Source of the DNA: a virus | Length of the DNA stretch: 42,534 nt | Reading direction: 5' to 3' (one strand) | Virus record (IMG/VR): IMGVR_UViG_3300017971_000443 | Location: 1 to 42,534 of that record | Shown: one piece after another, positions 1 through 42,534 of the stretch | Layout of the letters: each line of letters starts with the position of its first letter | Numbering within the stretch: position 1 is the stretch's first letter | Program-made: the position numbers and the translations under genes | Notes under the pieces: generated by a model | What the model saw: the letters and a program-made list of their open reading frames with translations, nothing else | Told to the model about the DNA's origin: nothing | Database searches by the model: none

Positions 1-107
1 CATTCTGAAGCCAATTTTAAAAGTCGAGGAAGGTGCTTATATATGTGCGAAGGAGTATCACAATGCTTTTTGTAAATCTGTTCTACTTCTTCTTTATTCC
101 AATTCAA
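1..107 (-). CDS. SAM-dependent methyltransferase-like protein, N-terminal fragment
   Basis: Only the first 35 codons lie in the window; the frame stays open to position 1. It would begin at a TTG codon (107-105) that overlaps the TGA of the MazG-like gene as TTGA, behind a purine-rich GGGGGAAG stretch. The segment TPSHIYKHLPRLLKLA resembles the start of phage class I SAM-dependent methyltransferases, which often read TPSDINEHLPTL before the SAM-binding glycine loop. The catalytic part is outside the window, so the function rests on this short N-terminal match alone. It is the last visible gene of the leftward unit. Confidence 0.5.
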   Translation of the reverse strand, partial: MNWNKEEVEQIYKKHCDTPSHIYKHLPRLLKLASE

Positions 108-397
108 AATTTCTTCCCCCCATGCCTATATGTCCTTGTCTTATTGTAATTGTGTTTTAATATCATGGTTTTTTCTAGATCCCAACCCATACCCTCAAAT
201 AAATCTAAAAGCCGAAGTCCGATATCTCCTCCCTCTTCTTGGGCTTTCCCTATTTTTCCCTTTGCCCAAGCGTCCGCCAATTCTGATATTTCAGTATGGA
301 GGTTCAAAAGACGGGCCTCGAAAGTAATATCAGGCTCCCACCAGCCTTTTTCTTTAGCTACTTTATGGACATCTTTTGCAAATTCGTTAATGTGCAT
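104..397 (-). CDS. MazG-like nucleotide pyrophosphohydrolase
   Basis: This 97-residue protein has the metal-binding signature of all-alpha NTP pyrophosphohydrolases: E36 and E39 in HTEISELADAW, then E55 and D58 in QEEGGDIGLRLLDL, followed by the typical basic tail NKTRTYRHGGKK. MazG-family enzymes hydrolyse NTPs or dNTPs, and possibly (p)ppGpp, to the monophosphate and pyrophosphate. Phages use them to adjust nucleotide pools or blunt the stringent response. The start is supported by an AAAAGGAG Shine-Dalgarno seven bases upstream. The substrate cannot be read from sequence. Confidence 0.85.
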   Translation of the reverse strand: MHINEFAKDVHKVAKEKGWWEPDITFEARLLNLHTEISELADAWAKGKIGKAQEEGGDIGLRLLDLFEGMGWDLEKTMILKHNYNKTRTYRHGGKKF

Positions 398-401
398 TTA
401 C

Positions 402-467
402 TTACTCCTTTTCTATTTCATTCAACTTAGCAAATTTCTCCTGTGTTAATGGTATTTTTTTACTCAT
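402..467 (-). CDS. 21-residue peptide resembling the N-terminus of HNH/AP2 proteins
   Basis: A small frame fits exactly between its neighbours. Its start, MSKKIPLTQEKFAKL, resembles the opening of HNH/AP2 homing-endonuclease-like phage proteins (commonly K-I-P-L-T-Q-G-K), but it stops after 21 codons with no HNH or AP2 domain. Its last codons and stop supply the GGAG Shine-Dalgarno for the MazG-like gene, so it may be kept as a leader or be a remnant. Whether it is translated is uncertain. Confidence 0.4.
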   Translation of the reverse strand: MSKKIPLTQEKFAKLNEIEKE

Positions 468-474
468 TTCCGTG

Positions 475-678
475 TTATTCTCTACTATAATAACTACAGA
501 AATGAGCAACCAATTCTAAACTTTCTTTTACTTGGAAAAATTGATGGTCTCCGCTTAGTCCCTCCCAAGACTTTAATTTTTGTTCAATATCCTTACGAAG
601 ATAACATAATCTATTGTTGCTACAATTAATACAACTTTTATCCGATTCTATTACTCTATGTGAATAAGTAAATTTCAT
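475..678 (-). CDS. Small cysteine-rich protein, probable zinc binder
   Basis: The 67-residue product has a C-x2-C pair (CINC), a further cysteine in LCYLRKD and one near the C-terminus (HFCSYY). The arrangement matches the protein at 15610-15813 (CTDC, TCYLFNK, FF, AHCMSF), so the two are distant paralogs. Cysteine spacing suggests zinc binding; no enzymatic motif is visible. It sits four bases after the preceding membrane-anchored gene. Confidence 0.7.
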   Translation of the reverse strand: MKFTYSHRVIESDKSCINCSNNRLCYLRKDIEQKLKSWEGLSGDHQFFQVKESLELVAHFCSYYSRE

Positions 679-681
679 TAT

Positions 682-1479
682 TTACTCCCAAAGTCTACCG
701 TCTCTTGTTTCCCAAGTGCTAAAGAGATAAGTCAATTCTAGAGATTCGTCATCGCAGCCTACCAAAATCCCATCTCCTTTACCTTCAAAAATGTAGATAT
801 ACAAAGTCAAATCGTCTGCACGATATACTTCCGCTCCTCGGCTAAGAGCCTCTACCTCAATATCATCCAGGATACATTTAGTCTCCGTATATCGCTCTGT
901 TCTTTGTCTAAACTCCTTATGCTTTTGCCCCGTGATGTTTAAAGCAACCGTAGCAGCCTCCCCATCCGGAGTCGCTCCAGAAACATCCCCGCTCAAGGAG
1001 AATACCCCAAACCATTTGGGAGCATTTAAGGTCTCTATGATAGGAGTTTTTGAGCTAGTTCCAATTTCTTGGAATGTAATCTTACCCTGCTTACTTTGGT
1101 TTCCCCCTCCAGCCGCCTTAATCATATTGCCATTCTCTCCGATGAGCTGCAAAACGGAAGGCTTTAGGGCGTTTGTTTCCGCCTTAATTCTTCCAAACAA
1201 CTCCTCATGCTCATTAATGGCTGCCCGAATCGCCTCTGCCTTTTCCTCAGAAGAACACCCCTTACACAAAGGCACATCTACAACTTCCGTAAAGGTGGAA
1301 TTCCCATCATTTCGTTTATAGCAGATGTAGATTTTTTCTACCGCTGTCTTTTTTGGAGGAGACATTTCCGCTACAAACAAAGGATTTCCATCATCCCCAG
1401 GCTTTGCTAAAAGAGAAATAGACAGCCAAGCAGCAAGAGCTACTACAACAAACAGGATTACGTAAAATTTAGTTCTCAT
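682..1479 (-). CDS. Membrane-anchored hypothetical protein
   Basis: The 265-residue product starts with a basic MRTK and a hydrophobic stretch (residues about 5-25, FYVILFVVVALAAWLSISLL), which suggests a signal anchor with the remainder outside the cytoplasm. There is no lipobox. A charged region and a cysteine pair (LCKGCSS, about residue 72) follow. The start overlaps the 3' end of the sigma-like gene by 11 bases, implying translational coupling. I recognise no family. An envelope or superinfection-exclusion role would fit a membrane-anchored early phage protein, but that is speculation. Confidence 0.75.
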   Translation of the reverse strand: MRTKFYVILFVVVALAAWLSISLLAKPGDDGNPLFVAEMSPPKKTAVEKIYICYKRNDGNSTFTEVVDVPLCKGCSSEEKAEAIRAAINEHEELFGRIKAETNALKPSVLQLIGENGNMIKAAGGGNQSKQGKITFQEIGTSSKTPIIETLNAPKWFGVFSLSGDVSGATPDGEAATVALNITGQKHKEFRQRTERYTETKCILDDIEVEALSRGAEVYRADDLTLYIYIFEGKGDGILVGCDDESLELTYLFSTWETRDGRLWE

Positions 1480-2305
1480 CTTTTACCTCACAAAATGCTT
1501 CATATTTTTTTAGAAAAGCAGAAACAGTCCAAGTCGTATCGACTTTGAAACTCTGCCTTGAGCCGTTTTTCTCCTTCTTTCTCATATATCCCCCCCGTCG
1601 AATTCGGCATTTCAAGCAATTTAATTCTCCTTTATTATTTGTGTAAAATCTCTCTGGATTTAGCCCTGTCTTTTTTCTCTGTTCTAAAGGCATAACTACT
1701 TCGTTTCCACATATACTACAATATTTTTCTCTGCTTTTTGGTATATGGAAAAGTTCCAACAGTTTTCCTTTAGCTTTTTTTACTACAGAAAAAGCTGAAG
1801 TATCTCCCAGATTTCTTTTCTTTGCTATCTCTAAAAGAGTAAACCCTTTTAAATAATGGTCCTTCAGCACAGCCTCTTCTGCATACGTTAGCCCTCTCTC
1901 CTTTACAGCTTTCTCTATCATCTTACGGACATCAATAGCGATATCAATATCCCCCCACCGAACTTGTAATGTAGGGTTATCAAACTCCTCAGCAGCGTCC
2001 CTTCCCCATCTTCGTCTAGTTTTTAGCAGATTGTAAAAACTTCCGACGATTCTTTTTACAGAGAAAGTAGTTAAAGGGCATTTCCTGTTCCACTTTTTTA
2101 TGTGTTTGCATACTTCAAAATTCGCTTCCGAGATTAATTCCTCTACAGAAACCCAACCTGGGAATCTAGCAACAAACTTAGTAGCCAGATGCACGATATA
2201 CTTGGAGATTTTCAGTACAGGATCTTCCTCGAAATCCCCTAACTCCTCTGCTTGGTGGAGTTGGCCTAAGTACCAAGTAAGATGTTCATTTTTTGTAGCT
2301 ATCAT
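1469..2305 (-). CDS. Sigma-70-like RNA polymerase factor with C-terminal zinc ribbon
   Basis: The 278-residue product looks like a minimal sigma factor. Its N-terminal half (ISKYIVHLATKFV, then SVEELISEANFEVCKHI and a basic LLKTRRRWGR segment) resembles sigma region 2. A helix-turn-helix like region 4 follows (EEAVLKDHYLKGFTLLEIAKKR). After it lies an unusual zinc-ribbon-like tail with CSIC and, about 27 residues later, CLKC. I chose the ATG at 2305 over an in-frame ATG at 2338, because 2305 follows the previous stop by one base and has a GAAAGAAG purine tract upstream. It would direct host RNA polymerase to a subset of phage promoters. It could instead be a transcription regulator that only shares the sigma-like fold. 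Confidence 0.65.
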   Translation of the reverse strand: MIATKNEHLTWYLGQLHQAEELGDFEEDPVLKISKYIVHLATKFVARFPGWVSVEELISEANFEVCKHIKKWNRKCPLTTFSVKRIVGSFYNLLKTRRRWGRDAAEEFDNPTLQVRWGDIDIAIDVRKMIEKAVKERGLTYAEEAVLKDHYLKGFTLLEIAKKRNLGDTSAFSVVKKAKGKLLELFHIPKSREKYCSICGNEVVMPLEQRKKTGLNPERFYTNNKGELNCLKCRIRRGGYMRKKEKNGSRQSFKVDTTWTVSAFLKKYEAFCEVKDEN

Positions 2306-2306
2306 G

Positions 2307-2891
2307 CTACTTCTTTCTAAAAAACCCAAGGTCCACAAAAGGTAAGGACTGAATCTTACTCATCCCGCCGCCGAGGTTCAGGAGCTTGATATCAAATCCA
2401 GCCAAGTAATGTTGAAGCATATCCAAAGCCCCGTCCATCTCTTTTAGGTGTTTGCCCATATGATGGGTCTTCGTATCCAAGTCTACTCCCAAGAGGCCGA
2501 TACGCTCTGCCCCCAAGTATACCGCTAATCCTATCGCACAAAAGGGGCTCATTTTAAGTTTAGGGAATACCTTGGAAGCACATTTATCGATATAGTCCTC
2601 TCCGTCTTTTACTTCAGAAAGGAAATGACAGGTCTCGAAGGTGTTGATACTCTTAGGATTTTTAAACTCCCATTGGTGGGCATTGTAAGTCCAGATATCA
2701 GCATAAGCGTCTTGGATAAAATCCAGTCTCCCGCTCTTGATAAAGCAAGAGGGTCTATCCATTACGAAGACTGTATCCGGAGTAAAATACCGAGAGATAT
2801 CATTTACGCCTATCGTATTATACTGAGGCAATAGGTCTATCCATCGGTTAAGAGAAAGCCCTAAGCCACAGATGATGAAGTCTTTACTCAT
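2307..2891 (-). CDS. Rossmann-like protein, DUF115/glycosyltransferase-like
   Basis: The 194-residue product starts with a beta-strand/glycine turn (DFIICGLGLSL) followed by TIGVNDISRYFTPDTVFVMDR. This is the pattern of G-x-G-P-S-L proteins of the DUF115/MAF flagellin-modification group and related phage proteins. A later segment, GAERIGLLGVDLD, looks like a second Rossmann strand with an acidic end. The reaction is unknown; a nucleotide-sugar or pterin-related role would be guesswork. Its stop lies one base from the sigma-like gene start. Confidence 0.55.
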   Translation of the reverse strand: MSKDFIICGLGLSLNRWIDLLPQYNTIGVNDISRYFTPDTVFVMDRPSCFIKSGRLDFIQDAYADIWTYNAHQWEFKNPKSINTFETCHFLSEVKDGEDYIDKCASKVFPKLKMSPFCAIGLAVYLGAERIGLLGVDLDTKTHHMGKHLKEMDGALDMLQHYLAGFDIKLLNLGGGMSKIQSLPFVDLGFFRKK

Positions 2892-3039
2892 CTATTTCCT
2901 CCCAATACCACATTAATTCGTCTAGCATTAGTTCTTCTGCAAATTTGTCTGGGTTGTTTTTAAAATAATCTAAATCCTCTTCTGCTATTTCTAATACCCG
3001 TTCGTAACTCTCTATAGTTATTTTTATTTGTTTACTCAT
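2884..3039 (-). CDS. Small acidic hypothetical protein
   Basis: This 51-codon frame overlaps its upstream neighbour by eight bases (ATGAGTAA) and its downstream neighbour by eight bases in the same way. That is the coupling geometry used throughout this unit. The product is acidic and probably helical (EEDLDYFKNN, LMLDELMWYWEEID). No family recognised. Confidence 0.65.
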   Translation of the reverse strand: MSKQIKITIESYERVLEIAEEDLDYFKNNPDKFAEELMLDELMWYWEEIDE

Positions 3040-3292
3040 CCTTGCTCTCCTTTAACATAGAAGCTATTTTTGCGTATCCTGCTATATCCACTAGATTATC
3101 ATACTGTAAAGAATGAGAGAATCTAGAAATCTTCATAAGACACATCATCATAGCAACATCCACAGGAGTTATCTCGATACCGAGATACCCGGACCAAAAA
3201 GAAGCGGTTTTCGCGAAATTCCCCAAGGGATCTCCATGCCATTCTTTTCTGGTTTTAATTATATTTTCTGCTTCTTTAAAAATATCGTTCAT
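3032..3292 (-). CDS. DUF6378-like phage protein
   Basis: The 86-residue product carries the pattern of the DUF6378 phage family: HGDPLGNFAKTASFWSGYLG, then ITPVDVAMMMCLMKISRFSHS and a closing DNLVDIAGYAKIA. The helical fold with a conserved D-x-x-G-Y end resembles small nucleotide-pyrophosphohydrolase-like proteins, but the biochemical role is not established. The family match is good; the function is open. Confidence 0.75.
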   Translation of the reverse strand: MNDIFKEAENIIKTRKEWHGDPLGNFAKTASFWSGYLGIEITPVDVAMMMCLMKISRFSHSLQYDNLVDIAGYAKIASMLKESKDE

Positions 3293-3316
3293 AGTCGTTC
3301 ATAATCGTTTAAACGT

Positions 3317-3613
3317 TTAAGTGTCCTCTGCACAATCGGGATGTTCTTTTGCGTATTCTAAAACACCCAAATCACATTCTAAGTCTCTTAATTCTTCTAA
3401 AAGCCTAGGTATTTCGTATTGAATATACTCCTCCCAAGAAACAGCATCATGGCCTTCTTCTTTTACCTCCCTAGGAGTAGAGGCCGCTAAGATCAAAACC
3501 ATATCCTGAATTTTTCTTATAAGATATTGCTTAGAGTATATTTCTTTTTCAATTTCGGATTTTAGTACCTTAGAGAAATACCACTCCGCTTTTACGGTCA
3601 ACCCAGATCCCAT
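3317..3613 (-). CDS. Hypothetical helical protein
   Basis: A 98-residue charged protein with predicted helices (KSEIEKEIYSKQYLIRKIQDM and IPRLLEELRDLECDL). No recognised motif. Its ATG overlaps the stop of the preceding gene by one base (TAATG), which supports both start and coupling. Confidence 0.7.
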   Translation of the reverse strand: MGSGLTVKAEWYFSKVLKSEIEKEIYSKQYLIRKIQDMVLILAASTPREVKEEGHDAVSWEEYIQYEIPRLLEELRDLECDLGVLEYAKEHPDCAEDT

Positions 3614-3807
3614 TATTTAGGCTCCCCAAACTTCTCTTCCAAATCAGTTAGACATTGAGCAATTATTAGATTAAATTTGTTTAATTTATATAGTCTGGCT
3701 TTTATTGCGTTTTTTATTTCGTCTTCTATGTGTTCTTTAATCAAAGAATCCAAATCGCCTATCTCAAATTCCAAATCTTTTTCTTCTACTTTTATTTTAA
3801 CCTTCAT
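3613..3807 (-). CDS. Small charged hypothetical protein
   Basis: A 64-residue lysine- and glutamate-rich product (MKVKIKVEEKDLEFEIGDLD, then a long helix). It starts 11 bases inside the 3' end of the DNA polymerase gene and ends against the next start. No family recognised; its position suggests co-expression with the polymerase. Confidence 0.65.
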   Translation of the reverse strand: MKVKIKVEEKDLEFEIGDLDSLIKEHIEDEIKNAIKARLYKLNKFNLIIAQCLTDLEEKFGEPK

Positions 3808-6205
3808 CTTTAGGCTCCCATATTACTAAAGTCCCGTCATCTCTACGAATCTCTTCCGCTTCCTTATACCATCTACGCATCAAAGCAAGCTCCCCGCCTA
3901 CTTTGACATCCGGGAACATCTTCTGCATTCCAGAAACCATTACTTCTTTTAGTCGTTCTGCCTTCTCTGTTACATTTGCTATAGCTGTACCTTCAATAGG
4001 AATCTGAATCCCTATCTCATCGTGTACGAACCAAGCAGGTTTGCATCCGTATAATATCGAACCTTTAGACTCGTCTAAGCATTCCCGAACTACATCAAAT
4101 ACCGCAGCTTTGGCTCCCTCCCCTGTATCCGTTTGCATTCCTGCGTTATTGGATATAGCACAGTAAGAAGCATTCGCCCGAACCATACCCAAATTGCTAG
4201 TGAATTTATACTGCCCCGGATTCTTAGGATCTTTTTGTTTTTGAACCCAATCAAAATACTTCTTCGCCTCCGGAAACGCTTCCAGCCAAACCTCTCTCAG
4301 CTTTTTAGCGGTTTCTACATCAGTATCCACCCCATAATTGGATTTGGCAAAGGTTACGAAGGTATCATACATCAGCCCTCCAGGGTATCCCAGTCCGGTA
4401 GGTTTGGCAAACGTCCTCCAGTGTTTGTAAAATTTTCTAAACTTTTCTACATCATCATTTTTAAAATCCAAGAATTCCTTATAGATATCTTTCTTGGTAG
4501 GACGTTCGTAGGCTTGATTCATTACCTCTTTAAAATTAATCTCCGTATCAAGATGGTAAGCCAGTTGAGCCCCCAGGAAAGCATGGGGATCGCCTCCATC
4601 ATTAATCAAATCCTTTAGAGTCGATTGTCCAAAGAGGTCATAAAGCTTTTGAGCAAACGCAACTAACTCAATATAAGAGTAATCGAAGGTGCAAAAAAGA
4701 TACCCTTCATCTGGAACATAACAAGGCCGAATCCTAGGCGATTGGTTCTGCACATTTAGGGAGGGGAGGAGCGATTGAGCAAAAGAGGAGGTCCGCCCCG
4801 ACCGTTTAAGGACATCAAACCCCGGATAGACCCTAGGAGCTTCCAGGATTGGCAATTCCGTAGTTCTTAACCGTATCGAGGCTTGCCTTTTCAGATACTC
4901 TTTAATCAAAGTCGAATGTGGGGCATACTTTTCTAGAGTCTCTTTGGATGTAGAGACATTATTCTTCTCTGTATATTCTACTGAAAGATCTTTATTAGCC
5001 TTACATAATTCTTTAATATGTGTCTGTAATTTCTTCTTAGATACTTTCTCTTTCGTTCCTTTTTTGAATTTGGTAGGGTCTTTCTTATAGGGCTCTCCAG
5101 GTTTAGCAGGAATCAAAATCCCGGCCTCGATAATACCCTGGAAATTAGCCAAGTCCAATTCTTTATCGACTTCTTCTTTTAGTTTGTTAGTGTATTCCGG
5201 GTCAGTAGCAATACCCTGAAGGCTCATTAAGTGAAGAGCAAAAGCACAAGCCGTCTGGAAGGTTTCGGTAGCCCTACTTCCAGGCTGTACTTCCTGCTTC
5301 TCCCAAACCTCGTAAGTATATCGGGCATCGTTTAAGGCGTAGTCGTAAGCCTCTTTGGGGTAATCCTCCGCTTGCATCCCATCTAATTCGCAGTACCTTA
5401 GTCTCCAGGTATCTTCCCCTTTTGTATCCGATATATCCTCTCCTAGATAATTGCTTACGAGATAGGCTAAGGACTCTTTCTTAGAGAATACCCCCTTAGT
5501 GGATAAGTCCTGCAATCGCTTACGAAGTTTAGTATCCGTTACTTCCATCCGTTCAAACTTATCCCAAATCAAAGGAATCAACTTAGGATAAGAGCCAGCG
5601 ATGCAGGCCAAATCGAAAGCTATGTTATGCCCTACGACTAACTCTTTCCCTTGCAGGGTTGATTTAAGAATATCCTCCAAATAATCTTTAGGATGATTAC
5701 CCTTTACGCCCCCTCCTGTAGTAGCGGATCCAGAATCCCAAAAAGAACAACAGACTACTTTCGGGCAAGGGCTTTCTGGGGAGATACGAAAGGTCTCACA
5801 GTCCAAAGCAACTACTTGCTTCAAGTCTTTTTGAGTAAATACCTCATCCACATCAAACGTAAACATACCTTTTGTACGATCCTTTTTCTTCATATCCTCT
5901 ATAGATACCTGGTAATTCCCCTTCCTTCTATCCTTTAACTCCCCCCTTTTTCCTTTGTTCCAATTCTTTACCTTAGAAAAATACCCACACACCCTAGTCA
6001 TATGGTCCAGGACTTTAAGCTCTCGTCGTTCACAAAGGTAATCCGATAAATCAAACCATTCGTGGTCCTGTATGGCTTGAGCAGAGACTTTAAACGTAGG
6101 CTTTGTGCCTTGCTTATGCTCTACTAATACATGATCCTCATCAATCACCACTATTTCCAGAGTCGGAGATTCCTCTATCTTTGAGAAAAACTCTTGAATT
6201 TGCAT
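3797..6205 (-). CDS. Family A DNA polymerase with 3'-5' exonuclease domain
   Basis: The 802-residue replicative polymerase contains an N-terminal DnaQ-like proofreading exonuclease: D135 and E137 in VVALDCETF, D198 in VGHNIAFDLA, and Y289-x3-D293 in YALNDARY. The polymerase domain has motif A (FDYSYIE, D508), motif B (RTFAKPTGLGYPGG with R597 and K601) and motif C (HDE, 728-730). The residue equivalent to E. coli Pol I position 762 is leucine (L605). There is no 5'-3' flap-nuclease domain. AGAGG six bases before the ATG supports the start, although this leaves a 65-base overlap with the preceding frame. It would copy phage DNA together with the primase-helicase, SF2 helicase and SSB-like protein of the same unit. 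Confidence 0.95.
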   Translation of the reverse strand: MQIQEFFSKIEESPTLEIVVIDEDHVLVEHKQGTKPTFKVSAQAIQDHEWFDLSDYLCERRELKVLDHMTRVCGYFSKVKNWNKGKRGELKDRRKGNYQVSIEDMKKKDRTKGMFTFDVDEVFTQKDLKQVVALDCETFRISPESPCPKVVCCSFWDSGSATTGGGVKGNHPKDYLEDILKSTLQGKELVVGHNIAFDLACIAGSYPKLIPLIWDKFERMEVTDTKLRKRLQDLSTKGVFSKKESLAYLVSNYLGEDISDTKGEDTWRLRYCELDGMQAEDYPKEAYDYALNDARYTYEVWEKQEVQPGSRATETFQTACAFALHLMSLQGIATDPEYTNKLKEEVDKELDLANFQGIIEAGILIPAKPGEPYKKDPTKFKKGTKEKVSKKKLQTHIKELCKANKDLSVEYTEKNNVSTSKETLEKYAPHSTLIKEYLKRQASIRLRTTELPILEAPRVYPGFDVLKRSGRTSSFAQSLLPSLNVQNQSPRIRPCYVPDEGYLFCTFDYSYIELVAFAQKLYDLFGQSTLKDLINDGGDPHAFLGAQLAYHLDTEINFKEVMNQAYERPTKKDIYKEFLDFKNDDVEKFRKFYKHWRTFAKPTGLGYPGGLMYDTFVTFAKSNYGVDTDVETAKKLREVWLEAFPEAKKYFDWVQKQKDPKNPGQYKFTSNLGMVRANASYCAISNNAGMQTDTGEGAKAAVFDVVRECLDESKGSILYGCKPAWFVHDEIGIQIPIEGTAIANVTEKAERLKEVMVSGMQKMFPDVKVGGELALMRRWYKEAEEIRRDDGTLVIWEPKDEG

Positions 6206-6356
6206 CTTGAGCCTCTTTTATTTTTCGTTTTAATATTTGAAGTATTTCGTGTTTTTCGTTCCAAGGAGCAGACCGATAAGCCCTTTTGACTTCCCGTTCC
6301 GACCTCCCGGACATCTCAGCCGCTAGTTTTAGGAGTTTAATTGTCGATTTTTTCAC
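6141..6356 (-). CDS. Small basic hypothetical protein upstream of the polymerase
   Basis: A 71-residue lysine- and arginine-rich product, probably helical over its first 50 residues (STIKLLKLAAEMSGRSEREVKRAY). Its last 21 codons overlap the polymerase gene in another frame. The compact N-terminal part could form a small DNA-binding helical bundle, but no family is recognised. It also overlaps the end of the preceding zinc-ribbon gene by 20 bases. Confidence 0.55.
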   Translation of the reverse strand: MKKSTIKLLKLAAEMSGRSEREVKRAYRSAPWNEKHEILQILKRKIKEAQDANSRVFLKDRGISDSGNSGD

Positions 6357-6519
6357 TATATCTTCCTACTAAATCTGCCCCACATACAGGACAACCTCCT
6401 AGTTGAGTATAGGATATTCCATATATGTAATCGAGGTCTTTTTTTATATGAGAAAGACTTACGTCCATATGCTTAAATTCGAAATATTCACAATGCTCAC
6501 AAGTAAATTTTATTTCCAT
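6337..6519 (-). CDS. Small zinc-ribbon protein
   Basis: The 60-residue product has CEHC at residues 8-11 and CPVCG near residue 43, giving a two-knuckle zinc ribbon. Such proteins are common as small phage regulators. Immediately upstream is the GC-rich stem-loop at 6535-6567. No specific family recognised. Confidence 0.7.
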   Translation of the reverse strand: MEIKFTCEHCEYFEFKHMDVSLSHIKKDLDYIYGISYTQLGGCPVCGADLVGRYSEKIDN

Positions 6520-6534
6520 TTTTGCATCTTACCC

Positions 6535-6567
6535 AGGGGAGGGGGCCGCAACAAAACCCCCTCCCCT
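6535..6567. other. GC-rich perfect inverted repeat
   Basis: AGGGGAGGGGG and CCCCCTCCCCT form a perfect 11-bp stem around an 11-base loop. It lies in the 86-base gap between the SSB-like gene and the zinc-ribbon/polymerase genes. Neither strand has a long T-run after the stem, so it is not a classic intrinsic terminator. It could pause transcription or protect mRNA ends between an abundant SSB-like product and the polymerase. Confidence 0.7.
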
Positions 6568-6605
6568 ACAACTTATGAAAGGAGTACATCAATGAAGAAG
6601 AATTT

Positions 6606-7223
6606 TTAGTCCTGGCTCTGGCCTTGAATCTGCTCCCGCTCTTTAAAACGGGTAATCATCAATTCTAATTCCTCCGCAGAGAGCAAGTTTTCCAACTCGT
6701 CATTCGTAAAATGCTCTTCCAGGTCCGTAGGACCAAGAGCCCTAACATACCGCCTCTTGGTAATGGGATCCTGCTGTTCCTTTGGGAGATTCTTACGCTT
6801 CTCAGGAACTACCTGCACATTATTCATCTCGATGATGAGTCCAGCCATACGTTGATGTTCCGGGTCAAAAAGATTAAGGCAATTCTCAATCGCCTCATCT
6901 CCAGTAACCTCTTCTCGGCCTACCCCATAAAGGTTCATCACCATACGTTGTATGTTAGGCAAAAAGAAGTCGGCGGTAGGGCCATCCTTTGCCATAATAT
7001 CCGCGCATTCCTCGCCTACCTTGTGCATAGTCCCTTCCGGAAACGCTCCAGGGTTCAGCACCTTGAGGACTCGCTTATCGATAATAAGCCTCTCGCCTTT
7101 TCTACCATCGACATATTTGGTCCGCAACAGGAACATAATATATCGTCCAGGGCCTTCATACCCGCCCCCATCAAAAGAGGGCTTCGAATCCTGGATACCA
7201 TTAAACATGTCTTTGAAAGCCAT
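6606..7223 (-). CDS. Putative single-stranded DNA-binding-like replication protein
   Basis: The 205-residue product opens MAFKDMFNGIQDSKPSF. Upstream in-frame codons exist, but a perfect AAGGAG lies six bases before the ATG at 7223, so I start there. The body (GRYIMFLLRTKYVDGRKGERL, VLKVLNPGAFPEGTMHKVG, then FFLPNIQRMVMNLYG) resembles phage proteins of SSB-like OB-fold type that sit beside polymerase and helicase genes. The C-terminal third is acidic (DLEEHFTNDELENLL), as in many SSBs that recruit partners. The assignment is from pattern and context only. Confidence 0.45.
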   Translation of the reverse strand: MAFKDMFNGIQDSKPSFDGGGYEGPGRYIMFLLRTKYVDGRKGERLIIDKRVLKVLNPGAFPEGTMHKVGEECADIMAKDGPTADFFLPNIQRMVMNLYGVGREEVTGDEAIENCLNLFDPEHQRMAGLIIEMNNVQVVPEKRKNLPKEQQDPITKRRYVRALGPTDLEEHFTNDELENLLSAEELELMITRFKEREQIQGQSQD

Positions 7224-7282
7224 AATCAACTCCTTAAAAGTAAAACCTATAGAAAGTGCTTCGATGTTAATATTAGTATACA

Positions 7283-7444
7283 TTAAGCCTTTACAGAATC
7301 AAGTAATTTTTGAAAATGTTTTATACAATCCTCGCAAAAAGTAGAGACGCAAGCATGTATAAGTTTTCCTTCCTTTCTGGTACCACAATAATCACAACAC
7401 GTTCTAGACTTATCCAATTCGTTAACGATAATCTGTTTAACCAT
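7283..7444 (-). CDS. Small zinc-finger protein
   Basis: A 53-residue product with CCDYCG (residues 16-21), then C32, C37 and C40 (HACVSTFCEDC), the spacing of a small treble-clef or ribbon zinc site. The ATG overlaps the helicase stop by eight bases (ATGGTTAA). It is too short for most gene finders but well supported by motif and coupling. Confidence 0.65.
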   Translation of the reverse strand: MVKQIIVNELDKSRTCCDYCGTRKEGKLIHACVSTFCEDCIKHFQKLLDSVKA

Positions 7445-9521
7445 CACTAAATTCCCCGAATCTTTCTCTAATTTTCCTACGTTCTGTAAAATTCAAATCC
7501 AACACCCTATCCCCCCTCGCTCTTAAAAACCCTGGGGAATAAATCTTAGGCATTGGGTCATACGCTGCGAGTATCGTCTTCTGGTCCAATCCTGAAGTCT
7601 CATGAGCATACAAAGCATCATTCAAACATCCAGCCATCAAGAGATGGTCAAAGTCCGTGACGACACATCTCCAAAAATCTACGGAGTCTGATAGTTGCCC
7701 CGTTCGATGATGCCTCCCCAAAAGCTGGTGAGCTAACTGAGCAGGTCTAGGCCATTGCACTACGAAGGACTTCGCTAGGTACTGCATATTGGTTCCTTCA
7801 GCGTGAGCGAAGGAGCAAACGAGTACTTTACCTTTGTTGTTTTTGGAGTCCTCTGCTATCGTATTATACTTCGCTCCAGCAGGGCAATGGACTACCCGCT
7901 TACGCCCTAGAACCTTCCTCAGCTCCTCTACCAACCATAGGCCAATCTCTATGTTTTCGTACCAGATTGCCTCCGTTTCCTTCTTAGAAAAAACGGATTC
8001 CGCCCATACGGTTGCGGCTCTGATTTTGTAGTCACAAACTCGCACTGCACGACTAACCCGTTTAGGCATTCCATCGAATTCCATGTCTCGCATCTTTCGC
8101 CAAACTGCCGCAAGAGTGTGCCCAACTCTTTTATTCCCGTTCCTTGCAATTTCACGATCAACGAGGAGGGGGGTATCGTAACCCTTTCGTGATCTATGAT
8201 GGAGGAAATCCCTAAGCTCACGATTGTAGCCTTGTTTGATTTTGTGGTGAGCTTTTGCTCTTTCAAGTCGGCTTCTAGCTTCTCTGATATCGATGTGGTC
8301 CCTTGCATGGTCCGCTACCTCCTCGTCTGTAGGCCAAATGAGTTCGTTATAAAACCCGCTCGATAACTCCTTGAGCCATTTAAACTTATGAATAGCCCAA
8401 TCTATCTCATCCCCGTTAGGTGTACGCCAAAATTGTTCTACTTCTCCTATTAACTCTTGTATTTTATCATACCCGTCAAAACTAGTCGGGTCTGGTATAG
8501 TCCAATTAAATATATTTAAAGAGGCTTCGCATTCACTCTCCCCCGATATCACTACTCCGGGGGCTGTTTTAAGGCGCATCTGATACGCCTCTCGATACCC
8601 CGAAGTAATCGGCGGGAATTCGCCCTCTGGAAACTCTCTCTGCGCCCAGTACCGTAGGGGGTCCAACATCCTAGCCGCTAATTTACCCTGAAATACGGAG
8701 TCCGAGTCCAGTATCCTCCCCCAGTCCTTTAGCAAACTCCCACTTCGAGGCAAGGGAGTTAAATCCCCAAGCGCAGCCCTAAGTAGATGGGCATGGTCTA
8801 AGAGCTTCTTCTTGGTCATGGTCCCGGACATAGGATAAAACAAAGGGCTTTTATCTTTGATAAAACGAAACAGCCTTTTCGTTCTAGCGGATTTTGCATT
8901 GGCTAAATTGTGAGCCTCGTCTGATATAACCGCTATTGGGGATATTTCGTTTATTAAGTCCTCAGCATCCGTTGTGCTTAAATATGAGTAAGGAAACAGA
9001 TAAACCCCAGGTCTATCGCTCTTCGCCTTCCTCATCCGAGTCTTTTGGTCTAAGCCTCCCATAGGTACAAAAGGGGGCAATTCCGGGAGTACTTTCCTGG
9101 CAAAAGGTATATGGTAGTTGGGATAGGAGTTGAAATTCTTCGATGGCATAAGATACAATATCTTATGTACACCCTTAGACCATAATAGTTGAGCGACAAT
9201 TAGACCCGTTAAGGACTTACCATTCCCAACTCCTAACCCTCCTACCATACAACTGTACTCTAAGTACTCATAGATTGCCTTAGCCTGGGAGGTAAACAGC
9301 CTCCGCCCTTCTGCGTATATCTCAGGCTTTAGCACCCTTGCGTTAATCTTTGCAAAATCCTCATCGGAGAGCAACTCTTCCCTGGGCAAAGAGAGAATAC
9401 GATCCATCTCGCCTCGATCTCCTACATCCCCTTTCGAGGTATTTTGAAGGAATGCAGAGAAGTTCTTTTTGGGTTGCTCTTTAGGCTTTTGGATACTCGA
9501 TATTTTGGAAGCGAAACCCAT
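7437..9521 (-). CDS. SF2 (DEAH-box, SNF2-like) helicase
   Basis: The 694-residue protein has the core superfamily 2 motifs: Walker A GVGNGKS (97-103) after a Q-like segment (FTSQAKAIYEYL), DEAH at 201-204, motif III MSGTMT (231-236), and a C-terminal motif VI QLLGRHHRTGQ (599-609) with two arginine-finger candidates. The single ATP-driven motor would remodel or unwind replication intermediates. The order nuclease, unknown protein, helicase, SSB-like, PolA is a common phage replication arrangement. SNF2-type rather than replicative-hexamer architecture is inferred from the motif set. Confidence 0.88.
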   Translation of the reverse strand: MGFASKISSIQKPKEQPKKNFSAFLQNTSKGDVGDRGEMDRILSLPREELLSDEDFAKINARVLKPEIYAEGRRLFTSQAKAIYEYLEYSCMVGGLGVGNGKSLTGLIVAQLLWSKGVHKILYLMPSKNFNSYPNYHIPFARKVLPELPPFVPMGGLDQKTRMRKAKSDRPGVYLFPYSYLSTTDAEDLINEISPIAVISDEAHNLANAKSARTKRLFRFIKDKSPLFYPMSGTMTKKKLLDHAHLLRAALGDLTPLPRSGSLLKDWGRILDSDSVFQGKLAARMLDPLRYWAQREFPEGEFPPITSGYREAYQMRLKTAPGVVISGESECEASLNIFNWTIPDPTSFDGYDKIQELIGEVEQFWRTPNGDEIDWAIHKFKWLKELSSGFYNELIWPTDEEVADHARDHIDIREARSRLERAKAHHKIKQGYNRELRDFLHHRSRKGYDTPLLVDREIARNGNKRVGHTLAAVWRKMRDMEFDGMPKRVSRAVRVCDYKIRAATVWAESVFSKKETEAIWYENIEIGLWLVEELRKVLGRKRVVHCPAGAKYNTIAEDSKNNKGKVLVCSFAHAEGTNMQYLAKSFVVQWPRPAQLAHQLLGRHHRTGQLSDSVDFWRCVVTDFDHLLMAGCLNDALYAHETSGLDQKTILAAYDPMPKIYSPGFLRARGDRVLDLNFTERRKIRERFGEFSDG

Positions 9522-9523
9522 AT

Positions 9524-10201
9524 TTAATCTAGCTCTCCAAATCCGTGAGGTTTTAAAAACTCATACAAGTTTAAAGCTTTTTCAGAAATCGTTAAAAACA
9601 TTTCCTGGAGTCCTGCAACTTCAACTTTGGTAAGATCTTCCTCCCTGAATCGGGCGAAGTTATCCCCGGAAGCAGACATACAAGCTTGCAAATCATCGAA
9701 CTTCTTAAAGAATTCCTCTTTATCGAATTCTTCTTTGGGCTCTTCCTCTTTTCCAGAACGAAGTTTCGTAGTAAGAATTCCTCTAGTATCGGAAATATAC
9801 TGTAGCTCTTTCGTTTCTATCGTAGGGTCCATCGCCATAAGATCCCCTTTGTGAACCAAGCCCCCTTGAGCCATCTTTAGGGTCTGGTTATTCTTCGTTT
9901 TACCGGGGGTCATAGCCGCTCTTTTCTCTTCCTTTTCAGTTTTAGCGGAACAAATCTCTTCCCATTCTTCAGCAGAACAACTATAACTCTCCCCATGAAA
10001 CCTGCACAACTCGTCAAATTCATATCCAACAAGAGTGCCTTTAGGATCCTCCTCATCATAATTAATATGTTTATACAAAGGCGGATTCTGAGCTACTAAT
10101 CTCCAATACTTAGGATTGAACACCGACTCCCCTTTATGTTTAACATCTCTCCAAAACTCAAACGACGATTTCTCTTTAGGTTCATCTCTATATTCTACCA
10201 T
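9524..10201 (-). CDS. Hypothetical protein between nuclease and helicase
   Basis: A 225-residue acidic protein without a recognised domain. Four cysteines in the first half (about LCRFHGESYSCSAEEWEEIC) could bind metal, and the C-terminus is helical. I use the ATG at 10201, which overlaps the nuclease stop as TGATG, rather than a TTG three bases upstream. Its conserved-looking position suggests an accessory role in replication or recombination. Confidence 0.75.
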   Translation of the reverse strand: MVEYRDEPKEKSSFEFWRDVKHKGESVFNPKYWRLVAQNPPLYKHINYDEEDPKGTLVGYEFDELCRFHGESYSCSAEEWEEICSAKTEKEEKRAAMTPGKTKNNQTLKMAQGGLVHKGDLMAMDPTIETKELQYISDTRGILTTKLRSGKEEEPKEEFDKEEFFKKFDDLQACMSASGDNFARFREEDLTKVEVAGLQEMFLTISEKALNLYEFLKPHGFGELD

Positions 10202-11610
10202 CAATTCGCCCCCCTAATAATCGTAGTACAATAAGGCTTTAAAGCTCCTAGAAAGGCGTTCATATCCGGAGTCTCTGTAGTACAAACCACCATAACCCCC
10301 GTAAGTCCTTCCACATACTTGCTCAAGGCGATAGCAACATAATCCCGCCTTTTGAAAGCATCCATCTGCCAAGGAGATTCCATCTGTTTAGACTCATCGA
10401 CTCTGGAATTGAATTGCTCCATGACTTCTTCCTGTACCTGCTTCATCAGGTCTTCTGCGATTACTACCTGCTTCCTGCCTACCTTTTCAGGCACACATCC
10501 TACCAACAAAGTAATGCCTTCGGGTTTCCGTCCTCGATTAGATTTACCTTTTTCTTCCTTGGGCTTAGGCTCCTCTTTAGGCTTATCTTTTTTTCCAAAA
10601 GGCAGTCCTGCTTTGGGTTTAGTCTTAGGCTTGGTCTCTTTTTTAGGCTGTTCTTTTTCAATATTTGTACTATCTTGTTTAACTACTTCCTTAATCTCTT
10701 CCACAACTTCCGGTTCCGAATTAGTCTCTTCTTTTTTCAGTCCCTTAAGGTATTGCTCCAGCAATCCCATATCTTGCTCCTTTAAAATTTCGTCCTTTTG
10801 TCTTGATACCCGTCTACAATATTCTGTTACACCTTCCTGCCCCGTGCAGATAGGCATAAATGCACACCCCCCAAATTTATTACATCCGTAAGACTCTCTA
10901 GGTCCATGAATCGCTTCCCATGCGTTTTCGCCTAACTGTTTCCTAGTCCTAAGAGCATGTTCTTTAGTCTCTAGTATCTCTATCCCGTCCTCGACGATTT
11001 CCGTATACGTTTCCTTCATCGCCTCTTCAGTAATCTCAGCTACCGATGGGGGGAATCTTATCGTTCCATCCTTGATAAAGGCGTTATGCCTTACCTGTAC
11101 TGGAGTTTGGAAGAAGAACAGCTCTGTAGCAGCCAAGGCATAGACTCGCATCTGCAAATCTTGAGCTAACTTCTTAGGCGTTAAGGCATACCGCTTATCC
11201 TTGGTAGTCTTATGGTCTATGATAAGATTTTGCTCTTTATCAAGTACATCGATAATCCCGATGAGGTTCAGGTCTTCCGTTAAGGGCATAGAGAAGTTTT
11301 TTTCTATCTCTACATTTTTCCCTATATCAAAAAACTTTTTTTCTGTTCCCTTTTTTATCCAGGTCTTTATTAAATCTGTTTCTGTCCTGGAAAGACGTTT
11401 AATTATCCCATCACCAAAATAAACATCCCAATTCTCGGGGAAAAGAGGGGATTTGGTCTTATCCCCCATGAAACGCTCAATAGCTTTATGAGTCAAGTCT
11501 CCCAAAATTAAAGCATCTCCTGGGATGGTAGGTAGCTTGAAGACTTTCTCGAACGCCCATTTTCGTCGGCATAGTCGATGGGTCTTGATTTGACTTACTG
11601 ATATGTTCAT
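10201..11610 (-). CDS. RecB/Cas4-like PD-(D/E)XK nuclease
   Basis: The N-terminal 260 residues contain the nuclease core: H41 (LTHKAIERF), D121 in IGIID, D132 and K134 in IIDHKTTK, and the QxxxY element Q153/Y157 (QMRVYA). Cysteine C14 (LCRRKWAF) together with C243, C249 and C255 (CNKFGGCAFMPIC) is the Cas4/AddB-type arrangement for a 4Fe-4S cluster. A lysine/proline-rich linker (about 290-365) leads to a separate C-terminal domain of unknown function. Phage enzymes of this type process DNA ends during recombination and replication. Confidence 0.88.
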   Translation of the reverse strand: MNISVSQIKTHRLCRRKWAFEKVFKLPTIPGDALILGDLTHKAIERFMGDKTKSPLFPENWDVYFGDGIIKRLSRTETDLIKTWIKKGTEKKFFDIGKNVEIEKNFSMPLTEDLNLIGIIDVLDKEQNLIIDHKTTKDKRYALTPKKLAQDLQMRVYALAATELFFFQTPVQVRHNAFIKDGTIRFPPSVAEITEEAMKETYTEIVEDGIEILETKEHALRTRKQLGENAWEAIHGPRESYGCNKFGGCAFMPICTGQEGVTEYCRRVSRQKDEILKEQDMGLLEQYLKGLKKEETNSEPEVVEEIKEVVKQDSTNIEKEQPKKETKPKTKPKAGLPFGKKDKPKEEPKPKEEKGKSNRGRKPEGITLLVGCVPEKVGRKQVVIAEDLMKQVQEEVMEQFNSRVDESKQMESPWQMDAFKRRDYVAIALSKYVEGLTGVMVVCTTETPDMNAFLGALKPYCTTIIRGAN

Positions 11611-11611
11611 C

Positions 11612-11971
11612 CTAATTTGTCCCCAAGAAAAGATTTACGATATGCCATTTAGGGGCAAACCAAGCAGATACACAAAAATCAAAAGAAGCAATTGGAACAA
11701 CTATTACAACAATAACAGAGGCTAAAATAGCTACTGTATGAAAAGTATCCAAAAATACATCCCGTTCTTCTCCCCTCCAATATCGAATACTAAAAACACC
11801 AATAACAGCAAAAGCTAACGTAATAGCCCACGCCCCTAAAGCCTCTATTCGGTGGAGTAAAAGCATCTGTTGAATTACTTCTGGAGCTTCTTCGATAGCG
11901 AAATCGACTCCAGCTTTCAGCTTATCTACTAGATAAACTACCGCCTCATTAAGTTTTGCTTCTGTTTCCAT
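11612..11971 (-). CDS. Small membrane protein with two transmembrane segments
   Basis: The 119-residue product has an amphipathic N-terminal helix (residues 1-40) and two hydrophobic stretches, about 44-63 (ALGAWAITLAFAVIGVFS) and 77-97 (TVAILASVIVVIVVPIASF). It is a plausible holin-like or membrane-tethering protein, but its place in the replication unit argues against a lysis role. The leader contains tandem 13-bp repeats that include its Shine-Dalgarno (AAGGA). Confidence 0.7.
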   Translation of the reverse strand: METEAKLNEAVVYLVDKLKAGVDFAIEEAPEVIQQMLLLHRIEALGAWAITLAFAVIGVFSIRYWRGEERDVFLDTFHTVAILASVIVVIVVPIASFDFCVSAWFAPKWHIVNLFLGTN

Positions 11972-11977
11972 TAATCT

Positions 11978-12021
11978 GGTCCTTAAATTTGGTCCTTAAA
12001 TTTGGTCCTTAAATTTGGTCC
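11978..12021. repeat. 13-bp tandem repeat (GGTCCTTAAATTT)
   Basis: Three perfect copies of GGTCCTTAAATTT start at 11978, 11991 and 12004, and GGTCC recurs at 12017, giving an exact 13-bp period. On the coding (minus) strand each copy supplies an AAGGA Shine-Dalgarno-like element in front of the membrane-protein gene. The array fills the gap to the DnaJ-type gene stop. It shares its 13-bp period and RGTCC core with the array at 19913-19969. Confidence 0.9.
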
Positions 12022-12269
12022 TATTTCTTATTCCTCATCAAGCCTTCTAATTTTCTCAAATTAAACCACTTCTTCTTCTCATCTCCAGAGCCCCAACACC
12101 GATCACAGATCCCCTTGGTCATCATTTGACCCCCAATTCCTCCTGCCCACATAGAAGTACTAGGATAAGTATACACCCCATACCCATTACATTTTTTACA
12201 TACCTTCTCTATCCCTCTCCGCTCTAGCATATGCTCCCAGAATTCTTCTCCCGTTTCTTGACTTTTCAT
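12021..12269 (-). CDS. DnaJ-type zinc-finger protein
   Basis: The 82-residue product has two C-x2-C-x-G-x-G knuckles, CKKCNGYG (about residues 24-31) and CDRCWGSG (about 55-62), which together form a DnaJ-like cysteine-rich zinc domain. There is no J domain, so it is not a co-chaperone as such. It overlaps the primase-helicase stop as ATGA, so it is probably co-translated with it and may act in its complex. Confidence 0.75.
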   Translation of the reverse strand: MKSQETGEEFWEHMLERRGIEKVCKKCNGYGVYTYPSTSMWAGGIGGQMMTKGICDRCWGSGDEKKKWFNLRKLEGLMRNKK

Positions 12270-14893
12270 CCTTCCGCCTTTCTAATAAACTCCCTCATTT
12301 CCTTCATCCGCTCCCCCCCTAAGAGCCTTACCAAGTTCCCATGAGAGTACCCTTGTCTTTCCGCTTCCTCCTGCAATAGCTTCAGGTCCAACTCCCTCCA
12401 TACCAAGTTCTCGGACTTCCCCCCTCCTACTAACGGCATTCTCTTCTTAATCGGCTCTGAGGCTACCAAAGAACTCAAAGCCTTTCGGACTGCCTCTTGG
12501 CTAAACTTCGTGGAGGGGAATTGCATCCTAAGCGCCTCCATCACTCCCGAATTGGTCATATAAACCTTTCCGGAACCGTCATCGATGGACAATCCTCGGC
12601 TAACTGGACTCTCCATCTCTAGTAGATTTATAATAGCCTCAACCAATTTAGGGGCGATTCCAGCACGTACCTTCATCTCTTTAATTAGGCTACTATTCAT
12701 TGGGCCTTCAACCAAAAATCTACTTCCTGGCGGATATTCATGTCTTTTAACAGTATACATCCACATTAAGTGTTTGGCAACTATAAAATCACTTTTTTGT
12801 CCAGCATCCCCGCCTACCCATCTTCTTCCCGGCTTCCCCGTATAGGATAACCCCCCTAACGCCTTTAGATAATGCGCGGCCTCGGCTTGGGCTTTTAAGT
12901 GGATGAGCCTCTGCGATAGAGCCTCTTGGTCGTCCAGGGTGAGTTCCCGATAGAGAAAAATTTGCCGTATGGCATCAAAATTATTGGATGTAAAAATAAC
13001 CCGGAGCGGGTTTCTGATTTTGATCCTATCTTTGAATTTCGGCTCAACCTCAATTTCATCCCCTCCCGTTAATCTTCTAAATGTGTCTGCAATGTCTATA
13101 CCGTTCACTCTACCTTTCGGTAATCCCTCGTTTACGACTACAAAACATGTCTTTAATAGGTTATTGTTAAACTTCTCAAAGTCCTTGCCTGTAGCATGGA
13201 CCCCCGTATCCAGGCATTCCTCCAGCCCTCGAACCAGCATCTTCTTCCCGCAACTGGCGGCTCCTGCTAGACTTAGAGCGGCTATTGGGCCTTCCATGAA
13301 GTTCAAGGAGTGAGCCAACCAAGATTCTAATAGATACCAATCCTCCGGTTTGACTAGCTTTTGTAGCCATAGGTCTACTTCGTCTGAGTATTTAGGTTCT
13401 AGGTCTTTTCGAAGTTTATACATATTGATTACCAAAGATGCGTTCGCCCCATCGATGTCTTTAATCGTATACCCATCTGCCGCTAGAGAACCGAACAACT
13501 CCCGCACCTTCGTACCATGATGTTTTAGCATGGTAGCTGCGGGAATCTGTTTAACCCCCTTCTCTGTAGTGATTTCTGTTTGTATGATATCATCCATCTC
13601 TTGTCGTTTGATGATAGCGGGAAGCTCGATAGTCTTATTGGTGGAGGAGGGATGGTAAAAACCGTTCTCCTGCATGATGTAGTAATCGGTAGCAGTCATA
13701 CAGATAGCGTGTTCTAAGGCGAATTGCCTACGCTCCCAGGCTGTATCAGAGTGGATAGCAGGATGGTCGCACCATTTTTGCATATTTGATACTATTCTAT
13801 CAATCTTCGAGTCTACCTTTATCTTATCCCGCTCTGATTTCGCCTCCTCTTTGGCGTAATATTTTAGTACGGCACTCCATAGGGTTTCCGTCCAGTCGGG
13901 GTGCTGTACGTCCGGTGTAAGGAAGCTAACAGAGCCGAAAAGGAGGGCGTAGATCCCTTCTGGCGAATAGCTGGATATACCGCTAAGGAGCCTAGAAATT
14001 TGTCCTGCATATCTCTGGATTGTTTGATCTCGCTCTCCTTCCTCTCCGATTGGTTGGTCTTTGAAGACTGCATCATAACATTCCCTTCCTTGTAGTAAAA
14101 ACTTAGCGGCCTTAAACCACTTGGTACTAATCTTGCGTCCTGTCTCGGATTGAGTCCATAGTATTGCCTCTACCTCCTCTGGTGTAGGTTTGGGCACATC
14201 TGGTATAACATAAGGTATAACTTCCTCTGGGTTTTTTGTGACTCCTGCGGCTGGAAAACTTTCCGGATCTAGTCGATTTTCGACATTTTCTTGGAAGAAG
14301 TAAAAGGGGTCTTCCCAGGTCCGCTCCCCTCCGCGAGTCACTTGCGGGAGTCTAAATACTCTCGTCCAGTCCCATAATCCATCGTCTACCACTATCCACT
14401 TAGGCATCTCTGTTTTGAATAACCGTAGGAGTCCTCGCATCATAGGTTCCGATTCCGTAACCTTAACAGGTCTGGTAAGAGCCCATATTAGCCTAGCTCC
14501 ATGACGAGTCGTATAGAAGTAAGTCGGCTCTGGGATGGGGAAAGAGTCTTTCGGTTTAGCAAAGAGCGTATCGAGAGCATAGAGGAAGTTCTCTAGTAAG
14601 TTCTCGGTCCACTTCGTATGTCCAGGCGTATCGATATCTATAGCGAATACGTCTATCTCCGGTATATGATTAGGGACGAGGGCAGGTAGTATTTCCTTTG
14701 TAAGGATAGGGCCTACCTGCCCTTTGGGGTGTCTATGAGCGAAGAAGTGAGCATCACACTTCCATCGAGTATGCAGAGCTTTCGCTAGGGAGTATACAGG
14801 CCAAGCGTATATCCTCCTAGGATCTTCTTTTAAGTTCAGTCCTTTAGCGCGGGAGGGAGTCTGGCTATTCGTTATTCCGATTCGTGGTTTGAT
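12266..14893 (-). CDS. AEP primase fused to SF3/D5-like helicase, apparent ATC start
   Basis: The 875-residue product joins an archaeo-eukaryotic-type primase to a D5/SF3-like helicase. Motif I is FAIDIDTPG, motif II lies in TTRHGARLIWAL and motif III in WIVVDDGLWDW. The helicase part has a Walker A-like GAASCGKK (about 544-551, with lysine where Ser/Thr is usual) and Walker B VVVNEG (about 585-590). The first ATG in frame (14443) lies between motifs II and III, so a start there would destroy the primase. The frame is open back to the TAG at 14905-14903. Between them there is no ATG, GTG or TTG. An AGGAG at 14904-14900 lies six bases before an ATC (14893-14891), which I take as the start. Amber read-through of the preceding gene, which is in the same frame, is an alternative. 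Confidence 0.85.
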   Translation of the reverse strand: MKPRIGITNSQTPSRAKGLNLKEDPRRIYAWPVYSLAKALHTRWKCDAHFFAHRHPKGQVGPILTKEILPALVPNHIPEIDVFAIDIDTPGHTKWTENLLENFLYALDTLFAKPKDSFPIPEPTYFYTTRHGARLIWALTRPVKVTESEPMMRGLLRLFKTEMPKWIVVDDGLWDWTRVFRLPQVTRGGERTWEDPFYFFQENVENRLDPESFPAAGVTKNPEEVIPYVIPDVPKPTPEEVEAILWTQSETGRKISTKWFKAAKFLLQGRECYDAVFKDQPIGEEGERDQTIQRYAGQISRLLSGISSYSPEGIYALLFGSVSFLTPDVQHPDWTETLWSAVLKYYAKEEAKSERDKIKVDSKIDRIVSNMQKWCDHPAIHSDTAWERRQFALEHAICMTATDYYIMQENGFYHPSSTNKTIELPAIIKRQEMDDIIQTEITTEKGVKQIPAATMLKHHGTKVRELFGSLAADGYTIKDIDGANASLVINMYKLRKDLEPKYSDEVDLWLQKLVKPEDWYLLESWLAHSLNFMEGPIAALSLAGAASCGKKMLVRGLEECLDTGVHATGKDFEKFNNNLLKTCFVVVNEGLPKGRVNGIDIADTFRRLTGGDEIEVEPKFKDRIKIRNPLRVIFTSNNFDAIRQIFLYRELTLDDQEALSQRLIHLKAQAEAAHYLKALGGLSYTGKPGRRWVGGDAGQKSDFIVAKHLMWMYTVKRHEYPPGSRFLVEGPMNSSLIKEMKVRAGIAPKLVEAIINLLEMESPVSRGLSIDDGSGKVYMTNSGVMEALRMQFPSTKFSQEAVRKALSSLVASEPIKKRMPLVGGGKSENLVWRELDLKLLQEEAERQGYSHGNLVRLLGGERMKEMREFIRKAEG

Positions 14894-14902
14894 CTTAGTC
14901 TC

Positions 14903-15070
14903 CTATATATTATCTTTCGCGCCTTCTTCGTATCCTCTTGCGTATCCTTTTTCGTATCCTTCTTTCAGTGCGGCCTTTATAAGAATATCGTAATTCGTAA
15001 TGGCCAGATTTTCGTCTTTGAATTCGTCAAACCAAATATCTATCCAATCTTTACCTAGTAAGTATTTCAT
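14903..15070 (-). CDS. Small cargo protein of the cassette array, G-Y-rich tail
   Basis: The 55-residue product MKYLLGKDWIDIWFDEF ends in KEGYEKGYARGYEEG. The open frame reaches upstream to 15166, but that part is the shadow of the zinc-ribbon gene in another frame, so I start at the ATG 15070. The glycine-tyrosine tail resembles that of the cargo gene at 15267-15488. Its TAG overlaps the Shine-Dalgarno of the primase-helicase. Confidence 0.55.
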   Translation of the reverse strand: MKYLLGKDWIDIWFDEFKDENLAITNYDILIKAALKEGYEKGYARGYEEGAKDNI

Positions 15071-15096
15071 ATTTGTAAATCCTATTTGCCATTTTT

Positions 15097-15267
15097 CTAG
15101 TCCTCTTCTGTTTCTGATACCTTCTTCCCAGTCCTTAGTTTGTAGTCCCTCTTCGTAGAATCCCACTGTGAGGCACCGAAGACTCTACATCTCCAGCATA
15201 GGGGCTTGTAGGAGTCTCTCCCGCACCCCTCACAGCAATAGATTTTACGTTTACGCTTCTTAGTCAT
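15097..15267 (-). CDS. Zinc-ribbon protein, array copy A
   Basis: A 56-residue protein begins MTKKRKRKIYCCEGCGRDSY and ends TGKKVSETEED. Cysteines C12, C15, C24 and C27 (CEGC and CWRC) form a compact zinc ribbon after a strongly basic N-terminus, which suggests nucleic-acid binding. Its ATG overlaps the preceding stop as TAATG. It differs from copy C by only about eight bases in 171, with one amino-acid change (S/T), so purifying selection or recent duplication is likely. Confidence 0.8.
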   Translation of the reverse strand: MTKKRKRKIYCCEGCGRDSYKPLCWRCRVFGASQWDSTKRDYKLRTGKKVSETEED

Positions 15268-15488
15268 TACTCTAGCTTCTTCTCTTCCCTATTATATGCT
15301 TCTCCTAACCAAAAGCCATATCGATACCCCGCTTCAAATCCATATCCTATCCCCCTCTCTTCTCTTTTTTCTATAATCTCTAATATAATGTTTCTTAACT
15401 CATCATTTACGTCTTCTGGCAAATACCAATCTAAAATTTCTTCATGTTCTTTCTTTATTTTTTTATAATCAACAAAAACCTTAACCAT
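15267..15488 (-). CDS. Small cargo protein of the cassette array
   Basis: A 73-residue product (MVKVFVDYKKIKKEHEEI) with a helical middle and an aromatic glycine-rich C-terminus (GIGYGFEAGYRYGFWLGEA). A TTG further upstream is in frame but overlaps the remnant of the zinc-ribbon copy, so I start at the ATG 15488, which follows GAGGACTAGAAAA as in the other cassettes. The stop overlaps the next zinc-ribbon start (TAATG). Confidence 0.6.
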   Translation of the reverse strand: MVKVFVDYKKIKKEHEEILDWYLPEDVNDELRNIILEIIEKREERGIGYGFEAGYRYGFWLGEAYNREEKKLE

Positions 15489-15529
15489 TTTTCTAGTCCT
15501 CTTCGTCAATACTATAATAACTTATACAC

Positions 15530-15610
15530 CTATCCGCTACTAAAGGGTTTGTAGGAGTCCCTCCCACACCCCTCACAGCAATAGATTTTACGTTTACGCT
15601 TCTTAGTCAT
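15530..15610 (-). pseudogene. Truncated zinc-ribbon gene, array copy B
   Basis: The first 22 codons match copies A and C (to SYKP), then the sequence diverges and stops at TAG after 26 codons, losing the second cysteine pair. The shared ending (GAAGAGGACTAG, encoding EED and stop in the intact copies) reappears at 15491-15502. An internal segment has therefore been deleted or replaced. It still provides the start/stop coupling between its neighbours. Confidence 0.75.
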
Positions 15611-15813
15611 TACTCTTCAGCTTCAAAAGACATGCAATGTGCCCCTATTCCAGCTATTGCATCATACCCATTATGTATAAACGTATGAAAAAAAGCATTA
15701 TCACCATCAAACAACCATTCTTTTTCTACTTTCGCAAAGTACTTATATATCTTATTAAATAAATAACAAGTATCTATATGTTTACAATCAGTACAGGTTT
15801 CTTCTTTACCCAT
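15610..15813 (-). CDS. Cysteine-rich cargo protein of the cassette array
   Basis: A 67-residue product (MGKEETCTDCKHIDTCYLF) with CTDC, a third cysteine six residues on and a fourth near the end (AHCMSF), so a probable zinc site. It is a distant paralog of the protein at 475-678, sharing cysteine order, the CYL motif and an internal FF. I use the ATG at 15813, two bases after the zinc-ribbon copy C stop, rather than the upstream in-frame codon that lies inside that gene. Confidence 0.7.
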   Translation of the reverse strand: MGKEETCTDCKHIDTCYLFNKIYKYFAKVEKEWLFDGDNAFFHTFIHNGYDAIAGIGAHCMSFEAEE

Positions 15814-15815
15814 TT

Positions 15816-15986
15816 TTAGTCCTCTTCTGTTTCTGTTACCTTCTTCCCAGTCCGTAGTTTGTAGTCCCTCTTCGTAGAATCCCACTGTGAGGCACCAAAG
15901 ACTCTACATCTCCAGCATAGGGGCTTGTAAGAATCTCTCCCACACCCCTCACAGCAATAGATTTTACGTTTACGTTTCTTAGTCAT
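15816..15986 (-). CDS. Zinc-ribbon protein, array copy C
   Basis: A 56-residue protein nearly identical to copy A, with the same basic N-terminus and CEGC/CWRC pairs, and threonine for serine near the C-terminus. Its stop is TAA where copy A has TAG. The start overlaps the upstream gene by eight bases. The GAGGA at its 3' end acts as Shine-Dalgarno for the following cargo gene. Confidence 0.8.
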   Translation of the reverse strand: MTKKRKRKIYCCEGCGRDSYKPLCWRCRVFGASQWDSTKRDYKLRTGKKVTETEED

Positions 15987-16215
15987 TACTCTTCAGCTTA
16001 ATCGGCTTATCCTTGGACGAGTTGCAAAACTTTGGGGTTATCGATTTAACAGAAATTTTAGTATTAGGAAGACTATGCTGAGATCTTAATCTTGGTATCC
16101 ATTTTAAAATACTAGACAAAGAAGAAACCCGTATTGTAATATGACTACTTAAATCTGCATTAGGGGGAGCATATTCCCTAAAAAATATCGTTTCGTGCAT
16201 CCATATCTGTTCCAT
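15979..16215 (-). CDS. Hypothetical protein at head of cassette array
   Basis: A 78-residue product with alternating hydrophobic residues suggesting beta strands (HITIRVSSLSSILKWI, TKISVKSITPKF). Its ATG overlaps the FmdB-type gene stop as TAATG, and its last codons run eight bases into zinc-ribbon copy C, so the end looks like a recombination seam. No family recognised. Confidence 0.6.
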   Translation of the reverse strand: MEQIWMHETIFFREYAPPNADLSSHITIRVSSLSSILKWIPRLRSQHSLPNTKISVKSITPKFCNSSKDKPIKLKSND

Positions 16216-16517
16216 TATTCTTCCTTTCCTAATCCTAAGTCCCTACGTTTTTCTTCTTTAAGTCGGTTCTTCTTCTCCAGGTCCACCTTCCTCCCCCGCC
16301 AATAGTCCTTGTCCTTACTGGTCATTCTATCGGGCTTGCGGTTATCCGTGCAGTAAAACCCGGAACCTCTAAAAATCAGTCCAATCAAAGGCTGGATTAC
16401 GCGCTGGAGGGTCTCCCCATCACACTTGGTACACCAGACTAAGGGCCTTGCGTCCGCCTTTTGAGTCTCTTCGAAAGAATGTCCACAGCACCCGCATTCA
16501 TAAACGTATATTGGCAT
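16215..16517 (-). CDS. FmdB-type zinc-ribbon protein
   Basis: The 100-residue product begins MPIYVYECGCCGHSFEETQ and continues CTKCDGETLQRVIQP, then GLIFRGSGFYCTDNR. This is the FmdB/CxxC-CxxC-SSSS family pattern with two zinc knuckles, followed by a basic helical tail. FmdB proteins are thought to be regulators, but the mechanism is not established. It is the first gene after the strong leftward promoter, with AAGGAG six bases before the ATG. Confidence 0.88.
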   Translation of the reverse strand: MPIYVYECGCCGHSFEETQKADARPLVWCTKCDGETLQRVIQPLIGLIFRGSGFYCTDNRKPDRMTSKDKDYWRGRKVDLEKKNRLKEEKRRDLGLGKEE

Positions 16518-16547
16518 ATTAGCTCCTTATTTATATGGTGAGCCTTT

Positions 16548-16576
16548 ATTATACCCTACTATTAAGGATTAGTCAA
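16548..16576 (-). promoter_or_regulatory. Strong sigma-70-type leftward promoter
   Basis: On the minus strand TTGACT (16576-16571) and a perfect TATAAT (16553-16548) are separated by exactly 17 bases. Transcription should start near 16541, about 25 bases before the FmdB-type start codon. It is the only consensus-quality leftward promoter seen between the control region and the left edge, so it probably drives the cassette array and the replication genes. The -10 context TAGGGTATAATAAA also occurs at 20216 on the other strand. Confidence 0.85.
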
Positions 16577-16618
16577 GAGGTTTTTTAATAAAATTATCCG
16601 CTTCCTCTTACCTGTCAC
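16562..16618 (-). CDS. Possible 18-residue basic peptide
   Basis: A GTG codon overlapping the preceding stop (GTGA) lies seven bases after an excellent AAGGAGG. The frame encodes MTGKRKRIILLKNLLTNP and then stops. It overlaps the -35 element of the leftward promoter. The ribosome site is strong, but the product is very short, so this may be a real small peptide or a chance frame. Confidence 0.3.
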   Translation of the reverse strand: MTGKRKRIILLKNLLTNP

Positions 16619-16719
16619 TTATTCACCTCCTTCCGATGTTCCTCCCTTGCACCTTTCCAGAAATAATATTTTATAATGTCGTATGTCAGAAGCCCAAAAA
16701 GAAGCTGTAGTATTATCAT
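16615..16719 (-). CDS. Small single-pass membrane peptide
   Basis: A 34-residue product, MIILQLLFGLLTYDIIKYYF followed by a charged tail ending KEVNK, reads as one transmembrane helix with a positively charged C-terminus. Its ATG overlaps the preceding stop as ATGA. No family recognised; small membrane peptides of this kind are frequent in phages. Confidence 0.55.
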   Translation of the reverse strand: MIILQLLFGLLTYDIIKYYFWKGAREEHRKEVNK

Positions 16720-17132
16720 TTCCACATCTCCTTCTCTGCCTGCTCCACGGTGGCTTGGAGGGTGGGAGCTTCGGCAAGGAGGCGAGCATATTCGTTTTTT
16801 TCGTCCATCGTCCGTACCTGCCAGCTCACCTCTTTACATAAGATTAACAGATCATAATTTAACCCCCTATTCATCGCCAACGCCTCCAACCGGGCGAAGG
16901 CTTCTCTCTTTGCCTTCTCCCTCTCTCGTTTTACCACCTCCAATTTATAAGCGGAATCGTATCTATACTTCTCCCGTGCCGCCGCGAACTCGTCCAGGGC
17001 GGTGGCAATGATAGCCTCCAGGTTGCTGTTTAGTGGAATAGATAATTTGTTCTGCTTTATTCTTTCCTCTGTAAATCTCTGTAATTCTTGTCTTACCTCT
17101 TCCGCTTTCTTTTCCGCTTCCTTACTCGCCAT
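16716..17132 (-). CDS. Helical hypothetical protein, paralog 1
   Basis: A 138-residue alanine/glutamate-rich, largely helical protein (ATALDEFAAAREKY, then EREKAKREAFARLEALA) ending in APTLQATVEQAEKEMW. It is a paralog of the next gene upstream: the LDEFAAAR and TLQATVEQAEKE segments match almost exactly, while the parts between them differ. Coiled-coil content suggests oligomerisation; function unknown. Confidence 0.75.
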   Translation of the reverse strand: MASKEAEKKAEEVRQELQRFTEERIKQNKLSIPLNSNLEAIIATALDEFAAAREKYRYDSAYKLEVVKREREKAKREAFARLEALAMNRGLNYDLLILCKEVSWQVRTMDEKNEYARLLAEAPTLQATVEQAEKEMWK

Positions 17133-17493
17133 ATCCTATCTCCTTCTCTGCCTGCTCCACGGTAGCTTGGAGGGTGGGAGCGGCTGACTTTCTTTTTTCT
17201 GGAACTATGTCATTTGATCTATATTCAAGAACAACGTTTATTAAATCTTGATATATGTACAGGGACTTTCCGCCCAACAACCTCTCCAAACCCATAAACG
17301 CTTCTCTTTTGCCGTTCTTAAATCCAGCCTCTACCAAATCTGCCGCCCGTGCCGCCGCAAACTCGTCCAGGGCGGTGGCGATTGCCTCTAATAACACTTC
17401 TTTATATTCAGCCCAAATTCCTAGTCTTTTATTGTGTTTATCTATTTTTTCTATGCACTTTTCGGATTTTTTCCGCGCCGCTTCACTCTGCAT
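17122..17493 (-). CDS. Helical hypothetical protein, paralog 2
   Basis: A 123-residue product sharing EAIATALDEFAAAR, KREAFMGLERL and the C-terminal APTLQATVEQAEKE with the following gene, which it overlaps by 11 bases. The matching blocks are also near identical as DNA (about 17145-17181 against 16727-16765, and 17348-17379 against 16976-17007). Its ATG overlaps the upstream stop as TAATG. Confidence 0.75.
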   Translation of the reverse strand: MQSEAARKKSEKCIEKIDKHNKRLGIWAEYKEVLLEAIATALDEFAAARAADLVEAGFKNGKREAFMGLERLLGGKSLYIYQDLINVVLEYRSNDIVPEKRKSAAPTLQATVEQAEKEIGYGE

Positions 17494-17858
17494 TATTTAT
17501 TCCTCTCTTTGCTCTGTACCCATCTAGCGTATAAGTAAACGAAGTCCTTATGCAGTCCTGCTTTCGCAAATTCCGCTCTTGGGATATCGCACTTAGGCAC
17601 TCCCTCCCATCCTGGCGGATTCTTACCGTGCATATACAAATAGTCAAGTACGGGTTTGCCGTGATGGTAGCAAATTCCCTCCCACTCGGCGGGATAGTTC
17701 CAGGGATTGTTCTGTAGCCATCTATTTGATAGGGTGGGGGTACTCGTAGTCGATAGGGCTTTAGGATGCTCCTCTGGAGTCAGTACCTCATAGAGTCCGT
17801 AAGATGTTAAAAACATTAGGATTACGAGTACTGCCTGTTTGGTTCGTCGTCTGATCAT
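17493..17858 (-). CDS. Membrane-anchored hypothetical protein
   Basis: A 121-residue product with a basic start (MIRRRTKQ) and a hydrophobic segment at residues 8-24 (AVLVILMFLTSYGLYEVL), so probably an N-terminal anchor with a periplasmic domain. That domain is rich in tryptophan, histidine and tyrosine (NPWNYPAEWEGICYHHGKP), with C62 and C89 able to form a disulfide. GGGAGG before the ATG supports the start. No family recognised. Confidence 0.7.
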   Translation of the reverse strand: MIRRRTKQAVLVILMFLTSYGLYEVLTPEEHPKALSTTSTPTLSNRWLQNNPWNYPAEWEGICYHHGKPVLDYLYMHGKNPPGWEGVPKCDIPRAEFAKAGLHKDFVYLYARWVQSKERNK

Positions 17859-17870
17859 AGATTGCCTCCC

Positions 17871-18077
17871 TTATCTTAGTTTTTCGTAGTTGATTAAAGA
17901 TATACCAATTTCTTCATTTTTAGTAGATAAGTAGTGTGGTTTGAAAGGCATTATGAATTGGGGCTTTTTTAACTCTTTAAGGGGAAGCCCCCCTGGAGTT
18001 TCAGTCCCCCGCACTATCATTCTAAGCCATTCTGGAGCTTGGTCTAAGGGATCGCCCCACTTCCAGGATTTATCCAT
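17871..18077 (-). CDS. Small hypothetical protein
   Basis: A 68-residue product (MDKSWKWGDPLDQAPEWLR) with no recognised motif. The start follows GGAGGACTAAAA, the same junction as seen at the 3' ends of the zinc-ribbon array genes. Confidence 0.65.
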   Translation of the reverse strand: MDKSWKWGDPLDQAPEWLRMIVRGTETPGGLPLKELKKPQFIMPFKPHYLSTKNEEIGISLINYEKLR

Positions 18078-18079
18078 TT

Positions 18080-18319
18080 TTAGTCCTCCTCCTTAACGTA
18101 TCCGTTGTTTTCCACCCAGGCTTCTAGGGCTTCTTGTTTTAGGTATTCTTCCGGATCCGCCGTTTCCGAGTCCATATCCGGATAGATCTCATAAGGCTCA
18201 TAACGAGCACAGATCCACTCTAGAGCTTCATCTAGCAGCGTATCTATACCCAGATAAGCCAAAGACGATAACTGGTTAAATAGGATGTCTGCGAAGTCTC
18301 TATTAGCTTGTAAGTCCAT
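18080..18319 (-). CDS. Small acidic hypothetical protein
   Basis: A 79-residue acidic product (MDLQANRDFADILFNQL, later DMDSETADPEEYLKQEALEAW) ending in KEED. It is probably helical. Its EED-stop coding sequence GAGGAGGACTAA doubles as the Shine-Dalgarno of the next gene. No family recognised. Confidence 0.65.
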   Translation of the reverse strand: MDLQANRDFADILFNQLSSLAYLGIDTLLDEALEWICARYEPYEIYPDMDSETADPEEYLKQEALEAWVENNGYVKEED

Positions 18320-18320
18320 A

Positions 18321-18410
18321 TTATTTGCTCCTGTCTTTAAAAAGGACGTGAGCGATGGGGGTGAAAATCGCTAGGTAAAAGATAACTTGCATGATTTTGG
18401 CTGATATCAT
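18321..18410 (-). CDS. Small single-pass membrane peptide
   Basis: A 29-residue product, MISAKIMQVIFYLAIFTPIA then HVLFKDRSK, with one hydrophobic helix and a basic C-terminus. An AAGGA lies 11 bases upstream, slightly far. It closely resembles in size and shape the membrane peptide at 16615-16719 without clear sequence identity. Confidence 0.45.
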   Translation of the reverse strand: MISAKIMQVIFYLAIFTPIAHVLFKDRSK

Positions 18411-18466
18411 AGTGGTTTAATTCCTTCTGAGAGGGCCGTATTCGCGTTTTAAGCGATCTTGTTGGG

Positions 18467-19180
18467 TTATATAGATATCTTTATGTCTTTCTCTTTACAT
18501 AAGGCTCTAAAGAGCTGTTTATGGTTTAGTTTTGGCTTCCCTGGTTTCCATATCTTGTAGTCTTCGTTGAAAAAGAATTCCCGTTCTGCGTTTTCAAATG
18601 GGCGAGTGGCTTTGTGTGTGATACTTTGTTCGTCTAATTTGGATTCCCTTGCCCATTTATTCATTGCGGGGATGCCCACAGATACAGCATCCCATCTCAT
18701 AAGTTCTAGGGTTAATTTATCAGAGACTCTACCCCAATAAAAGCGTAAGAGATTAAGGATAGCATATTTCGCGCCTCTGAGGTCTGCGCCTCTGAGGTAT
18801 GCGCCTGTGAGGTATGCGCCTCTGAGGTCTGCGCCTCTGAGGTCTGCGTCTCTGAGGTCTGCGTCTCTGAGGTATGCGTCTCTGAGGTATGCGTCTCTGA
18901 GGTATGCGCCTGTGAGATATGCGCCTCTGAGGTCTGCGTCTCTGAGGTATGCGCCTCTGAGGTATGCGCCTCTGAGGTCTGCGCCTCTGAGGTCTGCGTC
19001 TCTGAGGTCTGCGCCTGTGAGATATGCGCCTCTGAGGTCTGCGCCTGTGAGGTCTGCGTCTCTGAGGTCTGCGCCTCTGAGGTCTGCGCCTGTGAGGTCT
19101 GCGTCTCTGAGGTCTGCGCCTCTGAGGTATGCGCCTCTGAGGTCTGCGTTCGGTTTAATTTCATACCCATTTACTTTCAT
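18467..19180 (-). CDS. Pentapeptide-repeat protein
   Basis: After MKVNGYEIKPN the 237-residue product has about 25 uninterrupted A(D/Y)L(R/T)(G/D) pentapeptides, then a roughly 100-residue unique C-terminal domain (FYWGRVSDKLTLELM to the end). Pentapeptide repeats fold as a right-handed quadrilateral beta-helix. Members such as Qnr and MfpA bind gyrase as DNA mimics, but most phage members have no known target. AGGAG seven bases before the ATG supports the start. It is the first gene leftward of the control region. Confidence 0.9.
   Translation of the reverse strand: MKVNGYEIKPNADLRGAYLRGADLRDADLTGADLRGADLRDADLTGADLRGAYLTGADLRDADLRGADLRGAYLRGAYLRDADLRGAYLTGAYLRDAYLRDAYLRDADLRDADLRGADLRGAYLTGAYLRGADLRGAKYAILNLLRFYWGRVSDKLTLELMRWDAVSVGIPAMNKWARESKLDEQSITHKATRPFENAEREFFFNEDYKIWKPGKPKLNHKQLFRALCKEKDIKISI
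18774..19148. repeat. 15-bp tandem repeat array inside the pentapeptide gene
   Basis: About 25 direct copies of a 15-bp unit (tctgaggtctgcgcc on the plus strand) vary at only three positions, each giving D/Y, R/T or G/D. The DNA is far more uniform than the protein requires, which points to recent expansion or homogenisation. The repeat leaves frames open on both strands. Confidence 0.95.
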
Positions 19181-19224
19181 TTTAATACTCCTATCGTTAT
19201 TAAGTGTCCTCCTTAACTAATCGA

Positions 19225-19252
19225 ATACTACCATATAAAAAAAGATTTGCAA
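19225..19252 (-). promoter_or_regulatory. Probable leftward promoter of the pentapeptide gene
   Basis: On the minus strand TTGCAA (19252-19247) and TAGTAT (19230-19225) are 16 bases apart, each matching consensus at four of six positions, with TGG immediately upstream of the -10. It lies about 45 bases before the pentapeptide-repeat start codon in an AT-rich stretch. Confidence 0.5.
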
Positions 19253-19744
19253 AAATAAAAAATAAAATTATTTTGTGAAAAGTGCTAAAATGCGAGCTTT
19301 ACCCCGATTCCCACCCTTAGAAGGGCGGTGTTGACACTTGTAATTGGGTGATCTAGCCGTAAACAGGTAGTATGGGGGGTGTATGAGTCGGTCCCAACGT
19401 AAATACGGCTCGAATATGGAGGTTAGGAGCGAAAATTGTCAACTATAAAATGCCCTCCCAGGTGTAAACCTTTATGGCCCTTGGGGTTAGAGCTAAGTCT
19501 AATTATATTCATACTCCCGCCAGAAGTCCTTATACCGTAAGGTATTATGTCAAAGCGGGAGGCGGGAGCGCAAAAACCATTTCTAGATCACAAATAAGTT
19601 AAGCGTGATTTATTTAATTACATTAAATTTAAATTAAAAGACATTAAATTAAAACCCTTTACTCATTTTCGATCTCATTAGGTTTAAAATTGCTCCCAGG
19701 CTCCCAGATTTAGGTAAACCTTTAGAACTTATGACGGTTAGAGC

Positions 19745-19772
19745 GGGATCTGGTGTTCTCCCACTAGATCCC
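19745..19772. other. Stem-loop in control region
   Basis: GGGATCTGGTG pairs with CACTAGATCCC in an 11-bp stem (one G-T pair) around a six-base loop. It has no T-run on either side, so a structural or protein-binding role is more likely than termination. Confidence 0.65.
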
Positions 19773-19800
19773 AAAACGGTTGTAAACCCTTGGTATTAAA

Positions 19801-19840
19801 CAAAACGTGCGGGAGCGCACACTTTTTATGTTTCGTTTTG
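19801..19840. other. Nested inverted repeats in control region
   Basis: CAAAACG (19801-19807) and CGTTTTG (19834-19840) enclose a second hairpin, GTGCG-GGAG-CGCAC (19807-19820), which is followed by CTTTTT. The inner hairpin with the T-run could terminate rightward transcripts. Alternatively the nested structure belongs to an origin. Confidence 0.55.
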
Positions 19841-19912
19841 GTAACGCTTTTTGGCTCTTATCAGGAATCATTCCTATTAGTAGAACTTAGACGTCATTTA
19901 TATAGGGTAAAA

Positions 19913-19977
19913 AGTCCGAAAAATGAGTCCGGAATTTAAGTCCATTAAATCAGTCCTGATGGGCAGTCCTTTGAATG
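19913..19977. repeat. Five AGTCC motifs phased at exactly 13 bp
   Basis: AGTCC occurs at 19913, 19926, 19939, 19952 and 19965, each followed by eight variable, mostly AT-rich bases. The exact period with diverged spacers looks like an iteron array in which only the core contact is conserved. The same 13-bp period with GGTCC appears at 11978-12021. Confidence 0.8.
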
Positions 19978-20022
19978 GCATTTAATTAGGTGGTCAGGAT
20001 CTGGTGACCAGAAACTGGTGAG

Positions 20023-20039
20023 TGTACAGAATCTGTACA
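20023..20039. promoter_or_regulatory. Operator-like perfect palindrome
   Basis: TGTACAGA-A-TCTGTACA is a perfect 17-bp dyad. It lies immediately downstream of the leftward promoter at 20043-20071, near its expected transcription start, where a dimeric repressor could block it. No repressor gene is recognised in the window. Confidence 0.65.
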
Positions 20040-20042
20040 TAG

Positions 20043-20071
20043 TTTACATAATGTAAAAATAGAAAAGTCAA
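20043..20071 (-). promoter_or_regulatory. Leftward promoter overlapped by a palindrome
   Basis: On the minus strand TTGACT (20071-20066) and TGTAAA (20048-20043) are 17 bases apart. The weak -10 lies in a perfect palindrome, TTTACAT-A-ATGTAAA (20043-20057). The dyad covering the -10 suggests repression by a dimeric protein. A transcript from here would have a leader of roughly 850 bases before the first leftward gene. Confidence 0.5.
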
Positions 20072-20122
20072 GGAAAAAATAATTTTATTTCTCGGTCTTT
20101 TGTTTGGCATTATGTTTGCTAT

Positions 20123-20138
20123 GTAAAGCCGATTTTAC
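20123..20138. promoter_or_regulatory. GTAAA-N6-TTTAC dyad
   Basis: GTAAA-GCCGAT-TTTAC matches the geometry of the dyad at 20152-20167 (same half-sites and six-base spacer) and lies 29 bases from it, just downstream of that leftward promoter. Probably a second binding site for the same protein. Confidence 0.55.
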
Positions 20139-20148
20139 CTTTTTGTAA

Positions 20149-20177
20149 AGTGTAAAGTGGGTTTTACGTTTTGTCAA
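20149..20177 (-). promoter_or_regulatory. Leftward promoter with dyad in its spacer
   Basis: On the minus strand a perfect TTGACA (20177-20172) and TACACT (20154-20149) are 17 bases apart. The spacer holds a GTAAA-N6-TTTAC dyad (20152-20167), so a bound dimer would sit between -35 and -10. It is the better of the two tandem leftward promoters here. Confidence 0.6.
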
Positions 20178-20215
20178 GTAAAATTTTTTATTTTTTAGTA
20201 GACGGGAATAGGGGA

Positions 20216-20229
20216 TAGGGTATAATAAA
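20216..20229 (+). promoter_or_regulatory. Rightward -10 element (TAGGGTATAATAAA)
   Basis: A perfect TATAAT at 20221-20226 lies about 50 bases before the first rightward gene. No good -35 exists at 16-18 bases, so activation or a different sigma factor may be needed. Its surroundings, TAGGGTATAATAAA, are identical to those of the strong leftward promoter at 16548. Confidence 0.5.
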
Positions 20230-20275
20230 AGAGTAAGGATATTTAATTTAATGTCATTTAAAGAAAGGTAATAAG

Positions 20276-20431
20276 ATGGTAGTAAGTATAGAAGAGATAC
20301 AGGAGAGGTTAGACAGCGGAGATGCTAAGATAGTTGATAAGGTCTGCACTGGCGTGGTTTGGCCGGAAGGAGATCATTATTTGGTTATTGAGGATTATAT
20401 TGATCAATGCGTTAAACACGTTATTATTTAA
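20276..20431 (+). CDS. Small acidic hypothetical protein
   Basis: A 51-residue product, MVVSIEEIQERLDSGDAKIV and then VWPEGDHYLVIEDYID, is the first rightward gene. GAAAGG seven bases before the ATG supports it, and the same TTTAAAGAAAGGT leader precedes the next gene. No family recognised. Confidence 0.65.
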   Translation: MVVSIEEIQERLDSGDAKIVDKVCTGVVWPEGDHYLVIEDYIDQCVKHVII

Positions 20432-20445
20432 AGAAAGGTTTAACT

Positions 20446-20643
20446 ATGGGTAATTCAAATTTGACTAAAGATGAAAGAAAAGAGATTCGTTTATTATTGA
20501 TAGATTACTATACTATGTTGGATTCTACTATCTATACTGAAGAAGAAAGGGAAGAAAACAAAGAATATTTAGAGAGAGTAAAAAACATTTTAGAGGTATT
20601 AGATTTATTAGAGAGAATGGATTTAGGAAAGGAAATAACATGA
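20446..20643 (+). CDS. Small charged helical protein
   Basis: A 65-residue, strongly charged and helical product (LTKDERKEIRLLLIDYYTML, then EEREENKEYLERVKNILEVL). It overlaps the next gene as ATGA. No family recognised. Confidence 0.7.
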   Translation: MGNSNLTKDERKEIRLLLIDYYTMLDSTIYTEEEREENKEYLERVKNILEVLDLLERMDLGKEIT

Positions 20644-20921
20644 AAGTAACAGGATATTACCATTATGCGGGGGGGAATTACGGGAAAAATGCTTTGAAAG
20701 TAGAAATAGGGAATAATAGCTTTTACTTTAGCTATAAAACCTGCATTGCTTTTACTTTTGGAGGAAAGCTTTATATTTCGGAAAATCTTTGGGGACCGAC
20801 CACGGGAAAGCATTTAAATTCAATCGATAGAGATAAGAAAAAGAGGATGAAAAGGGAGGATTTTGAGGCAAAACTAAAAAGTATTGAATCGGGAATTGAG
20901 CAAATAGAATTTGATATTTGA
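20640..20921 (+). CDS. DUF8033-like phage protein
   Basis: The 93-residue product contains CIAFTFGGKLYISENLWGPT and TGKHLNSID. This resembles a widespread small phage family (remembered as DUF8033) with a conserved N-x-W-x-x-T-T-G-K-H-L-N motif. The role of that family is unknown. The final third is a charged helix. Family assignment is moderately sure. Confidence 0.65.
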   Translation: MKVTGYYHYAGGNYGKNALKVEIGNNSFYFSYKTCIAFTFGGKLYISENLWGPTTGKHLNSIDRDKKKRMKREDFEAKLKSIESGIEQIEFDI

Positions 20922-20938
20922 TATGTAAAGGAGAGACT

Positions 20939-21520
20939 ATGAAAACAAGTGAACAACTAAAAGAGGAGTATTTAAAGGAGATCTCCTCTTGGGACTGGAA
21001 AAGTATCAAGAAAGAGGCAATTGAGAATTATCACGAATACAAGGGAGACAAGATAGAAGGAGAAGAACCTATAGGACAGTGTTTTCTCGGTACGGTTTTC
21101 AATCTTACCCCATCAGGAAAGTATTATATGCCTTTCGCTTGTTCTAATGTTGATCTTTGTCCAGTATGTCAAGGGGAAGGAGAGTTACCCAATAAACATT
21201 ACTCAAAAGCTTTTTTTGAAATCTTTTGGAAAGCAAAGAGGAAATATACGGAAAAACAATACCAAAAATACGGTAAGGAATGGAAGGATATACCAAAAGA
21301 GAAAAGGGATTTTATAAGCGATTTAGTAGAAAAGGGGAATAATGAGATCTCCCCTATAAATTGTCCAGGTTGCGAAGGTCTCGGATCAAGAGAGGCAATG
21401 AAGGATGAAATATATAGAGAGGTATTAGAGGAAATAGCAGAAAAGCATGGAATGTTTATCACTAATGGGGAAGGTGATCCATGTGATATTCTAGCGGGTA
21501 TTGTAGTGGAGGGAGAATAA
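20939..21520 (+). CDS. DnaJ-type zinc-finger hypothetical protein
   Basis: A 193-residue product with two separated C-x2-C-x-G-x-G knuckles, CPVCQGEG and CPGCEGLG, about 65 residues apart, with a charged helical insert between them. I start at the ATG 20939, behind AAAGGAG, rather than an in-frame ATG 21 bases upstream inside the previous gene. The cysteine pattern resembles the protein at 12021-12269. Function unknown. Confidence 0.75.
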   Translation: MKTSEQLKEEYLKEISSWDWKSIKKEAIENYHEYKGDKIEGEEPIGQCFLGTVFNLTPSGKYYMPFACSNVDLCPVCQGEGELPNKHYSKAFFEIFWKAKRKYTEKQYQKYGKEWKDIPKEKRDFISDLVEKGNNEISPINCPGCEGLGSREAMKDEIYREVLEEIAEKHGMFITNGEGDPCDILAGIVVEGE

Positions 21521-22362
21521 TGCCGAAAGTAAAAAGATTCAAAAGTGATAAACTTAGAACATTAGATCAAGCTATGAATTCAGGAGGTTTGGATTCTTGG
21601 GATAATTATATAGGGGATAGATCGTTTAAAGACTGGTATCTTTGTGCAGGCCATTCTAGGGATTCCTCCATATTAGAGGAAAGTAATTATCAAAGGATAT
21701 TAGAGGATTTAATAGCAGACTTTGGAGAGGATAGTATAGAAATACATTCTGTTAATCACTGGGCTTGTGGATGGATAGAGGAGATATTAATAGATCCTAC
21801 TAATAGGGCGTTGATAGAGAGAGTAGAGGAGATTAGAGAAGATTTAGAGAGTTATTGTATTTACGACGAAATAGATTATTATGAGAAAGAATCAGAAGCA
21901 AAAGAAGAGTGTTGGGAGAATTACGGGGAATCAGATTTTAAAAGCGAATTAGAAAAGGTATTTAACATAGACTTCGATTTAGCAGACAAAGAGGATTTAT
22001 CGGAGAAATTAATAGAATTTTGTTTTGATTATCTTGGAATAGTGGAGGAGATAGAAAATAATTCTGTTTATTATTACAGAATGGAGGAGGAGATAAAAGA
22101 ATTATCAGAGAAGGATTTTTTCACTTGGGAGAATGGGTATTTCAGAGGGTTTAAACTACCGTACGAACGGAATGGTGAGCTTTTCTTTGAAGGAGAGGAG
22201 ATTATTACATTAGATAATATCAATCCTCTCTATAGGCGGGAAAAGGGAAAGATAGTAGAATGTTTACAAGAGGATAAGTATAGAGTAAGACTTACTTGCA
22301 ATACAGAACTAATATTGGACGCAAAGGAAGAGGAATTCAGGAGGATAGAAGATTATGATTAA
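21520..22362 (+). CDS. Large acidic hypothetical phage protein
   Basis: A 280-residue acidic protein. The region DWYLCAGHSRDSSILEESN followed by HWACGWIEEILIDP resembles phage hypothetical proteins with an invariant H-W-A-x-G-W segment, which have no known function. The middle is glutamate-rich, and the C-terminal 50 residues look like a small beta domain. The start overlaps the previous stop as TAATG. Confidence 0.75.
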   Translation: MPKVKRFKSDKLRTLDQAMNSGGLDSWDNYIGDRSFKDWYLCAGHSRDSSILEESNYQRILEDLIADFGEDSIEIHSVNHWACGWIEEILIDPTNRALIERVEEIREDLESYCIYDEIDYYEKESEAKEECWENYGESDFKSELEKVFNIDFDLADKEDLSEKLIEFCFDYLGIVEEIENNSVYYYRMEEEIKELSEKDFFTWENGYFRGFKLPYERNGELFFEGEEIITLDNINPLYRREKGKIVECLQEDKYRVRLTCNTELILDAKEEEFRRIEDYD

Positions 22363-22441
22363 GATAGTACAAGTAGCAAGGGATCCTTTCGGTAGGTATG
22401 ATATAGTAAGGAAAACCATAGATAAAGAGGATAGGGGATAA
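22355..22441 (+). CDS. 28-residue peptide (ARDPFGRYDIVR)
   Basis: A frame overlapping the previous gene by eight bases encodes MIKIVQVARDPFGRYDIVRK and eight more residues. R-D-P-F-x-R-x-D/T-x-V-R is a motif I associate with very small phage proteins, which supports translation. Function unknown. Confidence 0.5.
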   Translation: MIKIVQVARDPFGRYDIVRKTIDKEDRG

Positions 22442-22470
22442 CGCAAGAGGATTAATAAAAAGATTTTTCC

Positions 22471-22499
22471 TTGACTATGGATTGATAGTATGGTAGGGT
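22471..22499 (+). promoter_or_regulatory. Possible rightward promoter
   Basis: TTGACT (22471-22476) is followed 17 bases later by TAGGGT (22494-22499), a weak -10 preceded by TGG. It lies 43 bases before the double zinc-finger gene. Confidence 0.35.
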
Positions 22500-22541
22500 T
22501 TTATTGAGGTTAAGAGACAATGTAATAAAGGAGAAACGACG

Positions 22542-22769
22542 ATGAAAGCTGTTTGTGATGAATGCAAAAAAGATATTATAGTTGATAGTATTGAGGATTA
22601 TTACTATTGTAATGGGTTATGCTGCAAGGTGTGCTATAGAGAGAGGAAAAGGAGAAGGGGGGAAAGAAAGATAATTTGTATGGTATGTAGGAAAGAAATA
22701 AAAGTGAAAGATTTATCGTATACGTACTATCCTAAAGGTTTGCGTTGTAATAATTGCTATACATGTTGA
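22542..22769 (+). CDS. Tandem double zinc-finger protein
   Basis: The 75-residue product consists of two copies of one small zinc domain. The first has CDEC, YYYCNGLCC and CKVC; the second CMVC, YYPKGLRC and CNNC. Each repeat follows the plan C-x2-C-(K/R)-K-(D/E)-I, Y-Y-x-x-G-L-x-C-x2-C-Y. A basic linker (RERKRRRGERK) joins them, which suggests nucleic-acid binding. The start follows AAAGGAGAAACGACG, a leader reused by the next gene. Confidence 0.8.
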   Translation: MKAVCDECKKDIIVDSIEDYYYCNGLCCKVCYRERKRRRGERKIICMVCRKEIKVKDLSYTYYPKGLRCNNCYTC

Positions 22770-22815
22770 TAGAATACCTTCCACCAAAAAAATTCAATTT
22801 TTCTTCCATTATTAT

Positions 22816-22844
22816 TTGACATTTAATCCAAACCATGATAATAT
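22816..22844 (+). promoter_or_regulatory. Rightward sigma-70-type promoter
   Basis: A perfect TTGACA (22816-22821) and TAATAT (22839-22844) are 17 bases apart, about 44 bases before the next start codon. It lies in the short AT-rich gap after the double zinc-finger gene. Confidence 0.7.
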
Positions 22845-22887
22845 ATAAGTAGTGAACGATTAATACTACTTTATAGGAGAAACGACG

Positions 22888-23034
22888 ATGAGCGAAGTGA
22901 AAAAAGCTTGTGCTGATTGCTTTAAAGAAGTATCGGCAAAAGAGCCGCAAATCATGGTTTTCCGTGATGGGGAATCCGCAATGGTGTGTGAGGATTGTTA
23001 TTATACTCAAAGCGATATTATAGACCTGAATTAA
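22888..23034 (+). CDS. Small zinc-ribbon protein
   Basis: A 48-residue product with CADC (residues 8-11) and CEDC (residues 34-37), a single zinc ribbon. The GGAGAAACGACG leader directly before its ATG is identical to that of the double zinc-finger gene, so the leader and gene type may have been duplicated together. Confidence 0.7.
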   Translation: MSEVKKACADCFKEVSAKEPQIMVFRDGESAMVCEDCYYTQSDIIDLN

Positions 23035-23045
23035 GGAGAAACGCA

Positions 23046-23183
23046 ATGGACAAGCAAGCAAGCAAGGCAATGAAGAACGGCAATGTGAAGGTTACTCAAT
23101 ACGAATACACAAGAATCGGCAATAACGGCGAAGTTAAAAGGTTTTTCTGGCTCGTGACGGCCATGATGAAGGAGGGGAAATAG
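23046..23183 (+). CDS. Small basic hypothetical protein
   Basis: A 45-residue product, MDKQASKAMKNGNVKVTQYE then a beta-like TRIGNNGEVKRFFWLVT. I start at 23046 behind AAGGAGAAACGCA; the frame is open further upstream but within the previous gene. No family recognised. Confidence 0.65.
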   Translation: MDKQASKAMKNGNVKVTQYEYTRIGNNGEVKRFFWLVTAMMKEGK

Positions 23184-23185
23184 AC

Positions 23186-23401
23186 ATGCTACCAAATCAA
23201 TCAAAGTATAGAGGACTCATAATTAACGAAGAAACGGGCGAAGAAAAGGACTCTAACAACAGGCAAAATTTCGATAGTATCAATGCCGCGAGATTGTTCG
23301 CGGCAGACAAGCTTTCTGGCCTTGAGCTTTTAGATCTCTACGATGAGACGGGCGAAACGGTGATAACCCTTGATCCTTGGGGTGAGGCATTCTATAGATA
23401 G
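23186..23401 (+). CDS. Small hypothetical protein
   Basis: A 71-residue product (YRGLIINEETGEEKDSNNRQ, ending LDPWGEAFYR) preceded by GGAGGGGAAA. No family recognised. It is the last gene before the repeat-containing gap that separates the small-protein unit from the packaging unit. Confidence 0.65.
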   Translation: MLPNQSKYRGLIINEETGEEKDSNNRQNFDSINAARLFAADKLSGLELLDLYDETGETVITLDPWGEAFYR

Positions 23402-23415
23402 CCATAACTCGCGGT

Positions 23416-23452
23416 CTTGCAAGGGGTTATCGTTTCTCCTTCCCCTTGCAAG
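23416..23452. other. Perfect inverted repeat after small-protein unit
   Basis: CTTGCAAGGGG and CCCCTTGCAAG form a perfect 11-bp stem around a 15-base loop, starting 15 bases after the preceding stop codon. No T-run follows, so it may be a factor-dependent or weak terminator, or an mRNA-stabilising 3' end. Each arm includes the palindrome CTTGCAAG. Confidence 0.65.
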
Positions 23453-23505
23453 GCTGCGTGAGGGATATGCTTCATATAATATGCAAACCGTTAGATCACG
23501 CGCCG

Positions 23506-23597
23506 TCAAAAAAATTTGGGGATTTATTTTTTAGCCATTTAATCTAAATCAAGTACGAACTTCAAAAAAATTTGGAGATTTATTTTTTAGCCATTTA
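23506..23597. repeat. Pair of 36-bp direct repeats
   Basis: A 36-bp sequence beginning TCAAAAAAATTTGG and ending TTTAGCCATTTA occurs at 23506-23541 and 23562-23597 with one mismatch, separated by 20 bp. No gene covers it. It lies just upstream of the promoter at 23659 and could be a regulatory or recombination site. Confidence 0.9.
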
Positions 23598-23658
23598 TTT
23601 AAAACAGATAGCCTAAAACCTACCCAAAACTACCCATAAAATATTTTTTAAAAATTAC

Positions 23659-23687
23659 TTGACTTTTCACAGTCCATATGATATACT
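23659..23687 (+). promoter_or_regulatory. Strong rightward promoter of packaging unit
   Basis: TTGACT (23659-23664) and TATACT (23682-23687), each one base from consensus, are separated by 17 bases. Transcription from about 23694 would cover the zinc-ribbon gene, both terminase candidates and the metallophosphoesterase, up to the terminator at 30451. Confidence 0.8.
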
Positions 23688-23736
23688 ATATCTGAAATTC
23701 TAGCTACATCTAGCAGTCCTGTTTGGAGGTAAGCTT

Positions 23737-23901
23737 ATGCAAGTGGACCATGAGCATCTCTTTAATAGGTACTGTACTCGATGTAAGAAAACGAGGCCTT
23801 ATAGCTATCTTACTAAAGCGAATGGGCTAAAGTATGAGGTATGCCTCTACTGCTTTAAGGAATATAGATGTCGAACTTCGAAGAAACCTACGGGGGAATA
23901 A
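23737..23901 (+). CDS. Small zinc-finger protein
   Basis: A 54-residue product with CTRC (residues 13-16) and CLYC (residues 37-40), a single zinc knuckle pair, plus basic residues between. GGAGG eight bases before the ATG is an excellent ribosome site. Its last 34 bases overlap the next gene in another frame. Confidence 0.7.
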   Translation: MQVDHEHLFNRYCTRCKKTRPYSYLTKANGLKYEVCLYCFKEYRCRTSKKPTGE

Positions 23902-24776
23902 AGAGAAATAAATTCGCCCCAGAGGAACAGAGACGGTTTTGGAGAGAGGCGGTCGCTTATGACCAAGCTACCGGTGAGTCTACTTATCAGGAACGATTAC
24001 TAACGGCGTATCGGCTAGTCCGGGAGCTCGCTCACATCCGGGGAGCCATTAAGCCCGACGAATCTCTAATCCAGGGCCTAAGCCTCATCCACGACCAAAA
24101 GAAAGAGAGTATGTGGACCGCCGAAGTCCCAGGCTCTAAGTCCAATACTAGAGCTAAATATGCTCTAGATTTACAAGAAGCCACGATGAGCATCCTCCCA
24201 CCCCAGAAACCCCATAATATGAATGGTGATTACCTCCCGGCGAAGGATCCAAAAATCCAGAACTACCTAAAAACCCTAGACTTTTTAGCCCAGAGACTAT
24301 CTCTTTATGCTACTCATAAGTCCTCACTAGGAATGAAATCTTTCCTAGACCCAAACACTATCCAAGCCGCCTTTCCTAGTGCGCCTGAGATTATGGCCTT
24401 TGAGCAAACCCTTATCAAAGAAGGAATTGAGGCTCTCGTAACCCAAGGAACCCTCTCGGCTATCGATTGGTTCTCCTCTAATTACGAGTTTAATCTCCCA
24501 GAAACCAAAAGAATTTTAAAAATAGCTCTTGACTCTTCGCAAGAATTGATGTATATTGATAAGAAGGCGCATCAAGCTCTTCTCTTGTTGGATATAGAGC
24601 GCATCAAAGCCAAAGCGCAGGAGGACGGCGAACTGAGAACCGCCCTCGCTGCGATAAAGTTGAAGGCGGAAATGTTAGGATTGAAGCAAACGAACGAATC
24701 AGGAAGCACGATGGGGAAATACTTACAGGAAATGTATGAAGTAGCAAAAACGAAGAAATTGAAGGGGCCTAAGTAA
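23868..24776 (+). CDS. Putative terminase small subunit
   Basis: The 302-residue, largely helical protein lies a few small genes upstream of the large terminase. Its C-terminal region (IERIKAKAQEDGELRTALAA, then IKLKAEMLGL) resembles the end of small terminase subunits or DNA-packaging adaptors that couple to TerL. No clear helix-turn-helix is visible, so position is the main argument. AAGGA six bases before the ATG supports the start. Confidence 0.45.
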   Translation: MSNFEETYGGIKRNKFAPEEQRRFWREAVAYDQATGESTYQERLLTAYRLVRELAHIRGAIKPDESLIQGLSLIHDQKKESMWTAEVPGSKSNTRAKYALDLQEATMSILPPQKPHNMNGDYLPAKDPKIQNYLKTLDFLAQRLSLYATHKSSLGMKSFLDPNTIQAAFPSAPEIMAFEQTLIKEGIEALVTQGTLSAIDWFSSNYEFNLPETKRILKIALDSSQELMYIDKKAHQALLLLDIERIKAKAQEDGELRTALAAIKLKAEMLGLKQTNESGSTMGKYLQEMYEVAKTKKLKGPK

Positions 24777-25009
24777 TGAAGCAGATAGTAGAATTTACAA
24801 TCCATATCCAAAAAGAGGATTATGATACGGATCAGTACTTAAAGGTAGAGGATTGCGCTTACAAGAGTCCTCAAGAGCACATCCTGGAGTGGATAGAAAA
24901 CGGGGTAATAGTGGAAGCGCACGAATACGTTTGGTTCCCTCCAGATAGGATACGAGAGATTAACTTTAGATGGTTAAAAGAGGAAGAAGATGCCCCCGAA
25001 GAAAAATAA
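24776..25009 (+). CDS. Small hypothetical protein, paralog 1
   Basis: A 77-residue product with a C-terminal WFPPDRIREINFRWL motif shared in altered form with the next gene (WIPPHRILSINLTYF). It overlaps the preceding stop as TAATG. Function unknown; the W-x-P-P-x-R-I-x-x-I-N end reads like a beta-hairpin. Confidence 0.7.
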   Translation: MKQIVEFTIHIQKEDYDTDQYLKVEDCAYKSPQEHILEWIENGVIVEAHEYVWFPPDRIREINFRWLKEEEDAPEEK

Positions 25010-25235
25010 GGTAGGATTAGAGGTTTTGGTGGAGGACATAAACGCTCTCCACGGATATAAAGTCCACAGGAGAACGGTGGACGTATCAGGTGGAAATCAA
25101 GCGATAGATAACCTCCTGGAAAACATTACGAATAAGGGATTTCGGTATCCGGGGTCCACGGGGGATCCAGAGAGTACAGAAGTTTGGATACCCCCACACA
25201 GAATCCTAAGTATTAATTTGACGTATTTTGATTAA
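24990..25235 (+). CDS. Small hypothetical protein, paralog 2
   Basis: An 81-residue product starting MPPKKNKVGLEVLVEDINAL and ending in WIPPHRILSINLTYFD, so a diverged relative of the previous gene, with which it overlaps by 20 bases. Function unknown. Confidence 0.7.
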   Translation: MPPKKNKVGLEVLVEDINALHGYKVHRRTVDVSGGNQAIDNLLENITNKGFRYPGSTGDPESTEVWIPPHRILSINLTYFD

Positions 25236-25244
25236 GGAGCAAAA

Positions 25245-25535
25245 ATGGACGAATTGAAAGAAGCATTACAGGAACGATTGACGAATCTTTTACAAGAGTT
25301 TAAGAAGGATGCTGCTACGGACTTGACGGAATTTGCCTCGGCAATCTCTACAGACATGACGTTGGCTATGCAATCGGATGCCTCATCAGAACACATGAAC
25401 CGGCTCTTGCGGCAATTGAATGCTTTGCAAGAGCAATACCAAGTGAAGTTGGTATCCAAGGGGCTTGTGAGCTTGAACAGTATCCTTATGCTGGTATTCG
25501 AAGTGGCATCAAAAGCTTTAGTAGCAACGATTTAA
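25245..25535 (+). CDS. Helical hypothetical protein
   Basis: A 96-residue helical product (DELKEALQERLTNLLQEFKK), with a hydrophobic C-terminal stretch (LNSILMLVFEVASKALVATI) that might associate with membrane. AAGGAG precedes the ATG. It lies directly before a multi-pass membrane protein, so they may act together. Confidence 0.65.
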   Translation: MDELKEALQERLTNLLQEFKKDAATDLTEFASAISTDMTLAMQSDASSEHMNRLLRQLNALQEQYQVKLVSKGLVSLNSILMLVFEVASKALVATI

Positions 25536-25551
25536 CGAAAGGACTAAATAT

Positions 25552-26121
25552 ATGCCTTGGTATCAAGATGGAGCTTGGGTGATTAAGATTTTGGCCCTGA
25601 TGGGAGCCATTATCGCAATGTGGTTAGGACAGACGGAGATCGCTACGGTCCTTATCGGATTAGTAGGAATTGGGAGTATCTATAACCAACAAAAAAATGG
25701 GGGCGGAACAAAATCAGATGTAGGTAGATTTCTGATTCCTCTCGTTATTGCATCATTTTTCATTGGCCTTATGTGTTTTTCCTGTATTTCTTTGAATGTA
25801 AAAGAAATGCCAGAGGCTACGGGGGAAATTGCAGCCGATATTATTGTAAGACACGACGAATACGTGGAATTTGATCCGGATATCACAGATAAGGAGCGGG
25901 TAGCGTATCTTTATCAGTCGTCCGCAGTAAAAGTCTTTACGACTGGGGAAATCCCGATTACAGAAGAGGGAATCACGTTTTTCTATGCAATAATTGCCAG
26001 ACATGACCGTTATTGCAACGAAGATTTGAATACTTCGTATCTACACAGAAGGATTAATCTAAGGGATTCGGCTATTTTGAAGCGATATTTGGACAATATT
26101 ACGGATGCGCCAACAGATTAG
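25552..26121 (+). CDS. Membrane protein with periplasmic-like domain
   Basis: The 189-residue product has two closely spaced hydrophobic segments near the N-terminus (about 9-24 and 27-43) and a third at about 61-82 (LIPLVIASFFIGLMCFSCIS), followed by a soluble domain of about 105 residues. Together with the single-pass protein at 26406 it could be part of a lysis or envelope module. No lytic enzyme is visible next to it, so that is tentative. Confidence 0.65.
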   Translation: MPWYQDGAWVIKILALMGAIIAMWLGQTEIATVLIGLVGIGSIYNQQKNGGGTKSDVGRFLIPLVIASFFIGLMCFSCISLNVKEMPEATGEIAADIIVRHDEYVEFDPDITDKERVAYLYQSSAVKVFTTGEIPITEEGITFFYAIIARHDRYCNEDLNTSYLHRRINLRDSAILKRYLDNITDAPTD

Positions 26122-26245
26122 TTTAAAAGAAGCTAGAGATTTGGCTTTAGAAATCACCAAAAAGACAGATGAGCGATTGGAACAAGAGCGAAAAGTCTTT
26201 TTGGACTCTTTATTGGACAATATTACCGATGAATTACGGGACTAA
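26105..26245 (+). CDS. Small charged helical protein
   Basis: A 46-residue product (MRQQISLKEARDLALEITKK) overlapping the end of the previous gene. Its final residues, LDNITDELRD, echo the previous protein's end, LDNITDAPTD, because TTGGACAATATTAC(G/C)GATG occurs twice (26089-26107 and 26213-26231). Function unknown. Confidence 0.5.
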   Translation: MRQQISLKEARDLALEITKKTDERLEQERKVFLDSLLDNITDELRD

Positions 26246-26405
26246 TTTAAAAGAACGCCAAAGAATTATACTCGAAGCAGAAAAGACCTTATACAAAGGA
26301 AAAAAACTTACGGATTTGGCGTATTGGGAGCTTTTAGAGGCTGTTTTATTTTTTAGAAATGGCCTTAAAGAGGAATTATATTTACAAACAAGGGAATTAG
26401 CGTAA
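26229..26405 (+). CDS. Small helical protein
   Basis: A 58-residue product (MNYGTNLKERQRIILEAEKT). I start at 26229, where the upstream sequence repeats that of the gene at 26105, rather than at an earlier in-frame ATG (26169) that overlaps the previous gene fully. Function unknown. Confidence 0.55.
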   Translation: MNYGTNLKERQRIILEAEKTLYKGKKLTDLAYWELLEAVLFFRNGLKEELYLQTRELA

Positions 26406-26705
26406 ATGCCAGCAGAAAAGCCCAAGGATAAAACCATTAGAGATCATCTCCAGGAGCAAGGAGAAGGAATTGCTTACTTAAAAGGTAAGATGGATGCTTT
26501 GCACGAACACTCGAAAGAGTGTACGGAAAGGTGTCTAGGAAAGGAGGGAAAAGGAGGATTAGTGGATAGGGTGGGATCCCTAGAAACTAAAGTCAAATGG
26601 GGCCTTGGGCTTATTTCTGCTACCTTTACGGCGGTGATTGGGGCCACCATAGCCGCCGTAAAGATGTTCTTTTTCTCTAAATTCACTGGAGGAGGAAGTG
26701 TTTAA
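26406..26705 (+). CDS. XhlA-like single-pass membrane protein
   Basis: The 99-residue product has a charged helical N-terminal part with two cysteines (KECTERCLGK), then a transmembrane helix at about residues 65-91 (VKWGLGLISATFTAVIGATI). Charged amphipathic helix plus C-terminal membrane span is the layout of haemolysin XhlA/holin-accessory proteins. A lysis role is possible but not shown. Confidence 0.5.
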   Translation: MPAEKPKDKTIRDHLQEQGEGIAYLKGKMDALHEHSKECTERCLGKEGKGGLVDRVGSLETKVKWGLGLISATFTAVIGATIAAVKMFFFSKFTGGGSV

Positions 26706-28214
26706 TTGAGGGATCGTTATGTTATCTCTGAAATTAGAGAGAGGGGATTTGAACCTCCCGATATTATAAAACAATTATCAGAGAAAATAGGAGGGAGTAT
26801 TCAAGCTGTGCTAACGCCATTCCAAGAGATTTATAGCGAGTTTAGGGACGACATCTTTAAGTTTGCCGCCCTTATAGGTTTCGAACCAACTTGGCAACAA
26901 GCGGAGATTATGAAATGTGTACAATGGGAAGAAACTATAGCAAAACCAGAACAAAAGCTACGCCGTATTGCAGTCAAATCTGGTCAGGGGCCTGGGAAAA
27001 CCGCACTTACAACGGTTCTTGCCCTTTTTCGGCAGTTCAGACATCCTGGGGCGTGGTGCGTTGTTATGGCTCCTTCAGAGAAACAAGCGAAGAATTGGCT
27101 GAAAGAATGCGAGCGGTCTCTAGAACATGCTCCGGAATTTCTAAGAGCAATGGTTAGAGCCCAGAAGAAGGTAATCTCATTCTTGGGAGATGGGAAATAC
27201 GCTATCGAAGTAGCTACCGCCGCAAAGAAAGAGAACGCCGCTGGAGTCCATCACCCTTACCTTACAGTAATTATAGATGAGGCGACCGGGGTTGACCGGG
27301 AAATTATCGAAACATGCTTAGGGACTATGACACAACCCGGAAACCTCATCTTTTTAATCTCGAATCCTACGGACCGGGATACGGCGTTTTTTGATTGTTT
27401 TAACGAACAGCAACACCTTTGGCATACGTTTACCTTTAACTCGGAAGAGTCGCCTATCGTAGACAAAAACCACATCAAGGCGCTGGAGGACCAATACGGT
27501 AGAGACTCAGACTTGTATCGCTTTAGGGTATTGGGGAAATTCCCGAAGGTGGATCGAGATACCGTTATCAATATAGACGATTTACATGCCTGTACGAAGA
27601 CCGACCCTTACCGTTGCGCTATGATGTTGGACCGCTCTAAGCAGGTAGGGATAGACCTAGCCAGATTTGGAAGCGACGAATCTGTCGTTTATGCGCGCTC
27701 AGGTGGAACTGTAGTAGACACAAAGATTTACACCAAGACGGAACCAATTACGGTGATTTTGGAGGCGTTTGAACGACAAAAATCTCTTGGTTGGTCTGAT
27801 GATGTCGTGAAATATGTACAGGATATGGGAGGCTTGGGAGGGGGGCTTGCTTATAATTACCATGACCGAGGGAAGCAGATTTTAGAGTTTTACTTCCATG
27901 CTCACGCGCATAATTCGAAGGATTACCAGAATAAGATTACGGAGGCGTACTTCCATTTTTCGAATTTGTTAAAGCAGAGGAAGGTTCATCTAAAGTATGA
28001 TAGGCTATTGTTCCATCAATTGTCTTCCAGGAAGTATGAGGCCCCTAAAGGAAGGCTGAAGCTGGAGACGAAAGAGAAGTTTGCGGATAGGAATAACAAG
28101 ATGTCCCCCGATAGAGCAGATGCTATGGTATTAACTTTTTATTATATGACTGGTTCTGGAGGGATTATTACGACGAAACGCTCAGATAAGAGGGTGGGGG
28201 TACAATTGAGGTAA
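26706..28214 (+). CDS. terL: Terminase large subunit
   Basis: The 502-residue DNA-packaging motor has Walker A SGQGPGKT (92-99), Walker B LTVIIDEA (186-193) and a motif III/coupling segment (NLIFLISNPTD). The C-terminal RNase H-like nuclease begins with D317 in VGIDLARFGSDES and ends with an acidic SPDRADAM. Translation starts at TTG, behind GGAGGA. This enzyme cuts concatemeric DNA and pumps it into procapsids. Unusually, no portal or capsid gene follows it. Confidence 0.95.
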   Translation: MRDRYVISEIRERGFEPPDIIKQLSEKIGGSIQAVLTPFQEIYSEFRDDIFKFAALIGFEPTWQQAEIMKCVQWEETIAKPEQKLRRIAVKSGQGPGKTALTTVLALFRQFRHPGAWCVVMAPSEKQAKNWLKECERSLEHAPEFLRAMVRAQKKVISFLGDGKYAIEVATAAKKENAAGVHHPYLTVIIDEATGVDREIIETCLGTMTQPGNLIFLISNPTDRDTAFFDCFNEQQHLWHTFTFNSEESPIVDKNHIKALEDQYGRDSDLYRFRVLGKFPKVDRDTVINIDDLHACTKTDPYRCAMMLDRSKQVGIDLARFGSDESVVYARSGGTVVDTKIYTKTEPITVILEAFERQKSLGWSDDVVKYVQDMGGLGGGLAYNYHDRGKQILEFYFHAHAHNSKDYQNKITEAYFHFSNLLKQRKVHLKYDRLLFHQLSSRKYEAPKGRLKLETKEKFADRNNKMSPDRADAMVLTFYYMTGSGGIITTKRSDKRVGVQLR

Positions 28215-28432
28215 TGAAAAAATATAAAGATTTTAAATCGAATTGTTCTTTTGCTTCGTTTAAGTTTGATGTACTGTGGCATGATAAAGAGAAAAAGTTT
28301 ATGGGGATCTGTTTAGATCCTCCCACATTTGCTGGAGAAAAGTTTTTTGCGGATTGGGAAGATGGGGCATTAATCGGTATAATGAATAAGATTTGTTCAA
28401 GGTTATATCAAAAACCACCAGAAAGTTATTAA
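28214..28432 (+). CDS. Small hypothetical protein
   Basis: A 72-residue product (MKKYKDFKSNCSFASFKFDV) with no recognised motif. It is coupled to the terminase by TAATG and to the next gene in the same way. Confidence 0.65.
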   Translation: MKKYKDFKSNCSFASFKFDVLWHDKEKKFMGICLDPPTFAGEKFFADWEDGALIGIMNKICSRLYQKPPESY

Positions 28433-28671
28433 TGCTCTGTGATGTATGCGATATCCGTTTAAAAATAACGCACTCCTTTTCCGCAGGACGAGGAGGAAAG
28501 ACCGCTACTGCCAAATGCCCCGAATGTGGAAAGCGATTTACTCTTGTTTCTATTTTGGTTCCTTACGCAGGAAGGGGAAACGGGGCAGCAGCTATGGCAA
28601 GAAAATTAAAAAGGGCTGGACAGGAAGGCAAAAATAAGGTAGAATTATTAAATGAGAGTAACGAAGCCTAG
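28432..28671 (+). CDS. Zinc-ribbon regulator-like protein
   Basis: The 79-residue product has CDVC at residues 3-6 and CPECGKRF about 30 residues later, then a basic C-terminus (AMARKLKRAGQEGKN). This resembles small phage zinc-ribbon transcription regulators. I start at the ATG 28432, which overlaps the previous stop (TAATG); the frame is open 39 bases further upstream. Confidence 0.7.
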   Translation: MLCDVCDIRLKITHSFSAGRGGKTATAKCPECGKRFTLVSILVPYAGRGNGAAAMARKLKRAGQEGKNKVELLNESNEA

Positions 28672-29362
28672 ATATAAAGTAGTTGCTGGAGGAGATATCC
28701 ACTTCCCCTTCCATAACAGGAAGGCGGTTAGTGAGTTCCTAACACTTATACGATGTGAGCAACCTACTCATACTGTTCTAATGGGCGATACTTTAGATAT
28801 GTATAATCTCTCTAGGTATTTAAAAAAGCCTAAGTCCTACTCTTCTATGTACGAGATCCAAGAGGCAAGAAGGTTCTTTAAAAAACTAAAAAAGGTATCT
28901 CCTAATAGTATAGATTATATTTTAGAAGGGAATCACGAAGAACGACAAACCAAATACCTATTAAGGAATTCTCCAGAACTTTTAGAATATGAGTGTCTTA
29001 AAGTTCCTAATCTTTTGGGTTTAGACGATTTCGGTATCCATTGGGTTCCTGCGAGATCCGAACTTCGAATAGACGGAATCCTATATACGCACGGAAGGCA
29101 TACGTGCGTAGATGCTGGAGGCTCTGTAAAGAAAGAGCAGTTAAAATATAGAGAGGATATGGTGATGGGGCATTGTCATCGCTTAGCTTTAATCCATACG
29201 CAAGCGGGGATACCTGGAGGGCCAAACCAGATAGTAGGAGTAGAGGCAGGATTCTTGGGCGATAAGAAGTCCGAAGGATTTGCTTACGTAAATAAGCCCA
29301 ATTGGTGCAATGGGGCTGTAGTGATAAATAAAAGAAAAGTACGATTGGAGGTTTTTGAATAA
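28652..29362 (+). CDS. Calcineurin-like metallophosphoesterase
   Basis: The 236-residue protein shows the full metal-binding signature in order: GDIHFPFH, GDTLDMYN, GNHEER, THGRH and GHCHR. These enzymes hydrolyse phosphomonoesters or phosphodiesters using two metal ions. Phage members include DNA exonuclease-like and nucleotide or protein phosphatases, and the substrate here is unknown. It overlaps the preceding gene by 20 bases. Confidence 0.9.
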   Translation: MRVTKPRYKVVAGGDIHFPFHNRKAVSEFLTLIRCEQPTHTVLMGDTLDMYNLSRYLKKPKSYSSMYEIQEARRFFKKLKKVSPNSIDYILEGNHEERQTKYLLRNSPELLEYECLKVPNLLGLDDFGIHWVPARSELRIDGILYTHGRHTCVDAGGSVKKEQLKYREDMVMGHCHRLALIHTQAGIPGGPNQIVGVEAGFLGDKKSEGFAYVNKPNWCNGAVVINKRKVRLEVFE

Positions 29363-30006
29363 TGACGGATAGTTATGAACTAAGAACATATCAGGATAGG
29401 ATTTTTTCTAAGCCTGTAGGGTTAAACGGAAACACTACAGGAACTTTAGATATGGTGGGCGACCACTCTGATGGTGGAGCCAAGGACGGTAACTTTTATT
29501 GGCTTGCTGCAAAAGACGGAGAGACTCTTGAGATAAAGAGGATGATGTATCGGATCTCTATCGGCGCGGGGGCTCAAGCTGATTCCGATGGATTTGGGTC
29601 TGGAGCTGCTTTGGGGACAGATGTAGGAACGCTTATTAAAATCAAACGAAAAGGAACAAATGTTTCTGTTTGGGACCAGACGGGAGTAACTCCCTCTACG
29701 GATCAACTATTACAAGACGTTACAGGAGATTTTGGAGTCACGTTTCGAAGAAATATCGATGCCCTAAAGTGGGGTGGAACTCTTTGTAACGTAATGGCTT
29801 CTGAGTGGGGAGGTACGATAGGCGACCAAGTGATAGGAACTTTGGATTTTATGAACACCTTCGGGAGACCGATTACCCTAAAGGGGTCTCTTGGGGATTA
29901 TATTGTCGTGCAGCCTCAAGCAAATATACAGAATGTTGTAGGGTTTTCTATTACGCTTTTAGGCGTTGTGAAAAACCACTACGGTTGGTGGAATGCTGCT
30001 ACGTAG
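29362..30006 (+). CDS. Hypothetical beta-rich protein, possibly virion-associated
   Basis: A 214-residue, beta- and glycine-rich product (GDHSDGGAKDGNFYWLAAK, later GVVKNHYGWWNAAT). Low charge and the jelly-roll-like composition suggest a virion or decoration protein. No family is recognised. The start overlaps the phosphoesterase stop as TAATG. Confidence 0.6.
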   Translation: MTDSYELRTYQDRIFSKPVGLNGNTTGTLDMVGDHSDGGAKDGNFYWLAAKDGETLEIKRMMYRISIGAGAQADSDGFGSGAALGTDVGTLIKIKRKGTNVSVWDQTGVTPSTDQLLQDVTGDFGVTFRRNIDALKWGGTLCNVMASEWGGTIGDQVIGTLDFMNTFGRPITLKGSLGDYIVVQPQANIQNVVGFSITLLGVVKNHYGWWNAAT

Positions 30007-30015
30007 GAGTATAAA

Positions 30016-30285
30016 ATGGGTGATAAGAGACCTTGGGTTTGCCCTTTGTGTAATACAGCATATCCCCCTTGGATAAGTTCTTGTGCTTGTTCTCAGACAA
30101 AGCTTCGTGGCCCTATTTGGGTTGTTCCGTATTGGGAAAGACCTTATTTTTATGAGGAATCTCCTTGGGGAAAACCTTCTCGGTTTGAGACTATTCGTTG
30201 GACAAGTACGGAAGCAGATCCGGTAGGAGATGTAAAGCTTTTTCAGGACAGCGAAGGATATTGGTCAGATCAATCAGAGACGTAA
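30016..30285 (+). CDS. Small zinc-binding hypothetical protein
   Basis: An 89-residue product with CPLC (residues 9-12) and CAC (residues 23-25), a probable zinc site, then a tryptophan- and tyrosine-rich region (VVPYWERPYFYEESPWG). It is the last rightward gene before the terminator, preceded by TAGGAG. Confidence 0.65.
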   Translation: MGDKRPWVCPLCNTAYPPWISSCACSQTKLRGPIWVVPYWERPYFYEESPWGKPSRFETIRWTSTEADPVGDVKLFQDSEGYWSDQSET

Positions 30286-30450
30286 AAATATATGGCCCGG
30301 ATAAGGCTATGCCTCGATTAAGGGAAAGGCTATAGACGAGTACCTTGATTCTCAACGTAAAAGTTGGGCGGGTCTCCAATGACTCTCGAAAAAGTAGCAA
30401 AGGGGGGGTTGACCTTTTTGTAGAAATCTTAGAGTAGGGAGTTGCATAGA
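30286..30450. other. Unassigned 3' region before terminator
   Basis: About 165 bases between the last rightward stop codon and the terminator hold no credible gene. Visible features are a duplicated AAGGCTAT (30303 and 30326), a CAAC-GTAAAA-GTTG hairpin (30354-30367), and a GGGGGGGTTGACC tract. It could be a long 3' untranslated region or a small RNA released by processing. I find no tRNA or known ribozyme consensus. Confidence 0.4.
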
Positions 30451-30483
30451 CCTCGACATTTCTTAGGAAGTGTCGGGGTTTTT
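30451..30483 (+). terminator. Intrinsic terminator of the rightward unit
   Basis: CCTCGACATTTC and GAAGTGTCGGGG form a 12-bp stem (two G-T pairs) with a TTAG tetraloop, directly followed by TTTTT. This is a textbook rho-independent terminator for rightward transcription and lies between convergent units. Confidence 0.92.
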
Positions 30484-30496
30484 GCGTTTAGGGAGG

Positions 30497-30531
30497 AGCC
30501 CCGTCAAGCGGACCAGGGACTTGACGAGGCT
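30497..30531. terminator. Second stem-loop at the convergence point
   Basis: AGCCCCGTCAAG and CTTGACGAGGCT pair over 12 bp around an 11-base loop; on the minus strand the one mismatch becomes a G-U pair. It lies just after the last leftward tail gene, so it may end leftward transcripts, although there is no strong T-run. Confidence 0.5.
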
Positions 30532-30547
30532 TATGGGAGGGAGGCGA

Positions 30548-31129
30548 TTACGCTGATTTAGTATAGAAAAGGGTACAATACCCAGTAGAATCATCTCTAT
30601 CGCTTTCTACTTTTATTATTACATTAGTGTCATTGATCTGGAGCTGGACATTTGAGGATGCTACTGTAGAAACTAAAGGAACTGGGTTTTGATTTCCTGC
30701 GGTTTCGTTATTAATCCAACATTCGTGTTTTATTACCAAATCCAAATTGGAAATACTGTGGGCTACAGATTTAGTTCCTGTAGCTGCTGTAGGGAGGGTT
30801 CCTAAGTCTATAGTCTTTTGATAAATCCTAGGATAAGACCCGGATAACCAGTCAATTCCTGTATCTTGTTCTGAGGTACTGTAATCTAGAGTAGTTGCTG
30901 ATTTCTTTACCCAGGTAGATCCGTTAGAGACGTAAATTTCGTGGGTATCCGCCGTAATAGCCATACAATCATCATAAGAAGAGGCGGTATAAGTAGAGGT
31001 TAGGGTAGATAAGTCAGCTACTTGAAATACGGGCGTAGGCGCATCAAAAATGGCCTGGAAATTTGCATCTGTGGGTCCATCCCAAGCTTCCGCTAAGGAT
31101 CCAATTGCTTGTCGTTCTGGTCTACTCAT
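30548..31129 (-). CDS. Tail fibre or tail-tip associated virion protein
   Basis: The 193-residue product ends in a domain I associate with phage tail or fibre proteins: TGIDWLSGSYPRIYQKTIDL, SVAHSISNLDLVIK and a final GYCTLFYTK. The N-terminal part (CMAITADTHEIYVSNGSTW) looks like a repeated beta module. It follows the tip protein gene directly and ends the tail unit, where receptor-binding proteins often lie. Confidence 0.65.
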   Translation of the reverse strand: MSRPERQAIGSLAEAWDGPTDANFQAIFDAPTPVFQVADLSTLTSTYTASSYDDCMAITADTHEIYVSNGSTWVKKSATTLDYSTSEQDTGIDWLSGSYPRIYQKTIDLGTLPTAATGTKSVAHSISNLDLVIKHECWINNETAGNQNPVPLVSTVASSNVQLQINDTNVIIKVESDRDDSTGYCTLFYTKSA

Positions 31130-31130
31130 T

Positions 31131-33845
31131 TTAAGACTCCCTAGTTACTGTTATAGAGGTTGCTTCGGATTCATAGCTTCCTCGATATACATAAATTTTA
31201 AATTTTAAGGTAGTAGGCTCTCCGGAGAAGTCGCTTACCATATCTGCATTGTCGTAAGTGTAGGTCGTAGTATCAGCATCTAGAGCTTCTACCCGTTTTA
31301 CAATATCTGCTCCATCTGTGATTCGTAAGATATAAGAACCGTCCACGTCTTCTGAAACGTGAGATTGCCCGTATCCTTGCTGTCCTGCTCCGGACAAAGT
31401 ACGATAGCTCCATTTTACGGAAATATCATTACCTGTATAGAAGGCAGGGGAGCAAAGAAAAGGCGAAGTTACCCAGATCGCTGGACAGCGCATAGGAACT
31501 AGCCCCTTACCTTGGGTTGTGCTTATCTTTAGTTTAGGAGCAGCATCCAGAGTTATTTCCCCGCCTCCAGAGTAGGCTGTAGCTTTAACGTATAAGTCTA
31601 CATCCGGAGAGAATAGCAAAGAATCAAGCCATTCTACTTCATCGTACTGGAAGATGATTACGGAGTCTCCAGAGGCGTGAGCTTCTGCATCTGTATCCCA
31701 TCTAGCCCGGATTAGTCCATCCAATCGGTAAGTCGTTCCCCCAAGAGCTGTGATATTCCTTACGAAGAACGCCTCTCGTCCGATAACGGCGATTTGTTTT
31801 CCTCGCTCCCATAGGAGTTTGTTAGCCGCTCCCGTACTTAAATCCTCTACGGTAGCTATATCATCTCCCAGAGCCGTGAATGTAGGCCCTTGGGCTTGGT
31901 AATAGGGGTCATTTGCCTCGATAGCGTCTATCAGAGAGCCTCCAGCGTGGATATTAGTCTCATTTAGCTGGTATTCGTAAGCTACATCATCGGTAGAGAG
32001 ATGAATACCAGAGCCTACGATTTGGTCATGAGCGCGTATCTTAGGAACCCAAGCAGCCATTTTACCCGCCCCAGGAGCCGCGACTTCTGGGACTTCCACG
32101 AAGTTAATCGCTAAATCCGCTGCTACAGGGTCAAAATCGGACTCCCCGCCGCCCTCAGTATTACTAAAATCGCTTAGAGGGACCCCGTAGAAGTCAGCCA
32201 CGGCTTTTACCTTGGTCTTACTCTCTGTTGGTTGGGCGTTTATTTCAGTAACTCGTAATACTTCGTTTATATCTGGATGGACGATGACATCCCCAGGAAG
32301 CAAGAGTCTGGCCTCTCGATTAGCATTTATAGTGTAGACGTTGTTTCCAGCTAACTCTTCTTGAGAGCGTCTTTCCGCGATTCTAGAGGCTACCTCAAAG
32401 TTAGTGGCTATCGTGATGTCTACTTTCCTGCCATTTTGGTATTCTAGATAGCTACCTTGCCCGTCCTCGTCGATAGCTATAGTATTATCCCGGTAGTTGT
32501 AGGCTTGGTCTGAGAAGGTAAAAATGAGCTTATCCGCTCGTTTGACTCCGTGGTCTACCTCTCGCTCAGTGAGAGGAGACGTAATTTGTTTCTCATCAAG
32601 GGTTTGTGTTTCTCCCACTTGAGGCTCTCTTACTGGTCGGAACGTGAGTTTCCCGGAATCCATATCGAAGGGGGCCATAACTCCCAAATCTTGCATTCCA
32701 GCTCCTAGAATCGCCTGAGCCGTTTCGCCGTTTTGTCCTATCCAGTTAGAGAATAAATCCTCGTTGGGCGCACTACAGAGCGTACCAAGGGCCTCCAGAG
32801 CGTCTAAATCCCAGTCGTCTTGGTCTAGTGCTAATCCTCTAGGGTAATCCGCGAATAAAACCTCAGCCATAGCGTGAGCGGGGTTTACTCCGAATCCTGC
32901 GGATACCTCGTAGGGGTTTAGGGTATCATCCGAAGAGGTTCCCGATAGAGTTTCATCGAAGTATATGGTAGTAATCGTTTTATATACGGTGATATCTCCG
33001 TTGACATAATCTACCTCTTGGGCGGTATCCGTATCTCGAACAGTAATATCGCTGTTTGTTCCGGAATCAGGATCCCAGTCAACTTCATTCCCAGGCTTAA
33101 AGTAAGGGGTTACATCTCCCTCAACTTTAAAATACCCCACTCCAGGAGCCCCATCATTGGAGTCCGTAACGGGGTAAACTGTGCTTCCCGCGATTTGTTC
33201 GGGGACCATATAGGCGGAAGTATCGCTAAGAACGGAATTGGTAGGCCGTGTCTCGATTACATATTCGATTAGGGGCCATTGGGCTGCTGTTCCAAGTCGT
33301 TTTTTGTTCCAGAGGACAGCACACAAGTAAGGCCATTTGGAGTCGATCCCTATAGCTGTATTTAATGTGCTCCAGGTATTTAACGCTCCCCAACCAGCAT
33401 CAGAGGGGCCTATTCCCCACCAAATCTCGAAGGAGCCCTCTTTGCCGAGGTCTACAGTACTCCCGGATGGGTGAGTTGTAGAGTCGATAGGCCCTTCGAA
33501 GATTACCTTACCCCCTTGGTAGATTCGATGGAGCTTAAATGCAGGGCCTACGCAAAGCGCGTGTAAGCCTTGCTCGTGGTAGATAACTTGCTTGGGCTCG
33601 TCTCCCCCAAAGAGTCCTTTGCCTCCGCTTCCTGCTTTTTCCTTTGTGGTGGATCGTCCTCCTACATAACAAAATACAGGTCCGAGTCTTCGAGTGCCGC
33701 AAAGCCAAGGGATATAGGAACCTCTAGTCGATAAGGTAGTGGGCTTATCGTCTATTACGGGGGTTTTATCTTTTGGCTTCATCAAGAGATTAGCCAAAAG
33801 GTGCATTCCTACTCCGACAGCACCTATCGCCAGTTCAACTGCCAT
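31131..33845 (-). CDS. J-like tail-tip / host-specificity protein
   Basis: The 904-residue protein begins with a hydrophobic alanine/glycine-rich segment and PTTLSTRGSYIPWLCGTRRL. This start, the length and the position after NlpC/P60 fit the Phage-tail_3/lambda gpJ and gene-transfer-agent tip family. The central part (LTEREVDHGVKRADKLIFTF, then ERRSQEELAGNNVYTINANR) matches the hub core of these proteins, and the C-terminus is FN3-like. It would form the tail tip and contact the receptor or cell wall. Confidence 0.85.
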   Translation of the reverse strand: MAVELAIGAVGVGMHLLANLLMKPKDKTPVIDDKPTTLSTRGSYIPWLCGTRRLGPVFCYVGGRSTTKEKAGSGGKGLFGGDEPKQVIYHEQGLHALCVGPAFKLHRIYQGGKVIFEGPIDSTTHPSGSTVDLGKEGSFEIWWGIGPSDAGWGALNTWSTLNTAIGIDSKWPYLCAVLWNKKRLGTAAQWPLIEYVIETRPTNSVLSDTSAYMVPEQIAGSTVYPVTDSNDGAPGVGYFKVEGDVTPYFKPGNEVDWDPDSGTNSDITVRDTDTAQEVDYVNGDITVYKTITTIYFDETLSGTSSDDTLNPYEVSAGFGVNPAHAMAEVLFADYPRGLALDQDDWDLDALEALGTLCSAPNEDLFSNWIGQNGETAQAILGAGMQDLGVMAPFDMDSGKLTFRPVREPQVGETQTLDEKQITSPLTEREVDHGVKRADKLIFTFSDQAYNYRDNTIAIDEDGQGSYLEYQNGRKVDITIATNFEVASRIAERRSQEELAGNNVYTINANREARLLLPGDVIVHPDINEVLRVTEINAQPTESKTKVKAVADFYGVPLSDFSNTEGGGESDFDPVAADLAINFVEVPEVAAPGAGKMAAWVPKIRAHDQIVGSGIHLSTDDVAYEYQLNETNIHAGGSLIDAIEANDPYYQAQGPTFTALGDDIATVEDLSTGAANKLLWERGKQIAVIGREAFFVRNITALGGTTYRLDGLIRARWDTDAEAHASGDSVIIFQYDEVEWLDSLLFSPDVDLYVKATAYSGGGEITLDAAPKLKISTTQGKGLVPMRCPAIWVTSPFLCSPAFYTGNDISVKWSYRTLSGAGQQGYGQSHVSEDVDGSYILRITDGADIVKRVEALDADTTTYTYDNADMVSDFSGEPTTLKFKIYVYRGSYESEATSITVTRES

Positions 33846-34348
33846 TTTCCTCGATTCCTTAATCTATAGATACCAAATACCTTTTGGTATTTAGGCGGGA
33901 GACTAAATCCAGTTTTACAGACTCCGGTTCTTTGGGTAGTATGCCAAAGGGTGTAGGGCTCTGTTCCCACTATCATAGCATGACCAGGGCCTCCTGCTGG
34001 GGGGCCGGTTACTAATACATCTCCGGGTTGTACTGTTTTTCTTTTATGTAGTTTGTTGGGGGGAAACGTGTTTCTTAGTACTTTTAATGCTTTTTGCGTT
34101 GTTTCGCGATTGTGTAAAGAGGCATCTGAGGGGAGCGTTTCTAAAGGTAGGGAAGAGGAAGTAAGTACCGACAAAACGGAACTTATAAACCGGATACAAT
34201 CAACTCCAGATCCTTTAGCGCACTGTCCTTCCATATAGGGGGTTTTTTCCCAAGACTTTAGTATTTTGTAAAGTTCTAAAGTTAAAAGTTGGGCTCTTCT
34301 TCCTTTCCCGATAGGCTTCCAAATCAAATCTAGCGTTTCATATTTCAT
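33824..34348 (-). CDS. NlpC/P60-family tail peptidoglycan hydrolase
   Basis: The 174-residue protein has the catalytic cysteine C51 in GSGVDCIRF, histidine H123 in GGPGHAMIVG and a third polar residue near H136 (LWHTTQRTG), as in NlpC/P60 cysteine peptidases. In siphovirus tails such enzymes cut peptide crosslinks in peptidoglycan during DNA entry. It sits in the conserved order between the DUF2163-like and J-like genes, overlapping the latter by 22 bases. Confidence 0.88.
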   Translation of the reverse strand: MKYETLDLIWKPIGKGRRAQLLTLELYKILKSWEKTPYMEGQCAKGSGVDCIRFISSVLSVLTSSSLPLETLPSDASLHNRETTQKALKVLRNTFPPNKLHKRKTVQPGDVLVTGPPAGGPGHAMIVGTEPYTLWHTTQRTGVCKTGFSLPPKYQKVFGIYRLRNRGKWQLNWR

Positions 34349-35179
34349 TTATTCTGGGTCTTCCAGGTTGGGGTTATAGGCGGGGATAGCATAGCCTATT
34401 CCTGCAAAATAATCTTCTGCGTTAAATCTAGCTCTACATGTTTCTATCGTTTTATCGCATCCTGCGAAAAATCCCACTAAGTTACCCTCCCAATCTGAGG
34501 AGGGCGTTCTTATCATATGAAAAGTAGTAGGGGCTGAGTTGCTCCAATATTGAATTCCAACCCTTTGGCCTTGATATCTAGCAAATCCCCGATGAAAATA
34601 GTTTCCAGTTTTGCCGGGGTCACTAGATACGGTGACAATTTTTCCATCTACAGAGGATACGGTTAAGTTTACGGTATGGGAGGCTTCGACAACTCCGCAA
34701 CCGCCCTTAAATAAAGTCCAAGGGCAATGGTGATTCGCAGGAATTCCCATAGGAACTTCTAGAAGTCCTTTTGGGCTCTTGAATTCGAGTTTAACTCGAT
34801 TGCTTTTTCCCCCAGGATTTCTTATGGTTTTTTGGAGCCTTCCCCGAAAGAATTTACGATTAATCCCTGCGGGGCCTGATTCTATAGGCAAGATAACTTC
34901 TGTTGCTTCTACGAATACAGCAGAGAAAGCTTCCCCAGAGGACATAGAGGTTAGCAAAGAATCTAAGGGCATTTCTAAAGTTAAGGTTTTCGCATCTAAA
35001 ACCCCCGTGTTCTCTGGGGCAGTAACTTCCATCGTAGGCACACTTTCAAAAATAGGATTGCCGGGAAGTTGGCTAGTCCAATTCGTGTATGCCTTATATT
35101 GTAAATTCCCAGTTCCTCCATACGTTAAGCGAATCAAAACGTAGGAGACTTTGGAGGGAAGGGTTAAAGCATCACTCAT
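34349..35179 (-). CDS. DUF2163/BR0599-like tail hub protein
   Basis: The 276-residue product has the family's cysteine pattern: C-x-W-x-L-F-K-G-G-C-G-V (CPWTLFKGGCGVVEA), later FAGCDKTIETCRARF and a terminal YAIPAYNPNLEDPE. Members are distal tail or hub proteins of siphoviruses and gene transfer agents. It lies next to the NlpC/P60 gene as in those systems. Confidence 0.85.
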   Translation of the reverse strand: MSDALTLPSKVSYVLIRLTYGGTGNLQYKAYTNWTSQLPGNPIFESVPTMEVTAPENTGVLDAKTLTLEMPLDSLLTSMSSGEAFSAVFVEATEVILPIESGPAGINRKFFRGRLQKTIRNPGGKSNRVKLEFKSPKGLLEVPMGIPANHHCPWTLFKGGCGVVEASHTVNLTVSSVDGKIVTVSSDPGKTGNYFHRGFARYQGQRVGIQYWSNSAPTTFHMIRTPSSDWEGNLVGFFAGCDKTIETCRARFNAEDYFAGIGYAIPAYNPNLEDPE

Positions 35180-36822
35180 TACGTTAGCTCCACATCAGAT
35201 TCTTCTAGAAGCTCGATAGTAGCAATTTCTGTTTGCATCCAATTTGAGGTAATCCAATTTTCCTCTAACTCGTCTTTTAAGAATCGAGAGAGTCTAGCTC
35301 GTGACACCCTTACGACATTTCTTGGGATAATCGAAGAAGGCAGGGCGGAAGTAACGGTTACTCTATATAAATCTCCTACTTGAGAGAAAGAGGCGGTTTC
35401 GCGCACGTAGGCAGTCCCATCAGACATTATAATCCCGATATAGTCGTGGTCTTCCGTAAATTCCGTGAAGTCTCCCTCTACTTCCAGGTCAATAAAGGTA
35501 AGAGAGGGGCCACTAATGGCCGCGAATCTCCAGGAATAGTCGTGGTCTACCATCCAGAAGGGTAATAGTCTACCTCTCCTGGAGTCAAAGAATTTGATTA
35601 GATTAAAAGCGTCTTCTCGTTCGAATCCTGCTTCGAAGGTTTGTTTGTATCTGTAACGGTCTCCTAAGAGGTTTTCAGATAGGCCATGTCCTTTTTGGTC
35701 TATGCTTCCTTCTCTTAGATAGGAGATTTTAGGAGGCTCCGTCCAATTAGGCTCAAATGTAAAGATAGGGTAGTCTCCATAAAAGGATACTGGAGGATCT
35801 CCCGTCCAGGAAGCGGGTAGGGTGCTGTTCCCTGCTATTTCTTGGACTGTTAGTTCTACCTCTCCTGTTTCAGGCCCAGGCCCAAAAGTAATCGTAGGTT
35901 CTAGGACTGTATGAACATCAAATAGAGGGAAGATGATGTATTGATTTGCCGTAAATTCTATATTAGGCAAAGCAGATTGCAAATCTATCCTATTTACCGA
36001 GATACTATCAACTTCTCGAATAATGGGATTAAAATCTTCAGAAGGTAAAATTCCTTCGCTTTGTTTAACAATGGCAATCCTTTGATTTTTAAATAGTCTA
36101 ACATCTGTAGGGTCACAATATATAAAAGTAGATAAAGCGGGAGTCGTTTGGTTTACTACCATAAAGTCAGAATAGATAGGGGCGAAGTTTCTCTCGTCCG
36201 TAAGTTTTCGGAGATAGGTTCGCATCTTATCGTATTCTTTTCGCTCTAAAGCAGACCATTTAAAAGAGGCGGTTCTTAGAGGCTTTTCCAGGAGTCCTTT
36301 CCTGGCTTCCGTTAAGGTGTCTTGAGACATCGATATATTGGTTTTATAGGCGGTAGATAATACAAAGTTATCTGCCCAGTTCTTAAAAAAGATATTCCAA
36401 TACGTAGGTTCTGCTTTTGGGTTAGTTAGGATAGGCCCTGTTCTGGAGAGAACCTCGAATCCGAATTTGTAGATATTGATTTGAGCATCATTTATTACAT
36501 TTTTTGCAAAGACTTCTATATCTTGTCGAGTCGTTTTTATAGGAACAGGAGTTTTGGAAAGAACTTCGATACCAAATTTATATACATTAAACTGTGCCTG
36601 ATTTGCTACGTTTTTAGCAAATACTTCTACATCTTGCTTTGTAACTCCAGCCTTTAGGGGAGTCTCAGAAAGAACCTCAATGCCGAATTTATACACGTTT
36701 AGTTGTGCCTGATTTGCTACATTTTTAGCGAAGACTTCTACATCCTGCCTAGTCGTATGGGCAGTTGTGGGAGTCTTCGATAACATTTCGATACCGAATT
36801 TATATACTTGCAAATCAGCCAT
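35179..36822 (-). CDS. Distal tail protein with N-terminal 37-residue repeats
   Basis: The 547-residue product starts with three full 37-residue repeats (VYKFGIEVLS, then TRQDVEVFAKNVANQAQ; starts near residues 6, 43 and 80) and a partial fourth at 117. The rest includes FEAGFEREDAFNLIKFFDSR and GRLLPFWMVDHDYSWRF, which resemble distal tail/adaptor proteins of siphoviruses. Repeats of the type V-x-x-F-G-V-E-V-L are familiar from other phage tail proteins, where they decorate the tail. It overlaps the next start by one base. Confidence 0.75.
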   Translation of the reverse strand: MADLQVYKFGIEMLSKTPTTAHTTRQDVEVFAKNVANQAQLNVYKFGIEVLSETPLKAGVTKQDVEVFAKNVANQAQFNVYKFGIEVLSKTPVPIKTTRQDIEVFAKNVINDAQINIYKFGFEVLSRTGPILTNPKAEPTYWNIFFKNWADNFVLSTAYKTNISMSQDTLTEARKGLLEKPLRTASFKWSALERKEYDKMRTYLRKLTDERNFAPIYSDFMVVNQTTPALSTFIYCDPTDVRLFKNQRIAIVKQSEGILPSEDFNPIIREVDSISVNRIDLQSALPNIEFTANQYIIFPLFDVHTVLEPTITFGPGPETGEVELTVQEIAGNSTLPASWTGDPPVSFYGDYPIFTFEPNWTEPPKISYLREGSIDQKGHGLSENLLGDRYRYKQTFEAGFEREDAFNLIKFFDSRRGRLLPFWMVDHDYSWRFAAISGPSLTFIDLEVEGDFTEFTEDHDYIGIIMSDGTAYVRETASFSQVGDLYRVTVTSALPSSIIPRNVVRVSRARLSRFLKDELEENWITSNWMQTEIATIELLEESDVELT

Positions 36823-36847
36823 TAATTAGCTAGTCCTTTGGCTATTA

Positions 36848-37933
36848 TTAAGCTACTGTCTTAATTCCAAACTCAGCGGCATTTAAGCCAGAAGCGGTCC
36901 AAGCCGCAGTTGTGTCTGGGTCTTCTTCCACAACCTCAGAAAAACAATTCCATGCTACATCGGAGAGAGTAAAGGTTGTAGAGCCTTCTGTTTCTGTTCC
37001 ATTAGATTCCATGTAGTGTTTAAAGTCTCTAGACCCAGAAGATTGCATAGCAGCATAGGTATTTATTTGAATAGCGGCATTATCGTCTTTAATCTTAGTG
37101 ATAGCCCCATAGCCCCATAGGTCTCTGAGGTTGTCTGATTCTGCGGATACAAAGTCGCTATCGCTTGGGGAAGTATCGGAATCATCTACGAGGGCGTAAT
37201 GGTCTGAGCCCGTAGAGGGGGTCCATTCGGAATGAGTTCCATCAGAATCAGGCAGCTCTCCCCGAACAATACCGTCTCCAGAGAAAGTGTTATTGGCCGT
37301 TCCTGTAGAATCGTTCATAATAATATCGTCGATGTCTACATTTACTGCTGTAGCAAATTGAGCATCCAGTTTAAAACCTATAGAGTCGGCTCCCTCATTT
37401 GTAGATAGTTCAGAGAGGTCTACAGAAGAGCCAGAGACATCTGTAGTTCCATCTATTTTTAATTCGTAAGCTCCATTGGGGGCATTCTCAAGAATCACCT
37501 TTAATTGGAAATGATACCATCGTTCTGCCCAAAAAGAACTAGAGGTAGCGATAAGAGAACCAGATCTATCTGCGCCTCGATAAAGCTTCCATTGATAGGA
37601 GTTATTGGTTACTCTTTCTAAAGTAAGAGCTACTTGCTCTGTGAGGGAGGAGTCCGTATCGGCAAAGAAGATTAATCCCATAAATTCTGCATCTCCTGGA
37701 GTTCCTGCTCCCGTATTTGCCGCTACTTTTTGTCTCCAGGTGATATACCATTCGTTTTCGTTTGCTGTAGTCAAGGCTTTAGTGTAGAGGTATCCATCGG
37801 TATCCCATCGTCCAGCATAACCGCCGTGCTTTCCCGTTACAAATCCAGCAACTCCGGATTGGGATCTGTATTTTCTATTTAAATAGGTTTCATTTCGGGC
37901 ATTCTCAAAGCCCTCAATCCATCTAGTAGCCAT
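36848..37933 (-). CDS. LamG/concanavalin-like virion protein, paralog 1
   Basis: The 361-residue protein begins WIEGFENARNETYLNRKY and includes NEWYITWRQKV, RWYHFQLKVILE and NVDIDDIIMND, the layout of a concanavalin/LamG jelly-roll in phage virion proteins. A second domain follows (DGTHSEWTPSTGSDHYALVD onwards). Such proteins often decorate capsids or tails and bind carbohydrates. It is a paralog of the next upstream gene. Confidence 0.7.
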   Translation of the reverse strand: MATRWIEGFENARNETYLNRKYRSQSGVAGFVTGKHGGYAGRWDTDGYLYTKALTTANENEWYITWRQKVAANTGAGTPGDAEFMGLIFFADTDSSLTEQVALTLERVTNNSYQWKLYRGADRSGSLIATSSSFWAERWYHFQLKVILENAPNGAYELKIDGTTDVSGSSVDLSELSTNEGADSIGFKLDAQFATAVNVDIDDIIMNDSTGTANNTFSGDGIVRGELPDSDGTHSEWTPSTGSDHYALVDDSDTSPSDSDFVSAESDNLRDLWGYGAITKIKDDNAAIQINTYAAMQSSGSRDFKHYMESNGTETEGSTTFTLSDVAWNCFSEVVEEDPDTTAAWTASGLNAAEFGIKTVA

Positions 37934-37942
37934 AATTAATCC

Positions 37943-38947
37943 TTAAAGTGTAATCTTAGGGCCTAATCGGATATCGTCTATATCTCCTGTAGTCCAAGGA
38001 TTAGAAGTGTCGGGGTTTTCGGTAGCAATATCAGTATAAGCGAAGGTAGCTGTTCCTGAAACAGTATGTTCGGTTCCTGTAAGGTCGTTTTCAGACTCTA
38101 CTACAGAATCTTCATGCCTTACTTTGAATTTCCGTTGTCCTGCTTCATTTAGTCCTGCATAAGTAACAGCCATGATAGCCTCTATCGCTCCAGTAATGCC
38201 TGAAGTGTTTTGATGTTCATAGAGGTCTACATGATTGAGAGTGCTACTATATACATAAGTGGATTCAGAATAGGAATCAGCCGCATCATCAACTTCGGTA
38301 TAGTTATTACCTCCAGTTGAGCTAAAATCCGATGTGTCATCCCCATTTGGGAAATACGCCGTAACATTTTGGTCTCCTAGGAACGCATCTGTAGTTACAT
38401 AGATATCATCGACTCTCACATTATAAGAGTCACCAAATTTAAACTGGTCTGCTTGGTTGTTACCTGAAGGCGCTGTGTTTTTACTAGAAAGCGGAAAATT
38501 AGAATCAACGGATTCATTAATCCTAAGACTTACGGTTCCAGCAGAGCCGTGGAAGTAGACATGCCACTCTAAATAATACCAAGTATTAGCGGCTAAAGTA
38601 GTAGCGGCAGTTCCTAAAAGGGTATCGTCTCCATTATATACCGCCATAGTCCAAAAGGTATCAGAGGGGTCATCCCTATAAATAGATAAGTAAACCTGTT
38701 TACTAGCTCCATCGAACCATTGGACTTTTCTAGTTCCAGATCCAGGATTTCCATAAAACCCAAAGCCCATATACATATTTTGAGATGTCCCAAGACTATG
38801 AGAGAGGAGTTTGGATATCGTAACGGATTGATTTCCCAACACTCTAGGCCCGTGTGTGCTGGATACGTTTACTTCTTGATATTTAGCTTCAAGTCCATCA
38901 TTGTCGGCATCAAGTTCAAAGCCTTCCAGCCAAATAACGTCAGCCAT
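37943..38947 (-). CDS. LamG/concanavalin-like virion protein, paralog 2
   Basis: The 334-residue protein shares the plan of the previous entry: WLEGFELDADNDGLEAKY, AANTWYYLEWHVYFHG, RVDDIYVTTDAF, then a second domain with YFPNGDDTSDFSSTGG and FKVRHEDSVVES. Concanavalin-like carbohydrate-binding domains of this type are frequent in marine and environmental phages. It is two bases downstream of the tape-measure stop. Confidence 0.7.
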   Translation of the reverse strand: MADVIWLEGFELDADNDGLEAKYQEVNVSSTHGPRVLGNQSVTISKLLSHSLGTSQNMYMGFGFYGNPGSGTRKVQWFDGASKQVYLSIYRDDPSDTFWTMAVYNGDDTLLGTAATTLAANTWYYLEWHVYFHGSAGTVSLRINESVDSNFPLSSKNTAPSGNNQADQFKFGDSYNVRVDDIYVTTDAFLGDQNVTAYFPNGDDTSDFSSTGGNNYTEVDDAADSYSESTYVYSSTLNHVDLYEHQNTSGITGAIEAIMAVTYAGLNEAGQRKFKVRHEDSVVESENDLTGTEHTVSGTATFAYTDIATENPDTSNPWTTGDIDDIRLGPKITL

Positions 38948-38948
38948 A

Positions 38949-41900
38949 TTAAGTTACTCCTAATGCGCTTTTTATTTCTGGCCCCCAATCTTTAAATCTT
39001 CTAAGGAGTGCGCCTTTTCCGCCGAAGAGAAGGGTATCCATCGTGTCTTCATTTGCTACAATCGCGGGTTGTACAAAAGTCCTAGAGGAGGAAGTCTGTT
39101 GTCCTGTCCTTTGTTCTGCCTGATTAGCAGACATAGCACTGGAAGTAAAGCCTCCTTGATTAAAACTAGGTTGTGTAGGACTTGCTATCCTAGAGGAGCG
39201 AGAAGAGACGTTTGCTAAGGCATTTAGCCCCATTGGGTCTATTGACCCATCTATAATACGAGATATTGCGGTTTTCCCGTATTGCATTACTCGATTAACG
39301 GGTATAATGCCCTCTCCTGGAGCCAGCCAAGCGGGGATAGTATCTTTAGGATGAATCCAAGAAGGTTTGGAGATTCCCCCAGAAGCAAAACCTCTAGCGT
39401 GAGGTCCAAAGTGAGCAAAGCCTCCTCTGTTGAATCCAGAAGCTCCAGCGAATCCTCCATCGTTAAAGCCCAAGAGCCCTGGGAAGAGTCCTATCGTTGC
39501 TTTAGCGAGAGCTACTCTAGTTAATTGTTGGATAATCATATTGCCAATTCCTCTTAGAAAATTGGCGAAGTTCTCTCGAATCCCTTTCCCATTAGGGTCA
39601 AGGGAGTCTGTAATCGCAGTCGAGAGGAAGTCAGCGAATCCTTCCATTGAGGATTGCATGATAGCGACTCCAGCTTCGAAAGAGCTTTGGAAGTCAGTAA
39701 CGAAGTACTCAGCCGCTTGTTCAAAGCCCCCTATAAGCCCCCTAGAGATTCTAGCTTCGAGTCGTTTAGCTTGGGCTTCTTGCTCTTTCAGGAGTTCAGT
39801 TTGAAGTCCTAATTCTGCGGCTCTTTGTGCCTCTAAAGCGTTTATCCCCTCTAGTATCTGTTCGGATTCTTCAAGAGATGTGGCGTGGGCTAAGGCTATT
39901 TCTTGGGCTCTTATCTCTCTATCAAATCGTTCATTGATTAGAGAGATTTCGTGTCGTATTTCGTCAGCCCTATTCTTGGCCGTAACCAAATCTAATTGAG
40001 AGACAGAAGCTCCTTCGGAGTAAGCTTTATTAAGTCTTTGCTGATTGGTTACCTGAATCGCAAGCTCTTGAGTAGCAATTCGGTTTTCTTCTATCCTACG
40101 GTCTCTAGCGACTTGGGCTCTGGCTTTGGCTAAGTCTAAGATAGCTTTGGACACATCTTTTTCAGCATTTTGGATAGCAAGAAGTTTTTCTCGTTCTCCT
40201 TTAAGTTGTCCTACAATAGGTAGAAGCTGTTGAGCGAGATTCGCTGTTTTTGGGTCTACAAAGCGAAGCCCTACAGCAATGGCTTGCAATTCGGTTTGCA
40301 ATTGCTCTTTCGCTGTTTTTGCAGAAGCTACTTTATTTCTAAGTCTATCTGCTTCTGCTTTATCTCCTTTATCCTCTGCGGCTGATATTTCTTTAGTAAG
40401 GAGGAGTATCTCATCTTCTACAGCTTTAGTCTCTTTTTGGGCTTTTATACGTTCTTGGTGTATAGCCAAGACTTGATTCAATTCTGCACGTTCTTTAGCA
40501 GAAAGATTGATTACCTTTTCTTGATATTCAGAACCTCGTTTAATTAAATTGGATATAGTTTGCCTAGTCCCAATTATGTCTTTCTGAGTTTGTTGAAGAC
40601 TTTGATGAATTTCCCCTCTAGCCTTAATGAGGATTTGGAGTTCTTCTCCTCCTACTCCCGCGAGAGAGGTCTCTAGTCCAGAAGTTACTTGAAAAGCTTT
40701 TAGCTTTTTCTGAGCATCCGTAATAACTTTTTCGGTTTCTTTAAAGGCATCTGTAGCAGAAGAGATAAGGACAGGAGATTTATTAAGCTCTTCGTTCAGC
40801 TCTTTAAGCCGTTTGTCTTGTTCTTTTGCTTCAAATTTTCTTCGTTGTTCTCTATCTCTAGCAGTTTCTATAAGGGCAAGTTGTTTTCCGTATTCTTCTT
40901 TTTGTCTCTCTATAGCATCAGAGATATCCTTAAGGGCTTTTTTTCTCAAAGGTGCGGCTCCAGGAGTAACATAAGTTGCCGCTACTTTGGCCGCTAATAT
41001 AGCTAATTCTGCTCTTTGCTTTAGTAGTGTGGTTTGAAGTTGGGTTGTCTGTGCTAAAGTTATTTCTGAGGTTTCGGCAGTATTTTGTAAAATAATTTTA
41101 GAAAGCTGAGCCGCAACAAAAAAAGCTCCAGTGAATCCTACTTTTAATAATCCTACTTTTGAGTTTATGTTCCCAAAAACTAAATTTAGGGCCTTGAAGG
41201 TAAATAAGATTTCTACAGCACTAGCTACTATATCTCGCAATTCAGAAGCCGGAAGTTTTCCAGTTATGCCTGTAAGTAATTGGAATATATTTTTAAATAT
41301 TCCAATTATGTTATTTCCAGCTTCTACGATTCCTTGTAGGATTCCTAAGACTATCGTGAGCCCCGTTCCTAGTGCTTCTCCGAAAAATTCAGCAATAGTT
41401 TCAAAAGTGCTTCCTCCGCTAAGAGTAGCTATCATCTCTTTAGCTTGAGCAAGTCCTACTCGTAAGCCATCGAAAATGAACTTGAAAGATTTTACAGCTT
41501 TTTCATTAGGAGTAATAAAATCGCCCTTGACTTCCGTAAAAGCCCCGAAGACGGTTTCAAGTTCCCCCTTCAACTCATCGAAGAGTCCTTTACCTGCGGC
41601 TCCCAGGACTCCACGAAAAGCATCTCGGACCCTAGCAACTAATCCGGAGAAAGATTTAGCTGTCTTAGCAGAAGCTTCCTCAAAGGCGGAAAACTTCTCT
41701 GTAAGGAATTCCCCTAGCCTACCCGCCTCTTTCATTCTGCGGATATCAGCGTTCGTGATTCCGAGACTTACAGCAATTCGAGTAGTCCTAGCTTGAATCG
41801 TACCTGCTAGGATAGAACGAATCTCTTCTGCTAGTTGATTCTGAGAGAGCCCAATTGCAGCCGCCGCTTGCGAAATACGTAGGGTAAATCTGCGAATCTC

Positions 41901-42534
41901 ATTTACATCTAGCCCCGCCTGAACCCCAGGAGCTAAACCAACCTGGAAGGTCTCTAACAGTTCCTCGAAGGTTGCTGTAGTCGTTAGAGCATCTTTACGG
42001 AGGAGTTGAACCTGTTTACGCGCTTCTGCTTGTGCGAGGATGAACCGTTCGGAGATATCTACAGTCTCTCCCATCTCCCCTCGCAAATCTCCTACGGCAA
42101 GGAGCAAAGACGCAACTCCAAGATTAGCTTGCTCTAAGCGCCTATTGAAGTCTAGGGAGGAGCGTACTAGGTCTTTAAAGCCTTGAATGGCTACTCTAGC
42201 AGCAGCAAAGGCGGCTAGAATTCCAAACAATCGCCTGAAAGTAAAGGAGATTCGATTTGCGTTCTCTCCAGACTTTTTCAATTCGGCATTGGTAAAGTTA
42301 AGGAAGCGCCTAAAGATTCCTATCTTTTTGGATCCATCGGCTACCGTTTTTCCAAATTTTTGTATGGATTGCGTTTGCTTTCTTCTTAACCCAAGATTTT
42401 GTTTTGTGGTTCTTTGAGAATCTTTTAATATCTCTGCTTCTTTTTTTAAGTTTTTGGCTGTTTCTTTTGAAGCTAATGCTCTTTCCTTTTCTTCTTTAGC
42501 AAGGGACTTAGCCGCCGCTTTTAACAATTCTGCG
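38949..42534 (-). CDS. Tape-measure protein, 5' end outside window
   Basis: About 1194 residues are visible and the frame is still open at the right edge, so the true start lies outside; a TTG at 42527 is probably internal. The sequence is helical with long coiled coils (about residues 560-930), several hydrophobic segments in the first half, and a typical tape-measure C-terminus (GGFAHFGPHARGFASGGI, then TIPAWLAPGEGIIPVNR). It sets tail length and is ejected with DNA. The visible length implies a tail of well over 150 nm if the usual length rule holds. Confidence 0.92.
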   Translation of the reverse strand, partial: AELLKAAAKSLAKEEKERALASKETAKNLKKEAEILKDSQRTTKQNLGLRRKQTQSIQKFGKTVADGSKKIGIFRRFLNFTNAELKKSGENANRISFTFRRLFGILAAFAAARVAIQGFKDLVRSSLDFNRRLEQANLGVASLLLAVGDLRGEMGETVDISERFILAQAEARKQVQLLRKDALTTTATFEELLETFQVGLAPGVQAGLDVNEIRRFTLRISQAAAAIGLSQNQLAEEIRSILAGTIQARTTRIAVSLGITNADIRRMKEAGRLGEFLTEKFSAFEEASAKTAKSFSGLVARVRDAFRGVLGAAGKGLFDELKGELETVFGAFTEVKGDFITPNEKAVKSFKFIFDGLRVGLAQAKEMIATLSGGSTFETIAEFFGEALGTGLTIVLGILQGIVEAGNNIIGIFKNIFQLLTGITGKLPASELRDIVASAVEILFTFKALNLVFGNINSKVGLLKVGFTGAFFVAAQLSKIILQNTAETSEITLAQTTQLQTTLLKQRAELAILAAKVAATYVTPGAAPLRKKALKDISDAIERQKEEYGKQLALIETARDREQRRKFEAKEQDKRLKELNEELNKSPVLISSATDAFKETEKVITDAQKKLKAFQVTSGLETSLAGVGGEELQILIKARGEIHQSLQQTQKDIIGTRQTISNLIKRGSEYQEKVINLSAKERAELNQVLAIHQERIKAQKETKAVEDEILLLTKEISAAEDKGDKAEADRLRNKVASAKTAKEQLQTELQAIAVGLRFVDPKTANLAQQLLPIVGQLKGEREKLLAIQNAEKDVSKAILDLAKARAQVARDRRIEENRIATQELAIQVTNQQRLNKAYSEGASVSQLDLVTAKNRADEIRHEISLINERFDREIRAQEIALAHATSLEESEQILEGINALEAQRAAELGLQTELLKEQEAQAKRLEARISRGLIGGFEQAAEYFVTDFQSSFEAGVAIMQSSMEGFADFLSTAITDSLDPNGKGIRENFANFLRGIGNMIIQQLTRVALAKATIGLFPGLLGFNDGGFAGASGFNRGGFAHFGPHARGFASGGISKPSWIHPKDTIPAWLAPGEGIIPVNRVMQYGKTAISRIIDGSIDPMGLNALANVSSRSSRIASPTQPSFNQGGFTSSAMSANQAEQRTGQQTSSSRTFVQPAIVANEDTMDTLLFGGKGALLRRFKDWGPEIKSALGVT

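Follow-up and report, generated by a model that had tools for sequence, protein, structure and literature searches.

The 42,534-bp window analysed here comes from IMG/VR (virus record IMGVR_UViG_3300017971_000443) and belongs to a tailed phage, whose genes include those for a DNA polymerase, a helicase, a terminase and the tail. On its minus strand lies a gene whose predicted product combines an AEP primase with a DUF5906-type helicase (Table 1). The reading frame is open from directly after the TAG at 14905–14903 down to the TGA at 12266, and the 153 codons that precede its first ATG (codons 14902–14444) include no ATG, GTG or TTG, as the initial annotation had reported; its minus-strand coordinates all hold. 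With every start allowed by NCBI table 11 taken into account, the open reading frame runs exactly from the ATC at 14893 to 12266 and encodes 875 amino acids.

Table 1. Features at the start of the primase-helicase gene (window coordinates)
Feature	Position	Strand	Remark
AEP primase + DUF5906-type (SF3-like) helicase gene	12266..14893	-	875 codons from ATC, stop TGA
First in-frame ATG	14441..14443	-	start expected from a standard gene caller
ATC, inferred start codon	14891..14893	-	aligned with start codons of 19 relatives
AGGAG ribosome-binding site	14900..14904	-	overlaps TAG of upstream gene
TAG stop of upstream gene	14903..14905	-	in frame with primase
Small upstream gene, 55 aa	14903..15070	-	ATG 15070; possible termination-reinitiation coupling partner

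In a survey of some 60 ORF-level calls, no other large conserved gene that lies fully within the window lacks a conventional start. The gene at 38949–42527 was not counted as start-less, being cut by the window end. A second record, IMGVR_UViG_3300017963_000605 (G005; L092/L093), is identical to window positions 18978–42534 and extends the virus 6.6 kb past the window end; in this extension the gene acquires its ATG and reaches 1262 aa. The window is therefore only part of the genome. Long ORFs with late canonical starts elsewhere (7 of 275) were set aside as ambiguous (GC-rich contigs and antisense frames). The second record begins inside a tract of tandem 15-base repeats (18771–19149), which makes an assembly break likely at that point; the repeats lie within a 237-aa gene (18467–19180, minus strand) that probably encodes a pentapeptide-repeat protein.

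Profile searches at the usual cut-off assigned the 55-aa product of the small gene before the primase to no family. An ATG is present at 15092, where neighbouring genes start, and the frame that it opens closes after 13 codons. The 55-aa product is read from the ATG at 15070, in a different frame (window 15050–15092, minus strand). The small gene may therefore carry a frameshift. Further upstream, the minus strand carries three copies of a small zinc-ribbon gene cassette (MTKKRKRKIYCCEGCG...), at 15089–15273, 15545–15624 and 15810–15999, with 94–95% DNA identity; the middle copy is truncated, and a different small gene follows each copy.

Coding signal and position of the start

Codons 14902–14444 are real primase coding sequence. 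Codon log-odds trained on this phage's other genes averaged +0.189 per codon in frame over the disputed stretch; the two alternative frames scored -0.154 and -0.066. The remainder of the gene, which is undisputed, has the same signal (+0.184 per codon). It had been claimed that a start at ATG 14443 would forfeit AEP motifs I and II and that a conventional gene caller would consequently report a truncated, primase-dead protein. Both motifs (FAIDIDTPG and TTRHGARLIWAL) do lie upstream of 14443, and initiation there would drop residues 1–150, which contain them. ATG 14443 is the first conventional start, and a product that begins at it would be helicase-only or primase-dead. We find such a product scarcely credible: 19 relatives conserve the 150 upstream codons, whose coding signal is full, the AEP domain would be split mid-way, and the ribosome site is weak (just GGA upstream) and set in a more folded context (-12.9 kcal/mol).

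ATG, GTG and TTG together make up 3.85% of the codons in this phage's genes, and three runs of 151–155 codons without any of them occur among 14 of these genes. Because long runs of this kind are not rare, the loss of one start codon suffices to account for the whole anomaly. Selection for the absence of ATG, GTG and TTG over the 153 codons was considered and rejected, as equal runs exist in the phage's other genes.

The TAG is followed directly by GAG ACT AAG ATC (14902–14891), and only seven codons (GAG ACT AAG ATC AAA CCA CGA) separate it from the conserved strand. Because the next residues (RIG...) form the first AEP strand, common to the 19 relatives, the start must fall within these seven codons, among which ATC is the sole table-11 start codon. 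AGGAG stands where the initial annotation had placed it, with six bases (ACTAAG) between it and ATC 14893. No other near-cognate codon before 14443 has a five-base SD at the usual spacing, and the chance of AGGAG at 5–8 nt is 0.75% per random position. Folding around the ATC is weak (-5.8 kcal/mol for 70 nt), and few of the 14 starts compared lie in a more open context. An SD that overlaps the upstream stop suits re-initiation, and translation of the two genes may be coupled. The DNA and its alignments thus show the start position together with its ribosome site, its open context and an N-terminus homologous to that of the relatives, and we place the start at ATC 14893 with high confidence.

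Around the TAG there is a short AT repeat (ATATATAG) in which a one-base indel could have gone undetected, hiding a conventional start that overlaps the upstream gene. The hidden start would have no properly spaced ribosome site, whereas AGGAG fits ATC 14893, and we give the indel only a slim chance.

Distant relatives and the predicted fold

Phage and plasmid sequences, searched at both the nucleotide and the protein level, yielded no primase relative (one match, at E = 9, was noise); scanning viral contigs for exact peptides and motifs gave none either, nor did a scan of genome contigs. A pattern spanning the start codon with any third base allowed gave zero matches, and the replicative helicase of MW202816 has no similarity to the primase-helicase. 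Relatives were reached through an alignment with distant phage DNA polymerases, which drew 80 viral loci, some of which carry the primase; a primase alignment built from those loci, followed by a second alignment, added further full-length relatives. All 19 relatives obtained are distant (25–34% protein identity where measured), and these searches found no close relative.

For each relative, we counted as the start the canonical codon that best fits the shared N-terminal pattern, which consists of a leader of 1–8 residues, a RIGV/KIAV-type strand, about 25–45 residues, a D-A-H block and the DxD motif. The starts so defined lie 1–8 residues ahead of the first strand and comprise 14 ATG, 3 GTG and 2 TTG codons; none is ATC. 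The window's ATC falls in the same alignment column. The start is forced in some relatives: in L098 an ATG directly follows a TAA, and in L110 an ATG directly follows a TGA and has an AGGAGGT site.

The product is predicted to be an AEP primase-helicase, with a modelled AEP fold that contains the DxD motif and, behind it, a C-terminal DUF5906/SF3 ATPase. Its C-terminal half matches DUF5906 (PF19263, E = 2e-11, above the gathering score), and phrog_1156, DNA primase, is matched at E = 1e-9; the N-terminal part has no Pfam match, and the protein has no sequence match in the PDB. An AlphaFold2 model of residues 1–463, counted from the ATC, has a mean pLDDT of 85.9. In this model the first strand comprises residues 4–8, and AEP structures align from residues 1–4 onward. 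The best structural match is the AEP domain of cyanophage S-2L PrimPol (Z = 9.7 over 148 residues), followed by Prim-PolC, CAPP, LigD polymerase and poxvirus D5; AEP structures fill the top ranks, from Z = 9.7 to 6. Foldseek alone was marginal (best E = 1.5e-3). Residues D86 and D88 of the DxD motif are invariant in 11 sequences. The P-loop, GAASCGKK, departs from the canonical Walker A GxxxxGK[ST]. It ends in GKK in nine of 11 family members (the window, L097–L105, L008 and L094), the exceptions being GKT in L102 and GKG in L103. The GKK P-loop is an ATPase variant that the family shares and has no bearing on the start. The relatives define a family of AEP primase-helicases of which the Pfam and PHROGs profiles recognise only the helicase half.

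The same comparisons bear on whether suppression or read-through of TAG 14905 fuses the 55-aa upstream gene to the primase, since both genes share one frame and a single TAG divides them. The relatives start independently: the in-frame stretch upstream is only 0–30 codons in most of them, and none has a conserved N-terminal extension or a fused upstream domain. TAG terminates several further genes here, a search for tRNA genes found none, and the modelled AEP fold begins right after the ATC. We therefore regard such a fusion as very unlikely, in agreement with the initial annotation, which had discounted recoding because TAG ends other genes.

Proposed initiation at ATC

The initial annotation judged an ATC start best placed, and named a genuine ATC start and a single base error among the explanations. 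Its placement of the start at 14893 is strongly supported by how the 19 relatives begin, by the ribosome site and by the fold; as to the base itself, both a genuine ATC and a miscalled or mutated ATG are still in play. The position may be right and the base wrong, through either a consensus error or assembly of a mutant genotype from a lineage with an ATG start. The relatives point this way, with ATG in 14 of 19 and ATC in none, as does the phage itself, almost all of whose other genes start with ATG at the same spacing and behind an A/G-rich lead-in. The window is, moreover, a single metagenomic record, and the ATC is a private oddity of that record, which counts against its being real. At 25–34% protein identity, however, the relatives are too distant for their codons to prove an error in the window. 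The overlap with IMGVR_UViG_3300017963_000605 (23,557 bp from window position 18978) contains no mismatch, which hints at a low rate of base errors in this sequence; the overlap stops short of the primase gene, and the second record may not be an independent assembly. Taking these points together, we consider a wrong base unlikely, while giving it real weight.

We favour a real but weak ATC start, aided by the strong ribosome site and by coupling to the upstream gene, and put its probability at roughly 0.6; this and our assessments of the competing readings are matters of judgement and were not computed. The full-length AEP primase-helicase would then be translated from ATC 14893. AGGAG, six bases upstream and overlapping the stop codon of the 55-aa gene, would position on the AUC a 30S subunit that either arrives fresh or remains after termination 9 nt upstream. 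The initiator tRNA would pair with the first two bases of the AUC and insert Met, and the weak initiation would yield the enzyme in small amounts. Beyond what the sequence shows, this reading infers a correct base, initiation at AUC, a contribution from coupling and low expression.

Published work offers both encouragement and caution. In S. aureus, AUU and AUA starts behind extended SDs reach about 10% of the AUG level (PMC13009471). An SD makes re-initiation on coupled E. coli genes more frequent (PMC2268962), and a natural E. coli rpoS mutant that starts at ATA continues to yield protein (PMC12864459). Third-base mismatches are disfavoured by IF3 (PMC10158994). The efficiency of ATA is given as up to 1% of that of ATG in the 64-codon survey of Hecht et al. 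(2017), as cited in PMC12864459. Changes from AUG to AUN starts are very rare in bacteria: for 61,358 ancestral AUG starts, one switch to AUU was reported and none to AUC (PMC5622118).

If the ATC is real, a phage replication gene uses one of the rarest start codons. We suggest, tentatively and as the less probable case, that this uncultured phage lineage deliberately keeps its replicative primase-helicase low through initiation at AUC and coupling to the small gene upstream. To our knowledge, such a translational throttle on replication priming has not been described for phages. The locus is also a reminder that gene callers limited to ATG, GTG and TTG would list a primase-dead fragment here, its catalytic half lost.

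The nearest solved AEP fold is that of cyanophage S-2L PrimPol (6zp9), which the predicted fold resembles. Known phage AEP primase-helicases share with this protein the DxD motif I (here DID) and an SF3/DUF5906 helicase behind the AEP domain; the present primase differs in being too far removed for Pfam AEP or PDB sequence matches and in its P-loop, GKK rather than GK[ST]. The coupled E. coli genes studied for re-initiation (PMC2268962) used AUG and engineered starts, whereas coupling is proposed here from the arrangement of the locus; that arrangement is alike, with a stop that overlaps the ribosome site and a start 9 nt after the stop. The AUU and AUA starts of bacterial infC, pcnB, ccpN and cvfC1 (PMC13009471 and references therein) were read experimentally and several are conserved, in contrast to an ATC found in one phage record and unshared. 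The ATC start, well located but unproven, nevertheless appears from its sequence context to be of the same kind as these documented starts: a third-base near-cognate codon behind a strong ribosome site, from which a reduced yield would be expected.

Follow-up and report, generated by a model that had tools for sequence, protein, structure and literature searches.

The window, i.e., the whole stretch of 42,534 nucleotides analyzed here, is an IMG/VR virus record of an uncultured phage and carries a leftward and a rightward set of genes that diverge from a common control region. The leftward set encodes a primase (DUF5906; 12266..14443, minus strand), a PD-(D/E)XK exonuclease, a helicase (7437..9521, minus strand), a family A polymerase, and a sigma-70 region 2 protein (Sigma70_r2; 1469-2338, minus strand). 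The primase belongs to a replication operon that is common to the array-bearing relatives described below. The large terminase is encoded on the plus strand (26706-28214). The noncoding control region (19181..20275) is a gap of about 1.1 kb (1096 nt) without an assigned gene, as the last start of the leftward genes is at 19180 and the first start of the rightward genes at 20276. This agrees with the original prediction, which had placed a set of short repeats in a gene-free region where transcription diverges. The first gene to the left of the control region (18467-19180, minus strand) encodes a pentapeptide-repeat protein and has around 25 units of 15 bp. Further left, the segment 14903-15975 contains near-identical repeated stretches, with two look-alike small genes (14903-15166 and 15610-15885) that have the same start region. 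No tRNA genes were found in the window. The search of the window with Rfam gave nothing at gathering thresholds, and three low-scoring hits within the control region (E 1.3-2.7) are far under threshold.

Two phased arrays in the window

The first array (array 1; 19913..19977, minus strand) lies inside the control region. The word AGTCC occurs on the plus strand at 19913, 19926, 19939, 19952, and 19965, every step being exactly 13 bp, and the 8-nt spacers between the five copies are variable, with a mean identity of 0.21 to 0.42 (in its two four-copy stretches, measured in L008, a contig that is 100% identical). Both the phase and the variability of the spacers are as originally reported. The accompanying claim that such phasing is unlikely by chance also held when we made 1000 dinucleotide-preserving shuffles of 19181-20275 and searched them for any 5-mer at spacings of 6-60: the longest phased run had 3 copies, versus 5 observed, and none of the 1000 shuffles exceeded 3. 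The unit of array 1 is better taken as GGACT, its form on the leftward strand, than as AGTCC, and the distance from the array to the next leftward gene is 737 nt.

The control region has six promoter-like hits, which is not clearly above chance (shuffle mean 3.7, sd 1.9). One of these candidates faces left (TTGACA-17-TACACT; 20149..20177, minus strand) and lies upstream of array 1, which would make the array part of a transcribed leader. Another (TAGACG-16-TATAAT; 20199..20226, plus strand) faces right. The left-facing site is overlapped by a 29-bp direct repeat (20122-20179), which is imperfect and contains TGTAAAG words. Two neighbouring perfect inverted repeats, operator-like in appearance (20023-20039 and 20043-20057, with arms of 8 and 7 nt and 1 nt between the arms), sit between array 1 and the rightward genes. 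The segment 19160-20300 had no match in the phage and plasmid DNA collections, and the sole record that keeps the DNA flanking array 1 is identical to the window.

A second array (array 2; 11978..12021, minus strand) had been missed in the original prediction, as had the GGACT reading on the leftward strand. It consists of four GGACC boxes (RGTCC on the plus strand) with a 13-bp step and near-identical spacers, and Tandem Repeats Finder gives its extent as 11973-12022. Array 2 sits in a 49-nt gap between two leftward genes, and its last box is 11 nt before the ATG of the gene directly downstream (11612..11971, minus strand). This gene encodes a protein of 119 aa with hydrophobic stretches, as judged by eye; it has no Pfam match and belongs to PHROG 3054, a family of unknown function. 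We scanned the window, outside the pentapeptide-repeat gene, for 4-mers repeated at least four times at fixed spacings of 9-29. The scan returned array 1 and array 2 (both at 13 bp and with GTCC inside), the low-complexity words TTAA at 15 and TTTT at 21, and nothing else. Over the whole window, GGACT generally exceeds expectation on the leftward strand (87 occurrences for around 48 expected) and hardly does so on the other one (28 for 24 expected).

Box, pitch, and strand in other genomes

We searched sequence collections for four copies of RGTCC at 13 bp and found them in 23 viral records. The controls were more abundant, with 45 records for the reversed core at 13 bp and 57 for four copies of RGTCC at 14 bp. 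Arrays as such are hence not enriched, and most of them are plain tandem copies. Arrays with unlike (degenerate) spacers, i.e., with a mean spacer identity of up to 0.5, were found in 8 of the 23 records, versus none of the 45 with the reversed core and none of the 57 at 14 bp. One of these eight records is the window's own phage (L008), and four have the array in open reading frames (L005, L011, L014, L019). The three left after these exclusions (L020, L026, L027) are the only ones, among nine further records tested, that match the large terminase (TerL) of the window (40-43% identical), and in all three the array and the terminase have the same relative orientation. One record with more alike spacers (L023) has replication proteins in common with the window. 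In bacterial genomes, among the matches listed (at least 80 loci), 79 of 80 were above 0.5 spacer identity and one had unlike spacers. Arrays of RGTCC at 13 bp in which TTG precedes the core, mostly near-perfect copies, were seen in the other phage contigs L013 (6060-6111, adjoining an integrase gene), L016 (6513-6577), and L025 (3-119).

We also collected relatives without reference to the array, using a profile of the helicase, which gave 48 loci in 47 records. The pattern GGACT-N8-GGACT was present in 13 of these 47 records, with 48 pairs that are all on the helicase strand, versus 2 pairs for the reversed core; the other 34 records have no GGACT pair at 13 bp. Ten of the 13 pair-bearing records had not been found via the array (two of the ten have identical helicases). 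We ranked 928 combinations of 5-mer and spacing after leaving out the three array-selected loci, four near-duplicates, and a coding motif in a GGDEF gene. GGACT at 13 bp came first, with 12 pairs in 6 loci versus a mean of 1.0 at other spacings. In the set collected by TerL, where many contigs are short, 3 of 50 further records had a match, as did 3 of 50 for the control, and only the array-selected G004 has many. The bearing records are scattered on a quick version of the helicase tree, which implies loss, transfer, or repeated gain of the arrays. The same word and step are found in several dispersed lineages of this uncultured group of phages, in genomes of 42-70% GC, with replication proteins that are only 25-45% identical and with free spacers. 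Conservation of the 13-bp phase in relatives had been proposed as a check in the original prediction. The phages concerned have almost no isolated relative: the 50,697 phage records contained a single helicase relative (25.5%).

To describe the boxes we used 11 bearing records, which were chosen for having pairs, and 8 non-bearing ones. In the former, the early strand has 60 GGACT pairs at 13 bp and the opposite strand has 0; the latter have 0. In the bearing records, a spacing of 14 gives 3 pairs, and the harmonic at 26 gives 26. Arrays of at least three GGAC number 22 on the early strand, at least two of which are the GGDEF motif, and 0 on the other strand; the non-bearing records have 0 and 0. 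The first copies are of the form GGACTn and the later ones are mostly GGACTC, the final C being present in 87% of the middle copies and 73% of the last ones. Some of the GC-rich records then have a third box, GGACGC or GGACAC. A single phage can have several arrays (two in the window, five in G001, and four in G004), which have unrelated spacers and share the word and the step.

The position of the arrays was compared with shifted positions, leaving out up to 8 arrays judged to be coding (in the GGDEF motif, the helicase, or other long genes). Among 33 arrays, 14 are near a start (4.8 for shifted positions, sd 2.0) and 17 are mostly noncoding (4.4, sd 1.9), values that none of the 1000 shifts reached. 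Several arrays fill short gaps between genes of the same strand, which leaves little room for a promoter. Genes in the relatives were called with a home-made caller. When starts are chosen blind to Shine-Dalgarno sites, 12 of the 33 arrays have a start nearby and 21 do not. Eight of the 12 have their nearest box 9-14 nt before the start (five at exactly 11), a register that is weaker evidence than it looks, since GGA at -9 to -14 resembles any Shine-Dalgarno site and any xTG-GAC start makes a box at +2. Six of the 12 start-adjacent arrays are in one phase, a figure that we discount: the G of the start codon is part of any box at +2, which biases the count towards that phase from the outset. 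GGACT itself has only a modest peak at starts. In predicted folds the boxes are no more unpaired than the spacers (0.45 vs 0.45), and the leaders share no secondary structure.

Comparison with known repeats of actinophages

Dispersed repeats near early genes have already been described in actinophages, and the arrays are a related kind of element, here arranged in rows whose phase is strict and whose conserved core is very small. We recognised no description of a 13-bp phased GGACT or AGTCC array in the literature searched by title and start of the abstract. The closest known elements are start-associated sequences (SAS) and stoperators, the former being the nearest. SAS were reported in cluster K mycobacteriophages as oriented, short, asymmetric repeats at the ribosome-binding position of non-structural genes (PMC3203893). 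In cluster EF Microbacterium phages they have the same anatomy, and their consensus, GGGAAAGGACCCC, contains AAGGACC (PMC7302621). According to these accounts, SAS are conserved beyond what pairing with 16S rRNA needs (PMC3203893, PMC7302621), and their function is described as unproven (PMC12699233).

Like SAS, the arrays are asymmetric and in one orientation (22 to 0). SAS lie within a few nucleotides of start codons, at the ribosome-binding position; of the 33 arrays, 12 have a start nearby (8 of these with a box at -9 to -14) and 21 have none, with a clear excess over shifted positions. SAS are described as a single 13-bp site in which most positions are conserved (GGGATAGGAGCCC or GGGAAAGGACCCC), whereas the window's element has around 5-6 conserved nucleotides, GGACT(C), with free spacers and in 13-nt-phased rows of 2-6 boxes. 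Also unlike SAS, some arrays are far from any start, one of them in the divergent control region. We have not filed the element as SAS, since the single long conserved site that defines them is absent; it may work like them. The repeats of 17-18 nt of the actinophage clusters O, EC, and EG are likewise intergenic and of unknown function. In the descriptions consulted, the EC motifs share a single orientation and lie 21-30 bp ahead of starts, the O and EG repeats have dyad symmetry, and none of the three is presented as a phased array.

How the arrays may be read

The arrays are probably a switch for early genes that is read by a protein, rather than a replication origin. A conserved core, free spacers, a strict step, and a fixed direction point to a protein that binds head to tail. 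In the reading that we favour, with a probability of roughly 40%, such a protein would set the timing of the early genes, its most likely point of action being the leader or the ribosome-binding site. The 5-nt boxes, which have a direction (GGACT, often GGACTC, when read along the early transcript) and keep a strict 13-nt pitch both in the control region and in the leaders or short gaps that precede the early genes of this uncultured group, would be bound side by side and in one direction by a sequence-specific protein made by the phage or the host. The bound protein would set when the downstream early genes are expressed, presumably by repressing them. It would most likely do so on the leader of the transcript, where, if an array meets a start, the nearest box usually has the Shine-Dalgarno position and, in some genes, the next box falls on the start codon itself, so that the row of protein would cover the ribosome-binding site. 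An action on RNA rather than on DNA is suggested by the excess at starts, the boxes at the Shine-Dalgarno position, the short gaps with little room for a promoter, and the restriction to one strand. An action on DNA is suggested by array 1, which is in the control region and 737 nt from the next leftward gene, by the rigid pitch, and by the parallel with the operators and stoperators of cluster A. A more elaborate form of the favoured reading, which we consider rather unlikely, is a control code in which the row of protein on the early mRNA, with one GGACU per 13 nt, would be phased to the start codon (boxes at -24, -11, and +2) and the length of the array would tune translation.

The main rival places the same head-to-tail row on DNA, and we regard it as a tentative but serious possibility. 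A phage repressor would bind asymmetric 13-bp sites as operators and roadblocks, in the manner of stoperators, and with array 1 at an early promoter and array 2 and the arrays of the relatives between genes, it would stop initiation and elongation one-way. This would give a single anatomy to the control region and the short gaps, always oriented with transcription, and the fixed step of 13 bp, with 14 being rare, suits rigid double-stranded DNA. The cluster A repressors are reported to bind such sites: their operators and stoperators are described as asymmetric, of 13-14 bp, located at promoters and in short intergenic spaces, and oriented with transcription, their orientation being important for function (PMC9283540, PMC6550527). 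The window's element has this asymmetry, orientation, and location in short gaps, and array 1 would be at a promoter if one judges from its location alone. Stoperators, however, are described as single, dispersed, non-cooperative sites bound by a monomeric immunity repressor of temperate phages, and not as phased arrays. The records have little sign of lysogeny, as neither an integrase (present in 1 of 19) nor a typical repressor (HTH_3 over the cut-off in 1 of 19) was found in most of them. In addition, roadblocks on DNA do not ask for the excess of arrays at start codons.

The original prediction had proposed an iteron array contacted by a repeating protein. The second half of this proposal has fared well, since the arrays look like sites for a repeat-bound protein, but we find it improbable that they are the iterons of an origin bound by the primase-helicase or by another initiator. 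Like the iterons of plasmid and phage origins, array 1 is made of tandem directional repeats at a fixed step in a noncoding control region, in this case a divergent one of 1.1 kb, and a primase, a helicase, and a polymerase are encoded by the phage itself. In the window, cumulative GC skew changes course at 17-18 kb, adjoining array 1, a signal that gene direction confounds. Yet the arrays do not form one cluster: they are dispersed before and among the early genes, bound to one strand, and favour gaps and early-gene starts. Moreover, in most relatives the divergent control region has instead tandem repeats of other periods and words, and relatives without arrays possess this primase and helicase too.

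We also give little credence to a row of Shine-Dalgarno-like or standby sites for which the host ribosome would be the sole reader, without a dedicated protein. Such sites would explain why the box nearest to the start is at the Shine-Dalgarno place, and the AAGGACC of array 2 partly pairs with the usual tail of 16S rRNA. Against this, the conserved C and T that follow GGA presumably find nothing to pair with in the usual anti-Shine-Dalgarno sequence, arrays of five or six boxes and array 1 are located away from starts, and the peak of GGACT is modest. This modest peak also led us to reject GGACT as a plain Shine-Dalgarno variant. Finally, chance combined with replication slippage, in which decayed 13-bp tandem duplications would carry an inherited or coincidental word and part of the pairs would be coding, fits the near-perfect tandem copies that make up most array matches, in bacterial genomes too (79 of the 80 among the matches listed), the pairs inside the GGDEF motif, and the near-identical spacers of array 2, but it is very improbable, and for the relatives taken together it has in large part been refuted. 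Against it stand the shuffles, the reversed-core and 14-bp controls, the first rank among 928 combinations once the coding motif was masked, the strand exclusivity of 22 to 0, and independent arrays that have unrelated spacers and the same word and step.

With so exact a pitch, the mechanism lends itself to simple tests, and the box can be used as a bait for the reader protein. The comparison of bearing and non-bearing records gave no clean candidate for a co-occurring regulator, and the analysis of 82 early proteins with Pfam and PHROGs gave no clear DNA- or RNA-binding regulator. As co-occurrence revealed no reader, it would be either small and fast-evolving or encoded by the host. The best co-occurring family, present in 10 of the 11 bearing and 2 of the 8 non-bearing records, was rejected: its copy in the window (30548-31129) is outside the early region and was taken as a late protein. 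We also rejected an array of sigma-factor promoters, as Sigma70_r2 is over the cut-off in the window only (1 of 19 records; among the others, 17 have none and one has a weak match). GGA sites for a phage-encoded CsrA/RsmE were dropped, with the CsrA family in 0 of 19 phage records and no sign, in the predicted folds, of boxes presented in hairpin loops. Arm sites of a tyrosine integrase were considered, an integrase being beside the arrays of L013 and L027, yet an integrase is present in only 1 of the 19 records. A resemblance of TCGAGTCC to the T-arm of tRNAs, noticed by eye, was set aside, since only part of the arrays have TCGAGTCC.

Two further features of the relatives were noted. An early gene encoding a GGDEF protein (diguanylate cyclase) is conserved in five phages (G031, G038, G039, G051, and G052). 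The one of G039 is L411:5522-6097 (Pfam E 4e-17), and the GGACT pairs of G038, G039, G051, and G052 fall inside the GGDEF coding motif. The control regions of G024, G031, G043, G047, G052, and G056 have phage-specific tandem repeats, mutually unlike and with units of 8-27 bp, and such repeats, in or near divergent noncoding regions, are candidate origin or partition sites.
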